Shown here one piece after another: positions 1 to 50,590 of a DNA stretch of 50,590 nucleotides. The translations under genes and the position numbers were made by a program. Under the pieces are notes generated by a model, which made no database searches, was not told where the DNA came from, and saw nothing but the letters and a program-made list of their open reading frames with translations. Origin of the DNA: a virus; IMG/VR virus record IMGVR_UViG_3300044837_000106, positions 1 to 50,590 of that record; one strand, written 5' to 3'. Every line of letters starts with the position of its first letter. Position 1 is the first letter of the stretch.

Positions 1-827
1 ACCACGACCCCCACGCGCCCGAGGGAGACCTCGACGAGAGCCACGAGGAGAACGAGCCGAGCTTCGGCGGGGAGTACTGCTCACATTGTGATGAGCTGAC
101 CGATCACTCCTCGGAGCAGCACGGCAAGGAGCACGATCTCCGCCATCTGGAAGAGCACCACGGCTACGGCCCCGATCACTTTCTCCACGATGCTCTCAAG
201 GGTATGAGCCCGGAGGAAGTCGCAGGTCACCACGCACATGAGCACACCACTGAGTTCCCCGTGGGGGAGTACCCAACTCACTCGCATCACAATCTGAAGG
301 AGGCTCGGGTGGCCCCATACCAGAAAGTGGCTCACGACTCGGGCGACGGGGCGACGATCTTCCACTGCCCCTTCTGCGGGTCGGGTCAGGTGATTGCACG
401 AAGTGATCGCACCACCGAGTGCGAGTACTGCCACACCTGCTTCACCGTCCAGGTCCAGCCGCAGTTCCCGGCCTTCCCCCAGACGGCCGACGGGATGCCT
501 ATGCAGGTACCCGGGATGCCCGGTCAGATCGGCGGTCCTCCGGCTGCTCCCGACGCCATGGGTGACCCCATGGGCGGCGTGGATCCGATGGGTGCCGGGG
601 GAGACCCCGGCGCGGAGGAGGGCGAGGACGAGGGCTTCCCCGGCAGCGACGAGGGACCCGAGGACGAGGAGGAGGGCGGCGGTGCTCCGCCCCCGTTCGC
701 CAAGGGCTCGGTGCTCCGTACGGCCACCGGCGCGGAACTGGGTATGGACGGCTACCTGAGGCACCTGGCGATCAAGTTCGCCGACGACAAGGACAGCGTG
801 ATCGAGCGCGTCCGGAAGGGGCAGTAA
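1..827 (+). CDS. Zinc-ribbon virion-region protein, 5' end cut by the window
   Basis: The reading frame is open from base 3 to the TAA at 825-827, so at least 275 residues are visible and the true start lies upstream. The visible N-terminal part is rich in His and Glu and holds a CxxC followed by spaced histidines (codons near 80-165), which looks like a zinc site. A clear four-cysteine zinc ribbon follows (CPFC, then CEYC near 366-440). After that comes a Met/Pro/Gly-rich and then Glu/Asp-rich linker and a short helical C-terminus. The same zinc-ribbon plus MPG-rich layout recurs at the C-terminus of the protease gene at 16483. No function is recognised. Its stop overlaps the next ATG (TAATG), so translation is probably coupled. 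Confidence 0.8.
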   Translation, partial: HDPHAPEGDLDESHEENEPSFGGEYCSHCDELTDHSSEQHGKEHDLRHLEEHHGYGPDHFLHDALKGMSPEEVAGHHAHEHTTEFPVGEYPTHSHHNLKEARVAPYQKVAHDSGDGATIFHCPFCGSGQVIARSDRTTECEYCHTCFTVQVQPQFPAFPQTADGMPMQVPGMPGQIGGPPAAPDAMGDPMGGVDPMGAGGDPGAEEGEDEGFPGSDEGPEDEEEGGGAPPPFAKGSVLRTATGAELGMDGYLRHLAIKFADDKDSVIERVRKGQ

Positions 828-1024
828 TGGCAGAACGGACGTTCTACGTCGTCGTGGACTACACAGGTCCCGACAACGTCCCCCACACGCGGGGAGAGTC
901 CGTGGTCTTCGCCGAGGGGGACAAGCTCCCCAACGAGCTGAAGCAGCGCGGGGTGCTCTCCATGACGCCTGTCCGCCGGGAGCCCGGCTCCCAGGCGCGT
1001 ACCCGGAAGGACAGCGCGGAGTGA
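827..1024 (+). CDS. Small hypothetical protein, 65 aa
   Basis: The ATG at 827 overlaps the upstream stop codon and the gene ends at a TGA that overlaps the next gene's GTG. It encodes a compact 65-residue protein with a beta-rich start (AERTFYVVVDYTGP) and a basic C-terminus rich in Arg and Lys. Its position just before the portal and the overlaps on both sides suggest a coupled head operon. No family is recognised. Confidence 0.7.
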   Translation: MAERTFYVVVDYTGPDNVPHTRGESVVFAEGDKLPNELKQRGVLSMTPVRREPGSQARTRKDSAE

Positions 1025-1326
1025 TTCCGGGGGAGCTTCTCACGCACATCGAGAACGCTCCCCGGGCAGAGCTTCCCGGCATCCTCGCGAACGAGCACGA
1101 GTGCCAGGGGTCGAAATTCCACAGCCCCCGGCCGATGATCGTCCACCCTCTCCCGATGCCGCACTCGCCCGGGGAGATGATCTACCTCTGCGGCACCTGC
1201 CGGGACAACGTCCTCCTGCTCTTGGATCTCCAGAAGGAGGAGGAGATGCCCTGGCCGGTCAAGAGGTGCTTCGGCAACCTCGTCCGGGCCCTCGCCGATT
1301 CGATCAAGGAGACACAACATGCCTGA
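1021..1326 (+). CDS. Small Cys-containing hypothetical protein, 101 aa
   Basis: A GTG start at 1021 overlaps the preceding stop, and the end overlaps the portal start by eight bases. The protein holds a HEC and a CGTC motif (residues about 28 and 59), which could form a small metal site. A Leu-rich helix follows (DNVLLLLDLQ) and then a helical tail. This is one of several small cysteine-pair proteins in the window. Function is unknown; the tight packing against the portal argues for a head role. Confidence 0.65.
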   Translation: MIPGELLTHIENAPRAELPGILANEHECQGSKFHSPRPMIVHPLPMPHSPGEMIYLCGTCRDNVLLLLDLQKEEEMPWPVKRCFGNLVRALADSIKETQHA

Positions 1327-3436
1327 GCCGACCCCCAAGGACGCCTACCAGGAGGCCGCTTTCCGGCACCTGGGCAAGAGCATGGTGCGTGGGGGTGCTG
1401 CTCAGACCGACGGGACTCCTGAGTCCGCAGAGATGCGCAAGAACCGCCGGGTGGCCATGAACAAGAAGGGCGCTGCCGGAGGCCCTTCGTCGACAGCCTT
1501 CGCCACCGGGCGTCCGCGCGACCCGCTGTTCTACTGGAAGCAGAACAACCTCCCGTACGAGGTCGACGACGAGTCGCAGCTCCGGCAGCTCCGGATGTAC
1601 TGCCGCCTGCTGTACCAGACGCACCCGATCATCGCGTCCTGCATCGACATCTACACGAAGTACCCGCTCCTGGGCATGGAGCTGCGGTGTAAGGACGAGC
1701 AGGTCACACGCTTCTACGAGGACCTCTTCTTCACCAAGGAGGGGCTGAACTACAAGAAGTTCCTGCTGGACGTCGGCCGTGAGTACTGGACCGTCGGCGA
1801 GGCGTGGCCGTTCGCGACCTTCAACGAGTCCCTGGGCATCTGGGACAACGAAGAGCTGCTGAACCCCGACGACGTGATGGTCCAGCGCTCCGCCTTCCTG
1901 CGCGACCCCCGCTTCCTGATCCGCCTGCCTGAGACCCTCCGCGAGGTCATGACGCGGCGCTCTCCCGCGTGGGAGTACGAGAAGCTCATGAAGGTCTACC
2001 CGGAGCTGGCCCGCTACTCCGGCTCCGACGACCTGATGCCGGTCTCCAACATCCTGCTCCAGCAGATGAAGTTCGAGGCCGACACCTTCGCCAAGCGCGG
2101 GATCCCGCTGCTCATGCGCGCCATGCGCGCCGTGATGCAGGAGGAGATGCTCAACGCGGCTCAGGACGCCATCGCGGACCGTCTGTACACCCCGCTGGTC
2201 CTCGTCAAGCTCGGCGCCACCGCCAAGGACCTCGGTACGGACATCCCGTGGATTCCCACCCAGGACGACCTGGAGGAGTTCATGGAGTCCCTGGACGCGG
2301 CGCTGGCGGCCGACTTCCGGGCGCTCGTGCACAACTTCGCGGTCTCCATGGAGCCCGTCTTCGGCCGAGAGAACATGCCGGACATGACGGCGGACTTCGA
2401 GCGCCTGGAGGACCGCATCCTCCAGTCCTTCGGGCTCTCCCGCACCATGCTCAACGGCGCCTCTTCCGGCGAGACGTACGCGGCCGACGCTCTCAACCGC
2501 GACCTCGTCTCCCAGCTCCTGACCACCTACCAGGACATGATCAAGGAGCACTTCCGCCAGCGTGCGCTGGTCGTGGCCGAGGCCCAGGAGCACTACGACT
2601 ACGACGAGCGCAACGGCAAGCGCTACGTGAAGATGGAAGAGGTCCTGGAGATCGACGAGGAGACCGGTGAGGAGCGCATCGTCGAACAGCCGAAGCTCCT
2701 GGTCCCCGAGCTGGTCATGCAGACCATGTCCCTCAAGGACGAGGCGGCCGAGCGGGAGTTCTTCGAGGCCCTGCGCGCCGCCGGTGTCCCGATCTCCATG
2801 AAGACCCGCCTCATGGCCTCCGGTATCGACTTCGAGGATGAGATCGAGCGGACCCAGGACGAGTCCGTGGCCCTCGCCGTGGCCGAGCAGGAGACCCGCA
2901 AGAAGACCTACCAGGCGCTCAAGGACAAGGGCCTGCCGATCCCGGCCGACCTGCGTGCCGACTTCCAGCCGGTCGCCCAGCAGATGCTTCCCCCGGCGCT
3001 CCCGGACGCGACCCAGGGCATCCAGACCCCGCAGCTCGGTCTGGCCGGTGGCCCCATGACGCCGACGCTCGCTCCGACCCAGATGGACCTGATGAGCAAC
3101 CAGCCCGCCGGAGGGGTCGGAATGCCCGGCATGCCCGCCACCCCTGTGGACGGTACCGAGCAGGGCGGCGAGGCGGCTCCCGAGGGCGGAGCGGTCCCCG
3201 ACGAGTCCAACGAGCAGCGTGCGGGCATGCCGAAGCCCGCCGTGCTCTTCCGCAACACCGAGCGCACCCGCAAGCTCGCGAGGGAGCACCACAAGCCCCG
3301 CGAGCTTCCCGAGGGCGTGGAGCTGAAGGACTGGGACCCGGTCGGCAAGTTCGCCACCCCGAAGGTCGTCGGCATCCGGCGCCACGTCGAGGTGGACCCC
3401 GAGACGTTCTTCGAGGAGGAGCCCGCGAATGCCTAA
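1319..3436 (+). CDS. Portal protein
   Basis: The 705-residue product has the size and pattern of a large phage portal, the dodecameric ring at the capsid vertex through which DNA enters and leaves. A charged N-terminal extension (about residues 1-65) leads into the core with HPIIASCIDIYTKYPL, a typical portal helix. Later comes the conserved region FGLSRTMLNGASSGETYAAD followed by DMIKEHFRQ, characteristic of portal wing and stem segments in actinophages. The last 150 residues are Pro/Gly/Met-rich and then basic. The ATG at 1319 overlaps the preceding gene, and the fibre gene ATG at 3429 overlaps its stop. Assignment rests on family resemblance and on the head genes downstream. Confidence 0.87.
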   Translation: MPEPTPKDAYQEAAFRHLGKSMVRGGAAQTDGTPESAEMRKNRRVAMNKKGAAGGPSSTAFATGRPRDPLFYWKQNNLPYEVDDESQLRQLRMYCRLLYQTHPIIASCIDIYTKYPLLGMELRCKDEQVTRFYEDLFFTKEGLNYKKFLLDVGREYWTVGEAWPFATFNESLGIWDNEELLNPDDVMVQRSAFLRDPRFLIRLPETLREVMTRRSPAWEYEKLMKVYPELARYSGSDDLMPVSNILLQQMKFEADTFAKRGIPLLMRAMRAVMQEEMLNAAQDAIADRLYTPLVLVKLGATAKDLGTDIPWIPTQDDLEEFMESLDAALAADFRALVHNFAVSMEPVFGRENMPDMTADFERLEDRILQSFGLSRTMLNGASSGETYAADALNRDLVSQLLTTYQDMIKEHFRQRALVVAEAQEHYDYDERNGKRYVKMEEVLEIDEETGEERIVEQPKLLVPELVMQTMSLKDEAAEREFFEALRAAGVPISMKTRLMASGIDFEDEIERTQDESVALAVAEQETRKKTYQALKDKGLPIPADLRADFQPVAQQMLPPALPDATQGIQTPQLGLAGGPMTPTLAPTQMDLMSNQPAGGVGMPGMPATPVDGTEQGGEAAPEGGAVPDESNEQRAGMPKPAVLFRNTERTRKLAREHHKPRELPEGVELKDWDPVGKFATPKVVGIRRHVEVDPETFFEEEPANA

Positions 3437-4538
3437 GCACCTGACTGTCGACGACGAGGGCGACTTCATCACCTCGGACGTCGTCGGCACCGCGAACGGT
3501 GTGGCCCAGCTCGGATCCGACGGCAAGGTCCCCAATTCCCAGCTCCCCACGGTGCTGACGGGGTCCGTCGATTCGGTCAACGGCCAGATCGGCAACGTCA
3601 TGCTGACGGCCGACTCCGTGGGAGCCCTCGACACGGCCACCAGAGGCGCTGTGAACGGCGTGGCGTCCCTGGATGCCACCGCGCACATCCTGGCCTCTCA
3701 GCTCCCCACCACGGCCCTCCAGAGCGGTTCCCTGGGCGTCGCCAACGGCATCGCCACCCTGGACTCTGGAGGGAAGCTCACGACGGCCCAGGTGCCCACG
3801 GCTCCGGTCACCTCAGTGGCGGGCCGCACGGGTGCGGTCGTGGTGACATCCACCGATGTGGGCGCGATCCCCACGACCCAGAAGGCCGCAGCGAACGGTG
3901 TGGCCACCCTGGACTCCGGGACCAAGATCCCCTCGGCCCAGATCCCTTCTCTCGCGGGGTCCTACCTTGTGGTCCCCGGGGCCACCCCGACCAAGGCGGG
4001 CCAGGAGTACACGGCCGTGGCCGGTGGCTCGAACGGCGGCCAGTGGTCGGATCCGCTGATCTACAAGGCCTCGTCGTCGGGAGGCATGCCCACGGGTGTC
4101 CCCGACGGCTCCCTGTGCACCCGTACGGACCTCAACGCGATCTACCAGTACCTGAGCGGCTCGTGGGTCTCGATGCCCTACATCGAGGCGTGGCGGACCA
4201 TCACACTCGCCTCTGGCGTACGCGGCTACCAGTCGAATGCCTCGGCGTGGCTCCCCCGCGTCCGCCGGATCGGATCGCAGGTCCACATGCAGGGCCGCGT
4301 GGAGCTGGTCTCCGGAGGCATCTGGGCGACCAACTACGTGCTTTTCGACATCCCCAGCGACTGCCTGACCACGCGGTCGATCGACCTCACCGGCACCTCC
4401 ACCACCGCGAGCGGCCAGATCGGCACCTGCCGGTACCAGCTCGATTCCGGCACCCAGCAGCTCATTCTGTTCGCCGGATCAGGACCGAACCCGTCCACGC
4501 CGTGGCTCGGCTTCAACTTCTCCTACTGGATGGACTAG
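3429..4538 (+). CDS. Fibre-like structural protein with ANGVA-LD repeats
   Basis: The 369-residue product is built from four imperfect repeats of the form (V/A)ANGVA-x-LDSGGK-x-P-x-x-QLP across residues about 20-180. They are separated by VTSVNG-x-x-GxVV elements common in phage fibres. A C-terminal domain (about 195-369) opens with WRTITLASG and contains PRVRRIGSQVHMQG, a pattern seen in receptor-binding fibre tips. The first 35 residues closely match those of the next gene, so both proteins probably dock at the same virion site. The location beside the portal, far from the baseplate, leaves open a head or neck fibre. The ATG overlaps the portal stop. Confidence 0.75.
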   Translation: MPKHLTVDDEGDFITSDVVGTANGVAQLGSDGKVPNSQLPTVLTGSVDSVNGQIGNVMLTADSVGALDTATRGAVNGVASLDATAHILASQLPTTALQSGSLGVANGIATLDSGGKLTTAQVPTAPVTSVAGRTGAVVVTSTDVGAIPTTQKAAANGVATLDSGTKIPSAQIPSLAGSYLVVPGATPTKAGQEYTAVAGGSNGGQWSDPLIYKASSSGGMPTGVPDGSLCTRTDLNAIYQYLSGSWVSMPYIEAWRTITLASGVRGYQSNASAWLPRVRRIGSQVHMQGRVELVSGGIWATNYVLFDIPSDCLTTRSIDLTGTSTTASGQIGTCRYQLDSGTQQLILFAGSGPNPSTPWLGFNFSYWMD

Positions 4539-4548
4539 GAGTCCCCCG

Positions 4549-7500
4549 ATGCCCAAGCACCTCACTACCGACGACGCCGGGGAGTTCGTCCAGACCGACC
4601 AGGTGGGCGTGGCCAACGGCGTACCCCCTCTGGACTCCGGCGGGAAGATCCCGTCGGCGTTCATGCCTGTTTCCTCCGGTGGCGTCACCTCGGTCAACTC
4701 CCAGACCGGCGCCGTGGTGATCACGCCGGGATCCATCGGTGCGATTCCGGATTCCTCCAAGGGCGCTGTGAACGGCGTGGCACCCCTGGACGGATCGAGC
4801 CGCCTGCCCGTGGGCAACCTGCCCACGGCGGCAGTGCAGACCGTCAACGGCTACGGCGGCCCCTCGGTGACCCTGGCGGCCAGCGACCTCGGCGCGATCA
4901 GTCAGGCCACGGCGGACGGCCGGTACATGCGCCAGGACTCGCTGGTCTACAACGCCAAGGAGCACGGTGCCGTCATCAACGGCACCACGGACGACGCCGG
5001 AGCGATCAACTCGATCCTGAGCACCTCCCCGGCTGGCTCCGTGATCGTGCTGCCCCCGGGTGACGTGGCGATCCTCTCCCCGATCATCGTGCCGCCGGGC
5101 AAGACCCTCCTGGGTCTGCACTCGAACCTGATGAAGGTCACCGGCCTGACCGATCCGGCCGTACGGATCAAGCCCCTGGCGGGCTTCACGGGCGCGGCAG
5201 CCGTCATGTTCGTGGATCAGACCACGGGCGGCTATGCCGCGATCTCCGGCGAGCAGCGCCTGATCGACGTCATGATCCACGGGGCCAGCGCTCCGGCGAG
5301 TGTCGACGGCATCCAGTCGAAGGGCAACGTCCAGAACGTGGTCCTGTCCGGGGTGACCGTCCGGGACATGACCGGCAACGGCATCTTCACCGGGGTCAAC
5401 TCCGGGGCGTACCCGTACTCGTGGCGCATGCACCACGTGATGCTGGACAACAACCACGGTCACGGCATGTCCGTCGCGTTCATGACGGACCTGACCATGG
5501 TCGACTGCCAGGCCATCGGCAACGGGGCCAACGGCTTCGTGCTCAGCAACATCGCCAACAGCCAGCTCTCGACCTGCCGGGCCGAGTGGAACGGCAACCA
5601 CGGCTACTACATCACTGGCGCCTGGGGTACTGGTACGGGCTCCGGCGGCATGCAGATGAGCGGCTGCGGGACCGACCGCAACGGCTTCCACGGCGTCTTC
5701 GTGGACGCCACCGGCAACGGTCCGATCGTGATCTCCAACCTGATGACCCGGCGCGACGGTCGCAACGGCGGTACGGGCGGTGGCGGCTACGCGGGCCTGT
5801 GCGCCAGTGCGGCCACGGTGCCGCTCACCATCGGTGACTGGGTCAACTACCCGGGCGTGGACGACAACTCCACGGGGACGAACTCCCCGCAGTACGGCGC
5901 CTCCTTCACCGGCAACACCTTCGTGCAGCTCGACAACGCCTACCTGCACGCGGCCACGACCGCGCTCAACAATGGCGGCAGCAACACCACGCTCCAGCTC
6001 GGTGTGAACATCACGTACGCCACCGGCACCACGGCGTCGCCCACCAGGGCCGTCCAGCAGTTCTACGTGGCCACGGCGACCAAGGGCGTGGCCAGCGGTG
6101 TGGCCTCTCTGGACGGTACGACCAAGGTTCCGGCCGCTCAGCTCCCGATCGACACCACCGCAGCAAACATCGCGGCCCTGGGCACCCAGGCGGCCGGAGC
6201 CGTCGGCAAGGTGGCCGACTCGGGACACGTCCACACGATGCCCCGCCTGGACCAGGTGGCGGCGCCCACGGCTGCCGTGGCGCTGAACGGTCAGAAGATC
6301 ACGGGTCAGGCCAACGGAACCGTCTCCACCGACAGCGCGGCCTTCGGCCAGATCCCGGTGGCCGGAACGGGTGCGGGGACCTACGCGGCGGGTAACGACA
6401 GCCGGATCACTGGAGCCATCCAGAGCGGTGCTACGGCGGGAGGAGACCTCTCCGGCACCCTGCCGAGTCCCACCGTGGCGAAGATCAACGGTGTCGCGGT
6501 CACCGGTACGCCGACGACCGGCCAGGTCCCTGTGGCGACTTCGGGCACTGCTGCCACCTGGCAGACCCCGGGAACCGGTGGGCCGCCCTCGGGAGCCGCG
6601 AGCGGGGACCTCTCCGGTTCCTACCCGGGTCCCACGGTCGCCAAGGTCAACGGGACCAGCGTTCCGGCAACTCCGACCTCCGGCCAGGTCCTGACAGCCA
6701 CCTCGGGAACTACGGCGATCTGGCAGACCCCTTCTGCCGCGCCCACGGGCTCAGCAGGCGGAGACCTCAGCAGCACTTACCCGAACCCGACCGTGGCGAA
6801 GATCAACGGAACGAGTGTCCCCGCGACCCCGACTTCGGGTCAGGTCCTGACGGCGACCTCCGGCACGGCGGCCACGTGGCAGACACCGTCCTCCGCGCCC
6901 ACCGGTTCGGCCGGAGGTGACCTGAGCAGCACGTACCCCAACCCCACCGTGGCCAAGATCAATGGGACGAGTGTTCCGGCGACCCCCACGTCCGGTCAGG
7001 TACTTACCGCCACGTCGGGTACCGCCGCGACATGGCAGACCCCGTCCACGGCGCCTACGGGTTCGGCGGGCGGCGACCTGAGCAGCACCTATCCGAACCC
7101 CACGGTGGCCAAGGTCAACGGGATCACCGTCACCGGTACCCCGGCCACGGGCAATGTCCTCTCCGCCACCAGCACCACTGCGGCGTCCTGGGCTGCTCTG
7201 ACGACGTCCCAGGTCCCCAGCCTGTCGTCCCTGTACGTGCCGGTCACGACCAACGCGGACAACCAGTTCTCCCCCGGCGACCATGGACTGATCGCCTGGA
7301 CCAATCCGGCGCCTCTCGCCAACGACACGGGCCAGCCCGCCTCTGGAGGTGTCCGGCTCGTCAAGCTCACCCTGAAGCGCGCGGCCACCATCTCCAACAT
7401 CTGGCTGACGATCACCGTCGCCGGGGCAACCCTCACTGCCGCGCAGAACTTCGTCGGGCTCTACACCTCAGCCGGGACCAGGGTTGCCCTCTCGGCCGAC

Positions 7501-7779
7501 CAGGCCAGCAACTGGACCAGCATCGGCACCAAGTCGATAGCCCTTACCGCCTCGTACTCCGCTGCGGCCGGGGACTACTTCGTGGCGATCCTGAGCAACG
7601 GCACGACCATCCCCACGTTCTCTGCCAGCAGCTCGGGCACCAACCCCAGCAACGTCAACCTGACCGGTGCCACGCTGCGGTTCGCCAATGGCCCCTCCGC
7701 CCAGACGACGCTGCCCTCCTCGATCACCATGTCCAGCAATGTCGCGGCGGCGGCGGCCTACTGGGTGGCCGTCTCCTGA
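4549..7779 (+). CDS. Tail spike/fibre with pectate-lyase-like beta-helix and 52-residue repeats
   Basis: The 1076-residue product starts with the same MPKHLT-x-DD docking region as its neighbour. At about residue 135, NAKEHGAVINGTTDDAGAIN begins a right-handed beta-helix of the pectate-lyase/tail-spike kind, running to about residue 510 with many N-G and S-G turns. This fold usually binds or cuts surface polysaccharide. After another ASGVASLDGTTKVP repeat, five copies of a 52-54 residue unit (GGDLSSTYPNPTVAKING) occupy residues about 630-880. A beta-rich C-terminal domain ends the protein. A ribosome site (AGGAG) precedes the ATG. No catalytic residues can be assigned by eye, so depolymerase activity is only possible. 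Confidence 0.82.
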   Translation: MPKHLTTDDAGEFVQTDQVGVANGVPPLDSGGKIPSAFMPVSSGGVTSVNSQTGAVVITPGSIGAIPDSSKGAVNGVAPLDGSSRLPVGNLPTAAVQTVNGYGGPSVTLAASDLGAISQATADGRYMRQDSLVYNAKEHGAVINGTTDDAGAINSILSTSPAGSVIVLPPGDVAILSPIIVPPGKTLLGLHSNLMKVTGLTDPAVRIKPLAGFTGAAAVMFVDQTTGGYAAISGEQRLIDVMIHGASAPASVDGIQSKGNVQNVVLSGVTVRDMTGNGIFTGVNSGAYPYSWRMHHVMLDNNHGHGMSVAFMTDLTMVDCQAIGNGANGFVLSNIANSQLSTCRAEWNGNHGYYITGAWGTGTGSGGMQMSGCGTDRNGFHGVFVDATGNGPIVISNLMTRRDGRNGGTGGGGYAGLCASAATVPLTIGDWVNYPGVDDNSTGTNSPQYGASFTGNTFVQLDNAYLHAATTALNNGGSNTTLQLGVNITYATGTTASPTRAVQQFYVATATKGVASGVASLDGTTKVPAAQLPIDTTAANIAALGTQAAGAVGKVADSGHVHTMPRLDQVAAPTAAVALNGQKITGQANGTVSTDSAAFGQIPVAGTGAGTYAAGNDSRITGAIQSGATAGGDLSGTLPSPTVAKINGVAVTGTPTTGQVPVATSGTAATWQTPGTGGPPSGAASGDLSGSYPGPTVAKVNGTSVPATPTSGQVLTATSGTTAIWQTPSAAPTGSAGGDLSSTYPNPTVAKINGTSVPATPTSGQVLTATSGTAATWQTPSSAPTGSAGGDLSSTYPNPTVAKINGTSVPATPTSGQVLTATSGTAATWQTPSTAPTGSAGGDLSSTYPNPTVAKVNGITVTGTPATGNVLSATSTTAASWAALTTSQVPSLSSLYVPVTTNADNQFSPGDHGLIAWTNPAPLANDTGQPASGGVRLVKLTLKRAATISNIWLTITVAGATLTAAQNFVGLYTSAGTRVALSADQASNWTSIGTKSIALTASYSAAAGDYFVAILSNGTTIPTFSASSSGTNPSNVNLTGATLRFANGPSAQTTLPSSITMSSNVAAAAAYWVAVS
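6436..7200 (+). repeat. Five tandem 156-162 bp coding repeats in the spike gene
   Basis: Units start at 6436, 6598, 6754, 6910 and 7066. Units 3 and 4 encode almost identical protein, yet their DNA differs at many third codon positions, so the repeat is conserved as protein rather than as DNA. Confidence 0.9.
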
Positions 7780-7792
7780 TCCCGGGCACTGC

Positions 7793-7826
7793 TGTCCCTC
7801 CTCGGTCCAGCGCCCGGAAAGGGTGA
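7793..7826 (+). promoter_or_regulatory. Late-promoter-like element P1
   Basis: TGTCC at 7793-7797, 21 bp, then AAGGGTGA at 7819-7826. It lies in the 62 bp gap before the effector gene at 7842. Confidence 0.65.
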
Positions 7827-7841
7827 GACCGAGGAGGACAC

Positions 7842-10800
7842 ATGGGGCTTGGACGCCGAGAGAGCAGCCACGAGACTGCCCTGTCGCTGAAGCACGCGGC
7901 GGCGGCACCGTACCCGGCGGACTACTCCGTGGGCCAGCGCGTGATGACGGTCGACGGGATCCCCGGGCGCGTGGAGGAAGTGGTCTACTCCCCGGTCATG
8001 GGCGAGGAGTACCTCGTCGTCCTGGACAACGGAGCGGGCCAGGGTCAGTACGCGCCCACGCAGCTCTCCCCGTACGCCACGAACACCCACCAGGCCACCG
8101 GTCTCCACCTGGCCTCCGACGACTACCCCGAGCTGGACCAGGTCCTCCAGGAGCGGCCGGACGTCGCCCTCCCGGTCCGCATGGGCTCCCTCCAGACCAT
8201 GGCGGCCGACCGGCAGCAGATCCAGCCCAACTTCGAGTTCGAGGAGGAGGACACCGGCGGCTCGAAGTGGCCGACCCGGGGGATCCTTCGCGCCACGCAC
8301 CCGGACACCGGCGAGCACATGGGCAAGCTCGACTACCTGATTCCTCGGCGCAAGGCCGACGGCCTCAGTGTGGGCCGCCTGGAGACCCAGGAGGAGCACC
8401 GGGGCAAGGGCATCGGCTCTGCGCTCATGGACGAGATGCAGCACCGGCACCCGAAGATGCCGATCGACCACGGCGACCGTACGGACGACGGCAAGGCGTG
8501 GTGGGCCAAGTACAGCGACGGCAAGTCCGTCCGCAAGGGTCGGACGATCCACAGCTCTCTGGGAATCGTCACCGCTGGGGACGACGACTACCGGATGGAG
8601 CACCAGGCTCCGGACGCGGAGTGGGGAGCACCCCTTCACGATCTCAGCGGCAACGGCATGTACCCCAAGGACATCTACACCCACCCGCACTACTACTCGG
8701 ACATGAACGAGCCGAGCAATCAGGAGGCTCACCGGGTCGTCCGGAAAGCTCAGGGCAACCCGGACGCCAAGGTGCAGATCTACCGCTCGCTGCCCGCTGA
8801 GCATGCCCACAAGGGCTTCCAGCCCGGCGACTGGGTGTCCACCAGCAAGGAGTACGCCCGCGATCACGGACGCCAGGATGATCCCAAGGACGACTGGCCC
8901 GTCATCCGCGCGAGTGTGCGCGCCGGGGACCTCCACACTGAAGGCAACGACCTGCGCGAGTGGGGTTACAACGGCGACCAGCCGAAGATGGGCATGGTCT
9001 CCCACAAGGGCGGTTACAACCAGGAGATCCGCCACGGTGCAGACGGCATGATCACCCCCGTGAAGAGGCGTACGCCGAAGACCGCCGGTGACTACTCCAT
9101 GCAGCACGGCGCCCCGGGTCCTGGAGAGGGCAACAATCACCTCGGCGAACTGGGCCACGCGGGCGAGATGATGGACGTCTACAGGGCGGCCCCGCACGGC
9201 ACGAACGCGATCAACAAGGGCGACTGGGTCTCCACGAACCCCGACTACGCGCACCAGCACGGCTACGGCCAGGCGCCCCGGGACGGCGACTGGCCCGTCC
9301 TGCACGCCAAGGTGCCTGCCGAGCATGTCTGGACCGACCACAACGACGAGAACGAGCAGGGCTACCAGGGGCCGGACCTCAAGAAGCCGGGCTTCCACCA
9401 CCCCGAGCTGGGCCACCTCACGCACGAGGACGCCCGGATCGGCGAGGAGGACCACAAGGAGCAGGGGATCCACCTCCTGAGCCCCGAGCCCTCTCCCGAG
9501 GTCCACAACGGCGCGGCGGTCCATCTGAGCCCTGAGGATCATGCGTTCGTCCACGACAGTTCGAAGCCGATCGCCCATCGGGCGGAGCGGATGTACCAGG
9601 CTGTCCACAACAGCGGCGCGCATCTCTTCAACGACGAGCACGAGGATCCCGACGACGCGTCCATGGACGCCGACGTGGACGCCTCCGACATGCCCCGGGA
9701 GCCCCACCCGCCGACCCATGTCGTCCTGCACGGGCACGAGGGCAATGGCGGCCAGCACCATGGCATCTCGTGGGCCAAGGGTGCTCCGACCGAGGACGAC
9801 TACGACCCGGCGTATCCGAGCGAGTACACCCACCACCACCTGGTGGACGGCAGCCACCTGAAGACGGCGGCGGCCGAGGGCCCGAAGACCTACAAGTGGC
9901 AGGGTCAGGAGTACGCCCCTGAGGGCGGCTACCGCGACAAGGAATACGAGGTCCAGGGCCCGCTGTACCACGGTGGCGGCAAGCGGCTGAAGGAGGGCGA
10001 CACCATCCGGCCCGGCCGGAAGTCGAACTACCCGAACTGGGGTGACGAGCCGGGCAAGTCCCAGCACGTCTACTTCACCCCGCGAGTGGACACGGCGGCC
10101 TCGTACGCCCATGGGACCGGCGGTCACGTCTACGAGGTCGAGCCCACGGGCGACTTCAAGATGGATCACAACGCCGACGACTACAAGACCCAGCACCCGC
10201 TGCGGGTCGTACGGCGCCTGGAGCCCCACGAGTGGGACGGCTCGAAGACGGCCAACCAGCAGGACGGCGGATTCCAGGGCGGAGAGGACTACTCGCCCGA
10301 GGAGGGCATCGTGGAGCACGGCGACCCGTACGAGATGCTCTCGACGGCGGCGGTCGATCCAGAATTTAAATTCCACGTCACGGCTGCCTGGGCCGACGTA
10401 CGGGCGAAGGCTAAGCGGATCCGCGCGGAGGGCGGGGTACGCATCACCCTCGCGAGCGACGGACTGGTCTTCGGAGAGGTCAAGGGCGACCACGACGTCT
10501 ACGAGACCGGTGTCCAGCGCTTCCCGGGTGCCCGCAACTCGATCGCCACGTACTCCTGCGGCTGCAAGTGGGGCGCGTACCACTGGGGTGCCGAGGACGA
10601 CTTCTCGCGCTTCGCGGGCCGTATGTGCTCGCACGCCCTCGCGCTCCAGTACGAGGCCCAGAGCCAGGGCATGTTCGGCCGCGACGTCGTGGAGGACGCC
10701 CACAAGCCCGAATGGGTCCCCAAGCACGTCGTGATCCGCTACGACATCGACGAGGGCCGCAACAAGCTGGTCCGCTCCTCCGTCAAGGAGGCCGGATACA

Positions 10801-12422
10801 ACGCGTACGGCGACTGGGACGGGCACGACGACGATGACGAGGAGAACCAGGCGCACGCCAAGCAGTGGGACGACATCCACTCGGGCCTGGGAGACATCCA
10901 CCGGGGCATCAGCGTCCACCTGCGCCCCGAGGACCACGACATCGTCCACAACCCGAACATCCCAGAGCACGAGCGCGCTCAGCACCTGCTGAAGGCTCTC
11001 CCGCACAGCAGCCTGGCACGCGGCCAGGAGGGTCTGGGCACGCACTGGAGCGACCGGGACCACGTTGCCGAGGACTTCGGCGAGATGGACTCCGGCACGA
11101 ACAGCAAGGGCTGGCACCCGACCTCGGTCGTCTTCCACGCGCACACCCCGGACCGCAGCTCCATCGACGAGCACCCGGACCAGGGAGCGGGGGAAATCTA
11201 CGGCTACCACGATCACGGTGAGCGCGAGGTGCCCCTCCAGCACGGTGCGCCGGTTCACCTCAAGGGCATCTCTTGGAAGAACATGAACGGCCCCGACGAG
11301 GACTTCACCACGGTCCACGGGGACGGCCTGTTCGACGGCATGGCCGACTACCAGCACCACGGCTTCGGGCCGGAGGGTTACCACCACCACGCGAAGGTGG
11401 AGGTGACCCCGCTTCTGGAGCTGACCCGCTACGCCTACAAGCGCGGCGAGCTGGAGGAGATGGCCTTCACCATGCAGTCCCTGGGGCTGGACGCCACGGC
11501 GGCCGTGAACTCCCCGTGGGGCGAGCCCACCCCGGAGCCCGCGAGCTACGCCCAGGGCCCGACGAAGCCCCGCAACCAGTCGGAGAACCCCGGCTCGACC
11601 GGCTGGGCCTCCCAGGGCGACCCGGACAACTGGGACTCGATCATGCCCAACGAGCTGGGAGACCGCGTGGCCTCCCTCGGCCCGTCGGCGGACGAGTTCA
11701 TGTTCGAGGGCTCCATCCCCCAGGAGGTCGCCGAGTCGGACGACCCCATGGGCTCCACGGAGAACTCCGAGAGCATGCCGGGTGAGATGCAGTCCGTGGC
11801 GGCCGAGAACGGCCCCGACAGGCCTTCGGGCCCCAAGGGTGGCTCCGGTGGCCGGATGCCTCCCGGGCACGCTGGCATGCCCCACCACGACGAGCTGAAG
11901 GACGACCTCGGGGAGGACCTGGAGAAGGAGGCCTTCTGGCCGATGGTTCTCCGCGCTGCTCCGGCGATCATCAACGGCATCTCCGAGCTGGCCGACCACA
12001 AGGACGACGAGGACAAGGAGGGCGCCGAGGCGACCCTCCACATGGAACCCCAGGGCGCCCTGCCGTTCACCGACGGGGACGGACCAGATCTCACTGACGA
12101 CGAGTCCCTGACACCCCCGCGAGCGGCCTCCCTGACCGTCCAGGACATCGTGGAGCAGTTCCAGCACCGGGCGGCCCACCTGAACCCCGGGAGCGCCGCA
12201 GGGGCCCCTCTGGCCCCTCTGTCGGGCAGTGGGGCGGCCTCCGAGATCGCGGGAGCCGCTCGGGCCGCTCTGGCGAAGATGGCTGTGAAGGACTACAGCC
12301 CGGCCGAGCAGGCTGCGATCATCAATGAGGGTGGCAACGTCAGGGCCGCGAACCTGGACCGGCTCGACATCGGCGACACCCACTACGCCCACCTGACCGA
12401 CGAGGACGAGATCTCATGGTGA
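7842..12422 (+). CDS. Giant multidomain effector: GNAT-like, several ADP-ribosyltransferase-like modules, Arr-like domain, SWIM zinc finger
   Basis: This is a 1526-residue protein. Visible modules are: GNAT-like acetyl-CoA loop ([14 protein letters not shown], about 185-200); ART module 1 (about 245-400) with IYRS, GDWVSTS and a late NQE; ART module 2 (about 410-545) with VYRA and GDWVSTN; a degenerate VHLSPEDH module (about 558-670); an Arr-like domain (about 704-800) with [23 protein letters not shown] and PLRVVRRL, close to rifampin ADP-ribosyltransferase; a SWIM zinc finger (SCGCKWG then CSHALAL, about 904-940); a fuller copy of the VHL-PEDH module (about 1023-1190) with GTHWS; then a Pro/Gly-rich tail with a hydrophobic helix near 1363-1385. 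ARTs transfer ADP-ribose from NAD to proteins or nucleic acid. I infer a protein carried in the virion and delivered to the host, as with T4 Alt. Start: ATG after GGAGG. Confidence 0.8.
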
Positions 12423-12832
12423 AGACCAGCAAGACCGACGAGGAGACCGCCCTTCTCACGCCTCCCCCGGCGGGCGAGGAGATGTTCGAGGGGAAGGGCA
12501 AGTCCTACGTCGTGACCAAGGACGTACATCCCCTCCAGCTCATCGACGAGGTGTACTCCCGCCTCGGAGACCGCGACAAGTACCAGGTCGTGGCCCAGGT
12601 GGAGGACGACGACAACCCCGTCTCCGAGGACAACCCGCTCACTCTCCACCTGCTCGGGGACGTCGACCTGCGCACGGTGCGCGGTGTCGTTGAGTCCCAC
12701 GTGAAGGACGCGGAGTACGGCCTCGCCGAGGGGGAGAAGGAGTTGAAGGCCCTGGCGGCCCGGCTCACCTCGGGAGAGGACCTCCCGGTGGCCGACCTCA
12801 ACAAGCTCCTGCGTGGCGTGCTCCAGGGATAG
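12416..12832 (+). CDS. Hypothetical acidic protein, 138 aa
   Basis: The ATG at 12416 overlaps the stop of the giant effector gene, so the two are probably translated together. The 138-residue product is soluble and acidic, with a beta-like segment ([18 protein letters not shown]) and a helical C-terminal half (residues about 85-138, Lys/Glu/Leu-rich). It has no membrane span, signal peptide or cysteine motif. Coupling to the effector could mean a chaperone, loader or inhibitor of it, but nothing in the sequence proves that. Confidence 0.7.
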
Positions 12833-12846
12833 CGCCCCAACAATCC

Positions 12847-12876
12847 TTGTAGTAGGCTGTGGGTAGATCGACGACT
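12847..12876 (+). promoter_or_regulatory. Possible host-type promoter before the small zinc-ribbon gene
   Basis: The 58 bp gap holds TTGTAGTAGGCT; TAGGCT resembles an actinomycete -10 box (TAGRRT). No good -35 box sits 16-18 bp upstream, and the TGTYN/ARGGGTG element is absent here. Weak evidence. Confidence 0.2.
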
Positions 12877-12890
12877 CCTCAGGAGGACCC

Positions 12891-13118
12891 ATGGCCTACT
12901 TCCTTGACGCTGAGCTGGACGCCCTGACGACGGGCCGCTCCCGCCCTGTGGTGGAGAGCCCCCGCCGGAGCCCCGCAGCAGCACAGGAAGCGGGCGGCCG
13001 GAGGGCCAACAAGTTCGGCAAGAAGTGCGAGGGCTGCGGCCACTGGGTCAACGCTGGAGCCGGGTACCTGGGCCAGAAGTCCGGCGGCTGGGTGGTGTAC
13101 TGCTCGACCTGCCCCTGA
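12891..13118 (+). CDS. Small zinc-ribbon protein, 75 aa
   Basis: An AGGAGG ribosome site stands six bases before the ATG. The N-terminal 40 residues are Arg/Ala/Pro-rich and probably disordered. The C-terminal part has KCEGCGHW followed by YCSTCP at the very end, a compact four-cysteine zinc ribbon. Such small ribbons often bind nucleic acid or stabilise a partner protein. It sits between effector and lysis genes. The specific role is unknown. Confidence 0.7.
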   Translation: MAYFLDAELDALTTGRSRPVVESPRRSPAAAQEAGGRRANKFGKKCEGCGHWVNAGAGYLGQKSGGWVVYCSTCP

Positions 13119-13125
13119 GGGAGAC

Positions 13126-13326
13126 ATGCAGACCTACACGATCGTGGCGCAGCCCGGAGGGCCCTTCCAGGTGCGCAAGGGCCGCACCTTCATCCTGGAC
13201 GACTTCGAGGACGAGGACGCGGCCCTGAAGCATGTGAAGACCTTGAAAGCTCCTGGTGACCGGGTCGTCAAGGAGGACGAGGACGGCTACCGTAGTCCTG
13301 TGACCCGGAAGCGCTGGCGCCGGTGA
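13126..13326 (+). CDS. Small hypothetical protein, 66 aa
   Basis: The ATG lies seven bases after the preceding stop, with GGGAG just upstream. The product begins with a beta-strand-rich stretch (MQTYTIVAQPGGPFQVRKG), has an acidic centre (DDFEDEDA) and a very basic end (TRKRWRR). No family is recognised. It is the last gene before a 364 bp non-coding stretch, so it probably ends the transcription unit that starts at P1. Confidence 0.6.
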   Translation: MQTYTIVAQPGGPFQVRKGRTFILDDFEDEDAALKHVKTLKAPGDRVVKEDEDGYRSPVTRKRWRR

Positions 13327-13372
13327 CGGTGCGTGCTTCCAACCAACGATTCCGCGACTAAGTCACCCACTC

Positions 13373-13385
13373 GATTTTAAAAACC
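13373..13385 (+). repeat. GATTTTAAAAACC, copy 1
   Basis: This 13 bp A/T-rich word occurs again, identical, at 26807-26819. Both copies are intergenic and upstream of a terminator plus a late-promoter element, in a genome where such A/T runs are rare. Confidence 0.6.
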
Positions 13386-13527
13386 TCCCCGCTCAACCCT
13401 CCGGGGTCGTCACTCACAGTCAGTAATCAGGAAACTGTGGGGTTGAACACGATCAAGGCCAGGATGTGGACACCAAGGCCAGAAGACGATTCAATGGATT
13501 GCGAGCGGGAAGCCGCTCTCTGGCATT

Positions 13528-13564
13528 CGAAGCCCCTTTGCCCCCTCTGGGCAGAGGGGCTTCG
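13528..13564 (+). terminator. Intrinsic terminator T1
   Basis: Nine-base perfect stem CGAAGCCCC / GGGGCTTCG with an inner TGCCC/GGGCA stem. There is little poly-T after it, as in other terminators of this window. It ends the small-gene block. Confidence 0.75.
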
Positions 13565-13570
13565 TTCTGC

Positions 13571-13604
13571 TGTCCTGAGGCCTGGCAGGGCCGAGAAAGG
13601 TTGA
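13571..13604 (+). promoter_or_regulatory. Late-promoter-like element P2 (variant)
   Basis: TGTCC at 13571-13575, 21 bp, then AAGGTTGA at 13597-13604 (T in place of a G). It starts seven bases after terminator T1 and precedes the lysis-region gene at 13691. Confidence 0.55.
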
Positions 13605-13690
13605 AGGGCCACCATTTCGAGCGATGAAGGAGCAAGCCATGTTTGTTACCCGGCGTAACCCTTCGTCGCCTCTGGTCCCTGGAGGTCATC

Positions 13691-14029
13691 GTGGCGAATG
13701 AGCCGGTGGGCAAGGACGACTTCAACCGCCACATCGACCGTCATGACCGGATTCACTCGGAGCTGGACGCCCGGCTCGCGCGGGACATGGTTCCGCTTCC
13801 GATGTACACGGGCGATCAGCGGATCACCGAACGACGTCTGACGAACCTGGAGACCGCGCTCGTGAGCAAGGCCGACACCGCTGACCTCCAGCCGCTCAAG
13901 GAGCGCCTGGACAAGGTGGAGCAGCGCCCGGCGAACGTGAGGAACTACCTGATCGCGCTGGCTGGACTGGGACTGACCCTCCTGGGCATCGTGGTGAGCG
14001 CCTACTTCTCCGCCAAGGGGTCTGGATGA
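13691..14029 (+). CDS. Coiled-coil membrane protein of the lysis region, 112 aa
   Basis: I chose the GTG at 13691 because GGAGGT sits five bases upstream; an ATG at 13643 in the same frame has no ribosome site. The protein has a charged N-terminus (VGKDDFNRHIDRHDRIHSELD), a heptad-like helix (residues about 45-85) and one C-terminal transmembrane segment (YLIALAGLGLTLLGIVVSAYF, about 87-107) with a short basic tail. This shape is typical of small phage membrane proteins near endolysins, acting as accessory holin or spanin-like factors. Its stop overlaps the next ATG. The exact lysis role is inferred from location. Confidence 0.65.
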   Translation: MANEPVGKDDFNRHIDRHDRIHSELDARLARDMVPLPMYTGDQRITERRLTNLETALVSKADTADLQPLKERLDKVEQRPANVRNYLIALAGLGLTLLGIVVSAYFSAKGSG

Positions 14030-14856
14030 GTGCCCACGCGAAAAAGCCTGTCCCGGGAGAGGGCGACGACGGCTGGTTCGACCGGAATCAGTTCACGGTG
14101 CTGAAGCTGGCCGTCGGAGCCATCTTCCTCCTTGTCCTGCTGACCGGGGCATATGTCTCCTACCAGCTCTTCACGCTCTCCGACCGGACCAACCAGCAGG
14201 GCAGCACGATCACCGCCCTGTCCCAGAGCCTGGACAGCTCGCGCAAGCAGCTCCAGGACAACGGGATCACTCCGACGGTCCCTCCCGCCAAGACCGTCGT
14301 GGAGAAGATCGAGGGCTCGCCCGGGGCCAAGGGGGACACTGGCGCATCGGGCGTACAAGGACCTGCTGGCTCGCCCGGCCCTTCGGGCTCTACTGGACCC
14401 CGTGGCCCCAAGGGCGATACGGGAGATACGGGTCAGTCAGGGGTCTCGGGTGTCGCCGGTGAAACCGGCCCTTCCGGCGCACCCGGGACCAGCGGGCAGG
14501 ACGGTAAGGACGGCACTCAGGGGGCTCAGGGAGACCCGGGACCGGTCGGACCGACTGGGCCCCAGGGTGACAAGGGCGAGACCGGGGACCAGGGGCCTCA
14601 GGGCGATCCTGGACCTGCCGGGACCCTGCCCTCCACCATGACGATCAACCATGCCGACGGCAGCACCGAGACGTGCACTCTCCAGGGTGATTCAACGTAC
14701 AACTGCTCGGGTACGGCAGCTTCATCGCCGACGCCGACAGACACCTCTCAGGCCCTGTCCTCGGACTACCCGCACAACACCCCACAAGGTCCAACCAGGC
14801 CCATGTGGATGTCACAGGTGTATGCGATCGTTTCCGACAGGAAGCGCTTCGTGTAA
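14026..14856 (+). CDS. Membrane-anchored collagen-like protein, 276 aa
   Basis: The ATG overlaps the previous stop (ATGA). A cytoplasmic N-terminus is followed by one transmembrane segment (LAVGAIFLLVLLTGAYVSYQL, about 28-48), which would place the rest outside. A short coiled coil (about 50-80) precedes about 33 consecutive Gly-X-Y triplets (about 96-199), rich in GPXGDKGETG-type charged triplets. A two-Cys tail region (TCTLQGDSTYNC) follows. The coiled coil could nucleate a triple helix. Collagen repeats are common in fibres but unusual in a membrane protein of a lysis cassette. The role may be lysis timing or host-surface change; both are speculation. Confidence 0.72.
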   Translation: MSAHAKKPVPGEGDDGWFDRNQFTVLKLAVGAIFLLVLLTGAYVSYQLFTLSDRTNQQGSTITALSQSLDSSRKQLQDNGITPTVPPAKTVVEKIEGSPGAKGDTGASGVQGPAGSPGPSGSTGPRGPKGDTGDTGQSGVSGVAGETGPSGAPGTSGQDGKDGTQGAQGDPGPVGPTGPQGDKGETGDQGPQGDPGPAGTLPSTMTINHADGSTETCTLQGDSTYNCSGTAASSPTPTDTSQALSSDYPHNTPQGPTRPMWMSQVYAIVSDRKRFV

Positions 14857-14866
14857 GGGGGCGAGC

Positions 14867-15139
14867 ATGCCCGGTCAGCCCACCAACTCGTCTCAGAACA
14901 CAGGCCTCGTCGTCGTTGTCGTCGGCATCTTCATGGTGATCATGGCGTTCCTCGCAGTGACCTACCTGAACTCGGACACGATCAAGAGCAACCAGACCAA
15001 GAACTCCCAGATAGGACAGCAGGACCGCACCGATCTGACCCAGATCACCTGCGCCCTGTGGAAATCCGTCGGGGACCCGAAGAAGGTCGACCCGGCGATC
15101 GTGGCCAAGGTGGAGAAGGTCTGTAAGGCCCATTCGTAG
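14867..15139 (+). CDS. Small single-span membrane protein, 90 aa
   Basis: The ATG at 14867 starts ten bases after the preceding stop. The product has a short polar N-terminus, a transmembrane segment (TGLVVVVVGIFMVIMAFLAVTYL, about 12-34) and an outside domain with two cysteines (TCALWK and EKVCKAHS) that could form a disulphide. Lying directly before the endolysin, it is a candidate for holin, antiholin or spanin-like function. None can be chosen from sequence alone. Confidence 0.68.
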   Translation: MPGQPTNSSQNTGLVVVVVGIFMVIMAFLAVTYLNSDTIKSNQTKNSQIGQQDRTDLTQITCALWKSVGDPKKVDPAIVAKVEKVCKAHS

Positions 15140-15142
15140 TCC

Positions 15143-15176
15143 TGTTCGAACCCCTCCGAGTCCTTTGAAGGGGTGA
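15143..15176 (+). promoter_or_regulatory. Late-promoter-like element P3
   Basis: TGTTC at 15143-15147, 21 bp, then AGGGGTGA at 15169-15176. It lies in the 54 bp gap before the endolysin gene. Confidence 0.65.
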
Positions 15177-15193
15177 GAACACAGGAGGTGTCC

Positions 15194-16108
15194 ATGGCCA
15201 CGCCCATGACAGCCGCCCAGTTCGTGAAGGCTCTCAAGGACGAGGGTCTGACCGTTCTGGAGCACAGTGGCTGGGAAAGCCACAACCGCGCCTCGTCCGG
15301 CCGCCCCTGGGGCCCCGTGCACGGCGTTCTGATCCACCACACCGGAGGCACCCCGCCTTCGGATCTCAACATCGTCTGGAGCGGCCGGAGCGACCTGCCC
15401 GGCCCCTGCGCGCACTCGTACCTCTCGAAGGCCGGTGTGGTCACCATGACCGCCAACGGCCGCGCCAACCACGCCGGGGGAGGGGACCCCTCGGTCCTCA
15501 CCCAGGTCGAGAACGAGTCGTACGGCGACGCTCCCAGCGCTCCGAAGTACCACGAGGGCTCGGCGGGCGCCGCAGACGGCAACGTGTCCTTCTACGGGCT
15601 GGAGGTCTCCAACCTCGGCACCAAGAACGACGCGTACCCGGCAGCGCAGTACCAGGCGATCGTGAAGTGGGCGGCGGCCATCTGCCGCTTCCACGGCTGG
15701 TCCGAGAAGTCCGTGATCGGCCACAAGGAGTGGTCGAACTGGAAGCCGGACCCGATCTACTCCATGGTCCAGTTCCGCAAGGACGTGAAGGCGCTCCTGG
15801 CCAAGGACCCGGCCAAGCCGACGAACCCCACCACGCCCCCGAAGACCCCCTCGCCGACCTACGAGCCCTACCCGGGCGCGAAGTTCTTCACGGAGGGCAA
15901 GAAGTCCCCGATCATCGAGGCCATGCACAACCGCCTCGTGGCCGTGGGCTGCGGCAAGTACCAGTCGTCCTCGAACAAGGACACCTGGGGCTCCGGAGAC
16001 AAGGCCTCCTACAAGGCCTGGCAGATCAAGCAGGGCTTCACCGGCAACGCGGCCGACGGCATCCCGGGTCAGCAGACCTGGAACGCGCTGAAGGTCCCGA
16101 ACGTCTGA
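15194..16108 (+). CDS. Endolysin: N-acetylmuramoyl-L-alanine amidase with C-terminal wall-binding domain
   Basis: The 304-residue product cuts the amide bond between N-acetylmuramic acid and the stem peptide at the end of infection. The N-terminal Amidase_2/PGRP-type domain (about 20-195) shows the expected zinc-site residues: HHT at 48-49, NHAGG with His93 and GHKEW with His177. A Pro/Thr-rich linker (about 200-220) leads to a peptidoglycan-binding domain (about 225-304) with the pattern KAWQIKQGFTGNAADGIPGQQTWNAL. There is no signal peptide, so a holin is needed; the gene for one starts on its stop codon. I chose ATG 15194, seven bases after GGAGG, over a GTG at 15173 that overlaps P3. Confidence 0.92.
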   Translation: MATPMTAAQFVKALKDEGLTVLEHSGWESHNRASSGRPWGPVHGVLIHHTGGTPPSDLNIVWSGRSDLPGPCAHSYLSKAGVVTMTANGRANHAGGGDPSVLTQVENESYGDAPSAPKYHEGSAGAADGNVSFYGLEVSNLGTKNDAYPAAQYQAIVKWAAAICRFHGWSEKSVIGHKEWSNWKPDPIYSMVQFRKDVKALLAKDPAKPTNPTTPPKTPSPTYEPYPGAKFFTEGKKSPIIEAMHNRLVAVGCGKYQSSSNKDTWGSGDKASYKAWQIKQGFTGNAADGIPGQQTWNALKVPNV

Positions 16109-16359
16109 TGGGCACCCACGGGAAGACCCTGATCGAGACGAAGGTGAAGGCCTCCACGGTCGCCACCTTCGGAGCCTCTGTCGCCATCGCGGTACTCAAT
16201 CAGGCCGTGGCGGACGACTCCTTGATGGGCTCAGTGCCCTCCTGGGCGCAGACGGGACTCCTCCTGGTGGTTCCGGCCGCCGTGACGTTCCTGAGCGGCT
16301 GGAAGGCCCGTCACACCCCTCGGCCCGACCTCAGCGACGCGGCCCCGGCCGTCCAGTAG
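16108..16359 (+). CDS. Holin
   Basis: The 83-residue product has two membrane spans (about 16-34 and 46-65) joined by a short loop, and a basic C-terminal tail (WKARHTPRP). It begins KASTVATFGASVAIAVLNQAV and contains PAAVTFLSGWKARH, a pattern of the small actinophage holins often placed right after the amidase. Holins form membrane holes that release endolysin at a set time. Its ATG overlaps the endolysin stop (TGATG), so the two are translationally coupled. Confidence 0.82.
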   Translation: MGTHGKTLIETKVKASTVATFGASVAIAVLNQAVADDSLMGSVPSWAQTGLLLVVPAAVTFLSGWKARHTPRPDLSDAAPAVQ

Positions 16360-16397
16360 TCTCATCGCGGAACAGGTTGGGTGCTGTCCACCCTCAG

Positions 16398-16434
16398 GAA
16401 CCCCCGGGTCCGGTGCTGCCACCGCCGGGGGTTC
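16398..16434 (+). terminator. Intrinsic terminator T2
   Basis: Outer stem GAACCCCCGG / CCGGGGGTTC with an inner CGGTG/CACCG stem and a four-base loop. It closes the lysis cassette, and P4 starts five bases later. Confidence 0.8.
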
Positions 16435-16438
16435 TTGC

Positions 16439-16472
16439 TGTCCCTGCTGGGCCGTCTCCCCGGAAGGGGTGG
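16439..16472 (+). promoter_or_regulatory. Late-promoter-like element P4
   Basis: TGTCC at 16439-16443, 21 bp, then AGGGGTGG at 16465-16472. The last block runs into the ribosome site (GGAGGTG) of the protease gene. Confidence 0.65.
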
Positions 16473-16482
16473 AGGTGCGTCG

Positions 16483-19071
16483 ATGCGCAAATACGCCAGT
16501 ACACAGGTCATGACCGCGACCCTGGTCCCACAGGGTCTGGTGGGGCGCGACCTGAAGAGGTTCGCCCACCGGCATCACTTCGAGTACGACGTGCGCCCGG
16601 GTTACCTCTACGTGAGGTCCCGCGCGATCTCCTCGCGCTGCAACGACAACTTCGACGAGTTCCCGGCCGACGAGCTGGCGAAGGCGTACGCGTCTTTCAA
16701 CGGCAAGCCGGTCTTCGTGAATCACGTCAACGACGACCACCGCCGGGCCCGAGGGGTCATCATCGACTCCGCCCTCCACAAGGACGCGAACCGCGACGGT
16801 ACGCGCGACTGGTGGGTGGAAGTCCTCATGGAGGTGGACGCGGTCCGCTTCCCGAGGCTCGCGAAGGAGATCCTGGCGGGCAACATCGCTCGCACCTCCA
16901 TGGGCTGCGATGTCGCCTTCTCGGTCTGCTCGGCCTGCAACAACAGGGCGACCACCCCGGCGGAGTACTGCCAGCACATCCCCGCCTCCAAGGGGATGAT
17001 GCTCTACCGGACCATGGCTGCCGGGCACAAGGTCGGCGAGATCATCCGCGAGACCTGCTACGGCCTGAAGTTCTTCGAGAACAGCCTCCTTGTGGAGCCC
17101 CCGGCAGACCCCACGGCCCACTTCCTCGGCGTGGACACACGCGGCCTGGACAAGGCCGCCAGCCGCCGCACACCGCCCGCTCCGGACCAGAGGACATCCG
17201 CCTTGCTCACCGACCTCTTCGTGACGGCTGCCGAGGCCCAGGCGCCCGGCGAGCACCCGTGGTTCGCCGAGACCGGCATCCACCACAAGAACATCGTGGA
17301 CCACTGGAGCGACGCGACCGACGAGGAGAAGGCGCAGGGCAAGCGCTGGTACCCGGACGCGCATCTGGTGGCCAAGCAGATCGCGAAGCTCGACCCCCGG
17401 GTCTCCTCCGAGAAGGAGGCCGCGCACAAGGGCGCCGGTGTCCTCTCGGCGTACTCCCCGCAGCAGAACTGGTGGGCCAACCAGCACAACGCTGCGAGGT
17501 CCTTCCACGAGCAGCGCGCCCTGGGCAAGGGCGAGGGCCTCATGATCATGGGCAGCCACCAGAAGGCCGCCCAGCGGATCATGGACGGCGAGGACTCGCA
17601 GAAGGTCCTCAAGGGCCCCAAGACGGCCGACTTCGCCCACCTGATCGAGCATGGCGGCTACAAGCCCCAGAGCGACGAGGACGCGGCGGCGGGCAAGCCC
17701 AAGGAGCACTCGGACAAGGTCGTCATCGACCGGCACGCCCTCTCCGTGGCCGCCGGACGGCGCCTGAACGCCGACGACGTCAAGGGCTTCAAGTCCCAGA
17801 GCCGCCCTCACTACGAGCACGTGGCGGGGGAGTACCGCAAGGCGGCGGCCGTCATTTCCGACCGCGAGGGCCGCGAGGTTCCTCCGCACGAGGTCCAGGC
17901 CGTCACCTGGCTGACCCGGCAGCGGAAGAACAAGGACGAGGAGATCTCGACCCCGGGCGGCAAGGGCCGTCAGACCATGCAGAACAACCAGCGCAAGCAG
18001 TGGGGTGAGCTGAGCCGCATGCACACCCCGCAGCTCCACGAGGACGCGAACTCCCACGTATCCCCCGCGCCGGAGGAGCCCACCGCGTCCAAGACCGCGA
18101 AGGGCGTGGTGCTCCCTTTCGCTGGTGAGCCGATGCGACGCACCGCCTCCCTGAGGGTGCAGTCGTACGGCGAGACGAAGGCGCCCCAGGACGTCGACAC
18201 CCTGCGCGAGGACGCCTGCCCGGTGTGTGGTGACCGCGACACGTTCGACGGCGCCCAGTGCCAGGTGTGCGGCTACGTGGCGCCCCCGAAGATGTTCCAG
18301 GACCCCGACCTGGAGAAGGCACGGCAGATGGATCTGCGGAAGGACATCGCAGACTTCCAGGACCCGTCCAACCCCAATCAGGTGGGCCCTGACGGACAGC
18401 CCGTCGATCCGGAAGCGCTCGGACCCGACGGACAGCCCCTGGACCCGACTGCCCAGGACCCCTCGATGCAGCCCGGCGGGCTCCCCGGTGAAGTACAGGC
18501 CGAGGTGCAGCCCGACGACGGCAGCCCGATGGACCCGACGCAGATGGGCGAAGAGGGACAGATCCCCGACGAGGCCGGAGCGCCTGTCGACCCGTCGATG
18601 ATCGGTCCCGACGGCATGCCCCTCCAGCAGCCCGGCCAGCAGATGGTCGGACCGGACGGGATGCCCATCGGTCCCCAGGCCCTCCCGGCCGGAGCGACCA
18701 CGGACATGGGCCAGCCCTTCACCCCGGGCCCGAACATGCCGCAGGGCCCCGGCGACCCGGAAGGTCCCGAGGGTCCGGCCGGAGCCGACGAGCTGACCGA
18801 GGACGGCCAGGTCCCGAACCCGGACGTGGGCCAGGGAGCGCCCGGCACCCCCGAGGACGGCGTGCCGGACCTGATGTGCCCGGCCTGCGGTTTCACGGCC
18901 GACGCCACCCAGCCGGTCTCGGTCGACATGGACACCCAGACCCTTCCGAACGCGGGAGGGATGGCCGAGGACGGCGTGCAGGCGGGCGACGTCTGCCCGA
19001 ACTGCCAGTCGGCCCAGCTCCTGAGCCCCGCCGAGGTACAGGGTGAGGCTTCCGTACCGATGCCTGTCTGA
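16483..19071 (+). CDS. Prohead (capsid maturation) protease fused to a glycosylase-like domain and two zinc ribbons
   Basis: The 862-residue product begins with a prohead-protease-like domain (about 1-200): GKPVFVNHVNDDHRRARG with candidate His81, then GNIARTSMGCDV with candidate Ser139, the order seen in phage head-maturation serine proteases. A second domain (about 256-483) has GVLSAYSPQQNWWANQ, LKGPKTADFAHLI and VVIDRHALSVA, resembling the helix-hairpin-helix glycosylase-like fold found in some actinophage proteins. Next come a zinc ribbon (CPVC/CQVC, about 579-598), a long Pro/Gly/Met-rich linker and a last zinc ribbon (CPAC/CPNC, about 799-840). It lies just before scaffold and capsid genes, as expected for the protease. 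I chose ATG 16483 because the open frame upstream overlaps T2 and P4. The glycosylase call is weaker than the protease call. Confidence 0.75.
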   Translation: MRKYASTQVMTATLVPQGLVGRDLKRFAHRHHFEYDVRPGYLYVRSRAISSRCNDNFDEFPADELAKAYASFNGKPVFVNHVNDDHRRARGVIIDSALHKDANRDGTRDWWVEVLMEVDAVRFPRLAKEILAGNIARTSMGCDVAFSVCSACNNRATTPAEYCQHIPASKGMMLYRTMAAGHKVGEIIRETCYGLKFFENSLLVEPPADPTAHFLGVDTRGLDKAASRRTPPAPDQRTSALLTDLFVTAAEAQAPGEHPWFAETGIHHKNIVDHWSDATDEEKAQGKRWYPDAHLVAKQIAKLDPRVSSEKEAAHKGAGVLSAYSPQQNWWANQHNAARSFHEQRALGKGEGLMIMGSHQKAAQRIMDGEDSQKVLKGPKTADFAHLIEHGGYKPQSDEDAAAGKPKEHSDKVVIDRHALSVAAGRRLNADDVKGFKSQSRPHYEHVAGEYRKAAAVISDREGREVPPHEVQAVTWLTRQRKNKDEEISTPGGKGRQTMQNNQRKQWGELSRMHTPQLHEDANSHVSPAPEEPTASKTAKGVVLPFAGEPMRRTASLRVQSYGETKAPQDVDTLREDACPVCGDRDTFDGAQCQVCGYVAPPKMFQDPDLEKARQMDLRKDIADFQDPSNPNQVGPDGQPVDPEALGPDGQPLDPTAQDPSMQPGGLPGEVQAEVQPDDGSPMDPTQMGEEGQIPDEAGAPVDPSMIGPDGMPLQQPGQQMVGPDGMPIGPQALPAGATTDMGQPFTPGPNMPQGPGDPEGPEGPAGADELTEDGQVPNPDVGQGAPGTPEDGVPDLMCPACGFTADATQPVSVDMDTQTLPNAGGMAEDGVQAGDVCPNCQSAQLLSPAEVQGEASVPMPV

Positions 19072-19098
19072 TTCCGCTCCAGGCCCCGTAAGGGGTGA
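19065..19098 (+). promoter_or_regulatory. Late-promoter-like element P5
   Basis: TGTCT at 19065-19069 overlaps the protease stop codon; 21 bp later AGGGGTGA is at 19091-19098. It precedes the scaffold gene. Confidence 0.62.
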
Positions 19099-19149
19099 AG
19101 ACCACCGCCCACGCCCGCGTGAGCACCGACACCAGAGGAAGTACTTCTC

Positions 19150-20106
19150 ATGGCAGGAAACCGCCCGCTCATGCAGGCCATGGCGTCCCAGCAGAAGACC
19201 GTGAGCGCCCTCGCGGCCCGCAACGCAGCTCTGGAGGCCCGCAACGCGGACCTGGAGCACGAGGCGGCCGTCCAGGGCCTCCAGCTCGCCTACATCGCCC
19301 GCATGGCCGGAGTCACCGATCACCTCGGCGCCATCCGTGCCGAGGCCGACAAGATGCGCAAGGCCGCCGACATCGACAACCCGGCCCAGCCGGTCCCGAA
19401 CCCGGCCTCGCAGCCCGCCACGGAGTCCACCGAAGAGGCGGCCACCCCGGAGGCGTACGACAACCCGAACCAGATCGGCCAGACCCCCGGTGCGAACCAG
19501 GGTGTGGCGGCCGAGACCACGGCCACGCCTATGGACCCGGGCGTCACCCTCCCCACCGCGCCGTACAACAACCTGGTGGACGTCTCCGCGCCGGTCTCCG
19601 GTACCGAGACCCACGTGCCGGACGAGATGACCCGCATCGAGACCGACGTGCGTGTGGGCGACCCGATGAACCCCGAGACGGCCTACCCGCTCAACCCGGC
19701 CTTCGGCCCCTCGCAGCAGCAGGGCACCACGCCCCCGCGCTCCGGTGAGATGAGCCAGACCGCGAGCCTCAACGCCCCCGGCCGCACCATGGCTGCTGTC
19801 CGTCTGGCCCGCCTGCGGGTGGCCGCCGGACTGGCCCAGGGTGACGACCTCGCCGTGGCCGCTTCGATCGAGGGGAACGCGGGCCTCAGCATGGAGGCCA
19901 TCCGTGCGGAGATCGACACCCTCGGCCGTGTGGCCAAGGCTGCCGGTCGCCAGACCCGCCAGCGCCCGCAGGGTCTCGTGCCCCGTGCGGCGGCCTCCGG
20001 TGTCCAGCGCACCATGCCCTCTCTGGTGACCCAGGACGCTCCGATCACCTCGGTGGCCGGTGCGGTGGGTGCGGTCGACTCGGACGCCGAGGACATCTAC
20101 CTGTAG
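19150..20106 (+). CDS. Capsid scaffold protein (probable)
   Basis: The 318-residue product has a coiled-coil N-terminus (residues about 10-75, LAARNAALEARNADLEHEAA), a long disordered Pro/Thr/Ala-rich middle (about 76-195) and a helical C-terminus (about 205-270). This is the usual make-up of a scaffold that shapes the procapsid and is then removed. It sits between the protease and the capsid genes, matching that role. QTASL near residue 200 resembles motifs in the protease and effector, a possible processing site. A GAAGTACTTC palindrome (19138-19147) overlaps the ribosome-binding region and could fold over it. Assignment is by composition and place. Confidence 0.7.
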   Translation: MAGNRPLMQAMASQQKTVSALAARNAALEARNADLEHEAAVQGLQLAYIARMAGVTDHLGAIRAEADKMRKAADIDNPAQPVPNPASQPATESTEEAATPEAYDNPNQIGQTPGANQGVAAETTATPMDPGVTLPTAPYNNLVDVSAPVSGTETHVPDEMTRIETDVRVGDPMNPETAYPLNPAFGPSQQQGTTPPRSGEMSQTASLNAPGRTMAAVRLARLRVAAGLAQGDDLAVAASIEGNAGLSMEAIRAEIDTLGRVAKAAGRQTRQRPQGLVPRAAASGVQRTMPSLVTQDAPITSVAGAVGAVDSDAEDIYL

Positions 20107-20121
20107 GTCCCGCCAGCCTTC

Positions 20122-20156
20122 GAAGCCCCCTCTCCGGCGTTCCGGGAGGGGGCTTC
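20122..20156 (+). terminator. Intrinsic terminator T3
   Basis: Eleven-base perfect stem GAAGCCCCCTC / GAGGGGGCTTC around a 13-base loop, after the scaffold gene. Confidence 0.8.
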
Positions 20157-20180
20157 GGCATGTTCTCCGGCTCTTGATCC

Positions 20181-20214
20181 TGTCTTTCCCGGTGTGAGTC
20201 CACAGAGAGGGTGA
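20181..20214 (+). promoter_or_regulatory. Late-promoter-like element P6
   Basis: TGTCT at 20181-20185, 21 bp, then GAGGGTGA at 20207-20214. It drives the decoration and major capsid genes. Confidence 0.62.
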
Positions 20215-20223
20215 GGAGACCGT

Positions 20224-20275
20224 CTCGCATCGGACACGAGCAGGCGGCTCAATAACTGTCCGATACGCAAGCGAG
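20224..20275 (+). promoter_or_regulatory. Leader stem-loop before the capsid genes
   Basis: Inverted repeat: CTCGC-ATCGGACA (20224-20236) pairs with TGTCCGAT (20257-20264) and GCGAG (20271-20275). The hairpin ends two bases before the GGGAGGA ribosome site, so it may stabilise the message or gate translation. Confidence 0.6.
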
Positions 20276-20290
20276 ATGGGAGGAATGCAG

Positions 20291-20815
20291 ATGCTGCGCA
20301 CTCGTATGGCGACCAGCTACATCAAGCGGACGATCCGTCCGCTGTACGGCTGGACCCAGTCGACGCCCGCTTCCTGCTTCCTGGACCCCGCCTGGGACCG
20401 CTCGGTTCCGATCTGGCCCGGCATGGTCTTCATGAAGACCCTGGGAGAGAACGTCTCCCTCGTCGGTGCCACTTCGAGCATCCCCTACGGCCTCGGGGCC
20501 CTGTACGTCGGTGGCGACGGAATCGACGAGCCGCTGGACGCGGGCATCAACACCTTCGCGGTGTGGAAGCTCGCTCCGGACGCGGAGTTCGAGATCCTCG
20601 CCCCCGCCTTCGACAGCACGCAGACCTGGACCGACCCGGGTGACGGCACCGAGGTGCTGATCTACGGTGCGGCAACCGGCACTGGCCGGGGCAAGCTCGC
20701 CCTGGCCACCAACGGCTCCGTCGTGACTGCACTCACCGTGCAGCCCGTCGCCCGTCTCCTGAAGGTCAACTCCGCGACGAAGATCACCATCGGTGGCCTT
20801 CGTCAGAAGTACTAG
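20291..20815 (+). CDS. Capsid decoration (head-stabilising) protein, probable
   Basis: The 174-residue product lies 13 bases before the major capsid gene in the same unit. It is beta-rich with many Gly, Thr and Val, no membrane span and no cysteine pair, as in trimeric decoration proteins that sit on the outer capsid. I chose ATG 20291 because GGGAGGA lies six bases before it; in-frame ATGs at 20276 and 20285 are too close to that site but cannot be excluded. The N-terminus is basic (RTRMATSYIKR). Assignment rests on position and composition. Confidence 0.65.
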   Translation: MLRTRMATSYIKRTIRPLYGWTQSTPASCFLDPAWDRSVPIWPGMVFMKTLGENVSLVGATSSIPYGLGALYVGGDGIDEPLDAGINTFAVWKLAPDAEFEILAPAFDSTQTWTDPGDGTEVLIYGAATGTGRGKLALATNGSVVTALTVQPVARLLKVNSATKITIGGLRQKY

Positions 20816-20828
20816 GAGCTGATCTGAC

Positions 20829-21818
20829 ATGACGACTCAGACCCTCGCAGCCACCTCGTCCCTCCGGGGCCGTGTGGCACGCAAGTCGGACGACTACGTT
20901 TCGTCCATCGTGGCCCGTCGTGAGAAGAGCGCTCCGCTCTCCCACGAGGCCAAGGTCCAGAAGATGGCGCTCATCCTCTCCGACGAGACCAGCGGCATCC
21001 GCCGTCTGGGCGTCGGCATGGTGGGCCCCATCCAGCTCAAGCTGCGCTACCAGGGCATCACCCGCAACGTCCTCGTCGAGGACCCGGTCACGCCGGGCAC
21101 CCCCGTCGAGTACGACGTCTGGGACGACCTGGGCCAGGCGTACATCATGAGCGGCACCGAGGGCGAAGTCCGTGTGACTCCGTTCGAGGGCAAGCGCGTG
21201 CCGGTGCGGTTCTTCCGCATCGCCTCGCGTCCGGCCATCCGCAAGGAGGACCTGTTCTACCTGCGCATCAACGCGGTGGAGCAGGCCCAGGACGAGACCA
21301 AGCAGGCGATCCTCAAGCAGGAGGACACCCGCCTGCTCGTCCTGCTCCAGGCCGCGCTGACGGACTACGCCACGCGCCCGGACCACACGGTCACGCCGAA
21401 CCACAACATCACCGAGGCGTCGGGCTACCTGACGCCGGGGTCGCTGTACTCGGCCGTCGCGATGACGGACATGCACGAGCTTCAGAGCGCGCGCATCCTC
21501 ATCAATCCGTTCGACTTCCGCGACCTGTACCGCTGGGACATCAACCAGACGGGCTGGGCCTTCAAGGACCGGGTCGTCGCGGGCGAAACCATCACCAGCT
21601 TCGGTGAGTTCCAGATCCAGCGGTCGATCATCGTGCCCCAGGGCAAGGTGTTCCTCACCCCCGAGCCGAACTTCCTCGGCGTCTTCCCGGTTCTCTACTC
21701 GCTCGACGTCGAGGAGAACCACATGGTGGAGGCGTTCTGGAAGGGCTGGGTGTTCGACGAGATGGTCAACATGTCCATCCTGAACCCCCGTGGTATCGCC
21801 ACCATCACCAAGGCGTGA
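20829..21818 (+). CDS. Major capsid protein
   Basis: The 329-residue product forms the capsid shell. It opens with a basic N-arm (SSLRGRVARKSDDYVSSIVARREKS) and has the mixed alpha/beta pattern of the HK97 fold, including VRFFRIASRPAIRKEDLFYLRINAVEQ near the long-helix region, and it ends with ILNPRGIATITKA. Scaffold, protease and decoration genes lie just upstream and a strong terminator follows, as expected for the most expressed gene. TLAATSSLRG near residue 10 could be an N-terminal processing site. The ATG follows an AGGAG site. Confidence 0.87.
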   Translation: MTTQTLAATSSLRGRVARKSDDYVSSIVARREKSAPLSHEAKVQKMALILSDETSGIRRLGVGMVGPIQLKLRYQGITRNVLVEDPVTPGTPVEYDVWDDLGQAYIMSGTEGEVRVTPFEGKRVPVRFFRIASRPAIRKEDLFYLRINAVEQAQDETKQAILKQEDTRLLVLLQAALTDYATRPDHTVTPNHNITEASGYLTPGSLYSAVAMTDMHELQSARILINPFDFRDLYRWDINQTGWAFKDRVVAGETITSFGEFQIQRSIIVPQGKVFLTPEPNFLGVFPVLYSLDVEENHMVEAFWKGWVFDEMVNMSILNPRGIATITKA

Positions 21819-21838
21819 TCCTCGGCCTTCGGGCCAAA

Positions 21839-21883
21839 GCGAAAGGCCCCTTCCCCGGGGGAATCCGGGAGGGGGCCTTTCGC
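21839..21883. terminator. Bidirectional terminator T4
   Basis: Twelve-base perfect stem GCGAAAGGCCCC / GGGGCCTTTCGC. It lies between the convergent capsid gene and regulator gene and should work in both directions. A GGCC-ttcg-GGCC mini-hairpin stands just before it. Confidence 0.85.
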
Positions 21884-21891
21884 TGTTCCCG

Positions 21892-22212
21892 CTATTTGCG
21901 GCGGCGGGGCTTCTTCAATTCCGCCTCTTCCTCGGGATAAGCGTCTTCCCGACGCTTCCGGGGAGTGACGTGAATTCCCGTCTGGCGCCGCCACTTCTTC
22001 TCGAACTCCTCCACGTCTTGAAGGAGCCAGATGCGACCGCAGTCGAGCTTCTTCCAGTGGGGGCAGCGGGCCTCGGTGATCTCGCTGACGCGCTGCTTCG
22101 AGACATGCCAGCGCTTCGACAGTTCGGACAGGCCGAGCACATCCATCGTCGCGAGATCGACGAGGACGGGCCCGGCTTCCTCTGTGGTCTCTTCCAGGGA
22201 TGCAGTGCTCAT
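21892..22212 (-). CDS. Helix-turn-helix DNA-binding regulator
   Basis: This gene and the HNH gene are the only convincing minus-strand genes in the window. The 106-residue product has LGLSELSKRWHVSKQRVSEI (about 26-45) followed by KKLDCGRIWLLQDVEEFEKKW, the pattern of small MerR/excisionase-type winged helix-turn-helix proteins. Its C-terminus is acidic and then basic (KKPRRRK). I chose ATG 22212; an in-frame ATG 33 bases upstream lies inside a palindrome, and neither has a ribosome site, so a leaderless or weakly translated message is possible. It sits against the capsid unit and may repress a phage or host promoter. Confidence 0.75.
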   Translation of the reverse strand: MSTASLEETTEEAGPVLVDLATMDVLGLSELSKRWHVSKQRVSEITEARCPHWKKLDCGRIWLLQDVEEFEKKWRRQTGIHVTPRKRREDAYPEEEAELKKPRRRK

Positions 22213-22236
22213 GGGATCAAGGATCGCACATGGGGT

Positions 22237-22247
22237 TGACATTGTCA
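22237..22247. promoter_or_regulatory. Operator-like palindrome near the regulator start
   Basis: TGACA-T-TGTCA has perfect five-base arms around one base. It lies 25 bp upstream of the regulator ATG, and TTGACA on the plus strand (22236-22241) could be a -35 box. A candidate autoregulatory site. Confidence 0.4.
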
Positions 22248-22295
22248 TGGTCTGGAATGCATGCTGGCGACAGTCCCACCCGCGAGTCCGCAGAG

Positions 22296-22329
22296 AGAAG
22301 CCCCGGCACCCCCCCCCGCCGGGGCTTCT
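22296..22329 (+). terminator. Intrinsic terminator T5
   Basis: Twelve-base stem AGAAGCCCCGGC / GCCGGGGCTTCT with a loop that contains nine consecutive C. P7 starts three bases after it. Confidence 0.75.
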
Positions 22330-22332
22330 TGC

Positions 22333-22366
22333 TGTTCGATCGCCTGTGACTCCGCGTAAGGGGTGA
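22333..22366 (+). promoter_or_regulatory. Late-promoter-like element P7
   Basis: TGTTC at 22333-22337, 21 bp, then AGGGGTGA at 22359-22366, before the gene at 22394. Confidence 0.65.
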
Positions 22367-22393
22367 GAGAACCCCAGCTTTCGAGGAGTCACC

Positions 22394-22927
22394 ATGCCTG
22401 TCGGCGCGATCGTTGCACGCAACCTGATGGACGGGGTCACCGTCCTCGCCTCGGATGTGAAGGGCTCCCACACAGTGGAGTGGGCCGCCCTGCACGACCC
22501 GAACGGGGACGACATCCAGTTCATCCCGACCGAGGTCATGGAGTCGGTCGCCTTCCGCCGCGCGGTGTCGCGCGGGATCGTCGAGATCATGGAAGACGAG
22601 TCGGACCCGGACGTCGTCGGAGCCCTCACGCTCCAGGTCGCCGCCTTCAAGCGGCGCCAGGAGGGCGCGAAGGAAGACGTGCAGCTCACGATCGACAAGC
22701 CGACCAACAGGGACTCCGTTTCCGTCTTCTGCGTCGGTCCCGACTCCCGGGGTACCGGAAAGTGCGGGCAGGCGGTGGCCGTCCCGGAGAAGCAGCTCAA
22801 GGACGTTCCCCCGCTCTGCACCCAGCACAAGCACCTCGCATCCCAGTTCGTCCCGGAGGTCGTCAACGGCTCCGAGGACAAGGTGGAATGGGTGCACGTC
22901 ACCCTCGGAGCGCGAGAGCGCGCGTAA
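22394..22927 (+). CDS. Hypothetical Cys/His-containing structural-region protein, 177 aa
   Basis: The ATG follows GAGGAG. The product begins with a hydrophobic beta-rich part (GAIVARNLMDGVTVLAS). Its C-terminal half carries FCVGPDSRGTGKCGQ and LCTQHKHL, a probable Cys3His-type metal site (about residues 112-150). No membrane span is seen. It is the first gene of a unit that goes on to an acidic protein and an FN3 protein, all likely head-surface or head-interior components. The function is not recognised. Confidence 0.7.
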   Translation: MPVGAIVARNLMDGVTVLASDVKGSHTVEWAALHDPNGDDIQFIPTEVMESVAFRRAVSRGIVEIMEDESDPDVVGALTLQVAAFKRRQEGAKEDVQLTIDKPTNRDSVSVFCVGPDSRGTGKCGQAVAVPEKQLKDVPPLCTQHKHLASQFVPEVVNGSEDKVEWVHVTLGARERA

Positions 22928-22938
22928 AGGAGCACGGC

Positions 22939-23634
22939 ATGACGGAGAAGAACGACGAAGTCCCCGAGGACGCCAAGCGGGACTCCCTGGGAGTCCCGTA
23001 CGGAACCGGTGACGAGACCGGCCAGAAGGCGTACGTGCGCGAGGGCGACACCCCTGTGGACGCGGACGCCTCCAACGAGAACCCGCTCTATGCCGGGGAC
23101 TCGGAGGTCGGCAACCCTCCGCCGGGCACCGGTTACGTGGAGAACCCGGACTTCGTTCCGGACCCCACGGCCATGACCGGCACCCTGGAGACCTCCGGGA
23201 CGGGCGGCGGTGCCAACGAGACCATTCGTGGGACCACCGGCGTCTTCGAGGAGGCGGGCCTGCCGTCCTACCGCTCCACGGACGTGGTCGACGGAGACGC
23301 CACCGGCCAGCCCGCCCCGCACGCGGGCGCGGACGCACAGATGGCCGGTCCCACGGCCACCTCGTACCAGGAGAGCACCATCTCCGGCGGTGCGGCGCCG
23401 GGCATGCGTGACGGAGAGCCCCAGGGCGCCTTCACGACTGCCCGTACGCCCTCTGAGGACCCGGAGAGCACCTCCGAGACCGAAGCGGACGGCAAGGACG
23501 CCCAGGAGCCCGCTGAGGGCGACAAGGAGCCGACCGAGACGAAGGCTCCGGCGAAGAAGACCGCTGCGAAGAAGACGACGGCCGCTCGCAAGACCTCCAC
23601 GGTCGAGCCGACCGACGACACCAAGAACGCCTGA
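22939..23634 (+). CDS. Acidic low-complexity protein with histone-like Lys/Ala tail, 231 aa
   Basis: The ATG at 22939 follows AAGGAG. Most of the product is disordered and rich in Gly, Asp, Glu, Thr and Pro. The end switches to KAPAKKTAAKKTTAARKTS, a Lys/Ala-rich stretch like histone H1 or HU-type tails, suggesting DNA or nucleic-acid contact. Short GTGYVENPDF-type motifs near the middle resemble those in the next gene. A virion-internal, DNA-contacting protein is a reasonable guess and no more. Confidence 0.65.
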   Translation: MTEKNDEVPEDAKRDSLGVPYGTGDETGQKAYVREGDTPVDADASNENPLYAGDSEVGNPPPGTGYVENPDFVPDPTAMTGTLETSGTGGGANETIRGTTGVFEEAGLPSYRSTDVVDGDATGQPAPHAGADAQMAGPTATSYQESTISGGAAPGMRDGEPQGAFTTARTPSEDPESTSETEADGKDAQEPAEGDKEPTETKAPAKKTAAKKTTAARKTSTVEPTDDTKNA

Positions 23635-23653
23635 CCCGTAGGGGAGCAGAGCC

Positions 23654-25057
23654 ATGACGACACCGCCCGGATACGCGGGTAGCAACACCGACACCTCGGG
23701 CGTGTCCGGAAACTCCGGCCCTGCTTCCCGGGGGACCCAGGACCGTTCCTCGAACCAGGAGACCGCCACTCCGGCGGGATACGGGGGAGACCCGGACACC
23801 GGTCTTGCCCCGGACCCCAACACGGCGGTCTCCGGCACGCCGGACACCTCGGGCACCAACGCCACGAACGGTCCGTACGTCCCCACGCCGCCCCCGCTGC
23901 TGAGCGGGACCATCGACACCCAGCTCCTGGGCTGGCCCCAGACCCCGGGTGTCACCCAGCCCTACCGGGCGCCCGCTCAGGGTGTCGGGTACATCAACGG
24001 CACCGGCGCGGCGGACACCACCTGGACCGACCGCCCGATCTCGGACGGCTCGGTCCGCACGGACTACGTCCAGAACATGACCGGCACCCAGGACTCGTAC
24101 ACGATCGGCGCCAACGGCGCGAACGGACCGGGGACCAGCTCCCTCGTCCCGGTCGCTCCCTCCGGCACCCCGACCGTGGTCACGGGCCCCCGCTCGGTGA
24201 CGGTCACCTGGGCCACCGTGGCCGACCCGGATTCCACCGCCCCCGTGCTCGGATACGTCATCCTGGGCTCCACCGGCGGTACGACCTTCATCGGTGACGG
24301 CAACACCTCGGCTGTGGTGACCAACCTGGTGCCCGGCCAGCTCTACCAGTTCCGCGTGGCGGCCCGGAACAAGAACGGCACGGGCCCCTACGGCTCCCTG
24401 TCGGCCACGGTCACGCCGTACAACCCGGACGAGGCCGACGTCAACAAGCCGGGTGGTCTGGACCCGTACTGGAAGCAGAACCCGATCTACAACGCGGACG
24501 GCACGGTCAAGTCCGGATCGGGTACTGCGGGCCGCCCCGGAGCGCCCACCTCGGTGGTCCTCTCGGGCACCACGACCCCGGGCGTCGTCAACGTCAACTG
24601 GACGGCCCCGGCCTCCGGCGGCACGATCCTGAGCTACACCGTGACCCTCTCCAGCGGACAGACCAAGTCGATCCCGACGGGAACCACCACGGCGCAGTTC
24701 ACCGGCGTCACCAGCGCCTCGGCGATCACCGGCACCGTCACTGCGGAGGGTGCCGTGCAGGACGGTGTCTCCGCTGCCTCGGCCGCCTTCGGCAAGCCGA
24801 CCGCTCCGGCGGCCCCGACGATCACGAGCCCCTCGACGGGCACCGTCCACTGCGTGTGGACCGCTCCGTCCTCGGGTGCTCCGCTGAACTACATCGTCAC
24901 CCTCTCCAACGCTCACACCCACACGGTCGCGGGCAACGTGCTCACCTACGACTTCACGGGTGAGACCACGGGTGCTTCGGTGACGGCCACCGTGGGCGCA
25001 CAGGGGTCGGTCTCCACGACCACCTCCGCCGCGTCCGGTTCGGTCACGGTCGCCTGA
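23654..25057 (+). CDS. FN3-domain virion surface protein
   Basis: The 467-residue product has a disordered Gly/Thr/Pro-rich N-terminus (about 1-100) and a linker with TWTDRPISDGSVRTDYVQN. Three fibronectin type III-like domains follow (about 168-258, 293-382, 384-467). The first shows SVTVTWATV and LVPGQLYQFRVAARNKNGTGPYG, a clear FN3 signature. FN3 and Ig-like domains are common on phage capsids and tails, where they bind sugars on cells. It closes its unit at terminator T6. The PISDGSVRTDYVQN segment resembles the start of the next gene (DGSDPFLRTDFVQN), so both may attach to the same virion surface. Confidence 0.8.
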   Translation: MTTPPGYAGSNTDTSGVSGNSGPASRGTQDRSSNQETATPAGYGGDPDTGLAPDPNTAVSGTPDTSGTNATNGPYVPTPPPLLSGTIDTQLLGWPQTPGVTQPYRAPAQGVGYINGTGAADTTWTDRPISDGSVRTDYVQNMTGTQDSYTIGANGANGPGTSSLVPVAPSGTPTVVTGPRSVTVTWATVADPDSTAPVLGYVILGSTGGTTFIGDGNTSAVVTNLVPGQLYQFRVAARNKNGTGPYGSLSATVTPYNPDEADVNKPGGLDPYWKQNPIYNADGTVKSGSGTAGRPGAPTSVVLSGTTTPGVVNVNWTAPASGGTILSYTVTLSSGQTKSIPTGTTTAQFTGVTSASAITGTVTAEGAVQDGVSAASAAFGKPTAPAAPTITSPSTGTVHCVWTAPSSGAPLNYIVTLSNAHTHTVAGNVLTYDFTGETTGASVTATVGAQGSVSTTTSAASGSVTVA

Positions 25058-25072
25058 CCCGAGACGAACAAG

Positions 25073-25106
25073 GAGAAGCCCCGGGTCCTGATCCCCGGGG
25101 CTTCTC
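25073..25106 (+). terminator. Intrinsic terminator T6
   Basis: Thirteen-base perfect stem GAGAAGCCCCGGG / CCCGGGGCTTCTC with an eight-base loop. A lone left-arm copy, GAAGCCCC, recurs at 25129-25136 directly before P8. Confidence 0.85.
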
Positions 25107-25138
25107 GCACTTCTGTTGGTAGCACCCGAAGCCCCTCC

Positions 25139-25172
25139 TGTCGATCCTCCCGGATCACCCGGGAAGGGGTGA
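25139..25172 (+). promoter_or_regulatory. Late-promoter-like element P8
   Basis: TGTCG at 25139-25143, 21 bp, then AGGGGTGA at 25165-25172, before the gene at 25198. Confidence 0.65.
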
Positions 25173-25197
25173 GGACCCACGAGAGGAACGGGAGCGG

Positions 25198-25857
25198 ATG
25201 TCCACCACAAGCCAGCGCATGGGGCTCAAGATCCCCGACGGGTCGGACCCGTTCCTGCGGACCGACTTCGTCCAGAACTACAACACCCTGGACAGCTACC
25301 CGGGTGTCAGGATCTGCACCTCCACCACGCGCCCCGCCTGGGGTGCGGGCCAGGCGGGCATGCTGATCCTGGAGACCGACACCCGCCGGAACATGATGTG
25401 GACCGGCACCACGTGGCGCGAGATGCTCTACGGCCCGGCGGTCTGGTGGGGCTCCACGCGCCCCCAGGTGACGGCAGGCGCGAACACGATCCTCACGTAC
25501 ACGGTCGGCACCTTCACCGTGAACCGGCCCGGCACCATCCTGGGTCTGCTCACGACAGAGATCGGCCTCTCCTGCCGGGGCCTGAACGCCTGCAACGTCC
25601 GTTGCATGCTGGACGGCGTGGACGCGAATGTGGACACAGGCAACGGCGGTGAGTTCATCGCGAGCGCACTGCCCAACACCTCCACCTTCGGCACCGGCAA
25701 GTCGGTCCAGACGGTACCTTCGATCGGTATCCGCAACATCTCGGCCGGTACCCACTCCATCGGCCTGCGGGTCCAGACGTCGACCAGCAACGTCGCGGAT
25801 CTGAAGCTCACCTCCGTCCGCGCCATGGCCGTCTTCGTCAACGGCACGGACCGCTAG
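25198..25857 (+). CDS. Fibre-like structural protein, 219 aa
   Basis: The ATG follows GGAGCGG. The N-terminus (GLKIPDGSDPFLRTDFVQNYNTLD) is a docking segment like those in phage head or tail fibres, followed by LETDTRRNMMWTGTTWREM, a common fibre linker pattern. The remaining 130 residues are beta-rich with Thr, Gly, Val and two close cysteines (NACNVRC). It begins the unit that ends with the neck gene. Head fibre or minor tail protein are both possible. Confidence 0.7.
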   Translation: MSTTSQRMGLKIPDGSDPFLRTDFVQNYNTLDSYPGVRICTSTTRPAWGAGQAGMLILETDTRRNMMWTGTTWREMLYGPAVWWGSTRPQVTAGANTILTYTVGTFTVNRPGTILGLLTTEIGLSCRGLNACNVRCMLDGVDANVDTGNGGEFIASALPNTSTFGTGKSVQTVPSIGIRNISAGTHSIGLRVQTSTSNVADLKLTSVRAMAVFVNGTDR

Positions 25858-25865
25858 GAGTCCTC

Positions 25866-26735
25866 ATGGCCCTGTACTGGAACGACCGCAAGTACGTCAG
25901 CCAGTACGCCATCGATCCGGTGGGGATCAAGCTCGTCCGCAACCAGGTCCCCATCGACGCCGATGACGGCGTGCAGGCGACGATGTTCTCGGAGACGACC
26001 GGCAACCAGGTCTTCACGCGGCCTGCCGATCACCCGGGCACCGGCGAGTACGAGGTGTCCTTCGCGAGCGCGGAGACGTCCGTACCGGGGCCGTACACCC
26101 TCACGTGGACCTACTCGGTCCTGGGCAGCCAGGAGTACGTGGAGTCCGGGATCGAGATCGGTCCGGCCGCCCCGTCGTACGACTACCTGCCGGAGTCCTT
26201 CAAGGACCTCGTGGAGCAGACCGTGCTCCGGCTGGCCGACACGATCGACTCCCCGGGCGGTGGCCCGAACCTCACCACGTACGTGCAGTCGAAGTACGGG
26301 CGCGGCCGGATCGCCGAGCTGATGTTCATCGCCCTGGGCCGCATGAACACGATGGCTCAGCCTTTCCAGACCTACACCCTGGACGGGGTCGGGGGAGCCC
26401 AGTTCCCGGTGGCCCAGTGGGGCCCGCTGCTCGGCACCCTCACGTGGATCGAGACCCTCAAGCACCTGATCCGCTCCTACACCGAGCAGCCGACCTTCAT
26501 GGGCTCGGGCGACGTCTCCCGGCTGGACCGGCGCGACTACACCCAGCGGTGGCGGGACGTGCTCATGGAGGAGGAGGCGGCGGCCAAGAGCCAGCTCGAC
26601 GTCTTCAAGATCGCATCCATGGGTCTTGGCCGTCCGGCGGTGCTGATCTCCGGTGGTGTCTACGGCCGGTACGGACCGACCCGTATGGCGGGCTCCGTGG
26701 CCGCGCGCCCGAGGTACTGGACTCGTTTCTACTGA
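25866..26735 (+). CDS. Head-tail connector/adaptor protein, probable
   Basis: The 289-residue product has a beta-sandwich-like N-terminal half (about 1-100, with GEYEVSFASAETSVPGPYTLTW). A helical C-terminal half follows (FKDLVEQTVLRLADTIDS, IAELMFIALGRMNTM, WIETLKHLIRSYTEQ, about 108-245), as in adaptor proteins that sit below the portal. The tail is basic and aromatic (ARPRYWTRFY). Its place between capsid and tail genes fits a neck role. An AGGAG site precedes the ATG. Family identity was not confirmed. Confidence 0.65.
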   Translation: MALYWNDRKYVSQYAIDPVGIKLVRNQVPIDADDGVQATMFSETTGNQVFTRPADHPGTGEYEVSFASAETSVPGPYTLTWTYSVLGSQEYVESGIEIGPAAPSYDYLPESFKDLVEQTVLRLADTIDSPGGGPNLTTYVQSKYGRGRIAELMFIALGRMNTMAQPFQTYTLDGVGGAQFPVAQWGPLLGTLTWIETLKHLIRSYTEQPTFMGSGDVSRLDRRDYTQRWRDVLMEEEAAAKSQLDVFKIASMGLGRPAVLISGGVYGRYGPTRMAGSVAARPRYWTRFY

Positions 26736-26792
26736 TCCTGATAGCGTCAGGGCATAAAGGCGGTGAGGTTGGTCCCTCCAACTGATCCGGCA

Positions 26793-26824
26793 CCAGTGGC
26801 GAGAGGGATTTTAAAAACCACTGG
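26793..26824 (+). other. Inverted repeat around an A/T-rich core
   Basis: CCAGTGG at 26793-26799 pairs with CCACTGG at 26818-26824; the loop holds GATTTTAAAAACC. A second hairpin (GTTGG/CCAAC) lies at about 26769-26782. It is part of a 178 bp non-coding gap that ends in T7 and P9; no gene or tRNA fold is seen. Confidence 0.5.
26807..26819 (+). repeat. GATTTTAAAAACC, copy 2
   Basis: Identical to the 13 bp word at 13373-13385. It lies inside the loop and right arm of the inverted repeat described at 26793-26824. Confidence 0.6.
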
Positions 26825-26833
26825 CTAACGATG

Positions 26834-26868
26834 GGCCCCCGGCACGCTAGAACGCGTGGACGGGGGCC
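26834..26868 (+). terminator. Intrinsic terminator T7
   Basis: Outer stem GGCCCCCG / CGGGGGCC and inner CACGC/GCGTG stem. P9 begins on the next base. Confidence 0.8.
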
Positions 26869-26902
26869 TGTCGCATGTCCAGAGACACCCAGGAAAGGGT
26901 GG
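26869..26902 (+). promoter_or_regulatory. Late-promoter-like element P9
   Basis: TGTCG at 26869-26873, 21 bp, then AAGGGTGG at 26895-26902, which merges with the GGAGGTGG ribosome site of the next gene. Confidence 0.62.
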
Positions 26903-26913
26903 AGGTGGTCCCC

Positions 26914-27090
26914 ATGGCCTACAGCGTCACGATCAAGACCGGACTGGTGGACGTCGTGCTCCCCAACGGGAACCGGTATCAGGCGGGAGACGTCGTGGTC
27001 TTGTCCGACGGTCAGTTCGGTCAGATCCCGGCAAGCACGAAGACCGCCGTGTTCTCGGCGTCCTCGATCGTTGCGGTGCCGAACAGCTAG
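26914..27090 (+). CDS. Very small hypothetical protein, 58 aa
   Basis: I chose ATG 26914, six bases after GGAGGTGG; upstream in-frame codons overlap P9. The product is a compact beta-rich unit (YSVTIKTGLVDVVLPNGNRYQAGDVVVLSDGQFGQIP) resembling a small tail or head-surface beta barrel. It stands as its own unit between P9 and P10, meaning a single 58-residue gene has its own promoter-like element, which argues that it is real and strongly expressed. Function unknown. Confidence 0.7.
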   Translation: MAYSVTIKTGLVDVVLPNGNRYQAGDVVVLSDGQFGQIPASTKTAVFSASSIVAVPNS

Positions 27091-27093
27091 ACC

Positions 27094-27127
27094 TGTCCAC
27101 ACAGTCGCCAGGCCGGTGAAGGGGTGA
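27094..27127 (+). promoter_or_regulatory. Late-promoter-like element P10
   Basis: TGTCC at 27094-27098, 21 bp, then AGGGGTGA at 27120-27127, before the GTG start at 27153. Confidence 0.65.
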
Positions 27128-27152
27128 AAGGATCCCCTTCCCCGGAGGCGAC

Positions 27153-28697
27153 GTGGCCCGCTATGTGTTCCCTCAGGACCGCCTGGTCTTCCGCTACGGC
27201 GCTCCGGGTACCCCGCTGTACTCCCCGCAGGGGGAGACCCTCACGATCTATGCCGACGCGGGCGGTACGACTCTGGCGAGCATTCAGGAGCCGGACGGAA
27301 CCCCCACGGATTCGACCCTGGACATCGGGGCCGACTGCCTGGTCCCCGAATTCAAGGGGCCCGACGGTGCGACCACCGTGTGGGCCAAGAACCGTGCTGG
27401 AGATCTGACTCCGCTGTACGCCCAGACCGGGCAGTTCCTCGCACCCGGTTCCTCGGCGGTCACTTCCGTCAACGGTCATGTGGGCGCAGTAGTCCTGGAC
27501 TCGGCCGACGTGGATGCCTACCCCCAGGACGACGGGACGGCCCTCGCCGGACGCGTCACCACCGTGGAGTCCGGCCGCCTCCTGGTGGTCAACAACCTCT
27601 CGGACCTGAGCAACCCCGCTGCGGCCCGTGCAGCCCTCAGTCTGGGCAACGCGGCCACTCGGTCGGTCGGCACCACGAACAGCACCGTGGCCGCCGGGGA
27701 CGCGCCCTCTGTGGCCATCACGGCTCACGTAGCGGCCTCGGACCCCCACGGCGACCGCGCCTATGCGGACGGGAGCAAGCTCGCCAAGAGCGCCAACCTC
27801 TCCGACCTCCAGTCGGCCACGGTGGCCAGGGCGAGCCTGGGTCTGGGTTCTGCGGCCGTCAGAGCGGTCGGTACCACCTCTGCCGACGTGGCAGCCGGGG
27901 ATGCCCCTGTGAACGCCGTGACGGCCCACGTGGCGGCTTCCGACCCGCACGGGGACCGCGCCTTCGCCACGGCTGCCATCGGGACGCACACGGCCGCCAC
28001 GGACCCTCATGGGGACCGTGCGTACGCGGACACGGCGAAGCTCGCCAAGACCGCGAACCTCTCGGACGTCCAGACCCCCGCCACGGCCCGGACGAACCTC
28101 GGTCTGACCGCCATCGCCACGGCCGCCTTCGGCACCACGGCGGGCACCGTGACCCAGGGCAACGACAGTCGCCTCACCAACGCCCGTACGCCGACCGCTC
28201 ACGCTGCCACGCACGCCTCTGCGGGCTCGGACCCCATCACGGTGGCCCAGAGCCAGGTGACCGGCCTCACGGCCGCCCTGGGCACCTACCTGCCCCTCGC
28301 GGGCGGCACCCTGACCGGAGACCTGGTCCTCCAGGGCACCAGCAAGGCGTACCGGCTCCGGCGCGGGGGAGCGGGCCTGGACTTCGAGGCCGCCGGGGTC
28401 GACATGGTTCTGTCGAACTGGTCGGCCGGAGACTTCACCGGGACCCAGCGCAGCTACATCCGCTTCTCGGCCGAGGCCCAGAATATGCAGGTCGCGGGCA
28501 AGGTCGAGTTCGTGGACGCCCTGTACGGCTCGGCCAAGCACGTGCTGGACGGCGCCACGAACACGGCTGGCTTCTTCGGTGCTGCGGCCATCGGCAGGCC
28601 GACCGTGACCGGCTCCAAGGCATCCGGAGCGGCCTTCACGAGCCTTCTGGCGGCCCTGGTGAGCCTCGGCCTGATCACCGACACCACGACGGCCTAG
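27153..28697 (+). CDS. Fibre protein with ASDPHGDRA and NLSDL repeats
   Basis: A GTG start follows GGAGG. The 514-residue product has a beta-rich N-terminal domain (about 1-100), then VTSVNGHVGAVVLDSADV, a linker shared with the fibre genes at 3429 and 4549. Repeats of AHVAASDPHGDRA and LAKxANLSDLQxxxxARxxLGL follow (about 145-330), then LPLAGGTLTGDLVLQG, a hallmark of phage fibres. A C-terminal domain of about 140 residues ends the protein. It is likely a head or neck fibre, as it lies upstream of all tail genes. Confidence 0.78.
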   Translation: MARYVFPQDRLVFRYGAPGTPLYSPQGETLTIYADAGGTTLASIQEPDGTPTDSTLDIGADCLVPEFKGPDGATTVWAKNRAGDLTPLYAQTGQFLAPGSSAVTSVNGHVGAVVLDSADVDAYPQDDGTALAGRVTTVESGRLLVVNNLSDLSNPAAARAALSLGNAATRSVGTTNSTVAAGDAPSVAITAHVAASDPHGDRAYADGSKLAKSANLSDLQSATVARASLGLGSAAVRAVGTTSADVAAGDAPVNAVTAHVAASDPHGDRAFATAAIGTHTAATDPHGDRAYADTAKLAKTANLSDVQTPATARTNLGLTAIATAAFGTTAGTVTQGNDSRLTNARTPTAHAATHASAGSDPITVAQSQVTGLTAALGTYLPLAGGTLTGDLVLQGTSKAYRLRRGGAGLDFEAAGVDMVLSNWSAGDFTGTQRSYIRFSAEAQNMQVAGKVEFVDALYGSAKHVLDGATNTAGFFGAAAIGRPTVTGSKASGAAFTSLLAALVSLGLITDTTTA

Positions 28698-28705
28698 GAG
28701 GACCC

Positions 28706-29419
28706 GTGCCCCTCGGTATCCCGCAGCCCACCCCGGTCCTCCCGGCCTCCCGGGTCACCCATCAGCCGTACTACGTCCGCCAGGCCCAGCGCTGGGCCGT
28801 CGACCAGGAGCGCCAGAGACACCTTCAGGCGCTCTACACGATCGGCGAGTGGACGATGTTCTGCCTGATGTGGCACCTGGACGACTTCGAGAAGGGCCTC
28901 GTCGGCCGGTGCCAGACGTGCTACGTCGGCTCCCGGTACGCCAACGCGTACAAGCAGGGCGAGCGCACCAAGTGCCCGGACTGCTACAACACGACCTTCG
29001 AGGGCGGCTTCCGCGCGATCATCGTGCGACCGGCGATCTTCTCGGACTCTGACGAGAACCTCCAGATGCAGCAGCGAGGCGTCGTGGCGCCCGACCAGCT
29101 CGACCTGGAGTCCACTCCGGACTTCCGCGTACGCACAGGGGACTACTGCTTCCGGTCCACGGGGCACCGGTTCTTCCTGCGGGTGCCGAAGCGCGTGACC
29201 CTCCGCACGGGCTTCGCGACGCCGTACCAGCGCTCGATGGCCATCGGGTACAACCACGCGCGGGCATCCCTGGAGGACCCCAACACGGTGGCGTACCTGA
29301 TCCCTCCGGTCGAGGAGGACGTGATCCAGATCCTGAACGTCACGTCGCCGGAGCCGCTGTCCTTCGCGCAGTACGAGATCATCCGGTCGCCGCTCATCCC
29401 CGTTGACGACCTCGCCTAG
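28706..29419 (+). CDS. Neck/virion protein with central zinc ribbon, 237 aa
   Basis: A GTG start follows AGGAGG. The 237-residue product has helical N-terminal segments (YYVRQAQRWAVDQERQRHLQALYTIGEWTMF) and a CQTC/CPDC zinc ribbon (about 69-93). A long beta-rich C-terminal domain follows (about 100-237, with PKRVTLRTGFATPYQRSMAIGY). The conserved look and placement after the adaptor suggest a structural neck component; zinc ribbons in such proteins are known to brace the fold. It is not an obvious enzyme. Confidence 0.65.
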   Translation: MPLGIPQPTPVLPASRVTHQPYYVRQAQRWAVDQERQRHLQALYTIGEWTMFCLMWHLDDFEKGLVGRCQTCYVGSRYANAYKQGERTKCPDCYNTTFEGGFRAIIVRPAIFSDSDENLQMQQRGVVAPDQLDLESTPDFRVRTGDYCFRSTGHRFFLRVPKRVTLRTGFATPYQRSMAIGYNHARASLEDPNTVAYLIPPVEEDVIQILNVTSPEPLSFAQYEIIRSPLIPVDDLA

Positions 29420-29430
29420 GAGAGAACCAG

Positions 29431-31212
29431 ATGTCCCTTCTGTGGGTCCGCACCGCTGCGGCGGAGTGGTACAAGGCCCGGAACACGGCCGACATGGCCG
29501 CGATGAAGCGGCACCGTCAGCAGATCATGGACGCCCACGGCGTGAAGGACTACCAGGCGGGTATCGCACTGCGACCTGTCTACCAGTCCTTGTCCCGGCA
29601 CAAGATCGGTCAGATCAATGCCAAGGACGCGGGTTTCGCCTCTTCTCCCCGCCAGGATTCCGAGGGCAACGACGTACTCCCCTGGAGCGACGATCACCCG
29701 CTGAACGAGCACGAGAACTGGCACAAGATCCCCGTCACGGACGTCCCTCTGCGAGGTCCCGTCCACGCCACTCAGGACGGCGTGGGAGCCAGTCTCGTGG
29801 CTCACAACCTCTTCCACCCCGGGAAGCTCCCTCCCACGGAATGGCCCGGCCAGGAGGGCACCAAGGGGCTCGGGGATCCCGACGTCGACCCGGACACCCA
29901 CGACCACGCCGAACGTGCGGAGAACGTAGGAGCCGACGAGGCCAGCAAGGTCCCGAGGTTCTACCGGAAGAACGGCCAGCTCCACGTGGCCGACGGGCAC
30001 CACCAGGTGGCCGCCGCACTGCTGCTGAAGAAGCCTCACATCCAGGGTCGCGTCTGGGACGAAGACACCATGAGCCGTGAGGCCATGGCCTGGTTCAACA
30101 ACGACGTGGACCACGACTACGAGGAGGAGTTGCGCCCAAAAGGCGAAACCCTGCCTGAGCGGGGAAACCGGTACGTCCAGCAGATCTCCCAGACCCACGG
30201 GATCCCGCCGGAGCATGCCCGCTCTGTCGCCAAGACGCTGCTGGGCCACGTCACGAACGGGACGATGGACCCCAGGGAGTACGGCTTCGCCTCGGCCGCC
30301 CACGACCGGCAGGGTCACTACTCGATCCCGCAGACCCGCGCCATCATGGACCACCAGACCTGGGCCGGAAAGAAGCCCGAGCAGGTGGATATCTCGCAGG
30401 GCGTGCACGCCACCCAGAACTACGTGGATCCGGACCGGGTGGCCCACAACATCTTCCACCCGGGCAAGAAGACGCCCTGGTCGGAATCGCATGCCACGGG
30501 TGATCCCGACTACGACCCGCACTGGGACGGAGACGAGGACGGGGAGGGATCCGGCCTGGAGATGGACCACGACTCGGTCCAGAACCGGAAGCTGGAGAAC
30601 CACACCCGCTTCGTACGGCGGAACAACGGGGACCTGGAGGTCGCCGACGGGCACCACCGGGTCGCGGCGGATCTCATGCTCGGCAAGACCCACACCCCCG
30701 GCGTGGTGCTGCACGAGAACGAGCTGAACCAGCACATGCGGCGCTTCAGCGCCTGGGAGCAGGACTCTGCCGAGCCCAAGGCGACCCACCCCCAGACGAT
30801 CCCGGTGGAGACGGCTGGCTACGCGGGCTTTGTGAGTGGCCACGGCCTGTCCGACGAGGGCGACCGACCGCATCACCTCAACGATGAGCTGATGGACCAC
30901 CTCCTGGGCCACTCCGGCAAGGAACTGCGGGGCATGTCCCAGGTGGGCAAGGTCAGCATCAAGGGGCGTCCGGTCTACGCCACCCAGAGCCACGTCACGG
31001 TGCCCGGCGTGCAGAAGTACCTCTCTGGCGAGCACCACCCCAACCCGGAGAACCTGCCGCGCTTCGTGCGGCACCAGGGGAATCTGTACGTGGACGACGG
31101 CCATCACCGTGTGGGCGCAGCCCTCATGCGTGGGGACGACTCGGTCCACGGCTACTACTACAACGCGGACAAGCACGGCTTCCCGGAGCCGACGTACGGG
31201 AAGGACTGGTAA
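29431..31212 (+). CDS. Triple ParB-like (DGHH) protein, candidate virion effector
   Basis: The 593-residue product begins MSLLWVRTAAAEW. It carries three copies of a ParB/sulfiredoxin-like module, each with a V-x-ATQ opening (about residues 111, 324 and 515) and a D-G-H-H-(Q/R)-V-(A/G)-A loop (about 188, 406 and 555). In ParB-like domains this loop binds nucleotide; some members cut DNA and related folds occur in toxins. A middle region (about 215-320) is helical with NVDHDYEEELRPKGE. The gene sits between neck genes and shares its first residues with the next gene, on whose ATG its TAA ends. I infer an injected protein; activity is unknown. Confidence 0.65.
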   Translation: MSLLWVRTAAAEWYKARNTADMAAMKRHRQQIMDAHGVKDYQAGIALRPVYQSLSRHKIGQINAKDAGFASSPRQDSEGNDVLPWSDDHPLNEHENWHKIPVTDVPLRGPVHATQDGVGASLVAHNLFHPGKLPPTEWPGQEGTKGLGDPDVDPDTHDHAERAENVGADEASKVPRFYRKNGQLHVADGHHQVAAALLLKKPHIQGRVWDEDTMSREAMAWFNNDVDHDYEEELRPKGETLPERGNRYVQQISQTHGIPPEHARSVAKTLLGHVTNGTMDPREYGFASAAHDRQGHYSIPQTRAIMDHQTWAGKKPEQVDISQGVHATQNYVDPDRVAHNIFHPGKKTPWSESHATGDPDYDPHWDGDEDGEGSGLEMDHDSVQNRKLENHTRFVRRNNGDLEVADGHHRVAADLMLGKTHTPGVVLHENELNQHMRRFSAWEQDSAEPKATHPQTIPVETAGYAGFVSGHGLSDEGDRPHHLNDELMDHLLGHSGKELRGMSQVGKVSIKGRPVYATQSHVTVPGVQKYLSGEHHPNPENLPRFVRHQGNLYVDDGHHRVGAALMRGDDSVHGYYYNADKHGFPEPTYGKDW

Positions 31213-31964
31213 TGAGCCTGCTGTGGAGGACGGCGGTCCGCCGTACGGCCGCCTGGGAGCCCCGGAACTCCGTGGAGCACATCCACCCCTCGGAGATGGA
31301 GAACGACTACCACGCGCCCCTCCAGCGTGAGCACGTGAGTCGCATGGCGGACTCCATCAAGCAGCACGGGTACAGCCCGGAGCGGCACGGTCAGCTCGGC
31401 CTGAACGTCACCGACGAGGGCGAGAACATCTACCACCACACCTCCGGTACGGACACGCACCCGGACGACGCACACCCCCACGAGCACCTCCTGAAGGCGC
31501 TCCAGGAGACGGGCCACGGAGACGTGCCGGTCCACGTTCACGACCAGTCCTCCACCGAGGAGCACCCGGCGCCGGAGTACTACCACGGCACCACAGTGGA
31601 GGACCTGGAACGCATCCACCCGAACCACGGCAGCAGGGGCAACTTCGGGACCGGGACGCACGCCAGGGGCTACGCGTACGCCACCGGCAAGCAGTCGGCA
31701 TGGAACTACGCGGAGAGGGCGGCCGACGACCAGGAGGGCGTCCCGCACGTCTACAAGGTCTCTCCGCGCGGACCCGTGGAGGAAGACCCGCACTGGGAGA
31801 ACGGCGCCAACCGGGGCAACAACCTGGACGACGTGCGCTCGAAGCACGGCTTCGACACCCAGGGCGAAGAGGAGATGCCCCAGCACCTCCAGAGCTACTA
31901 CCACGACCGGATCCACGGCGAAGAGGGCGAAGACCACGGGTACGGCGAGGACGAGGACTGGTAG
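31212..31964 (+). CDS. ParB-remnant plus Arr-like ADP-ribosyltransferase domain, candidate virion effector
   Basis: The ATG overlaps the previous stop (TAATG). The 250-residue product starts MSLLWRTAVRRTAAW, like its neighbour. Residues about 15-115 look like a decayed ParB-like module (EHVSRMADSIKQHGYSPERHG). From about residue 123, YYHGTTVEDLERIHPNHG, GTHARGYAYATGKQSAWNYAE and PHVYKVSPRGPVEEDPHWEN match the layout of Arr-type rifampin ADP-ribosyltransferases. The acidic C-terminus ends EDEDW. The gene stops one base before the convergent HNH gene. ADP-ribosylation of a host target after injection is a plausible but unproven role. Confidence 0.65.
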   Translation: MSLLWRTAVRRTAAWEPRNSVEHIHPSEMENDYHAPLQREHVSRMADSIKQHGYSPERHGQLGLNVTDEGENIYHHTSGTDTHPDDAHPHEHLLKALQETGHGDVPVHVHDQSSTEEHPAPEYYHGTTVEDLERIHPNHGSRGNFGTGTHARGYAYATGKQSAWNYAERAADDQEGVPHVYKVSPRGPVEEDPHWENGANRGNNLDDVRSKHGFDTQGEEEMPQHLQSYYHDRIHGEEGEDHGYGEDEDW

Positions 31965-31965
31965 G

Positions 31966-32475
31966 TCAGACGTGCTTCCAGATCTTCCGTCCAATGATCT
32001 TGTTGATGGTGCTCCAGGCCAGGTCATGGTGCTCGGCCAGAGCTGCCCGGCTGAGGCTGGAAGATCTGATCTTCTGGACGATTTCCTCCGTCAACTTCGA
32101 GGAATGGTGGGCGGATCCATGAGGGCGTCGGAGCTTGTCGGCCGTGTCCTGGTTGTTGTCGGAGGGGCTTCCTGAGAAGAGGTGGCCTTCATAGCGGACA
32201 CAAAAAGGAGCGTCGCAGTGGTGGAGAACCCAGAGGTCTCCCAGGTCCTCCACGAAGTGCTTGAAGGCCCAGATGTGTGCTCCGATCATCCGGGGGTTCC
32301 CGGATTCGGTGTAGGTGCCGTCCCAGAATTTCCCGTAGGGGAGAATGGGCGGAATGTGACGGGATCCGGTCCAGGACCAGCAGGGCCCGAGGTCTGGCCG
32401 ATGAGCCGGAATCGGACCGTTCTTGTCGACCTTGGACCAGAACCGGTCCTCGATAGGTACTGCTCTACGGGGCAT
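31966..32475 (-). CDS. HNH homing endonuclease
   Basis: The 169-residue product contains RFWSKVDKNG, CWSWTGS and then VLHHCDAPFCV with GHLFSGSPSDNNQDTADK, the His-Me finger core of phage HNH endonucleases. The usual N-P between CV and H is replaced by RYEG, so activity is not certain. The C-terminus (KLTEEIVQKIRSSS, then STINKIIGRKIWKHV) is the DNA-binding helix region common in this family. It opposes all neighbouring genes, leaves a one-base gap to the effector gene and is visibly less GC-rich than its surroundings, all signs of a selfish insertion. I chose ATG 32475; codons upstream run into the next gene. Confidence 0.87.
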   Translation of the reverse strand: MPRRAVPIEDRFWSKVDKNGPIPAHRPDLGPCWSWTGSRHIPPILPYGKFWDGTYTESGNPRMIGAHIWAFKHFVEDLGDLWVLHHCDAPFCVRYEGHLFSGSPSDNNQDTADKLRRPHGSAHHSSKLTEEIVQKIRSSSLSRAALAEHHDLAWSTINKIIGRKIWKHV

Positions 32476-32500
32476 GAGCCCAAACATACCAAGGAATGGG

Positions 32501-33220
32501 GTGGTCAGGATTCTCCTCGAAACAGCCGAGATGAGGCTTGCTGAGACACCTGATCGGATCATCATGGTGATTCCTGGGCTCAAGCCGAACAGGGCTCGGG
32601 CCTGTGCGCTCGCTGCGGTACGCGAATGTCGTAGGAAAATGCCCAAGATGAGTGGAGCATCTGCGGCAAGGTTGCAGCCGCTCTACGGGAAGGGGTTCTT
32701 TGGGTTGTCCTGGCTGGACTCCTACGTCTTCTTCCAGGACCACGGCATCCGGCCGTTCACCATGCGCAGTCTGGCGGGGAAGGTGATCCCGATGTGGATC
32801 AACGACCCCACCGGTTCGGAGCGGGCCAAGAACCCCAAGGCCAAGGTGCGCGTCACCATGTCCGGCCAGACCCAGATCCTGATCTTCCGTAAGGCGGCGG
32901 CCATCGGCCAGCGGATCACGAAGTACGGACGGGACAAGGTCACCGGCGCCCGCATCGTGATCTCCGACAAGCCCGCCTCGTACCCGGGTGCTCCCGGCCG
33001 CATCGGAGTCCGGGAGGCGGCCAACCCCCGTACGACGCCCGGCCGCCAGGGAGGCCAGATCGCCCGGGGCAACGGGGGTGTCCGCTGGCGCCATCCGGGG
33101 ACCGCACCGCGATTGTTCCTGAACAACGCGGTCACCCTGGCCGCCCAGTGGAATGGGATCATGCCGACCCGCGTGTACCTGTGCGACGGGAACTGGCGCA
33201 ACCAGATCAAGGTGCCCTGA
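32501..33220 (+). CDS. Tail-completion/neck protein (HK97 gp10-like by position)
   Basis: I chose the GTG at 32501, preceded by AAGGA; an in-frame ATG at 32423 overlaps the HNH gene. The 239-residue product has a helical start and PLYGKGFFGLSWLDSYVFFQDHGIRPFTM in the centre, then a basic C-terminal part (GRQGGQIARGNGGVRWRHPG). Its place before the tail terminator matches the gp10-like neck or tail-completion proteins of other phages. The first 220 bp use more A/T-ending codons than the rest, suggesting replacement or co-conversion with the HNH insertion. The stop overlaps the next ATG. Confidence 0.6.
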   Translation: MVRILLETAEMRLAETPDRIIMVIPGLKPNRARACALAAVRECRRKMPKMSGASAARLQPLYGKGFFGLSWLDSYVFFQDHGIRPFTMRSLAGKVIPMWINDPTGSERAKNPKAKVRVTMSGQTQILIFRKAAAIGQRITKYGRDKVTGARIVISDKPASYPGAPGRIGVREAANPRTTPGRQGGQIARGNGGVRWRHPGTAPRLFLNNAVTLAAQWNGIMPTRVYLCDGNWRNQIKVP

Positions 33221-33861
33221 TGTACATCACTCCCCTCAAGACGATCCTCGCCGAGGCTCTCAAGGAGACCTTCGACGGCTCCTTCCCGCTGCCTGAGTTC
33301 CGGGAGACCCACGTCGACCCGGACTACCCGGTCGAGAAGCAGGACTACCCGGCGATCTGGGTCGACTACGACGACACACAGCCCCTCCTGAAGGCGGGTA
33401 TCTCCCACCGGGAGACCGTCAGCTCCACGGGCACCACGGTGGCCCCGTTCACCCGCTGGCGCTTCCAGGGGTACATCTCGCTGACCGTGATCGCTCTGAA
33501 CTCACTGGAGCGTGACCGGCTCTTCGACCAGATGGTCCGGGTGGTGGCCTTCGGCGAGGAGGACTCGGTCGTCGGCCGGTTCCGGTACTACATCTCGAAC
33601 AACGACCTGATCGCGGCCAACCTCCAGACGGACAAGATCGAGATCCGGGGGAACGCGGCAGCTCCCGGCACCCCCTGGGGCACCGACGAGATGATGTACG
33701 AGCGGTCGCTGAATCTGGAGATCATCGGGGAGTTCGTCCCCGACCCGGAGACCGGCACGCTCGTCCCGCTCTCGGCGATCATCGTGACCATGCACGAGGA
33801 GCTTCCCGGCGACGACTTCGAGGATCCGATCACCGGCACCGGTCCCACCGACTGGCACTGA
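33220..33861 (+). CDS. Tail terminator protein, probable
   Basis: The ATG overlaps the upstream stop (TGATG). The 213-residue product has an N-terminal helix (YITPLKTILAEALKETF) and a beta-rich core (PAIWVDYDD, WRFQGYISLTVIALNSLERDRLFDQMV), the alpha/beta pattern of tail-terminator proteins that cap the tail tube and stop sheath growth. It lies immediately before the sheath gene, the usual place. It has a C-terminal extension of about 40 acidic residues. The assignment is by order and fold pattern. Confidence 0.65.
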   Translation: MYITPLKTILAEALKETFDGSFPLPEFRETHVDPDYPVEKQDYPAIWVDYDDTQPLLKAGISHRETVSSTGTTVAPFTRWRFQGYISLTVIALNSLERDRLFDQMVRVVAFGEEDSVVGRFRYYISNNDLIAANLQTDKIEIRGNAAAPGTPWGTDEMMYERSLNLEIIGEFVPDPETGTLVPLSAIIVTMHEELPGDDFEDPITGTGPTDWH

Positions 33862-33865
33862 TTGC

Positions 33866-33899
33866 TGTCCTTCGAGGGGCCGCACCTCGGAAGGGGTGG
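33866..33899 (+). promoter_or_regulatory. Late-promoter-like element P11
   Basis: TGTCC at 33866-33870, 21 bp, then AGGGGTGG at 33892-33899. A second AGGGGTGG at 33927-33934 lacks the TGT half and serves as ribosome site for the sheath gene. Confidence 0.62.
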
Positions 33900-33939
33900 A
33901 AGCCCGATCTAGCCACCGGTCCCGGAGGGGTGGAAAACC

Positions 33940-35502
33940 TTGCCTGACTTCACCAGTTACGTCCCGCCGGGCGTGTACGTACAAGACACGTCCCAGCCGG
34001 TGGTCACACCGACCACCATCACCACGAACGTCGTGACGGTGATCGGTCCGGCGATCGGTTACCAGACGAACACCGAGCAGGTCCAGGTCTACTGGAACAG
34101 CAACACTGCTCTGGCCAAGCGCGGCATCTTCGTCACGGCCGTCACCGGACCTCCTGCGATCGGTGCTCCGGTCGTCAAGGACGTGTCCGGTGTCACCATG
34201 ACCCCCGGTGTCGACTACGCGTTCGTGGTGGATGCCTCTGCCGGAGGCGGCGCGGCCAACGCCGTGACGTACATCAAGCGCCTCGGCACGTCCGAGACAC
34301 CGTCCGACCCGTCGCCCCACGGCCTCGTTGACGGCGACGTGGTGTTCGTGACGTACAACTACGCCGACACGAACTACTACGCGCCGCAGAGCTTCACCGA
34401 CCCGGCGATGATCGCGGCCACCTACGGCGCGGCGGTCACGGGTACGGCTCCGGCCAACCCGAACGCCTCCCAGGTGGTCTGCCCGCTCACCCTGGCGGCC
34501 CAGCTCGCCATGGCGAACGGCGCATCCTCGGTGCTGGCCGTGGCCACCAATCCGGCCGACGGCACGATCAAGGAACAGTTCCTCGCGGCCTACGCGAAGA
34601 TCGTCGCCGACTACCGGGCGGCCCTGATCGTCCCGCTCTTCGTGGACGGCTCCCCGGAGGACACCGGTGACCCGGCGGACGCGCACAGCGCCGCAGCGGT
34701 CCTCGCGCTCATCCAGGACGCCAACAACCACGCGGTCAGTGCGGCGGACGACGGCTACGGCCGGATCATGTTCGTCGGCGTCGAGACGAACTACGACAGC
34801 GCCACGACCAACTTCGACGCGCTGGCCACCACGATCCACTCGAAGCGCACGGTGCTGGCCTACCCGAACCAGCTCAGCTTCTACAACACGCGCCTGGCGC
34901 AGACCACGGTGGTCTCCGGCTACTACCTGGCTGCGGCCATGGCCGGTCAGCTCGCCGGGGGCGCGGTGGAGCGCGGTCTGACGAAGGTCTCGGTGACGGG
35001 CTTCAACGGCCTTCCTCCGGCTCTCGCGCAGATCCAGACGAACACCTTCAAGAACTCCCTCTCCAAGGCCGGTGTGTGCGTCCTGGAGAAGTCCTTCGGA
35101 GGCGCCCTCCAGATCCGCCACGGCCTCACCACGGACATGTCGGCCCTCACCACTCGGGAGATCTCCCTCGTGCGTATCGGGGACGTCCTGTTCGAGTCGG
35201 TCCAGACGGGCATGGACGCGGCAGGGCTCATCGGCCAGCCGATCGATGCCGACATGACCACCAAGGTCAAGGGCGCCCTCACGGGCATCCTGGAGCAGGC
35301 GATCACGGACAACGTGATCAACGACTACGGCTCGGTGGCCGTCCGGCAGCAGACCCTCCCGAGCGGGGACCCCTCCGTGATCGAGGCGCAGTTCGCCTAC
35401 CAGCCTGCCGTCCCGCTCAACTACATCACCGTGACGTTCGCGATCGATCTGACGTCGGGCCAGGTCAGCACGACCACGGACGACACCGAGACCACGGGCT
35501 GA
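33940..35502 (+). CDS. Contractile tail sheath protein
   Basis: The 520-residue product opens with YVPPGVYVQDTSQP, the N-terminal pattern of phage tail sheaths. It continues with a variable mid-domain (about 60-250) and ends with a conserved domain containing INDYGSVAVRQQTLPSGDPSVIEAQFAYQPAVPLNYITVTFAID. The sheath contracts to drive the tube through the cell wall, so this gene fixes the morphology as myovirus-like. The start is a rare TTG at 33940, seven bases after GGAGGGGTGG; no ATG or GTG in frame fits as well. Product amounts must be high despite TTG, possibly thanks to the strong ribosome site. Confidence 0.9.
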   Translation: MPDFTSYVPPGVYVQDTSQPVVTPTTITTNVVTVIGPAIGYQTNTEQVQVYWNSNTALAKRGIFVTAVTGPPAIGAPVVKDVSGVTMTPGVDYAFVVDASAGGGAANAVTYIKRLGTSETPSDPSPHGLVDGDVVFVTYNYADTNYYAPQSFTDPAMIAATYGAAVTGTAPANPNASQVVCPLTLAAQLAMANGASSVLAVATNPADGTIKEQFLAAYAKIVADYRAALIVPLFVDGSPEDTGDPADAHSAAAVLALIQDANNHAVSAADDGYGRIMFVGVETNYDSATTNFDALATTIHSKRTVLAYPNQLSFYNTRLAQTTVVSGYYLAAAMAGQLAGGAVERGLTKVSVTGFNGLPPALAQIQTNTFKNSLSKAGVCVLEKSFGGALQIRHGLTTDMSALTTREISLVRIGDVLFESVQTGMDAAGLIGQPIDADMTTKVKGALTGILEQAITDNVINDYGSVAVRQQTLPSGDPSVIEAQFAYQPAVPLNYITVTFAIDLTSGQVSTTTDDTETTG

Positions 35503-35515
35503 CGAGGAGAGGCAG

Positions 35516-36022
35516 ATGCCCCAGACCAAAGTCCGCGTAGTCGGATCGGGCTACACGACCTTCTACTACAAGGGCAAGGCCATCGCCTTTTGCGAGGGGG
35601 TGGAAGACTCCGGCCAGCGAGCGTTCTCGGACCTCGGGCAGCCGTACCAGTTCATCCACCCTCTGGGGGCAAGCCACCCGGTAGAGATCGCGACGTCCCG
35701 TGTCCTTCAGGGCGGAACGCTCATGCTCACGATCCGGGAGCTGTGGAACACCTACGTGTGGGAGCAGCTCTCCGGCCTCGCGGGGACCAAGAACATCGTG
35801 GACATCTTCCAGGTGCTCGCGAACGACCCGAACTACGTCACCTGCCAGACGGTCATCAAGCCGCCTGGCACCCAGAACAACCCGGGGGCGTGGCGCGGGA
35901 AGAACTACCACAACTGCACCGTGGTGGACATCAACGACGGCGACACCATCACGGTCGGCTCGCTGGCCGTGACCAAGGGCATCACCGTGGCGTACACCCA
36001 CACCTCGGCCCTGAACAAGTAG
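35516..36022 (+). CDS. Tail tube protein
   Basis: The 168-residue product directly follows the sheath gene and has the size and beta-rich pattern of the inner tube subunit (VVGSGYTTFYYKGKAIAFCEGV, LTIRELWNTYVWEQL, VDIFQVLANDPNYVTCQTV). The tube is the channel for DNA and injected proteins. GGAG lies before the ATG. Sheath-tube order is conserved in contractile systems, which supports the call more than sequence resemblance does. Confidence 0.8.
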   Translation: MPQTKVRVVGSGYTTFYYKGKAIAFCEGVEDSGQRAFSDLGQPYQFIHPLGASHPVEIATSRVLQGGTLMLTIRELWNTYVWEQLSGLAGTKNIVDIFQVLANDPNYVTCQTVIKPPGTQNNPGAWRGKNYHNCTVVDINDGDTITVGSLAVTKGITVAYTHTSALNK

Positions 36023-36032
36023 GACGGACGAG

Positions 36033-36572
36033 ATGAGCACGCAGCAGGCCAAGTCCTTCGATCCCACACTGCTGGGGCCGAAGGAGCCCGAGGACGAGCC
36101 GGGAACCCTCCGCGATGAGGAGGGCAACCTGCTGCCCTCGTTCGACCCGAAGTACGCCGAGCCCTTCATGGGTCTCGCGTACGTCGGAGCCCTCCAGACC
36201 GAGTTCGACTGGGTGGGCCACCGCTTCATCATCCGGACCCTCCGCGACGGCGAGAAGCTGGCCGTGGCCCAGATCATCCAGAAGTACTCGGACACGATGG
36301 GCGCGGACCGCGCGTACGCCTGTGCCATCGCGGCCATGTGCGTCATCCACGTGGACGGCGAGGAGCTGCCGATCCCGATCGGCGAGTCCCGCAAGGCGTA
36401 CGAGTGGGGTCTTCAGCGCTTCAGCTACGTCATGGAGAACTGGTTCTCCCCGACGGTGAACCGGGTCTTCAACGAGTACCTGACGCTGGAGGACCTGGCC
36501 GTCCAGGTGGTGGAGGCCATGGGAAAAGCATCAGCCCCCGAGGGCTCGACTCCTTCGTTGAACGACATCTGA
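36033..36572 (+). CDS. Tail assembly chaperone, short form
   Basis: The 179-residue zero-frame product is mainly helical (IRTLRDGEKLAVAQIIQKYSD, AYACAIAAMCVIHVDGEELPI, TLEDLAVQVVEAMG) and acidic, typical of the lambda gpG-like chaperone that coats the tape measure during tail assembly. It lies between tube and tape measure genes, the standard location. Near its end it contains the slippery heptamer that produces the long form. The ATG follows GGACG. Confidence 0.82.
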   Translation: MSTQQAKSFDPTLLGPKEPEDEPGTLRDEEGNLLPSFDPKYAEPFMGLAYVGALQTEFDWVGHRFIIRTLRDGEKLAVAQIIQKYSDTMGADRAYACAIAAMCVIHVDGEELPIPIGESRKAYEWGLQRFSYVMENWFSPTVNRVFNEYLTLEDLAVQVVEAMGKASAPEGSTPSLNDI

Positions 36573-37066
36573 GGCTGGCCGAGGCCCGGGGGCTCCTGAA
36601 GGGCGAGTGTCTGTCCGCAGTACAGACACTCGGTCTGGAGTACCTGCGCTTCGAGGACGGCCGTCTGGCGGAGGAGAAGGAGAGCAGGCGCCTGGAGTTC
36701 CAGGCGAACCTGATCTCGACTCTCGTCAAGGGCTCCCTGGTTGCCTCCGGCGAGTACGAGGAGAAGATCCTCTTCAAGGAGCACTTCCAGCCCGACGAAT
36801 CCGCCGGGTCTTCCGACGGGGACGCGGACACCGACCTGGACTACTCCGAGGTCGAGTTCGGGACACCCGACATGGACGAGATGGCCCTTCTGGAGAGCCT
36901 GCTCGGGGACAACGCGGTCACGGTCTCAGGAGCCCCTCTGGAGGGCCCGGGGGCCGTCCAGGTGGACCGGGAGGACGACGGTCCCGACATCCCCCTGGCG
37001 CACGCCCTGGAGCCCCCGAAGGAGTTCGCTCTCCCCGAGCCCGACCCTGATGCGGAGTGGACATGA
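36033..37066 (+). CDS. Tail assembly chaperone, -1 frameshift fusion
   Basis: A -1 ribosomal slip at G-GGA-AAA (36521-36527) joins the first 165 codons to the open frame that runs to the TGA at 37064-37066, giving about 344 residues. The downstream part has helical LRLAEARGLLKGECLSAVQTLGLEYLRFEDGRLAEEKE and an acidic C-terminus (SGDGDADTDLDYSEVEF-like). It has no good start codon or ribosome site of its own, which supports frameshifted expression. The ratio of short to long form controls tail assembly in related phages. The stop overlaps the tape measure start (ATGA). Confidence 0.82.
36521..36546 (+). promoter_or_regulatory. Programmed -1 frameshift signal
   Basis: Heptamer GGGAAAA at 36521-36527 is in the correct phase (G GGA AAA). 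Five bases later a hairpin AGCCC-ccga-GGGCT (36533-36546) can stimulate slippage. Confidence 0.82.
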
Positions 37067-39630
37067 GTACTCCTGGTGAGCCGGACAGCGGCGTCACGGG
37101 CGGATACGACCTGGGACGCCTCTTCTCGCTGATGGTCCAGGGCCAGCAGAACACCAACCGGGTCATGAACGACCTGCTGGACACGACCCGGCAGTCCCTG
37201 CACGCGGCCCAGACCTTCAGCACGGGCAGCGGTTCCTCGAACGCCTACCGGGCCCGGCAGTCCATGGGTCCCGGTGCCCCCACGGCCGGACAGACCACGC
37301 AGCAGACCCTCAGGGCCACCCAGGGGACCAACGGCGTCTTCACGGTCGGCCCCCAGGGCCCGTCGAGCACGACCGTCCCCGGAAGCCCTCAGGCGCCCGC
37401 TCCCGGCCCGGGGCCGGTTCCGGGTACCCAGCCGCCCTCGGGTGGCTCCAACGCTCCCGCAGGGCCCTCCTCGAACTTCCGCGCGGTATGGGGGATCCCC
37501 ACCGCCGGGCAGACCATGGCGAACAACCTGCCGACCTCCGGCGCGGGTGCCATGTCGACCCTCCAGAACCTGACCAAGCGCACGCTGGCCCAGACGAGCC
37601 GGAACATGAACCAGGCCTTCTTCGGCGCCTGGTCCCCGTACTACCGCAGCGGGCAGGGGAACAACAATGGAGGGGGCCAGGGCGGCGGAGGGAACGGCGG
37701 AGGCGGCTCCGGCGGTGGAGGTGGCGGTGGTCAGCTCGGCATGGGCCCGTACGGCATGGGTCCCGCCGGTATGCCGCCCAACCCGCTGTACTTCGGCGGC
37801 CCCGGATCCCCTCACGGCCCCTATGGCCCCTACGGGCCGTACGGCTCAGGATCGGGCGGCGGCTCCGGTGGAGGCCATGGGGGTGGAGGTCATGGCGGAG
37901 GCGGTGGTGGTGGAGGAGGAGGCGGTGGTCACCTCTGGGGCATGAGTTCTGGCATAGGTGGCTGGCTGCGCCGTACCGTCCCCGGCCTCGACCTGGTGGA
38001 CAAGGGCTTCGCCGAGGTCAAGAGCCAGCGGAACAAGAACGAGTACTACCAGAACGTCAACGGTGGCTCGAACTTCTCCGGCTTCGGCGAGCGGATGCAC
38101 GAGGAGGCGTACGTCGCCTCCACCTCCGCCATGTTCAGCGACCAGGAGGCCCGTCAGGCCTTCAAGGGCGTCACTCGGCTCGGGTACAACGGCGTCGTCA
38201 AGAACCAGTTCTCCCGGCAGGGCGGACGCCAGGACGCGCTGAACTTCGTCTACCACGGCAAGACGTCGTACGGCGCCTCCGTCTCCGAGTCCCTCCAGGA
38301 GCTGGAGCAGGTCTCGAAGAACTCCACGCTGTCCCTCAAGGGGCTCCAGGGAGCCCTGAAGGACGTCTCCGACACGGCGGGCAAGGCGGGCGTCAACGCC
38401 CAGATGGCCCGCAAGCAGCTCATGAACCTCGTGGGCCAGGGCGAGTCGGCGGGCTACGGCGCGGGCTCGATCTCCACGGCGGCCAACCTCCAGATGGGCA
38501 AGACCTCTCTGGGTCGCTCGTACCAGGACATCGACGTCTCCGGCCAGATGAGCCAGCAGTACACGTACATGGCGTCCTCCCAGATGGGAATGACGTACAA
38601 CCAGTACACCGCCATGCAGAGCACGAGCCCGCTCGCTGCGGCTCAGGCCCGTGCCGGGCAGAACCTCTCCACCCTCAGCCAGATCTTCACCCAGGACGAG
38701 GTGAACTGGGTCAAGCAGAAGGCCCAGGCGCTCGGGGGGACGCTCGACTCCGACGCGGCTCTCTCCATCGTCCCGGAATTCCTCACGGCATTCCCGAACC
38801 ACAACATCTCCGTCATTCAGCAGCAGCTCGCCGCATTCGGCGTGGTGCAGACGGACGATCCCCAGAAGGCGCTGGCGTACGCCTTCACTCTCATGGCGGG
38901 TCAGAACGGCGATCTGGCGAATGCCCAGAAGACCGCGAAGGCCAACAAGCCGATGTCCGCGAGTGCTGCCTCCAAGCAGTCGGACCGCTCCGGATTCATC
39001 AAGGGATTCACGACGAAGAAGAGCGACGGCTCTTCCATCGGAGCGAAGATCGGCGGAGCCCTCCTCGAAACGGTGACCGCCGGGATCGTGGACGACGTCG
39101 GTACGTCCAAGGGCGACTCCAAGGCCATGAAGGCCTACAAGGACCAGGTCTCCAAGAGCGGTCAGCGCAACCCGGTCCTGGAGAACCTGCTCACCACGGT
39201 CAAGGACGACGATGAGACGAAGGTCATCGTCCACACGTCCAAGGGCGAAAGGGTGGTCTCCCTCCAGGACGCGGTCAAGAACCACGCGACCGAGGTCTCC
39301 TCGGGCCAGGCGAAGATCGTCTCCGGGAAGAACAAGGGCAAGACCGTCTCCGACCTCCTGGGGGCCGGTTCGGTCAACGCGGGTGCCAACTGGACCTCGG
39401 AGGCCTCCAAGTCCAAGGACACGTCCGGGGAGTCGCTCACCAAGTGGCAGAAGGACCACCCGAGCAAGACCGCGACAGGTACAGGCGCGGGGGCGAACGG
39501 CAAGGTCGTCGTCGACCTGTCCGACACCGCCAAGCAGCTCTTCAAGATCTCGTCGGCGACCGGCATCGCCGGGGCGAACGGAGAGGGCGCCCCGCCCCTG
39601 AACTACTACAACTGGAACGCGAACAGGTGA
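37063..39630 (+). CDS. Tape measure protein with extreme Gly-rich tract
   Basis: The 855-residue product sets tail length and is threaded inside the tube. ATG 37063 overlaps the chaperone stop; a GTG six bases upstream is less likely. N-terminal helices (about 15-55) lead to a Pro/Gln/Gly region, then a tract from about 200 to 293 made of almost pure Gly with Ser, His and GPYGPYGPYG. The rest is helical (AYVASTSAMFSDQEARQAFKG, LQELEQVSKNSTLSLKGLQGALKDVSD), rich in Gln, Ser and Ala. Tape measures are normally mostly helical, so the Gly tract is odd. At about 1.5 angstrom per residue the tail would be roughly 130 nm (family rule of thumb). Confidence 0.83.
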   Translation: MSTPGEPDSGVTGGYDLGRLFSLMVQGQQNTNRVMNDLLDTTRQSLHAAQTFSTGSGSSNAYRARQSMGPGAPTAGQTTQQTLRATQGTNGVFTVGPQGPSSTTVPGSPQAPAPGPGPVPGTQPPSGGSNAPAGPSSNFRAVWGIPTAGQTMANNLPTSGAGAMSTLQNLTKRTLAQTSRNMNQAFFGAWSPYYRSGQGNNNGGGQGGGGNGGGGSGGGGGGGQLGMGPYGMGPAGMPPNPLYFGGPGSPHGPYGPYGPYGSGSGGGSGGGHGGGGHGGGGGGGGGGGGHLWGMSSGIGGWLRRTVPGLDLVDKGFAEVKSQRNKNEYYQNVNGGSNFSGFGERMHEEAYVASTSAMFSDQEARQAFKGVTRLGYNGVVKNQFSRQGGRQDALNFVYHGKTSYGASVSESLQELEQVSKNSTLSLKGLQGALKDVSDTAGKAGVNAQMARKQLMNLVGQGESAGYGAGSISTAANLQMGKTSLGRSYQDIDVSGQMSQQYTYMASSQMGMTYNQYTAMQSTSPLAAAQARAGQNLSTLSQIFTQDEVNWVKQKAQALGGTLDSDAALSIVPEFLTAFPNHNISVIQQQLAAFGVVQTDDPQKALAYAFTLMAGQNGDLANAQKTAKANKPMSASAASKQSDRSGFIKGFTTKKSDGSSIGAKIGGALLETVTAGIVDDVGTSKGDSKAMKAYKDQVSKSGQRNPVLENLLTTVKDDDETKVIVHTSKGERVVSLQDAVKNHATEVSSGQAKIVSGKNKGKTVSDLLGAGSVNAGANWTSEASKSKDTSGESLTKWQKDHPSKTATGTGAGANGKVVVDLSDTAKQLFKISSATGIAGANGEGAPPLNYYNWNANR

Positions 39631-39633
39631 CGT

Positions 39634-40353
39634 ATGGGACTGGCCACGCTGGGGTTCGCCGGAGGTCCCGGCCTGACCTTCCGGATTGACCCCGAGTCGA
39701 TCGACTACAACGTCACGGTGCACACGTCAGTGACCAACACGGTCGGCGGCCGTGTGATCCAGGTGCTGGGCACCTCGATCTCGGACGTCACGATCCGGGG
39801 CTCCATCGGGGAGTCCCACTCCATGGGGAAGGGCAAGAACGGGGCCGAGCACGACGGCGTGTCCTGGAAGATGGCCATCGACTTCTTCCAGCGCATCCAG
39901 TCCTTCCAGATGCTCCAGAGCGCGGGCGCCAACACCCCGGGCTCGTCCTCCGGCAAGGGCTCGTTCTTCCTGAAACCAGCGACCTTCGTGTATTCCCCGA
40001 AGGGCCTGCGCTTCCAGTGCTACATCAAGGCCGTCATCGATCCCGCCGGGGACGGTTCGGCCGGTGTGGTGCACCGTGTGGGACGATCGAACTACCAGTA
40101 CGTACTGGTCCTCTTCCCGGTCCAGGAGGGCACCACCGATCTCACCAAGGCCGGTACGTCCAATGGCGTTCTGGACCAGGCGAAGGCGAAGGCTGTCGAC
40201 GCTTACATCTCCCGCATCTCGCAGGGCATCGGGTGGAAATTCACCGCGTACAACGGTGGTTCTACTCCCAGTGCCGAGTGGGAGAAGGAATTCAAGAGCA
40301 GCCACTCGGATGCAACGCCTGACACGACCCTGGACCGGGAGGACACGCAATGA
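39634..40353 (+). CDS. Tail tip/baseplate hub-proximal protein, 239 aa
   Basis: The gene follows the tape measure by three bases. The product has VIQVLGTSISDVTIRGSIGE (about 43-62), a motif of proteins at the tail tip that resemble tube subunits, then an alpha helical stretch and a beta-rich C-terminal half (FVYSPKGLRFQCYIKAV, NYQYVLVLFPVQ). It probably joins the tube to the hub. The stop overlaps the next ATG (ATGA). The role is inferred from position and this motif. Confidence 0.65.
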   Translation: MGLATLGFAGGPGLTFRIDPESIDYNVTVHTSVTNTVGGRVIQVLGTSISDVTIRGSIGESHSMGKGKNGAEHDGVSWKMAIDFFQRIQSFQMLQSAGANTPGSSSGKGSFFLKPATFVYSPKGLRFQCYIKAVIDPAGDGSAGVVHRVGRSNYQYVLVLFPVQEGTTDLTKAGTSNGVLDQAKAKAVDAYISRISQGIGWKFTAYNGGSTPSAEWEKEFKSSHSDATPDTTLDREDTQ

Positions 40354-40568
40354 CCGAGCCCGTGCACTGGGGTGCGGATGTTCCCGTTTCTCTTCCGCAG
40401 CCCCTGACCGACGACAACCCGGCCATCATCCCCATGGACGGATTCTGCTTCACGACCGGCGGAATCGCTTTCGACATGTCCCAGGCCGACTACGACCGAA
40501 TTGCCGTGCCCACCTTCGCTCCGGACAATCCGCAGCAGCCAGTGGTCAATTACGACGAGGGGCTGTAG
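40350..40568 (+). CDS. Small tail-region protein, 72 aa
   Basis: A 72-residue product overlapped at both ends by its neighbours (ATGA at the start, TAGTG at the end). It is acidic and aromatic, with PMDGFCFTTGGIAFDMSQADYDR in the middle. No family is recognised. Tight translational coupling in the hub operon supports a real baseplate assembly or structural function. Confidence 0.65.
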   Translation: MTEPVHWGADVPVSLPQPLTDDNPAIIPMDGFCFTTGGIAFDMSQADYDRIAVPTFAPDNPQQPVVNYDEGL

Positions 40569-41287
40569 TGGCAAGGGCCGGACTGAACTGCACCCTGAGC
40601 TATTCGTACAGCGGGAAGACGTACGCATTCCAGATCAGGGCCCAGGAGATTGCCTACGGGTCGCGCATGGTTGCCGAGGAGGCACAGGCGCGGACCCGGC
40701 GGGCGTACTACCCGCACCAGGTCTCCTCGATCCCCTTCTCGGTCACCCCGATCATCAAGGGGTACGCGGAGCGCACGGCCTTCTCGAACTTCCTCGGTGA
40801 CTACGTCAAGCGCATCCAGGACCCCTCCCTGAGCGTCTCGTCCTTCCCGACGATGAAGGTCGTCTGTGCCGCGCGGTCCTTCCAGCGCTGGGGCGTGCCC
40901 ACGTCCGGGATCGAGTGGGGAGACCACGTCGGCTCGATGGTCTGGACGCCCCAGGTGGTCTTCGAGACGCACGTGGACCAGTCCCTGGGGGACACCCCAG
41001 GCTCGTACGACTGGGTGTCCTTCTTCGTCTTCCAGAAGAACGCGCTGGAGGCCTCTCCGCAGCTCGCGTACTTCTACCCGAACGGCGTCCAGCTCTCCGG
41101 GGACCAGATCCCGGCCGCAGGTACGTTCGACCAGGTCACGTCGATCCAGGACATCCAGGACATCATCAACAACGGGACGAGCGGGGGATCCGACGCCGGT
41201 GACGTGGACACGGAGTGGGGCGGCGTGCCGTACCTGCCCGGCCAGGGCCCGAGTTCGATCATCCCTACGGGACCGGTGAGGAACTGA
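40568..41287 (+). CDS. Baseplate/tail hub component, 239 aa
   Basis: The GTG at 40568 overlaps the previous TAG. The 239-residue product is beta-rich, with TLSYSYSGKTYAFQIRAQEIAYGSR at the start and a central VTPIIKGYAERTAFSNFLGDYVKRI. Its C-terminus is Pro/Gly-rich (WGGVPYLPGQGPSS). Pairing with the tail tip gene and the hub gene suggests it belongs to the central baseplate. It is not recognised further. Confidence 0.62.
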   Translation: MARAGLNCTLSYSYSGKTYAFQIRAQEIAYGSRMVAEEAQARTRRAYYPHQVSSIPFSVTPIIKGYAERTAFSNFLGDYVKRIQDPSLSVSSFPTMKVVCAARSFQRWGVPTSGIEWGDHVGSMVWTPQVVFETHVDQSLGDTPGSYDWVSFFVFQKNALEASPQLAYFYPNGVQLSGDQIPAAGTFDQVTSIQDIQDIINNGTSGGSDAGDVDTEWGGVPYLPGQGPSSIIPTGPVRN

Positions 41288-41288
41288 C

Positions 41289-43832
41289 GTGGGTAGCTTC
41301 ATCTACGCGCCGCAGATCAAGGTCTACATCGAGACCGGCGGGAACCCCCAGGGCAACCGCAAGGTGCAGACCCTGGACGTCTCGGAAGACTTGATCTCCG
41401 GTCAGCTCACCCGGCGCGTGGACGGGGTGTCCGACTTCCAGTTCTCGCTGCTCAACCCGCGCAGGAAGTACGACCAGGTCTTCACTCCGAACGACCGGAT
41501 CACCGTGCTCATGAAGCGGGTGACCTGGCTGCGGGTGTTCACCGGGTATCTCAACCAGGTCCCGCTGATGACCGCGTGGCCGCGCAACGTTCAGCTCACG
41601 GCCTCGTGCTCCCTGAAGCGGCTCCAGTACTGGTACTGGGACCCGGAGTCGGCCTACACGCAGCAGATGATCATGAACTCTCTGTCCGCCGCTGCGGGGA
41701 CCGGCCAGACGAACGACGGCGGTATGACCAACGTCGTGCTGACCGTGCTCAAGGAGGTCGTCGGCTGGCCGGAGTCCAAGGTCCACATCGCCAAGATCCC
41801 GGACGACTGGTTCAAAGTCGCCTACAAGATCGCTCAGCAGGTCGACAAGAGCGCCCAGGAGTCCGACGACCTCGCCCAGCAGTTCTTCCAGTCCCTCGGC
41901 GGCGCCGGGACGACCGGCGGGACCACCGGGGGAGAGGTGGCCGACACCACGGGCCTCAAGGGCACCTACGGCGGCTACAACTCCAAGGACCAGCTCACCA
42001 ACGCGGTCAAGATCTACAACGCGGGCCGTTCCATGGGTGCGACCAAGAACGATCAGATCTGCGCGATCATGACGGCCATGCAGGAGTCCGGCCTCGTCAA
42101 CCTGGATCACGGCGACCTGGACTCCGTCGGCCTGTTCCAGCAGCGCCCCTCCCAGGGCTGGGGCACCAAGTCCCAGTGCATGGACCCGACGTACGCCGCG
42201 AAGAAGTTCTTCCAGACCCTGTTCAACATCAGCAACCGCGCCAAGATGTCGCTCGGCGTCGTCTGCCAGAAGGTCCAGCGGTCGGCCTACCCGGACGCCT
42301 ACGCCAAGCACCAGCCCGCCGCGACGGCCATGGTCAACGACATGTCGAAGTCCGGGGGCACCTCGGACATCGTCACCTCGGGCAAGCCCTCCGCCGGAGC
42401 CACTGGCACCGCGACCAACAAGCAGCTCATCCAGGTCGCCAAGGACCTCGTCACGACCTACCCGAGCATCCCGTACACCCAGAAGTACGGCGGGACCCAG
42501 CTCGCGGTCATCTCGAAGAACCCTCCGCCCGGTCTGGACTGCTCCTCGTTCATCCAGGCGGTTGTACTACGGGCGCTCGGCGGCCTGTACAACTTCCCCC
42601 GCACCACCACGACCCAGCTCCCGTTCTGCCGCAAGGTCTCGGTGGCCGTCGCCATGAAGACCCCGGGCGCACTGCTCTTCAAGGGCTCCCCGCCCCACCA
42701 CGTCGAGATGAGCATCGGCGACGGCAAGCACACGGTGGGGGCGCACCGTACGGGCACGTTCGCCTCGATCGAGGCCATCGGTGCCTCGTACTGGGACACC
42801 GGCGCCCTGATCCCCCGGATCGACTACGGCACGCTGGGCATGGGGGACGGTTCTGCGGGCGGCGGAACGACCACGGACACCCCGGGAGCCACGGCGGCCG
42901 GAACGGTCTACACGGACCCGTACAACACCACACCGGGGTACAACCCCAATGACCCCTTCGACAAGCTCTTCGGGGACACGGCATGGCAGCCGGTGGCGAG
43001 CCAGAAGAACGACACCGGCTACATCCTCAGCCAGTCCCTGACCGGCATCAAGAGCCTGATGAACGACCAGCCCCTGCTGCCGTACCTGAAGAACCTCTTC
43101 TCGGCGACCATGCGGTCCTTCTGCTCGGCTCCGAACGGTGACCTGATCTCCTGGTTCCCGGACTACTACGGCCTGTGGGGGACCTCGGCCAAGATGGTCG
43201 TGCAGCCGATCGAGGTGAAGGACTTCTCGGTCACCTGGGACGACAGCTTCTTCGTGACCCACCAGTTCGTCGCCACGACCCCGCAGGGAGGCGCCGGGCA
43301 GAACGGGCTCAACCTGGCTACGGGAGAGGTCTCCTCGCTCGTGAGCGCGGCCCTGGATCCCCTGGTGGTCGCCCAGAACCTGAGCTACACGCGAGGTATC
43401 GCCTCGATCGACATCCCGGCCCTGATGTACGCCCTCTTCAAGGTCGACGCCACGGAGCAGGCGGCTTCGGACTTCGCCCAGTGGATCTACCAGCGCTTCG
43501 GCGCCCGGCCGGACTTCCAGCAGCTCCCGAACCTCGTAGGGCCGTCGGCGCAGTTCTTCGCCTCGATCTACTACTTCATGCGTCAGTGGGCATACCAATA
43601 CAACGCGGACGTGCCGCTGACGTTCATGCCGGAGCTGTATCCCGGCATGCTGCTCCAGATCCCGGCCTTCAGCTTCCAGGGGTACGTCAACTCGGTGACC
43701 CACAGCTTCCAGTTCGGGGACGACGGCTACTTCAACACCACGGTGAACATCTCCGCCCCGGCCCGCCTCTCGGACACCGGCAACGCGGCGGACGTCCTGA
43801 TCGGCCTGCCCCGCGCAGGCGGTCTGATCTGA
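41289..43832 (+). CDS. Baseplate hub with two peptidoglycan hydrolase domains
   Basis: The 847-residue product begins and ends with hub-like beta domains (about 1-130 and 580-847, the latter with YPGMLLQIPAFSFQGYVNSVTHSF). Between them lie two enzymes. The first (about 235-350) is lysozyme/transglycosylase-like: AIMTAMQESGL with candidate Glu266, then DSVGLFQQRPSQGWG. The second (about 375-520) is NlpC/P60-like: GLDCSSFIQ with Cys418 and HHVEMSIGDG with His470-471. Together they could cut both the glycan and the peptide of the cell wall as the tube enters. The start is GTG after GAGGAAC; this ribosome site is weak, so coupling to the previous gene is likely. Confidence 0.87.
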   Translation: MGSFIYAPQIKVYIETGGNPQGNRKVQTLDVSEDLISGQLTRRVDGVSDFQFSLLNPRRKYDQVFTPNDRITVLMKRVTWLRVFTGYLNQVPLMTAWPRNVQLTASCSLKRLQYWYWDPESAYTQQMIMNSLSAAAGTGQTNDGGMTNVVLTVLKEVVGWPESKVHIAKIPDDWFKVAYKIAQQVDKSAQESDDLAQQFFQSLGGAGTTGGTTGGEVADTTGLKGTYGGYNSKDQLTNAVKIYNAGRSMGATKNDQICAIMTAMQESGLVNLDHGDLDSVGLFQQRPSQGWGTKSQCMDPTYAAKKFFQTLFNISNRAKMSLGVVCQKVQRSAYPDAYAKHQPAATAMVNDMSKSGGTSDIVTSGKPSAGATGTATNKQLIQVAKDLVTTYPSIPYTQKYGGTQLAVISKNPPPGLDCSSFIQAVVLRALGGLYNFPRTTTTQLPFCRKVSVAVAMKTPGALLFKGSPPHHVEMSIGDGKHTVGAHRTGTFASIEAIGASYWDTGALIPRIDYGTLGMGDGSAGGGTTTDTPGATAAGTVYTDPYNTTPGYNPNDPFDKLFGDTAWQPVASQKNDTGYILSQSLTGIKSLMNDQPLLPYLKNLFSATMRSFCSAPNGDLISWFPDYYGLWGTSAKMVVQPIEVKDFSVTWDDSFFVTHQFVATTPQGGAGQNGLNLATGEVSSLVSAALDPLVVAQNLSYTRGIASIDIPALMYALFKVDATEQAASDFAQWIYQRFGARPDFQQLPNLVGPSAQFFASIYYFMRQWAYQYNADVPLTFMPELYPGMLLQIPAFSFQGYVNSVTHSFQFGDDGYFNTTVNISAPARLSDTGNAADVLIGLPRAGGLI

Positions 43833-43842
43833 GGAGGTCGGC

Positions 43843-44649
43843 ATGTACCAGTCGGTCCTGGCCAAGCGGCAGGGCACCGGGTCCTCGGGGACCGGGTTCG
43901 CCTTCGTGCTCGTGGACATCAAGGAAGTCCATCCCGACACGAACATCTGTCTCGCGCGGGACGTAGACAACAACGCGAGCTACTACCAGCTCGGGCTGAA
44001 CAAGCGCGGGGAGACCGCGTGGCCCCAGGTGGGCGAGCAGTGGATCATCGACCGCTCGATGGGTCACTGGATGCTCCAGTGCAAGGTCACCGACACCCAG
44101 GCCCCGGTCTTCACCGGCAACTTCTCCGCGATGGACGCCGACCTGCTCCGGCTGGTGACGATCTTCCAGGGGATGGGCCTGATCCAGGACGGCACCACTG
44201 CCGGAACGGTGCCGTCCGTCACCGGCTCCCGGGCTCAGATCTCCCCGGCCGTCCAGCAGATCATCTCGATCCTGGACGCCAAGGGGATCCTGAACGACGC
44301 CACGACGGCCCCCACAGTCGCAGTGGACACCTGGATCACCCCGACCCTCGCAGCGGGCTGGACACCCTTCGCTGCGGGCGTGGCGCCCCGCTTCAAGCTC
44401 AACTACGACAACACCGTGACCGTGGAGGGGCGAGCAGTTCCGCCGGGCACCGTGACGGCCGGAGACCTCGTCTTCACGATCGACGCAGGGTTCCAGCCGC
44501 CGGTCTCGAAGTACTTCACGACCATGGTCGCCAACAGCGCGGTGGGCAACCTGATCTTCGGGGCCGACCGGAGCGTGAGGATCTGGGACTTCGGGGCCAC
44601 CACGGTGACCCGGCTGCTCATGCAGTGCCGCTACTCGCTGCTGCCCTGA
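43843..44649 (+). CDS. Baseplate spike-type protein with fibre-like C-terminus
   Basis: The ATG follows GGAGG. The N-terminal part of the 268-residue product (about 15-85) reads like the OB-fold of spike proteins (FAFVLVDIKEVHPDTNICLARDV, PQVGEQWIIDRSMGHWMLQCKV). A helical linker precedes a C-terminal beta domain (about 165-268: GWTPFAAGVAPRFKLNYDNTVTVEGRAV) like that of the fibre gene at 3429. It may form the tube-tip spike and reach the cell surface. OB-fold and tip role are inferred. Confidence 0.65.
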   Translation: MYQSVLAKRQGTGSSGTGFAFVLVDIKEVHPDTNICLARDVDNNASYYQLGLNKRGETAWPQVGEQWIIDRSMGHWMLQCKVTDTQAPVFTGNFSAMDADLLRLVTIFQGMGLIQDGTTAGTVPSVTGSRAQISPAVQQIISILDAKGILNDATTAPTVAVDTWITPTLAAGWTPFAAGVAPRFKLNYDNTVTVEGRAVPPGTVTAGDLVFTIDAGFQPPVSKYFTTMVANSAVGNLIFGADRSVRIWDFGATTVTRLLMQCRYSLLP

Positions 44650-44683
44650 TGTCCGGCGAACCTCCTCGCCGCTGAAAGGGTGA
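44650..44683 (+). promoter_or_regulatory. Late-promoter-like element P12
   Basis: TGTCC at 44650-44654, 21 bp, then AAGGGTGA at 44676-44683, merging with the GAGGAGGTG ribosome site of the gp25-like gene. It lies inside the tail operon, so it would boost baseplate genes. Confidence 0.6.
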
Positions 44684-44694
44684 GGAGGTGGCCC

Positions 44695-45120
44695 ATGAAG
44701 ACGCTGGCCCTGTCCGGCGGAGACCTGGTCCTGGGGTCCGGCGGGCTCCAGATGCTGGACGGTCCCGCCAAGATCCGCCAGGACGTGGCGCTGTGTCTGG
44801 GCGAGGAGTACGGGCTCGACCCATACCATTCCGGCTGGGGCTCTGTGCTGAAGAAGTACATCGGCCTCCCCATCACCGGGGACACGCCCATGCTGGTCCA
44901 GGCCGAGGTGAACCGGGTCCTCCAGCAGTACATCACCAACCAGCAGGCCCGCCTGGACGCTGCCGCGCTGAACAACCAGCAGCACACCGTCACGACGAAC
45001 GAGATCATCCGCACGGTGAACTCGGTCGACGTCTCCGTGCTGTTCGACACGGTCTCGGTCCTGATCAACCTCACGACCATGGCCGGACAGACGATGACGA
45101 TCTCCAGGACGGTGAGCTAG
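44695..45120 (+). CDS. Baseplate wedge protein, gp25-like
   Basis: The 141-residue product has LSGGDLVLGSGGLQMLDGPAKIRQDVALCLGEEYGLDPYHSGWGS, the conserved start of the gp25/W family (lysozyme-related fold, wedge component without need for enzyme activity). A helix and a beta-hairpin finish the protein. I chose ATG 44695 after GAGGAGGTG. Its TAG overlaps the GTG of the gpJ gene, the usual neighbour in contractile tails. Confidence 0.8.
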   Translation: MKTLALSGGDLVLGSGGLQMLDGPAKIRQDVALCLGEEYGLDPYHSGWGSVLKKYIGLPITGDTPMLVQAEVNRVLQQYITNQQARLDAAALNNQQHTVTTNEIIRTVNSVDVSVLFDTVSVLINLTTMAGQTMTISRTVS

Positions 45121-46949
45121 TGGCGACCACTCAGGCGGACATCGCCTCCCAGATGAAGGCCGCCCTCACGGTCTCCATGCCGGAGCTGGACACCTCCGTG
45201 GGAACCCCGGCGGCCAAGATCCTGGACGCGGTGGCGGGCTCCGTCTCGGACGCGTACGTGGAGAACCAGCTCCTGACGTACACGTACGACATCGACTCCA
45301 AGACCGATGCCGACCTGGACAGCTTCTGCCAGCTCTTCGGCATCGCACGCCTCCCGGCCAAGCGGGCGACCGGCACGGTCACCTTCACCCGGGGCTCGGA
45401 CAACACCGATGCGATCGTGTTCATCCCGATCAACTTCCAGATCACCTCGTCGACCGACACCGGGATCATCTTCCAGACGGTCACCGGCGCGACCATGAAC
45501 GTGGGGACCCTCTCGGTCTCCGTACCGGTCCAGGCGGTCGACGCGGGCCCCGGCGGCAACATCGGCCCGAACCTGATCACGAACATGTCCTCGCCCATCC
45601 AGGGCGTGGCTTCGGTGACCAACACGGCGGCCACCACCGGCGGTGTGGACCAGGAGACGGACACCGCGCTGCGGGCCCGCTGGAAGGCCACGGTCTTCCG
45701 GAACATGGCGGGCACCGAGGACATGTTCCTCGGGATCGCCCTGAACGACCCCGACTGCTTCGCGGCCCAGGTGGTCACGGCCACCAAGTCGATCCGCGAG
45801 CAGGTCCAGATCGTCTCCGGAAGCGCCACCTCCACGGTCAACGACGCCAAGTACGTCTTCGGCACGCCGGTCTTCCTCGGCGAGGACATCGACAACGGCG
45901 ATGTTTTCGTGAACGGGCACGACTACACCTTCACCGCGACCGTGCCGCCTTCGGTGACCGTGAACAACGCCACGGTGATCCCTGACGGGACGATCTGCGA
46001 CCTGGAGTACCAGTACACGCCAAACGCTTCCCGGTCGGACCCGGCCAACGCGATCCTGAACCGGATCGACGTATGGTGTGCGGGTGCCCGTGCGGTGGCC
46101 GCTCAGCAGTCCACGGTTTTTAAAAACACGGTCACCTTCACCACCTCCGGCACGATGAACCGGACGAACTTCGTACGGCCGGACGGCACCAACCCGACCA
46201 ACGCGAACGTGTACATCCCGCTCGCGTACGGACCGATCCTCACGGTCTCCCCGACGATCACCATCGCGTCCACGACGTACGGCCTCGCCACGGTCGCCAA
46301 CCCCATGGGCACGGTCACCGGCGGCGTCACGTACGCCTACCAGATCGTCCACGACAACACCTCGGCCGGATGGACTCCCATGTCCCGCTTCGGCCTGGAG
46401 TGGAACGCCGGGACCCTCCCGGCCAACAACGCGGTCTTCACCGTGGGCGTGGACGGCGCGTACACGTACAACGACATCCCCACCGCCGTGCAGAAGGAGA
46501 TCGACTCCTGGCGCCTGGCCGGTACGGACGCTCGGGCGCACCAGGCGACCAACGCTCTGCTGCGCTTCTCCTTCGCGATCATGTACGACCGGAACGCCTA
46601 CCCGCCCCAGGTCAACCAGGCGATCAACTCGGCCCTGTCGAGCTGGCTCAACTCGCTCGGGCTCTCGGCCGTGGTCCAGGTCTCCGACGCCCTCCAGACC
46701 GTGCACAACGTGCCCGGCGTGGACAACGTCCGCTTCCTCAACGGCTCGGACTACCCGAGCTGGACCTTCCCCACGACGAACAACTTCGCGGTGGGCGTTC
46801 AGCGCCTGACCCCGACCGGCACGGTGCAGACCTCGTACGTCACCTCCACGGGCCGCTCGCTGGACGTGAACTTCACCGACTCCGAGGTCCCGCAGTTCGG
46901 TGGCGGCATCTACGCACAGAAGGCCCAGAACTCGTGGGGGGCGTACTGA
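45120..46949 (+). CDS. Baseplate J-like protein
   Basis: The 609-residue product starts at GTG 45120 on the previous stop. The N-terminus (TSVGTPAAKILDAVAGSVSDAYVENQLL, DADLDSFCQLFGIARLPAKRATGTVTFTRG) and the following VQAVDAGPGGNIGPNLI and QETDTALRARWKA are classic gpJ features (wedge arm that holds the baseplate ring). A long insert (about 250-440) has Ig-like beta segments. The C-terminal domain includes NNVRFLNG-type segments close to the end (VPGVDNVRFLNGSD). It contains the A/T word TTTTTAAAAAC at 46117-46127, within codons. Confidence 0.85.
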   Translation: MATTQADIASQMKAALTVSMPELDTSVGTPAAKILDAVAGSVSDAYVENQLLTYTYDIDSKTDADLDSFCQLFGIARLPAKRATGTVTFTRGSDNTDAIVFIPINFQITSSTDTGIIFQTVTGATMNVGTLSVSVPVQAVDAGPGGNIGPNLITNMSSPIQGVASVTNTAATTGGVDQETDTALRARWKATVFRNMAGTEDMFLGIALNDPDCFAAQVVTATKSIREQVQIVSGSATSTVNDAKYVFGTPVFLGEDIDNGDVFVNGHDYTFTATVPPSVTVNNATVIPDGTICDLEYQYTPNASRSDPANAILNRIDVWCAGARAVAAQQSTVFKNTVTFTTSGTMNRTNFVRPDGTNPTNANVYIPLAYGPILTVSPTITIASTTYGLATVANPMGTVTGGVTYAYQIVHDNTSAGWTPMSRFGLEWNAGTLPANNAVFTVGVDGAYTYNDIPTAVQKEIDSWRLAGTDARAHQATNALLRFSFAIMYDRNAYPPQVNQAINSALSSWLNSLGLSAVVQVSDALQTVHNVPGVDNVRFLNGSDYPSWTFPTTNNFAVGVQRLTPTGTVQTSYVTSTGRSLDVNFTDSEVPQFGGGIYAQKAQNSWGAY

Positions 46950-46950
46950 G

Positions 46951-48324
46951 ATGACGACACCGATCTTCAACCAGTCGACGAGCTTCTTCGACACCTCGGC
47001 GACGACGAACACCGGGATCATCCCGCTCCAGTCGGACCCGGCCGGACCGGCTGTCACGGGCGTCGAGCGCGCCACGAACATGCTGCTCCCGGACGCTCCG
47101 ACGATGCAGCAGCTCAGCAACTTCCCGGACGACCTGTACGACCTGCGGGAGACCTCGGCGCTCGTACGGCTCATGAAGGTGCTGCTCGGCGACGCAGGGG
47201 TGGGCCAGCTTCGCAAGCGCACGATGGTGACCCGGCTGGAGTCGGCCCTCAATGGGGCGAACTTCTTCGACCTGGACCGCTTCTACGGCGCCATCTTCGG
47301 CGCCCTGCGCAACCCGGCCGAAGCCCTCGTGATCAACCCCATGGACGACGTCGCCACACCGGACGAGTGGGACTCGATCAAGGCGGCCGACGCCTCGTTC
47401 CGGGAGCGCATCTCCGAACTGGCGAAGGCCATCGCCATGGGCGGCACCATCCCGGGCCTCCAGCAGGCCGCTGAGGCCATCGTGCAGGCCCCGGTGGACA
47501 TCTACGAGTCCTGGCAGCTCCTGGACGCCTACGGGGACGTCCTCAGCTCCAGCCCCAACACCTGGGACGAGACGCAGGTTCTCTTCCCGACCTGGCAGAG
47601 CTTCCCCTCCACTACGACCTGGAACCGGGTGGAGGGCACCATCCAGGTCGGCCGGACGAACACCCTCTCGCGCTCCGAGATCATCGTGCGGCCCCGGAAG
47701 GACTACGCCTCCACGCCGGAGCACATCTACGACTTCCCGCGCGAGGAGAACGCGGTCGTCCGCGTGCTCCAGAAGCTGCGCCCGGCAGGGACGATCGTCA
47801 CCGTCGACCCCGATATGGGCGACCCCTACGTGGCCACGGGCATCTCCGGCCTCCAGGCCGACTCGGAGTTCTGGGAGATCGTCCCCAAGGTCCAGCCCAA
47901 GAGCGGGCTGATCGGCGAGACCACCGACGTCTACCCGTACTCCACCCAGCAGTCGGCGGCCAACGCCGCCACGGTGGCCGCAGGAGGCATCGTCCCCGCC
48001 GACGTCCACCGGGTGCTCCCCATCCCGCCCTGGCTCGCGTCGCAGGGCAAGACGTGGTCGTACAACGGCTCGATCTCGGCCGTCACCTCGTACACCTTCG
48101 CCCCGCCCGACTCGACAGACATCCTGGATGCTCAGGACAGCACTGCGAGCGCGTTCGCGGACGACCAGACCGTGGTCTACCGAGACGGCACGGAGGTCCG
48201 CTACACGGCCCGCAAGGGCGTCCTGAGTGCCCAGCAGGCCACAGCGGCCCAGACGGTCGCGGACGGCTCCCTGGTGGCCCACCCGTACACCGGCGACCGG
48301 AAGGCCGTACTGAGCCATGACTAG
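46951..48324 (+). CDS. Baseplate wedge-type protein, 457 aa
   Basis: The ATG at 46951 lies two bases after the gpJ stop. The 457-residue product has a helical N-terminal half (LYDLRETSALVRLMKVLLGDAGVGQLRKRTMVTRLESALNGANFFDLDRFYGAIFG) and then RERISELAKAIAMGGTIPGLQQAAEAIVQAPV, followed by a beta-rich C-terminal half. The position after gpJ matches the gpI-like or wedge-completing proteins of contractile tails. The end overlaps the next ATG by eight bases. Exact homology is not claimed. Confidence 0.68.
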   Translation: MTTPIFNQSTSFFDTSATTNTGIIPLQSDPAGPAVTGVERATNMLLPDAPTMQQLSNFPDDLYDLRETSALVRLMKVLLGDAGVGQLRKRTMVTRLESALNGANFFDLDRFYGAIFGALRNPAEALVINPMDDVATPDEWDSIKAADASFRERISELAKAIAMGGTIPGLQQAAEAIVQAPVDIYESWQLLDAYGDVLSSSPNTWDETQVLFPTWQSFPSTTTWNRVEGTIQVGRTNTLSRSEIIVRPRKDYASTPEHIYDFPREENAVVRVLQKLRPAGTIVTVDPDMGDPYVATGISGLQADSEFWEIVPKVQPKSGLIGETTDVYPYSTQQSAANAATVAAGGIVPADVHRVLPIPPWLASQGKTWSYNGSISAVTSYTFAPPDSTDILDAQDSTASAFADDQTVVYRDGTEVRYTARKGVLSAQQATAAQTVADGSLVAHPYTGDRKAVLSHD

Positions 48325-50590
48325 TGTCCAGATCGTCCCCGGAGACCTCGGTCTGCCCACGCTGTCCAACCTGTATGTGGACGGCATGCCGATCAACAAC
48401 CTCATGGCGACCCTGGAACTCAATTCCGCCTGGATCGCCCGGCTGCGAGAGGCACAGGACCAGCAGTTCTGGTCCACCCCTCCTCGCGCCAACACCGACC
48501 GGACCCGGGAGGTCATGGAGATCTCGCTGAACGCCCCTCAGCGGATCAACTTCGTCTCCCTCTCCGTGGCGCACTTCCCCCACCGCGCCTGGGTGCAGTA
48601 CCTGAACGCGGACGGGGTCTGGCAGACCCTGAAGCAGTCCTCGGGCCTGTACGCGTCCATGTCCGTCCAGGAGTCGGTGCCCCTGGTTGTCTCCTCCGGC
48701 GTCAACAGCGCCTCGAAGGCCCACTACCAGCACTTCGGCGCTGGGCATTGGACCCCCTACCGGCTCAAGGTCGAGCCCGTCACGGCGACCCGCCTGAGGG
48801 TCGTGCTCGCGCGCATCCCGGCCGACGCCGCCCCGATCAACACCCTCCGGCAGAAGGTCGCCTACTGCCTGGGGGTCAAGGACTTCTCGGTCGGCTACGA
48901 GGCCACCAGCGACGCCGACGTGCCCGTGGTGACCCGCTCCGGCGACGTGCCCACCGAGTCCTCCGTCATCGCGTCGTCCACGGACATCCTGGGCTCCTCG
49001 GTGAATTACGTCGTCCGTGCCAACAGGGCGGCCGATCTGCTCGCTGGGCGCAGCCAGTGGAAGTCCGGACCCCAGCCGCTCGCCACGGCCGTGGTGAACC
49101 TCTACGTGGACGCCCGCGACTCCCGGGGCAACCCGCAGATCATCGAGAAGTTCTTCCTGGACCCGCTCCACACCGGGTCCACCATGAACCTCTACTACTC
49201 CCTGGACGACCCCTCCCCGTTGCGCTTCCGTGCCTCGGAGACCCCGCTCGCCTTCCCCATGACTCGGCCCTTCGGCGCGACCATGCCGGACTCCGCCGAC
49301 GACGGGATCCTCTTCCCGATCACCACAGCCTTCCTGGACATCGACAACAAGGCCGTCCAGTTCGACCCGCGCAAGCCCTTCCAGCTCGGCATGCAGGTCC
49401 AGCCGCAGTTCCCCTCCACGGACACCGGCGATTCGGTGATCTACGACGACGGGGTCCTGAAGATCTTCTTCGGACCGGACCCCACCGGTGTGGGAAGCGA
49501 CGGGGTCTTCCAGGTCTCCCTGGGCACGATCCTGCTGAGCTACCCCGAGCTGGTCTTCGACTTCAACGCACGTCTGCGGTTCGTCCTCCAGTACGACGGC
49601 ACCGACCTCACGCTGTTCACCCCGGTCCCCGCCACCGGCGACGAGCTGACCGAGGGGACCCTCTTCAAGAGCATCTCCTCGGTGTCCGGAGACATCCCGG
49701 ACGACACGGAGCGCCCGGACACCCTCCGGATCGGTGGAGACCTCACGGCCGCCCCTGAGGACGCCGTACCGGCCAACGCCCGGCTGCTCTCGCTGTACAT
49801 CAAGACCGGCAACCCGGACACGGTCACCCAGTTCGCCCAGTTCTGGCTGGACCCGTCGAGCTTCGTGGTGACCCCGGAGTACCCGGTGGGCGCCCTGCCG
49901 ACGGACAACGCGATCCTGCGGTACGACCCCTCCCAGCGCACGGACGGCGTCGAGTCGCTGAACCCCTACGGCTTCCTCGGCGGCCCGGCGGTCGTCTACG
50001 AGGAGGTCAACTGGACGCCGATCGGCAGGGACTACCAGCTCAAGAAGGGCTTCTACGATTTCGACCCGACCAGGGCCCGGTTCTTCAAGCTGGAGTTCTC
50101 GAACCTGATCGCGGAGCCGTACGAGACCGATCAGCCCGTGGTCCTGACGGCCAAGATCTTCGCCCAGAAGCAGACCACCACGTCCTCGATCGAGAAGGCC
50201 ACGGCGACCAGCTCGAACACGGGCGGCTCCGGCGTGGAGACGAACGCCACGGTGGCTGTGGTCAACCGCTACGCGGACCAGACCCTCCTGACGGCCTCCG
50301 GCTCCTCGGCGACCAACACGACCAATCAGACGGCCACGTACCTGCCGACCGAAGCCCAGTACGTCAAGGACCCCCAGGGCGCCGCCCTCATGTCCCAGAC
50401 GGCCGCCTACTGGAACTTCTCCCAGCAGAACCCCAAGACGACGATGCCCCGGCAGTCGGTCTCGGGCCAGCACTACTACGAGACGGTCACGGTCGCGACC
50501 AACAAGCGGGTGGCGTACTTCGTCGGCCTGTCCTCGATCATCATGTACCGGCAGAACCGGCAGATCGCCGACGACGAGGACCAGTACCTG
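48317..50590 (+). CDS. Large baseplate protein, 3' end cut by the window
   Basis: The frame opened by ATG 48317 stays open to the last base (758 codons). The N-terminus starts TSVQIVPGDLGLPTLSNLYVDG. At about residues 70-105, TREVMEISLNAPQRINFVSL and AHFPHRAWVQYLNADGVWQ look like a discoidin-type (carbohydrate-binding) beta-sandwich, and a second such unit follows with TPYRLKVEPVTATRLRVVL. Later parts are beta-rich (FFLDPLHTGSTMNLYYSLDD). A Thr/Ser/Asn-rich linker near residues 620-670 precedes a last region rich in Tyr and Gln. It is probably a peripheral baseplate or fibre-attachment protein. It overlaps the previous gene. Confidence 0.7.
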   Translation, partial: MTSVQIVPGDLGLPTLSNLYVDGMPINNLMATLELNSAWIARLREAQDQQFWSTPPRANTDRTREVMEISLNAPQRINFVSLSVAHFPHRAWVQYLNADGVWQTLKQSSGLYASMSVQESVPLVVSSGVNSASKAHYQHFGAGHWTPYRLKVEPVTATRLRVVLARIPADAAPINTLRQKVAYCLGVKDFSVGYEATSDADVPVVTRSGDVPTESSVIASSTDILGSSVNYVVRANRAADLLAGRSQWKSGPQPLATAVVNLYVDARDSRGNPQIIEKFFLDPLHTGSTMNLYYSLDDPSPLRFRASETPLAFPMTRPFGATMPDSADDGILFPITTAFLDIDNKAVQFDPRKPFQLGMQVQPQFPSTDTGDSVIYDDGVLKIFFGPDPTGVGSDGVFQVSLGTILLSYPELVFDFNARLRFVLQYDGTDLTLFTPVPATGDELTEGTLFKSISSVSGDIPDDTERPDTLRIGGDLTAAPEDAVPANARLLSLYIKTGNPDTVTQFAQFWLDPSSFVVTPEYPVGALPTDNAILRYDPSQRTDGVESLNPYGFLGGPAVVYEEVNWTPIGRDYQLKKGFYDFDPTRARFFKLEFSNLIAEPYETDQPVVLTAKIFAQKQTTTSSIEKATATSSNTGGSGVETNATVAVVNRYADQTLLTASGSSATNTTNQTATYLPTEAQYVKDPQGAALMSQTAAYWNFSQQNPKTTMPRQSVSGQHYYETVTVATNKRVAYFVGLSSIIMYRQNRQIADDEDQYL

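Follow-up and report, generated by a model that had tools for sequence, protein, structure and literature searches.

Results

The protease gene and its neighbourhood

The window, by which we mean the whole stretch of 50,590 nucleotides analysed here (IMG/VR virus record IMGVR_UViG_3300044837_000106), is a viral record of 50.6 kb that is probably a fragment, and the phage that carries the gene described below is a large actinobacterial phage. Its late genes are those of the group formed by Rhodococcus phage E3, the Bixzunavirus mycobacteriophages and Gordonia phage Pupper, with which it shares an orthologous protease (42-44% protein identity), the gene order protease - small structural gene - major capsid protein and a large cargo-like gene further upstream. 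At the DNA level, the capsid genes of the window and of E3 share 74.5% identity over part of their length. The protease gene starts at 16483 and is followed by genes at 19150, 20276 and 20829, so that it lies just upstream of the probable scaffold gene and the major capsid protein gene. The features needed below are listed here; a slash within a motif marks the candidate cut.

7842..12422, + strand: multi-domain gene of 1526 aa, probable companion cargo gene (Arr-ms match, E 8e-11; a domain in common with the L163 slot; [KR]TA motifs)
16483..19071, + strand: protease-cargo fusion ORF, 862 aa (ORF and full-length relatives)
16483..17145, + strand: gp21/assemblin-type prohead protease domain, aa 1-221 (PHROG 18299, invariance, model)
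16723-16725, + strand: H81, invariant in 35 sequences
16897-16899, + strand: S139, invariant in 35 sequences
16927-16977, + strand: C149/C152/C163/H165 cluster (CxxC...CxH) inside the protease, invariant in 35 sequences
17146..18165, + strand: exchangeable slot, aa 222-561, from GLDKAA to YGETKAPxDVDTLRE (alignment of relatives)
17284..17919, + strand: DUF7178 (PF23802), predicted HhH-GPD glycosylase fold, aa 268-479 (Pfam profile and structure model)
17620..17622, + strand: K380, candidate catalytic lysine (GPK; domain K131)
17728..17730, + strand: D416, candidate catalytic aspartate (VIDRH; domain D167)
18091..18099, + strand: K-T-A junction motif (SKTA/KGVV), candidate cleavage site ([KR]TA match)
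18139..18147, + strand: R-T-A junction motif (RRTA/SLRV) at the right slot border, candidate cleavage site ([KR]TA match at the border)
18217..18270, + strand: zinc ribbon 1 (C579, C582, C593, C596)
18385..18852, + strand: Pro/Gly/Gln-rich linker with GPDGxP repeats (ORF translation)
18877..19005, + strand: C-terminal zinc ribbon (C799, C802, C838, C841)
19150..20106, + strand: conserved gene between protease and coat genes, probable scaffold (position; KTA/RTA motifs in some relatives)
20829..21818, + strand: major capsid protein (PHROG 2522, E 2.5e-103), with RVA/RKSDDYV near its N-terminus (20871-20879)

The frame opens with an ATG at 16483 behind a GGAGG-like site and is a genuine gene for a protein of 862 aa, as had been assumed from the sequence. 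Relatives encoded at 44 loci, many of them full-length, rule out a frame or assembly artefact as the source of the fusion. Among 39 viral contigs found through the protease part alone, a set that contains some near-duplicates, DUF7178 stands in the same frame in 25, in the directly following ORF in 4, and is absent from 10. The Streptomyces sp. A0642 assembly also encodes, on a contig of 152.5 kb, a protease-DUF7178 fusion whose DUF7178 region is 71% identical; this points to streptomycetes as hosts of phages in the group. This contig (L165, NZ_SSBL01000019.1; 152,548 bases), on which the gene comprises protease, DUF7178 and zinc ribbon, looks like a whole related phage inside a bacterial genome record.

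By its fold, its conserved His and Ser and its gene position, the N-terminal part of the ORF is a prohead protease of the gp21/assemblin type, with a predicted role in cutting head proteins. Residues 56-206 match the PHROG profile 18299 ('head maturation protease'), and residues 37-221 were modelled as a T4 gp21-type prohead protease. The best solved match to this AlphaFold model, which was built from 28 relatives (pLDDT 84.8), is T4 gp21 itself (Z 10.5, 2.3 A over 126 residues), with herpesvirus assemblins and proteases next at Z of about 7-9.5. The His81/Ser139 pair named in the original prediction lies where it was placed and is invariant in 35 of 35 sequences, the remotest of which are about 40-44% identical. 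Equally invariant in this set is a cluster that the original prediction had not named, C149/C152/C163/H165, which is probably a metal-binding site within the protease domain. The two zinc ribbons that had been read at the other end of the protein were also recovered as CxxC...CxxC patterns, C579/582/593/596 being conserved in near relatives and C799/802/838/841 lying in a conserved C-terminus. Collagen-like Gly-Pro repeats occur in the linker that joins them (GPDGQP) and in a separate upstream gene at 14026-14856.

An exchangeable slot behind the protease

Alignment of relatives shows that what lies between the protease and zinc ribbon 1 is exchanged from phage to phage, and we call this segment the slot. 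Two fixed borders enclose it, the left one reading PADPTAxFLGVDxxGLxKAA and the right one AYGETKAPxDVDTLRE, and its length ranges from 13 aa in E3 to more than 1,700 aa. Even among relatives with an 82-90% identical protease the slot is near-empty in two (L030, L137), holds a NUDIX domain in another (L134, on the same contig as L025) and contains segments without a Pfam match in two more (L023, L135); DUF7178 occurs at this level of identity as well. Remoter relatives combine NUDIX, GNAT and DUF7178 (L050) or DUF6582 and DUF7178 (L012). The window phage carries DUF7178 where E3 has no insert and where LinStu, Pupper and Skog have a Phage_L5_gp82 domain. The public annotation of the Skog prohead protease fusion (gp158, L002:5953-9201) as a LysM-like endolysin looks wrong.

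The 1526-aa gene upstream is probably a second cargo polyprotein. It contains an Arr-like ADP-ribosyltransferase at aa 708-795, a weak GNAT match, stretches matching PHROG 2579 and 2940, and [KR]TA motifs at aa 413, 674 and 802. NUDIX, GNAT and ART-like domains are all found in the giant upstream gene of this group as well as in slots, and NUDIX and ART-like slot domains match upstream giant genes with E values of 6e-40 to 1e-28: the NUDIX domain in the slot of L158 finds its match in the giant gene that precedes the protease in sister phages, and the ART-like domain in the slot of L163 matches the 1526-aa gene of the window (E about 1e-28). Because these domains are shared, the slot gene and the giant gene appear to draw from one cargo pool. 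In one such giant gene (L157:1037-5212), weak intein/LAGLIDADG matches lie beside GNAT and NUDIX.

DUF7178 and its candidate active site

The middle segment (residues 256-483) had been read as a glycosylase-like fold from the motifs YSPQQNWWAN, GPKTADF and VVIDRHAL, and all three fall within the Pfam DUF7178 match at residues 268-479. This match scores 120.9 bits against a curated cut-off of 27 (E 8e-35; E 5e-37 in a second search), which excludes chance motif matches as the source of the glycosylase-like segment. The domain was modelled with high confidence (pLDDT 94.4, pTM 0.90). A plain Foldseek search of the model against the PDB gave nothing significant, its top row being Pa-AGOG at E 0.52, and the fold claim rests on a second look with VIA-align. 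There, the model was closest to the Ogg of M. jannaschii (MjOgg; Z 12.1 over 172 residues) and that of S. solfataricus (SsOgg; Z 11.5), followed by Pa-AGOG, MagIII, Qng1/DUF2419 (Z 8.6), hOGG1, MUTYH and the phage enzyme PUGT (Z 3.5). Only members of the HhH-GPD superfamily lie above Z 3, those outside Ogg at 3.5-8.6, and the first unrelated row follows at Z 2.7. As helical models reach middling Z by chance, we weigh this clean gap and the active-site evidence above Z itself. The comparison with HhH glycosylases thus bears out the predicted fold and rules out the unrelated scaffold-type helix bundle against which the original prediction had set it.

Conservation within the family points in the same direction. 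In 33 diverse DUF7178 sequences, which include stand-alone genes from Streptomyces, Microbacterium, cyanobacterial and roseobacter phages, the residues G37, W40, Y41, S76, W81, N84, K131, F135, D167 and W227 (domain numbering) are invariant, and the candidate catalytic residues K131 and D167 (K380 and D416 of the ORF) are likewise invariant throughout a set of 97 distinct domains, drawn from bacterial genomes as well as viral contigs. Like OGG2 (MjOgg, SsOgg; Ogg-HhH), DUF7178 combines the overall fold with a hairpin-helix Lys, an Asp in V/I/L-D-x-H and a comparable spacing between them, the OGG2 protein segment SYKEASHFLRN..AILDRHIL corresponding to GPKTADFAHLI..VVIDRHAL. The Lys and Asp are 17-20 residues apart in compact stand-alone members and 18-19 in the Nth/OGG2 relatives that we fetched, and an extra loop lengthens this distance in fused members, this ORF included. 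DUF7178 differs from OGG2 in this loop, in the h-x-G-h-G hairpin of the HhH motif, where the second Gly is usual (GPK, GIK, GQK) and the first is absent, and in lacking detectable profile similarity. The Pfam Ogg-HhH profile (PF22175) has no match anywhere in the window; hhalign with the 33-member alignment gave probabilities of 0.2% for OGG2 and 6.5% for endonuclease III (Nth) homologues, neither of them significant, partly because the OGG2 set is nearly a single sequence; and phmmer and profile searches of the PDB for a solved relative returned chance matches only. Since sequence profiles alone fail, kinship with the glycosylases is an argument from fold and active site and not one of OGG2 membership. 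On these grounds, modelling supports an HhH-GPD-superfamily fold for DUF7178, and we predict that the domain is a glycosylase.

A candidate cutting signal and fission of the gene

Slot segments outside DUF7178 are rich in the triplet [KR]TA, with 43 occurrences against 8.0 +/- 2.8 expected, a count that none of 300 shuffles reached; in homologues of the upstream gene there are 51 against 12 expected, and in control ORFs of the window 3 against 5.3. A position scan found strong joint enrichment for K/R (weakly H) in first, T in second and A in third place. In the window, the triplet occurs at the K-T-A junction and at the right slot border, which in relatives often reads RKTA/YGE. Left of DUF7178 the window has no clear [KR]TA, only DKAA and VTAA, and a close relative (L007/L131) has KRTA there. 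E3 (L004), which has no insert, shows LTA at the border instead of [KR]TA. Two observations make it too strong to call every [KR]TA a junction: one lies within the active-site helix of DUF7178 (GPKTADF), and one in L134 appears to be inside a NUDIX box.

Similar triplets are found in the neighbouring head genes. The scaffold-like gene of some relatives contains KTA/DIANPA or RTA/PSG motifs. In the capsid protein, where the middle residue is V or I besides T, [KR][TVIFS]A directly precedes the conserved KSDDYV in 31 of 43 distinct contexts (GRVA/RKSDDYV in the window), which we count once because this is one homologous site and not 31 independent ones. This triplet sits where a cut by a prohead protease would be expected.

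The gene itself is also split in some relatives. In L035 (4932), L037 (5668), L041 (5356) and L042, DUF7178 and the zinc-ribbon tail have a gene to themselves, whose ATG lies at or shortly after the end of the protease gene, the pairs being adjacent or overlapping, and in L039 and L040 only the tail is encoded separately, beginning VTNPQRKFAYGETKAP at the right slot border (L039:11841-11906). Fission at the slot borders is what one would expect if the pieces normally function apart.

Discussion

We believe, with some confidence, that the fusion is a polyvalent cargo protein which its own protease would cleave and which would be packaged along with the genome, and slot swapping, shared cargo domains, the [KR]TA motif and border fission together lead us to predict that DUF7178 is packaged cargo. 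Known relatives of the protease go into the prohead; that of SPN3US trims a C-terminal propeptide of 64 residues off itself and has ejection proteins among its substrates, propeptides being generally expected to exit the head (PMC10052503). The slot occupies the place where related proteases have such a removable propeptide, which may here have grown into a cargo bay. In our proposal, the scaffold would bring the fusion with it into the prohead. When the head matures, the protease would cleave after [K/R]-[T/V]-A at several places: in its own chain, in the scaffold, at the N-terminus of the capsid protein and in the cargo linkers. Released in this way, DUF7178 would remain inside the head and reach the cell along with the DNA. 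Its most likely activity there would be that of a Lys/Asp N-glycosylase/lyase on a nucleic-acid base, either in the repair of (oxidised) incoming phage DNA or in an attack on host nucleic acid; alternatively, it could remove a modified base or nucleoside in counter-defence. In its widest form, the proposal is that the protease gene serves as a general loading bay, in which any [K/R]TA-flanked domain set between the protease and the AYGE border is carried in, cut out and injected, and through which the DUF7178 glycosylase is delivered before phage gene expression; this we put forward only tentatively.

What the enzyme would act on can be read in more than one way. It is conceivable, if on balance unlikely, that the cargo has an HhH-GPD fold and yet excises no base from DNA, and would instead handle free nucleosides or nucleotides, like Qng1/DUF2419, or transfer groups onto modified DNA, like PUGT. 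The Qng1 structures at Z 8.6 and PUGT at 3.5, the loss of the first hairpin Gly with retention of the Lys, and the company of NUDIX, GNAT and ART domains, which act on nucleotides and proteins rather than in DNA repair, are all compatible with this reading. However, the OGG2 DNA glycosylases are closest by a clear margin (Z 12.1 and 11.5), and the Lys-Asp spacing of compact members fits DNA glycosylases. Since OGG2 enzymes have the closest folds, our preference is for base excision from DNA; a nucleoside role for DUF7178 is possible, given the incomplete HhH hairpin and the NUDIX/ART/GNAT company.

Packaging, too, has an alternative, which we consider unlikely: the enzyme may be expressed late as part of the fusion and remain unpackaged, acting inside the cell, for example in repair of phage DNA before packaging, with the fusion merely coupling its expression to that of the head genes. 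Streptomyces, Microbacterium, cyanobacterial and roseobacter phages carry stand-alone DUF7178 genes outside head clusters, and the enzyme can therefore work without a head protein. Coupled expression is harder to reconcile with the location of the insertion between protease and tail, with a linker motif common to capsid and scaffold-like proteins, and with cargo shared with the upstream giant gene. Finally, although the self-removed C-terminal propeptide of SPN3US (PMC10052503) is a precedent for it, it is improbable that the middle segment serves as a structural propeptide or scaffold, to be cleaved into pieces and lost from the head, its enzyme fold a relic, since the invariant Lys, Asp, Trp and Asn over 97 domains indicate an active site under selection, L030 and L137 manage without the domain and a separate scaffold-like gene comes after.

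The packaged-cargo reading places the fusion among known systems. Polyvalent proteins are large phage proteins that mix unrelated enzyme domains (ART, GNAT and others) and are predicted to enter the virion, undergo processing and be injected together with the DNA (Iyer et al. 2017, PMC5512222); a comparable mixture is seen here, with protease, HhH-GPD-fold domain and zinc ribbons in the window and NUDIX, GNAT and DUF6582 in relatives. In the polyvalent survey, however, the assemblin-like protease is always C-terminal and the word glycosylase is absent (PMC5512222), whereas here the protease is N-terminal and the cargo is a glycosylase-fold domain. The proteases of T4 (gp21) and phiKZ/SPN3US have the same fold and provide a precedent for cleavage at a short motif in both head proteins and packaged ejection proteins, but their cargo is encoded in separate genes and here it is fused to the protease. 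The motif reported for SPN3US includes X (any residue) among P3-P2-P1 (PMC10052503), and the candidate described here is basic-Thr-Ala. Multi-enzyme injected phage proteins as such are thus known; what is new is the glycosylase-type fold for DUF7178 and the candidate processing signal. A literature search for phage virion glycosylases returned nothing relevant.

Packaged phage effectors are hard to spot by sequence. Should the slot and the [K/R]TA signal prove sound, they would offer a readable rule for virion-delivered enzymes across a large actinobacterial phage group and a natural template for putting foreign proteins into phage heads. If the predictions for DUF7178 are true, some phages would import a base-excision enzyme along with their genome, and a fold and a probable active site would be in hand for a function-less Pfam family that is widespread in phages and unmentioned in the literature searched.

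Other occurrences of DUF7178

A stand-alone, well-conserved DUF7178 is present in about 25 Pseudonocardiales records from Amycolatopsis, Lentzea, Kibdelosporangium and Pseudonocardia (L166-L190, match near 6001-6669), and no head-gene context was seen around it. The neighbours of these chromosomal copies gave no functional hint, as only BTAD regulators were found, some distance off. The DUF7178 protein gp104 of Jflix2 (L228:1423-2025) is publicly annotated as a glycosyltransferase, which looks wrong. Lastly, gp99 of LRRHood (L227:4716-6518), another gene downstream of the Bixzunavirus capsid gene, contains a divergent DUF7178-like domain.
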